DNA of 8,620 nucleotides, from NCBI GenBank assembly GCA_026985515.1, contig JALSQH010000034.1, positions 1 to 8,620 of the forward strand, read 5' to 3'. Positions 1-8,620 of this stretch are shown in pieces. Position numbers and translations under genes: made by a program. A model generated the notes under the pieces. It made no database searches, had not been told where the DNA came from, and was given only the letters and a program-made list of their open reading frames with translations. This DNA is from a bacterium (GTDB lineage: Bacteria; JALSQH01). Numbering within the stretch: position 1 is the stretch's first letter; every line of letters begins with the position of its first letter.

Positions 1-384
1 ATGAGATGGAGTAAGATAGAAGACAGAAGGGGAAAAATCTTTTTCCTGACCCAGATTCCCGAAACCAATTTTTCAGGCAATACTCTGGAAGATCTGATAA
101 AAAAATTCAAAATCACCATGGAAAAAATTGAAGAATATGCTCTTATTAAAAATCTGCACACACCCCTCGTTTACCTGAGTTACGGAGAAAAGATTAAGGT
201 GAATCTACTTATTGGTGAGGTCCTGAAACCAGAACTCATAATGGTAGATGAAACCTACACATCTCTTGACTCCAGGAGTCTTGAATCTCTGTTTCAGTTT
301 GTTACCAGATGGACAGAAGAAGGTTCCAGCGTTATAATAACATCACCAGAACCAGTTGCGGGGAGTTTTTCACTCAATGGGTAA
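1..384 (+). CDS. ECF-type ABC transporter ATP-binding protein, C-terminal part (5' truncated)
   Basis: This is the ATPase subunit of an energy-coupling factor (ECF) importer, which binds and hydrolyses ATP on the cytoplasmic face to drive uptake of a vitamin, metal or similar micronutrient. Counting from base 1, the visible part starts just before the Q-loop (TQIPETNFSGNTLEDL, residues 17-32), which resembles the Q-x-P-E-x-Q-x-F motif typical of EcfA. It continues with an ABC signature LSYGE (59-63), Walker B PELIMVDE (77-84) and D-loop SLD (88-90). Walker A is absent because it lies upstream of the window. The ATG at base 1 is therefore probably internal, since a full domain is about 230-280 residues. 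The switch (H-loop) histidine seems to be a serine (IITSPEP, 113-119). The gene heads the operon seen here and overlaps the next gene. The ABC ATPase call is firm and the ECF type is likely. Confidence 0.85.
   Translation: MRWSKIEDRRGKIFFLTQIPETNFSGNTLEDLIKKFKITMEKIEEYALIKNLHTPLVYLSYGEKIKVNLLIGEVLKPELIMVDETYTSLDSRSLESLFQFVTRWTEEGSSVIITSPEPVAGSFSLNG
360..365 (+). promoter_or_regulatory. Ribosome binding site that sets the start of the S-component gene
   Basis: GGGGAG lies 11 bases before the ATG at 377. No such site precedes the in-frame TTG at 356, so 377 is the preferred start. The site is inside the end of the ATPase gene, which suggests coupled translation. Confidence 0.5.
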
Positions 385-904
385 AAGCATTTCATATGGT
401 GCAATATTCGGGATTTTGATTGCTATGTGGGAGATATTTGCAGGCAATTTTCTTCATCAGTTACAGCTTCCATTTAAGGGAGAAATATTATCCACTTTTG
501 ACATCTTTATATTCAGTTATGTTCTTGCAAAAACAGGGAAAAGAGAAACAATTCTTCTAATCACTGTGGTTGCCCTTGTCATCAGAGCTTTCATCTCCGG
601 CACATTCATTCCCGGTGCAGTCATAGGGCTTGGTGCCACCGGCACTCTCTACTTCGCAGGAAGCTATTTTTCAAGGTTTAAATATTACATTTCTGGACTT
701 CTGGCAGGCTTATGGGCACCATTCTTCTTTGGATATATTCAGTTAAAACTGCTGGGACCCGAAATTCTCCAATCATATAAAATCCTCTTCAGTAAAATAG
801 GCCTGGGAACTTCACCATCAGCCATAATCAATTTCACCCTTTTAACAGGGGCAATTGCAGGTTTAGCAGCTTCACTTACCGGGAAAAAAATGGCAGGAAA
901 ATGA
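377..904 (+). CDS. Small integral membrane protein, probable ECF transporter substrate-binding (S) component
   Basis: The protein has 175 residues from the ATG at 377 (182 if the TTG at 356 is used). It is very hydrophobic, with about five or six predicted membrane helices: roughly residues 6-22, 38-51, 56-75, 80-98, 103-125 and 150-171. Size and topology match ECF S components, the membrane proteins that bind the substrate. Helix 1 carries small-xxx-small spacing (G8, G12, A16), similar to the AxxxA motif by which S components contact EcfT. Position between an ECF-type ATPase and an EcfT-like gene supports the role. It overlaps the ATPase gene by 8 bases and the next gene by ATGA at 901-904. 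I recognise no named S family such as BioY, ThiT, RibU or CbrT, so the substrate is unknown. The membrane-protein call is firm and the S-component role is inferred mainly from context. Confidence 0.65.
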   Translation: MGKSISYGAIFGILIAMWEIFAGNFLHQLQLPFKGEILSTFDIFIFSYVLAKTGKRETILLITVVALVIRAFISGTFIPGAVIGLGATGTLYFAGSYFSRFKYYISGLLAGLWAPFFFGYIQLKLLGPEILQSYKILFSKIGLGTSPSAIINFTLLTGAIAGLAASLTGKKMAGK

Positions 905-1404
905 AACTCCTCACCGGCGTTCTCCTGATAATTTTAAGTTTAATCCACATGGATATCAATTTTCTCTCCATAATCACAGGCTTATCCCTTATTCCTCTCG
1001 TAATTAAAAGAAAAGGAGTGGGATTATCCATCATCCTTCTGAGTTTTCTGCCGGTAGTGGTGCTTCCCACAGAGTATAAAATGCTTCTACCCAATTCATT
1101 AAAGCTTCTCCTGAGATTTCAGGGCTTTTACATGATAGCAAGCTGGACCGGAAATTATGTGTCGGAAAAACTAACACTACCCCTTGCAAAAAAAACACCT
1201 CTGGGATACTCGCTTCTCCTGGCACTTAACATATTCCCCCACATCTCACAATTTGTTAAAGATTCCTTCAATCAAATGAGACTGAGAAAAAGGTGGGTCA
1301 GATTTTTCCCGGGATACCTGTCCTTCCTTCTACTATATCTTTCCCATTATGCTGATGAACTCGGTTATGAAATTGAAAGGGTACTTTCAAGGGAAGAGAA
1401 ATGA
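901..1404 (+). CDS. Compact EcfT-like transmembrane coupling protein
   Basis: This 167-residue membrane protein has hydrophobic helices near residues 4-18, 20-35, 41-55, 66-82, 101-118 and 136-150. The C-terminal layout is that of an ECF T component: a basic cytoplasmic stretch (QMRLRKRWVRFF, 125-136), a helix, then an amphipathic end (ADELGYEIERVLS, 151-163). In EcfT these regions hold two Ala-Arg-Gly motifs on coupling helices that dock on the ATPases. Here the RLRKR segment (127-131) and the IERV segment (158-161) sit at the expected places but lack the canonical motif. It is shorter than usual EcfT proteins, which are about 250 residues. Both ends overlap neighbours by ATGA (901-904 and 1401-1404), so translation is probably coupled. 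A general ECF permease role is likely. The divergence leaves room for a different ABC membrane subunit. Confidence 0.62.
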   Translation: MKLLTGVLLIILSLIHMDINFLSIITGLSLIPLVIKRKGVGLSIILLSFLPVVVLPTEYKMLLPNSLKLLLRFQGFYMIASWTGNYVSEKLTLPLAKKTPLGYSLLLALNIFPHISQFVKDSFNQMRLRKRWVRFFPGYLSFLLLYLSHYADELGYEIERVLSREEK

Positions 1405-1859
1405 TCAGGAAAATAAAAAAAGGTAACATACTTTTTATTTCGGGACCTGTCAACTCTGGCAAAACCACATTTCTGTCAGGCATCATTTCACACGACAATG
1501 AAAAATTTATAGGTTTTCTGGCACCTTCCGGCTATCTCTTCGGGAAAAAAATCTACTACCTGAAAGGAGTTAACATTCCATTTTCTGGAATCATAGCCTC
1601 AAGAGACCCCACCCTGATCCATCCACCAATCTTAAAGTGGAAAAACTTTTTCTTCTCACTTTACCTATTTAACTCTGTCACAAGTTACGTTATTGATAAT
1701 GCAAAGAAATTTCACTACGTGGTTATTGATGAAATAGGACCCCTGGAATATGAAGGTAAAGGATGGAACAATCTTTCTGATTTTGTTGTCAAAAGAAATA
1801 TGAAAGCGATAATTATAACAAGAAATTTCAAAGAGCTAGCAAAAAAACTTGAAATTTGA
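1401..1859 (+). CDS. THEP1-family nucleoside-triphosphatase (P-loop NTPase)
   Basis: A soluble 152-residue P-loop protein. Walker A is GPVNSGKT (residues 15-22). Walker B is VVIDEIGPLE (107-116), and the DEIGPLE form is characteristic of the THEP1/NTPase_1 family. Members from Aquifex and Thermotoga hydrolyse NTPs in vitro, but the cellular role is not settled. The start at 1401 is supported by GGGAAGAG at 1391-1398 and by the ATGA overlap with the EcfT-like gene. Family members are usually about 170-190 residues, and this one ends shortly after the IIITRN strand (137-142), so the C-terminus is somewhat short. No frameshift is evident. As last gene of an ECF-like operon, it may act on the imported compound, a nucleotide derivative, or regulate the transporter; this is inference. 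The family call is firm. Confidence 0.82.
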   Translation: MIRKIKKGNILFISGPVNSGKTTFLSGIISHDNEKFIGFLAPSGYLFGKKIYYLKGVNIPFSGIIASRDPTLIHPPILKWKNFFFSLYLFNSVTSYVIDNAKKFHYVVIDEIGPLEYEGKGWNNLSDFVVKRNMKAIIITRNFKELAKKLEI

Positions 1860-1913
1860 TTTAGAATGTGATATATTATGAAACAAGAAAATTAAAACTG
1901 TGTTTTGCTTATA

Positions 1914-1930
1914 CCCCTCCCCCCTCCCCC
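1914..1930 (-). other. G-rich tract on the minus strand just 3' of the TreT-like gene
   Basis: The plus strand has CCCC, CCCCCC and CCCCC runs separated by single T bases. The minus strand, which is the possible 3' end of the trehalose mRNA, therefore reads three G-runs of 5, 6 and 4. Three runs do not make a standard three-tetrad G-quadruplex, though a two-tetrad form is possible. No function is shown. Confidence 0.4.
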
Positions 1931-1965
1931 GGCGGGAAAGCGGCCTGCTTTCCTGCCGTTTTTTT
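1930..1965 (+). terminator. Rho-independent terminator of the ECF operon
   Basis: A 12-bp stem (1930-1941 with 1947-1958, one G-T wobble) closes a 5-base loop (1942-1946) and is followed by seven T bases (1959-1965). It ends + strand transcription about 70 bases after the NTPase gene. The T-tract runs into the stop codon of the convergent minus-strand gene (1964-1966). On the minus strand the hairpin is followed by G-runs, not T, so it is not an obvious terminator in that direction. Confidence 0.85.
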
Positions 1966-3184
1966 ACCCACATCCAAGCAGTTCGGTAAACAGATCCATA
2001 TAATTGCTGAGAAGTCTTGTGATCAGAAACTTTTCTCTAACAAGTTCTTTTCCTCTTTTACCCATCACCTCTGCCATTTCAGGATTTCTCAGCAATTCAA
2101 TAATCCTGCTGGCAAATCCTTCTATATCTGTGGGGTCAAGAAGGAAGCCATTATAGCCATCTTTAATCTGAAGCGGTATACCTCCCACATTGGAAGCAAC
2201 CACAGGCTTGCCCTTCCACAGAGCCTCAGTAACCGTCAATCCAAATCCTTCTCTCAGAGATTTCTGAATGACCACTGCGGCTCTTCTCTGGAGAGCATTT
2301 ACAAGGAAATTGTTCTCAATATTTATCAGCACAAGATCTCCAGACTCAATCAACTTTGAGTATTTTCTTTCTATCCTTCCAAAGATATGCCATCCTTCCG
2401 GGTCATCTGTCGCCATGCTCCCGCAGAGAATCAACCTCACATCAAATTCTTCTTTTACAAGTTTCCAGACCTCAATTACTCCCTCTGGATCCTTCCATTT
2501 GTCAAACCTGGAAACCTGAAGTATAAATGGTTTCTTATGAAGGTCAGGGACAAATTTTTTGAGAAAATTGTCAAACTCCTCTTCCGGGAAATCTCTGTTT
2601 TTTACAGACAATGGATCAATGGCGGGATAGAAAACTTTCTGTTCTATGGGTAGTTCTTTCCTTTTATAATTCTCGTGGGAAACGATCATAACATCATACC
2701 TTAATATCAATGGCTTGAGAAAATCACATATTTCTTCATTGGGATTGGAAAGATCCACATGACATCTCCACACCCAGGGTTGTCTTTTCTTATAAAACTT
2801 TATAAGGGGCAGTGGCTGAGGATCGTGGATAACCACAATATCATGCTGGATGTGAGTGTAAACGGAAAAATTCTCGTTTGTTTGAAAATAAAGGTCCTTT
2901 TTGTGTTCCGTCAGGCGTATTTTGTCACCCTGAAGAGCATTGTGAATCTTTTTGGTTACTCCAAAGAAATCCTCATTGGCGTGAAGGATTCTCCAGCCTG
3001 CATCAATACCAACATCATTCATAAGAGGCACAAGGGTGGTCAGCATTTCAGCAACTCCACCACCCTGAAAAGTGGAGTTAATGTTCAAAATCCTCTTATT
3101 GTAAAGTCTCCTTGCCTTTCTGTAAATTTCCGTAATAACAGCATCGTCAACAATACCCCTGTAATTTTCAAGTGTTATCACCAT
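1964..3184 (-). CDS. treT: GT4 glycosyltransferase, probable trehalose glycosyltransferring synthase (TreT)
   Basis: A 406-residue cytosolic enzyme of GT-B fold. TreT makes trehalose in one step from NDP-glucose and glucose and can run in reverse. Visible motifs are the TreT-like N-terminal loop NINSTFQGGGVAEML (34-48), HDPQ (120-123), WRCHVD (139-144), the donor-binding QVSRFDKWKDP (223-233, with R227 and K232), and the GT4 E-x7-E motif (E312 and E320) followed by GKPVVAS (325-331). Length matches TreT of Thermococcus and Pyrococcus (about 410). The ATG at 3184 follows the stop of the TPS/TPP gene by one base. GAGGT at 3188-3192 is its ribosome binding site, so the two genes form one operon with likely coupled translation. 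It might instead or also act as a partner of the TPS/TPP enzyme. GT4 is certain and TreT is likely. Confidence 0.82.
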   Translation of the reverse strand: MVITLENYRGIVDDAVITEIYRKARRLYNKRILNINSTFQGGGVAEMLTTLVPLMNDVGIDAGWRILHANEDFFGVTKKIHNALQGDKIRLTEHKKDLYFQTNENFSVYTHIQHDIVVIHDPQPLPLIKFYKKRQPWVWRCHVDLSNPNEEICDFLKPLILRYDVMIVSHENYKRKELPIEQKVFYPAIDPLSVKNRDFPEEEFDNFLKKFVPDLHKKPFILQVSRFDKWKDPEGVIEVWKLVKEEFDVRLILCGSMATDDPEGWHIFGRIERKYSKLIESGDLVLINIENNFLVNALQRRAAVVIQKSLREGFGLTVTEALWKGKPVVASNVGGIPLQIKDGYNGFLLDPTDIEGFASRIIELLRNPEMAEVMGKRGKELVREKFLITRLLSNYMDLFTELLGCG

Positions 3185-3185
3185 A

Positions 3186-5369
3186 CTACCTCACTTTTAA
3201 AATTTCTCTGAGAAGATCTCTTACACAGGCAGGTTTTTCAACAAAATATTTGGCATGAGATGGTTTTATTCCCACCTTTATTGAATAGGCAAAATCAGGC
3301 AGAGCTTTAAACACATCTTCGTCAGTTCTGTCATCACCAGCTGCCAGGATAAAATCCCATTTCTCCTCAAGCCACCTTCCAAGGGCTGTTCCCTTATTGA
3401 CACCTGCACTCTTTATTTCAATCACCTTGTGTCCTTCCAGAACAGAAATAGCCTGATTCGCAATATATGGTTTCAATGCAAATTTTAACTCTGCAACTTT
3501 CATTTTACTCTGCTCAGGATCAGCCATCCTGTAATGCCAGGCAAGGGAATAATCCTTCTCCTCGATAAATGTTCCGGGAGTGGCTATCGTGAATTTCTCG
3601 AGCATCTTTCTTATCTCATCTTTCCAGGAAATATCTAGTGGTCCAAATGTTTCCCATTCGCTTCCTCTTCTTTTTATCCAAACTCCATGTTCTGCCACAA
3701 GTGAAATATTGAGATCACCAAACCACTTTTCCAGAAAATCTTTCCCCCTTCCACTTATTACAATAACTTCGGAGCCACTGGTTACTGAAAGAGATTTCAA
3801 AATCTCAATAATCTCATCGTCAGGGACTGCAAGTTCCGGGCTTTTCTGAAGAGGAATCAGTGTTCCATCATAATCAAGAACAAAAAGCCTCTTTGAAGAA
3901 TTTGTGAAATCTTCAATTAACTTTTTAACAACTGCATCTGAAAGTTTCTTTCCCCTCTTTTCAGCCTGCTCCCTTTTGACCATTAGAAGATGATTTATGA
4001 ACTCTTCAGCCCATCTGTTCACATCGTAACTTTTCAACCTCTCCTGCATTCTCGAATTCCTTCTAACAATTTCATCTTCATCAACATTCAGTGCCTCCAT
4101 AATTGCATCGGCAATTGACTTAACATCATAGGGATTTATTAAAATTGCCTCATTCATTTCTTTGGCGGCCCCCGCCATCTCACTCAGGATCAAAACCCCC
4201 GGCTCCTTCTGTTTTACAGCAATGTATTCTTTGGCAACAAGATTCATTCCGTCCCTCAATGGAGTAACAAGAGCAATATCAGCTGAAAGGTAGTAACCGG
4301 CCAGCGTATCCTTATCAAAAGAATGATAATAAAACAATATAGGGGTCCAGTTTCTTGTTGCAAAGGCACCATTTATTTTGCCGACAAGTCCATCCACTTC
4401 TCTTTTGATCTCGGCGTAAAATTCCACATCTTCCCGGGAAGGCACTACAATCAGGATATAGACAATTTTTTCACGATATTCTGGATGATCCCTCAGAAAC
4501 AGTTCAAATCCCCTGAGTCTGTTTACAATCCCCTTTGTGTAATCAAGACGATCAACAGACAGCATTATTTTCATTCCAGGATACTGGGATCTGAGTTCGT
4601 TTACTATGTTCCTGACATTTTCTTTTTTTCCCTTAGATGACCATTTTTCATAATCTATACTGATCGGAAAAGCTTCCACTTTAATCGATCTGCCATCCAC
4701 TATATAGAAGAGCTCATTTTCCATACCAAGAATTTTAAGAACGCTATTTAAGAAGTAGTTTCCATACTCATATGTGTGGAAGCCAATCAGGTCAGACCCG
4801 ATCAATCCCTCAAGGATCTCTTTCCTCCAGGGAATAATTCTGAACATCTCATACGCTGGAAATGGAATGTGGAGAAAAAAACCTATTGTTGCATCCCTGA
4901 ATTTCTCTCTTATCATACCGGGGACAAGCATTAAATGATAGTCATGAATCCACAGGATATCATTTTCATCCAGTATCCTTTCGATAACCTCTGCATATTT
5001 CCTGTTAACATCAACATAGTTTTTCCAGTGTTCATGGTTGAATTCCGTATACTGAGGAAAATAGTGAAAAAGTGGCCATATCACCTTGTTGCTGAAACCC
5101 TGATAAAACCCCTCAATATTTTTTCTGGAAAGAAGGACAGGATAGCAATTATCACTGTTGAGCCGGTGAACCACCTCTACTATATCATCATTGGTCAACT
5201 CCTCAGAGGCAATTCCTGGCCAGCCAACCCACAGAGTCTCATATCTGGAACTCAGAGAGCTAAGGGCAGTGGCAAGACCACCCGAACTTTTGTGGAAAAG
5301 GAGCTTTTTCCCGCTCTTCTTTACAGTGTATTTGGAACGATTGGATACAATTATTAATCTCTGACTCAC
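3186..5369 (-). CDS. Bifunctional trehalose-6-phosphate synthase/phosphatase (OtsA-OtsB fusion, TPSP)
   Basis: This 727-residue cytosolic enzyme joins two steps: NDP-glucose plus glucose-6-phosphate gives trehalose-6-phosphate, which is then dephosphorylated to trehalose. Residues 3-465 are a GT20 synthase with SNR (9-11), GGL (30-32), HDYHL (142-146), HIPFP (167-171), DRLDYTKG (273-280) and DGMNLVAKE (373-381). After a charged linker, residues 493-725 are a HAD phosphatase with DYDGTL (499-504; nucleophile D499, D501), ISGR (538-541), K659 in NKGTAL, and GDDRTDED (678-685). All expected catalytic motifs of both halves are present. The start is GTG at 5369, because SNR must lie close to the N-terminus and no ATG is near. 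The upstream GGCGGG (5375-5380) is a poor ribosome site. The promoter is at 5402-5430. The TreT-like gene follows after one base. Confidence 0.95.
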
Positions 5370-5401
5370 CTTTGCCCGCCCTGAAAAGAGTGCTCAATTT
5401 A

Positions 5402-5430
5402 ATAATAACTCTTTTTCGCCACATTATCAA
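5402..5430 (-). promoter_or_regulatory. Sigma-70-like promoter of the trehalose operon
   Basis: On the minus strand a -35 box TTGATA (5425-5430) and a -10 box TATTAT (5402-5407) are separated by exactly 17 bases, each matching consensus at five of six positions. Transcription would start near 5395, giving a leader of about 25 bases. The promoter fills the 62-base gap after the upstream gene, so the trehalose genes can be expressed on their own. No operator repeat is evident. Confidence 0.72.
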
Positions 5431-5431
5431 A

Positions 5432-6124
5432 CTAAATTGAATCTAACAACTTGTTAATTCTTACAGCAAGATCAAGTTCAAACAGTGCCACAGTGGGCAA
5501 CAACCAAGATATCCAGTATCTTGGTTTACCGCTCTTATTTTCACCAAAGTATGCAATAGCAAGTCTGCCAAACCCAGCTTCTTTCTCAATCTTTTTTGCT
5601 TCTTTCAGAAAATTACGGATAGAAGAAGGAAGTTCTTCAAAACTATAAGGTTTCCCTTCATCCCCATCTTTTTTGATCAGTTCAACAGCTGTTCCAATGT
5701 TTTTCAGGGACTCAATTATGTTGATCAATTTGTTTTTTTTCAGAAAAGCCATAAGCAAGGTACCAGCAGGCAACCAGAAAATCTCAACATTCTCATCACC
5801 TTCCCTCAACTCTCCCTGAAAATATGCCGTTCCATTAACCATTTCAATATGTGCAAATATTTTTTTGGCTGCCGGCATTTCTTTCAAAATTCTTTTAACC
5901 TCATACTCCACCCCCTCAACATTATATTTTTCACCCTCTTTTCTTGAATCAATTTCTGCAGTGAAAAATGTATCAACACCATTTTTCCTGCCCTCTATTA
6001 GGTCGAGGCCCCATCGTTTGAGAGATTTGAACTTAAATTCTCTCTCCCTTTCAGGCTGCCCGAGAGTTTCAAAGACGAGAGTATTTACAGCCTGGTACTC
6101 TTTCAGATCAGCTATCTTTGACAT
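5432..6124 (-). CDS. Uncharacterised cytosolic protein
   Basis: I do not recognise this 230-residue protein. It is rich in Lys and Glu, with no signal peptide or clear membrane helix. It looks like a mixed alpha/beta protein: beta-like stretches at about 50-60, 69-79, 88-105 and 112-118; helical stretches at 121-151 and 163-184; then a Gly- and aromatic-rich segment ([20 protein letters not shown], 191-210) and a C-terminal helix. No catalytic or metal-binding signature is evident, and no cysteine is present. The ATG at 6124 is well supported: GGAGGT (6130-6135) lies five bases upstream and a promoter lies at 6150-6178. The gene ends (TAG at 5432-5434) just before the trehalose promoter, with no terminator seen between, so read-through into the trehalose genes is possible. 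Clean coding and good signals make it a real gene, but its function is unknown. Confidence 0.8.
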
Positions 6125-6149
6125 CTCTTACCTCCACAATTTTCTTTTG

Positions 6150-6178
6150 ATTTTATCACCATTTTAATTATTTCTCAA
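6150..6178 (-). promoter_or_regulatory. Sigma-70-like promoter of the unknown minus-strand gene
   Basis: On the minus strand -35 TTGAGA (6173-6178) and -10 TAAAAT (6150-6155) have a 17-base spacer and match consensus at five of six positions each. The start would be near 6143, with the GGAGGT ribosome site at 6130-6135 just downstream. It lies back to back with the sirtuin promoter. Confidence 0.72.
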
Positions 6179-6182
6179 AATT

Positions 6183-6191
6183 TGTTAAAAT
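6183..6191 (+). promoter_or_regulatory. Extended -10 promoter of the sirtuin gene, near-leaderless
   Basis: TGTTAAAAT fits the extended -10 form TGnTATAAT with one mismatch. The -35 region (6163-6168) is poor, as is usual for this class. The predicted start is about 6197-6199, only a few bases before the ATG at 6202. No Shine-Dalgarno sequence precedes that ATG, so the mRNA may be leaderless or nearly so. Confidence 0.5.
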
Positions 6192-6201
6192 AGTTTCTCT
6201 G

Positions 6202-6954
6202 ATGAATGGGAATGATCTGTTGAGAAAAGCAGCAGAAATCCTTGTTAACTCCAGACACACAACCGTCTTTACCGGAGCAGGTATTTCTGTTGAAAGTGGG
6301 ATCCCGCCCTTTCGTGGTCCTGATGGACTCTGGTCAAAATATGACCCCATATTTCTGGACATTGACTACTTTTACAGGAATCCTGAAAAATCGTGGAAAC
6401 TAATTAAAGAAATCTTTTACGATTTTATGGGAAAGGCACAACCCAATCCTGCCCATTACGCTGTGGCTGAACTTGAAAAAATGGGAATAGTAAAAGCGGT
6501 AATAACACAGAACATTGATAATCTTCATCAGGAGGCAGGATCAAAAATTGTTTATGAATTTCACGGAACAACCCGTTTTCTCACATGTATGAGGTGCGGA
6601 AAAAAATGGGAGTACACTCCGGAACTTCTGGAGAAAATTCCTCCAGTGTGTCCAGATTGCGGAGGTATCCTTAAACCAGATTTTGTCTTCTTTGGTGAAC
6701 CCATACCTGAACCCGCCCATTCAGCTTCATTGAGAGAGGCAGAAATTGCCGATGTGTTTCTTGTGATAGGGACAACGGGTGAAATTTATCCGGCAGCAAT
6801 GATTCCAAAAATTGCGAAAAAGAATGGAGCCCAGATAATTGAAGTCAATGTTTCACCTTCATCTTACACATATGAAATAACAGATATTTTTCTTCAGGGA
6901 AAAGCTGGAGAAATTTTACCGGCACTTGTAGAAGAGGTGAAAAAATTAAAGTGA
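6202..6954 (+). CDS. NAD-dependent protein deacylase of the Sir2 (sirtuin) family
   Basis: A 250-residue sirtuin that removes acetyl or related acyl groups from lysines, consuming NAD+ and releasing nicotinamide and O-acyl-ADP-ribose. The motifs run in the standard order: GAGIS (25-29), ESGIPPFRG (31-39), TQNIDNLH (102-109), catalytic H121 in EFHGT, zinc ligands C129, C132, C150 and C153, PDFVFFGE (159-166), GTTGEIYPAA (190-199) and EVN (214-216). The length is normal. The Tyr-x-x-Arg pair that marks CobB/SIRT5 desuccinylases is not clear: the matching stretch FYDFM (72-76) has Met where Arg is expected, so deacetylation is more likely. The overall look is that of bacterial and archaeal sirtuins such as the Thermotoga enzyme. 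No ribosome site precedes the ATG. The gene overlaps the next one by GTGA (6951-6954), so the two are co-translated. Confidence 0.95.
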   Translation: MNGNDLLRKAAEILVNSRHTTVFTGAGISVESGIPPFRGPDGLWSKYDPIFLDIDYFYRNPEKSWKLIKEIFYDFMGKAQPNPAHYAVAELEKMGIVKAVITQNIDNLHQEAGSKIVYEFHGTTRFLTCMRCGKKWEYTPELLEKIPPVCPDCGGILKPDFVFFGEPIPEPAHSASLREAEIADVFLVIGTTGEIYPAAMIPKIAKKNGAQIIEVNVSPSSYTYEITDIFLQGKAGEILPALVEEVKKLK

Positions 6955-7886
6955 AAAACGCAATTCACCTACCCATAGATGTACTTCCATTACATGACAG
7001 AATCAATCTTCGGCAAAATTACCTCAGAGCAGTTATTGATGGGAGAGAGGAAAAACTTGGGGACCCTTTCATTCCCGTTCTGAGAAGCAAAGGATTTAAT
7101 CTGATAAATATCGAAGTCCCTTCATACCTGACACCATATCCTGAAGAAGAAGATCTTCCACTCATAACTTTTGAAAATTATCTCTCTTTTTTTCGTGAAA
7201 ATGGGTTTTACCACCTTGTGACAGAAATAAAAAAAACAATTCATAAACTGAAAGACCCCTTTATCATCGTGTCTCCCGACCATTCAGTAACTTATGGTGC
7301 CATTGAATCCCTGAAAGATATGGGCATATCACCACTCATCATTATTTTTGACGCTCATCTTGATGTTGTTTCTCCAGATCTTCCTCAGGATAATCTGAAC
7401 GCGGGGAATTTTGTAAAATTCATTTATGAAAGTGATCACAGGGGAATTATTGTTGCAGGCACAGTTGACGACCCGGAAATCAACACAGAGATTTATGATT
7501 CTATCCCCCATGTCATAAGAGAAGAATATCCACGATGGAAGAAGAGATTGAAAGTCATTGATTATACAAGATTTAATGACTATGAGAAAATTTTTAGAGA
7601 AGTCATCAGCCAGTGGGAGGGAGAAGAAATCTACCTCTCAATTGATATAGATGTAGCTTCGGGGGAAGATCTGTGGGGGGTAAGATTCTTTGAAGGACGG
7701 GGTATCTCACCTGAAGGTCTCCTTGAATCCCTCAGGTCAATCAAAAACATGATCGAAAAAATGGATAAGAAAATAGTGGGAATGGATTTCACAGAATGGG
7801 ATCCCCTTCTCATGGCAATTCCGGTAAGGGGGAAAAAGGATAAGACACTACCACTTTTTGAGGAAATAATCAACCTGTTTTTCTGA
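6951..7886 (+). CDS. Arginase/agmatinase-fold (ureohydrolase-like) protein, substrate unknown
   Basis: This 311-residue cytosolic protein is of the ureohydrolase superfamily, Mn-dependent hydrolases that cleave guanidino groups. The metal ligands of the family are present: H111 in PDHS (normally GGDHS), D134, H136 and D138 in DAHLD, and D232 and D234 in SIDID. E282 in DFTEWDP matches the conserved Glu near the C-terminus. Two features are unusual. The usual DP after the DxD ligands is absent (SIDIDVASGEDL), and the His of the NLHG loop, a catalytic residue in arginase, aligns with N150 in NLNAG. It starts at GTG 6951 with GAGGTGA at 6934-6940, and overlaps the sirtuin stop. A terminator follows at 7996-8026. 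Superfamily membership is firm. Arginase, agmatinase or formimidoglutamase activity cannot be chosen and may be changed or lost. Confidence 0.8.
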   Translation: MKNAIHLPIDVLPLHDRINLRQNYLRAVIDGREEKLGDPFIPVLRSKGFNLINIEVPSYLTPYPEEEDLPLITFENYLSFFRENGFYHLVTEIKKTIHKLKDPFIIVSPDHSVTYGAIESLKDMGISPLIIIFDAHLDVVSPDLPQDNLNAGNFVKFIYESDHRGIIVAGTVDDPEINTEIYDSIPHVIREEYPRWKKRLKVIDYTRFNDYEKIFREVISQWEGEEIYLSIDIDVASGEDLWGVRFFEGRGISPEGLLESLRSIKNMIEKMDKKIVGMDFTEWDPLLMAIPVRGKKDKTLPLFEEIINLFF

Positions 7887-7995
7887 AGAGCCAAAGATAA
7901 CAACTCGTGCCACTTCATCAGAAGTATTACAGATTCTCTTATTCAGGGTCCGCATGATAAATATACAGTGATGCAAAAATAAAAGTTTTTTAAAT

Positions 7996-8026
7996 AAAAA
8001 AAGGGGGGTCAATCCCCCCTTTTTTT
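7996..8026. terminator. Bidirectional rho-independent terminator between convergent genes
   Basis: GGGGGG (8003-8008) pairs with CCCCCC (8014-8019) around a 5-base loop, flanked by A7 (7996-8002) and T7 (8020-8026). The 13-bp palindrome gives each strand a GC stem followed by T bases, so it can end both the sirtuin operon (+) and the FadN-like gene (-). Its right edge overlaps the stop codon of the minus gene (8025-8027). The 109 bases from 7887 to 7995 hold no gene or clear site. Confidence 0.9.
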
Positions 8027-8620
8027 AATTCCTCAATGGCTTATTATACATGAGCATGTGCTGCAATCTCTCCTGGGTCTTCTGTTCACCACAGAGACTC
8101 ACGAAGGCCTCTCTTTCAAGATCCAGGAGATACTGCTCAGAAACCTTTGTTCCAGGCAGAACATCTCCACCGCTGATAACGAAGGCGATCTTCTTGGCCA
8201 TGTAAGCTTCATACTCTGTTATGTAACCACTGTAGAGGAAGTTCTTGATTCCCAGAGATATTGTGGCGATTCCCTCTCTACCAGGAACAACGATCTCATC
8301 CAGTGGTCTGCGAGGCTTGAATCCTTCCTTAATCATCGCAAGAACAGTCTGTTTTGCATCGTAAATAAGGCTGTCTCTGTTAAGTGTAATATTATCAGTT
8401 GACCTCAGATATCCAAGTCTTACTGCATCCTTTGCACCCATGGATACCTTGGCCTGGCTTACAAGTCCAAATGCGTGAATTGCAGCCTGAAGGGCATGCT
8501 GTGTCAGTTTGAGATTATCATCAATGTGGGGTTCCCCGAATGCCCTCAGGTAAACTTCCTTATTTCCTCCTCCACCTGGTAGCAGCCCAACACCGACCTC
8601 AACGAGACCCATGTAGAGGA
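8025..8620 (-). CDS. fadN: FadN-like 3-hydroxyacyl-CoA dehydrogenase/enoyl-CoA hydratase, C-terminal part (5' end outside window)
   Basis: This is the C-terminal part, about 198 residues, of a beta-oxidation enzyme that hydrates enoyl-CoA and oxidises the 3-hydroxyacyl-CoA. Only the end of the enoyl-CoA hydratase (crotonase) domain and the tail are visible. The stretch YMGLVEVGVGLLPGGGG at the right edge matches the crotonase active-site region (E-x-x-G-L-x-P-G-x-G-G), and its first Glu (in GLVE) fits the catalytic glutamate. The helical tail ends in KPLRN, as in Bacillus FadN. In FadN-type fusions the NAD-dependent dehydrogenase comes first and the hydratase last, opposite to E. coli FadB. 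The ATG at 8612 is internal, because the frame stays open to the window edge and the crotonase fold needs more sequence. The TAA stop overlaps the bidirectional terminator. Family confidence is high; the exact symbol is less sure. Confidence 0.82.
   Translation of the reverse strand, partial: LYMGLVEVGVGLLPGGGGNKEVYLRAFGEPHIDDNLKLTQHALQAAIHAFGLVSQAKVSMGAKDAVRLGYLRSTDNITLNRDSLIYDAKQTVLAMIKEGFKPRRPLDEIVVPGREGIATISLGIKNFLYSGYITEYEAYMAKKIAFVISGGDVLPGTKVSEQYLLDLEREAFVSLCGEQKTQERLQHMLMYNKPLRN

Follow-up and report, generated by a model that had tools for sequence, protein, structure and literature searches.

A TreT-family glycosyltransferase encoded beside a fused trehalose-6-phosphate synthase/phosphatase: a possible bacterial module for trehalose turnover

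Introduction

The TPS/TPP route to trehalose is irreversible owing to its phosphatase. In prokaryotes, trehalose-6-phosphate synthase (TPS) and trehalose-6-phosphate phosphatase (TPP) are found fused in a bifunctional enzyme, TPSP (PRK14501/NF011071), for instance in Cytophaga hutchinsonii and Thermoproteus tenax. The T. tenax operon has the order msc-gt-tpsp, and its glycosyltransferase (TTX_1305), which activates TPSP, is closest to PimA and lacks synthase activity of its own; activation required the fusion of TPS and TPP, and no comparable operon was seen elsewhere by the authors (PMC3634074). The TreT of T. tenax has been treated as a separate, unidirectional pathway (PMC7688234).

In 2006, reports of TreT (GT4, EC 2.4.1.245) were confined to Archaea and Thermotoga, and the enzyme of Thermococcus litoralis is reversible (PMC1769515), its gene being located in the context of ABC importer genes (PMC4158304). 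In Thermotoga maritima treTR is induced by trehalose, which is a growth substrate of this organism (PMC3750489). For another disaccharide, sucrose, it is known that sucrose synthase, which occurs beside SPS/SPP, mainly cleaves in vivo (PMC4390843). Here we describe a bacterial locus in which a fused tpsp is followed by a gene of the TreT family, and examine how widely this pair is conserved and what its two enzymes might do together.

Organisation of the tpsp-treT locus

The analysed window comprises 8,620 nucleotides of contig JALSQH010000034.1. On its minus strand lie tpsp (3186..5369, 727 aa, GTG start), which encodes a fused trehalose-6-phosphate synthase (GT20)/trehalose-6-phosphate phosphatase (HAD), and treT (1964..3184, 406 aa, ATG start), which encodes a GT4 protein of the trehalose glycosyltransferring synthase family. 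Both open reading frames are complete and, as already noted in the first-pass annotation, a single base (3185) separates the stop of the former from the start of the latter. The junction (3182..3192, minus strand) reads GAGG-TAG-T-ATG, with GAGG four bases 5' of the treT ATG and just ahead of the tpsp stop, which suggests a candidate ribosome-binding site for treT and coupled translation of the two genes. A candidate sigma-70-like promoter (TTGATA-17-TATTAT, 10/12 matches) is located 32 bases before the tpsp start (5402..5430, minus strand); it is a weak candidate because the region holds 21 such sites as compared to 10.5 in shuffles, and one promoter serving both genes is plausible. Between treT and a convergent NTPase gene on the plus strand sits a strong terminator-like hairpin (1930..1958, assigned to neither strand) with a 13 bp stem, 8 GC pairs and a T run on the plus strand. 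It is directly adjoined by a C-rich run (CCCCTCCCCCCTCCCCC, within 1914-1958) that is G-quadruplex-like on the minus strand.

A gene for a UPF0128/TIGR00703 protein (5432-6124, minus strand) lies on the same strand 62 bases upstream of tpsp; it was considered as part of the trehalose unit and rejected, as it is absent from the recurring flanking families, and in the locus of the closest relative (L041) its place upstream of tpsp is taken by two minus-strand genes. At the other end (1-1859, plus strand) overlapping genes encode an ABC ATPase fragment at the start of the window, two membrane-like proteins without Pfam match and a THEP1-like protein (NTPase_1); they may form an operon for an ECF-type transporter. 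At 6202-7886 (plus strand), a Sir2 deacylase gene overlaps by 4 bases a divergent gene of the arginase family, the product of which scores below every NCBIfam cut-off.

The TPSP protein carries PF00982 (aa 4-461, 526 bits) and PF02358 (aa 498-709, 173 bits) and exceeds the cut-off of the bifunctional equivalog family NF011071 (987.7 vs 634 bits). The catalytic motifs are intact in its synthase (HDYH 142, DRLDYTKG 273-280, DGMNL 373) as well as its phosphatase domain (DYDGT 499, SGRG 539, GDDRTDED 678). It thus shares the GT20 and HAD phosphatase fusion with all motifs of the known prokaryotic bifunctional enzymes, and differs from them in that its gene is followed by treT.

The partner glycosyltransferase belongs to the TreT family

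Two domains, PF21269 (TreT_GT1, 190.9 bits, cut-off 27) and PF00534 (107.5 bits), were identified in the GT4 protein, whose closest solved structures are the TreTs of Pyrococcus horikoshii (2x6q, E 4.8e-104) and T. uzoniensis (6zj4, E 8.9e-99). The catalytic residues R226, K231, E312 and E320 are intact and invariant in 115 TreT sequences; the first-pass annotation had correctly judged them intact and placed both glutamates, and was off by one for the other two, given as R227 and K232. Together with D121, Q123, W139, R140 and H142 these residues are the same in the window protein and in both solved TreTs, and all 22 active-site or motif positions that were checked are identical to both and nearly invariant in the 115 family members. 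E312 corresponds to the position at which the entries 2xa2, 2xa9 and 2xmp carry Ala. The protein stays below the cut-off of the NCBIfam equivalog NF041139 (399 vs 775 bits), which by its name (TreT of Thermococcales) covers one archaeal order, and we therefore limit our claim to the TreT family and do not extend it to that equivalog.

Judged by these domains, by full-length similarity and by the catalytic residues it has in common with the TreTs of P. horikoshii, T. uzoniensis, T. litoralis and T. maritima, the window protein is a TreT-family enzyme and presumably an NDP-glucose:glucose 1,1-glucosyltransferase. Unlike the known TreTs, it is encoded together with TPS/TPP and not with an ABC importer, and it belongs to a separate clade of the tree with clade-specific R65, K95, F106, Q135 and C254; there it groups with the protein of locus L041, most of the members around them being TPSP-linked, and the two solved TreTs fall elsewhere. 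We agree with the earlier suggestion that one unit encodes both enzymes and that each of them appears to be active. The predicted structure of TreT has a mean pLDDT of 69, with values under 50 over large parts of the N-terminal domain, so we draw no structural argument from the model.

The positively charged R65 and K95 are conserved in the TPSP-linked clade; at these positions P. horikoshii TreT has F and M, and T. uzoniensis TreT has K and Y. The two residues raise the question of whether glucose-6-phosphate, a phosphorylated sugar, might be the acceptor of the paired GT4 enzyme, as it is for the GT4-type TPS Saci_1249 of Sulfolobus acidocaldarius, which sets a precedent for a TPS of this family (PMC7688234). 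We consider this very unlikely, since the 22 active-site and motif positions equal those of both solved TreTs, the paired TPSP already performs the reaction, and the location of R65 and K95 is uncertain given the low model confidence there. Furthermore, the two residues characterise the clade, and their association with linkage is confounded by common descent: 56 of 61 linked as compared to 26 of 49 unlinked TreTs carry both, and we rejected them as a signature of TPSP linkage upon independent contrasts (median p 1). In ten TreTs of Methanomicrobiales without TPSP nearby the two residues are replaced (N/E, K/E, D/E); the single linked Methanoculleus (L084) retains them.

Conservation of the pair across phyla

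A search for the paired TreT in species-representative genomes yielded 80 named loci. TreT in 47 of these directly follows TPSP on the same strand, mostly with gaps between -20 and +20; where a contig ends there, it is the 3' end of TPSP that is seen. In another seven loci TPSP lies upstream at a distance of up to a few kb, and in one the order is reversed. The pairing is carried by a few archaea and by dozens of distantly related bacteria; record titles include WOR-3, Hydrothermota, Omnitrophota, Zixibacteria, KSB1, Cloacimonadota, Neomarinimicrobiota, Ignavibacteria, Bacteroidetes, Aminicenantes, Deltaproteobacteria, Planctomycetes, Actinomycetes, Sigynarchaeota and one Methanoculleus. Most flanking gene families of 45 pairs appear once and the commonest appears in 4/53; as flanking genes almost never recur, the TPS/TPP-TreT pair itself represents the conserved unit.

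We also scored 386 genomes, a second sample spanning more than 250 families, for TreT and TPS. Of these, 90 encode TreT and 114 encode TPS, with 76 encoding both (Fisher p about 5e-37); in the other 14 genomes with TreT, no TPS hit passed the threshold. TreT and TPS lie within 5 kb of each other in 57 of the 76 genomes having both, in the arrangements TPS>TreT (33), TreT>TPS (20), convergent (3) and divergent (1), and the linkage is found with fused as well as unfused TPS/TPP. Co-occurrence and linkage of the genes are observed directly, and the check proposed in the first-pass annotation, a neighbourhood conserved in relatives, came out in favour of the pair. We found no description of a TPS/TPP-TreT operon or linkage in the open-access literature; both enzymes are already known and, judged against that literature, their phylum-wide linkage is the new part. 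The scattered phyla of the pair are consistent with lateral transfer, and one might suppose that two general stress genes were transferred jointly, or are chance neighbours, with no functional link. Given the strength of the co-occurrence, the linkage in four arrangements and the non-recurring flanks, this appears extremely improbable.

None of the loci examined showed a fusion of TPS and TreT genes. Four long TreT open reading frames (G138, G076, G085, G101) were inspected as candidates and rejected, their N-terminal extensions having no Pfam match and not being TPS. At L152:913-3141 and L151:4291-8304 TreT is extended N-terminally by about 325 and 930 aa that match no known family; at the former, tpsp directly follows the gene. 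Two genomes carry a four-gene operon of an N-terminally extended TPS, TPP, a 223-aa gene and TreT (L155:1537-6837, L156:944-5867); the 223-aa gene in L155 encodes a DUF5752 protein (232 bits), a candidate for an extra partner in the trehalose unit.

Comparison with the T. tenax complex

The closest described arrangement is that of T. tenax, where, as in the window, a GT4-family protein is encoded next to a fused TPSP. However, the partner in T. tenax is PimA-like, and that of the window is a TreT. The two are set apart by the published description of TTX_1305, owing to which we reject direct homology (PMC3634074); no PimA was found among the 28 PDB hits of the window protein at E<0.001. Gene order differs as well (msc-gt-tpsp vs tpsp-treT), no msc is present within the window, and MscS occurs in 2/53 upstream flanks of pairs elsewhere. 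The partnership of T. tenax is therefore not the one present here, contrary to the first-pass proposal, and the T. tenax precedent for complex formation between TPSP and TreT is one of analogy.

By that analogy TreT might still bind TPSP and switch on or modulate its synthase domain, with or without catalysis of its own. Apart from the precedent of GT-dependent TPSP activation (PMC3634074), such a complex would be in line with the close spacing of the genes, which overlap or nearly overlap (gaps between -20 and +20) in 36 of 46 pairs, the window's included, and with the correlation between TreT and TPSP trees (Mantel r 0.65, 0/2000 permutations; 11 strong splits shared). But shared inheritance alone predicts correlated trees, and the agreement fits joint inheritance without showing contact. 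In addition to the PimA-like nature of the T. tenax protein, the absence of TPS-TreT fusions among the loci examined and the occurrence of convergent, divergent and reversed arrangements argue against it, as does linkage with unfused TPS and TPP, to which activation of the T. tenax type, needing the fusion, would not apply. We regard a complex of this kind as unlikely.

Trehalose breakdown and the direction of TreT

No enzymes of GH37, GH65 or GH13 were found in the host genome, absences that are uncertain because this is a 97.6% complete MAG. The only GH15-like protein (L159:355-2664, 769 aa) is divergent, without a PDB relative by sequence, and probably exported, judging by a signal-like N-terminal stretch and a hydrophobic segment at the C terminus. 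One ROK kinase is encoded. Across genomes, strong GH37/GH65/GH15 hits are rarer where TreT is linked (8/42) than in TPS-only genomes (22/38), also when counted by family (7/37 vs 18/31, p 0.001) and, less markedly, with weak GH15 hits included (14/42 vs 25/38, p 0.007), a contrast that is suggestive only, as E-value cut-offs were chosen after the hits had been seen and phyla differ between the groups, so that phylum composition may be its source. It is driven largely by GH15, a family that includes glucoamylases, and GH37 alone shows no difference; trehalases are present in some linked genomes too (G054, G045). The search for TreS (GH13) covered the host genome only.

Within the clade of the window protein, two TreTs unlinked to TPSP point to a role in trehalose use: one lies beside genes for the binding protein, permease and ATPase of a sugar ABC importer (L055:3-5491), the other beside genes for a sugar-importer binding protein and permease (L042:69-4306). 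They recall, the latter in part, the treT genes of T. litoralis and T. maritima with their trehalose ABC importer, where TreT is a trehalose-using enzyme; in the window organism, however, trehalose would be made intracellularly and not imported.

Four indirect lines, namely the apparent lack of GH37, GH65 and GH13 in the host, the trehalase contrast, the importer-linked clade members and the induction in T. maritima, favour cleavage by TreT. Against a salvage reading stand the unidirectional TreT of T. tenax and the deletion mutants of S. acidocaldarius, in which TreT contributes to trehalose synthesis and to the pool, also under salt stress (PMC7688234). TreT could accordingly be a second synthetic route that runs forward in vivo from free glucose and ADP-, GDP- or UDP-glucose, the operon then using either glucose or glucose-6-phosphate. 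The 14 TreT genomes without TPS and the observation that trehalose as main solute often goes with several routes (PMC7688234) would also agree with it. Yet few sources of free glucose are apparent, TreT is apparently the sole intracellular candidate for breakdown of the pool in this host, and importer-adjacent TreTs and the T. maritima induction point the other way. We consider a forward-running TreT a serious possibility, though not a probable one.

A model for trehalose turnover

The reading we prefer, and to which we give about an even chance, is that TPSP builds a single trehalose pool and that TreT is its reversible, mainly cleaving salvage arm. The tpsp-treT operon would then supply two active enzymes sharing this pool: TPSP would convert UDP-glucose and glucose-6-phosphate to trehalose, irreversibly through its phosphatase domain, and TreT would interconvert trehalose and NDP with NDP-glucose and glucose. 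After stress, trehalose would be drained mainly by TreT cleavage, with one glucosyl bond conserved as NDP-glucose, and the released glucose could be phosphorylated by the ROK-family kinase. It is the net direction of TreT and its physiological role that we infer here. The two trehalose routes had initially been called redundant, which is doubtful because TreT of T. litoralis is reversible and the window TreT can be the degrading arm. The same logic of an irreversible phosphate route and a reversible GT4 enzyme acting on the free disaccharide is found in SPS/SPP and sucrose synthase of cyanobacteria and plants (PMC4390843), although the sugar here is trehalose and the analogy is purely functional.

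Most of the genomes found here to encode TreT carry TPS/TPP as well; the genes usually adjoin each other, and many phyla are represented. With a confidence somewhat short of even, we suggest that TPS/TPP-TreT is an undescribed, phylum-spanning turnover module, doing for trehalose what SPS/SPP and sucrose synthase do for sucrose, in which TreT is the standard reclaimer replacing trehalase in many bacteria and the enzymes are possibly associated. If TreT is indeed the cleaving arm, its annotation as a second synthase would be misleading, and many apparently trehalase-less genomes would have an exit from trehalose that conserves one glucosyl bond.
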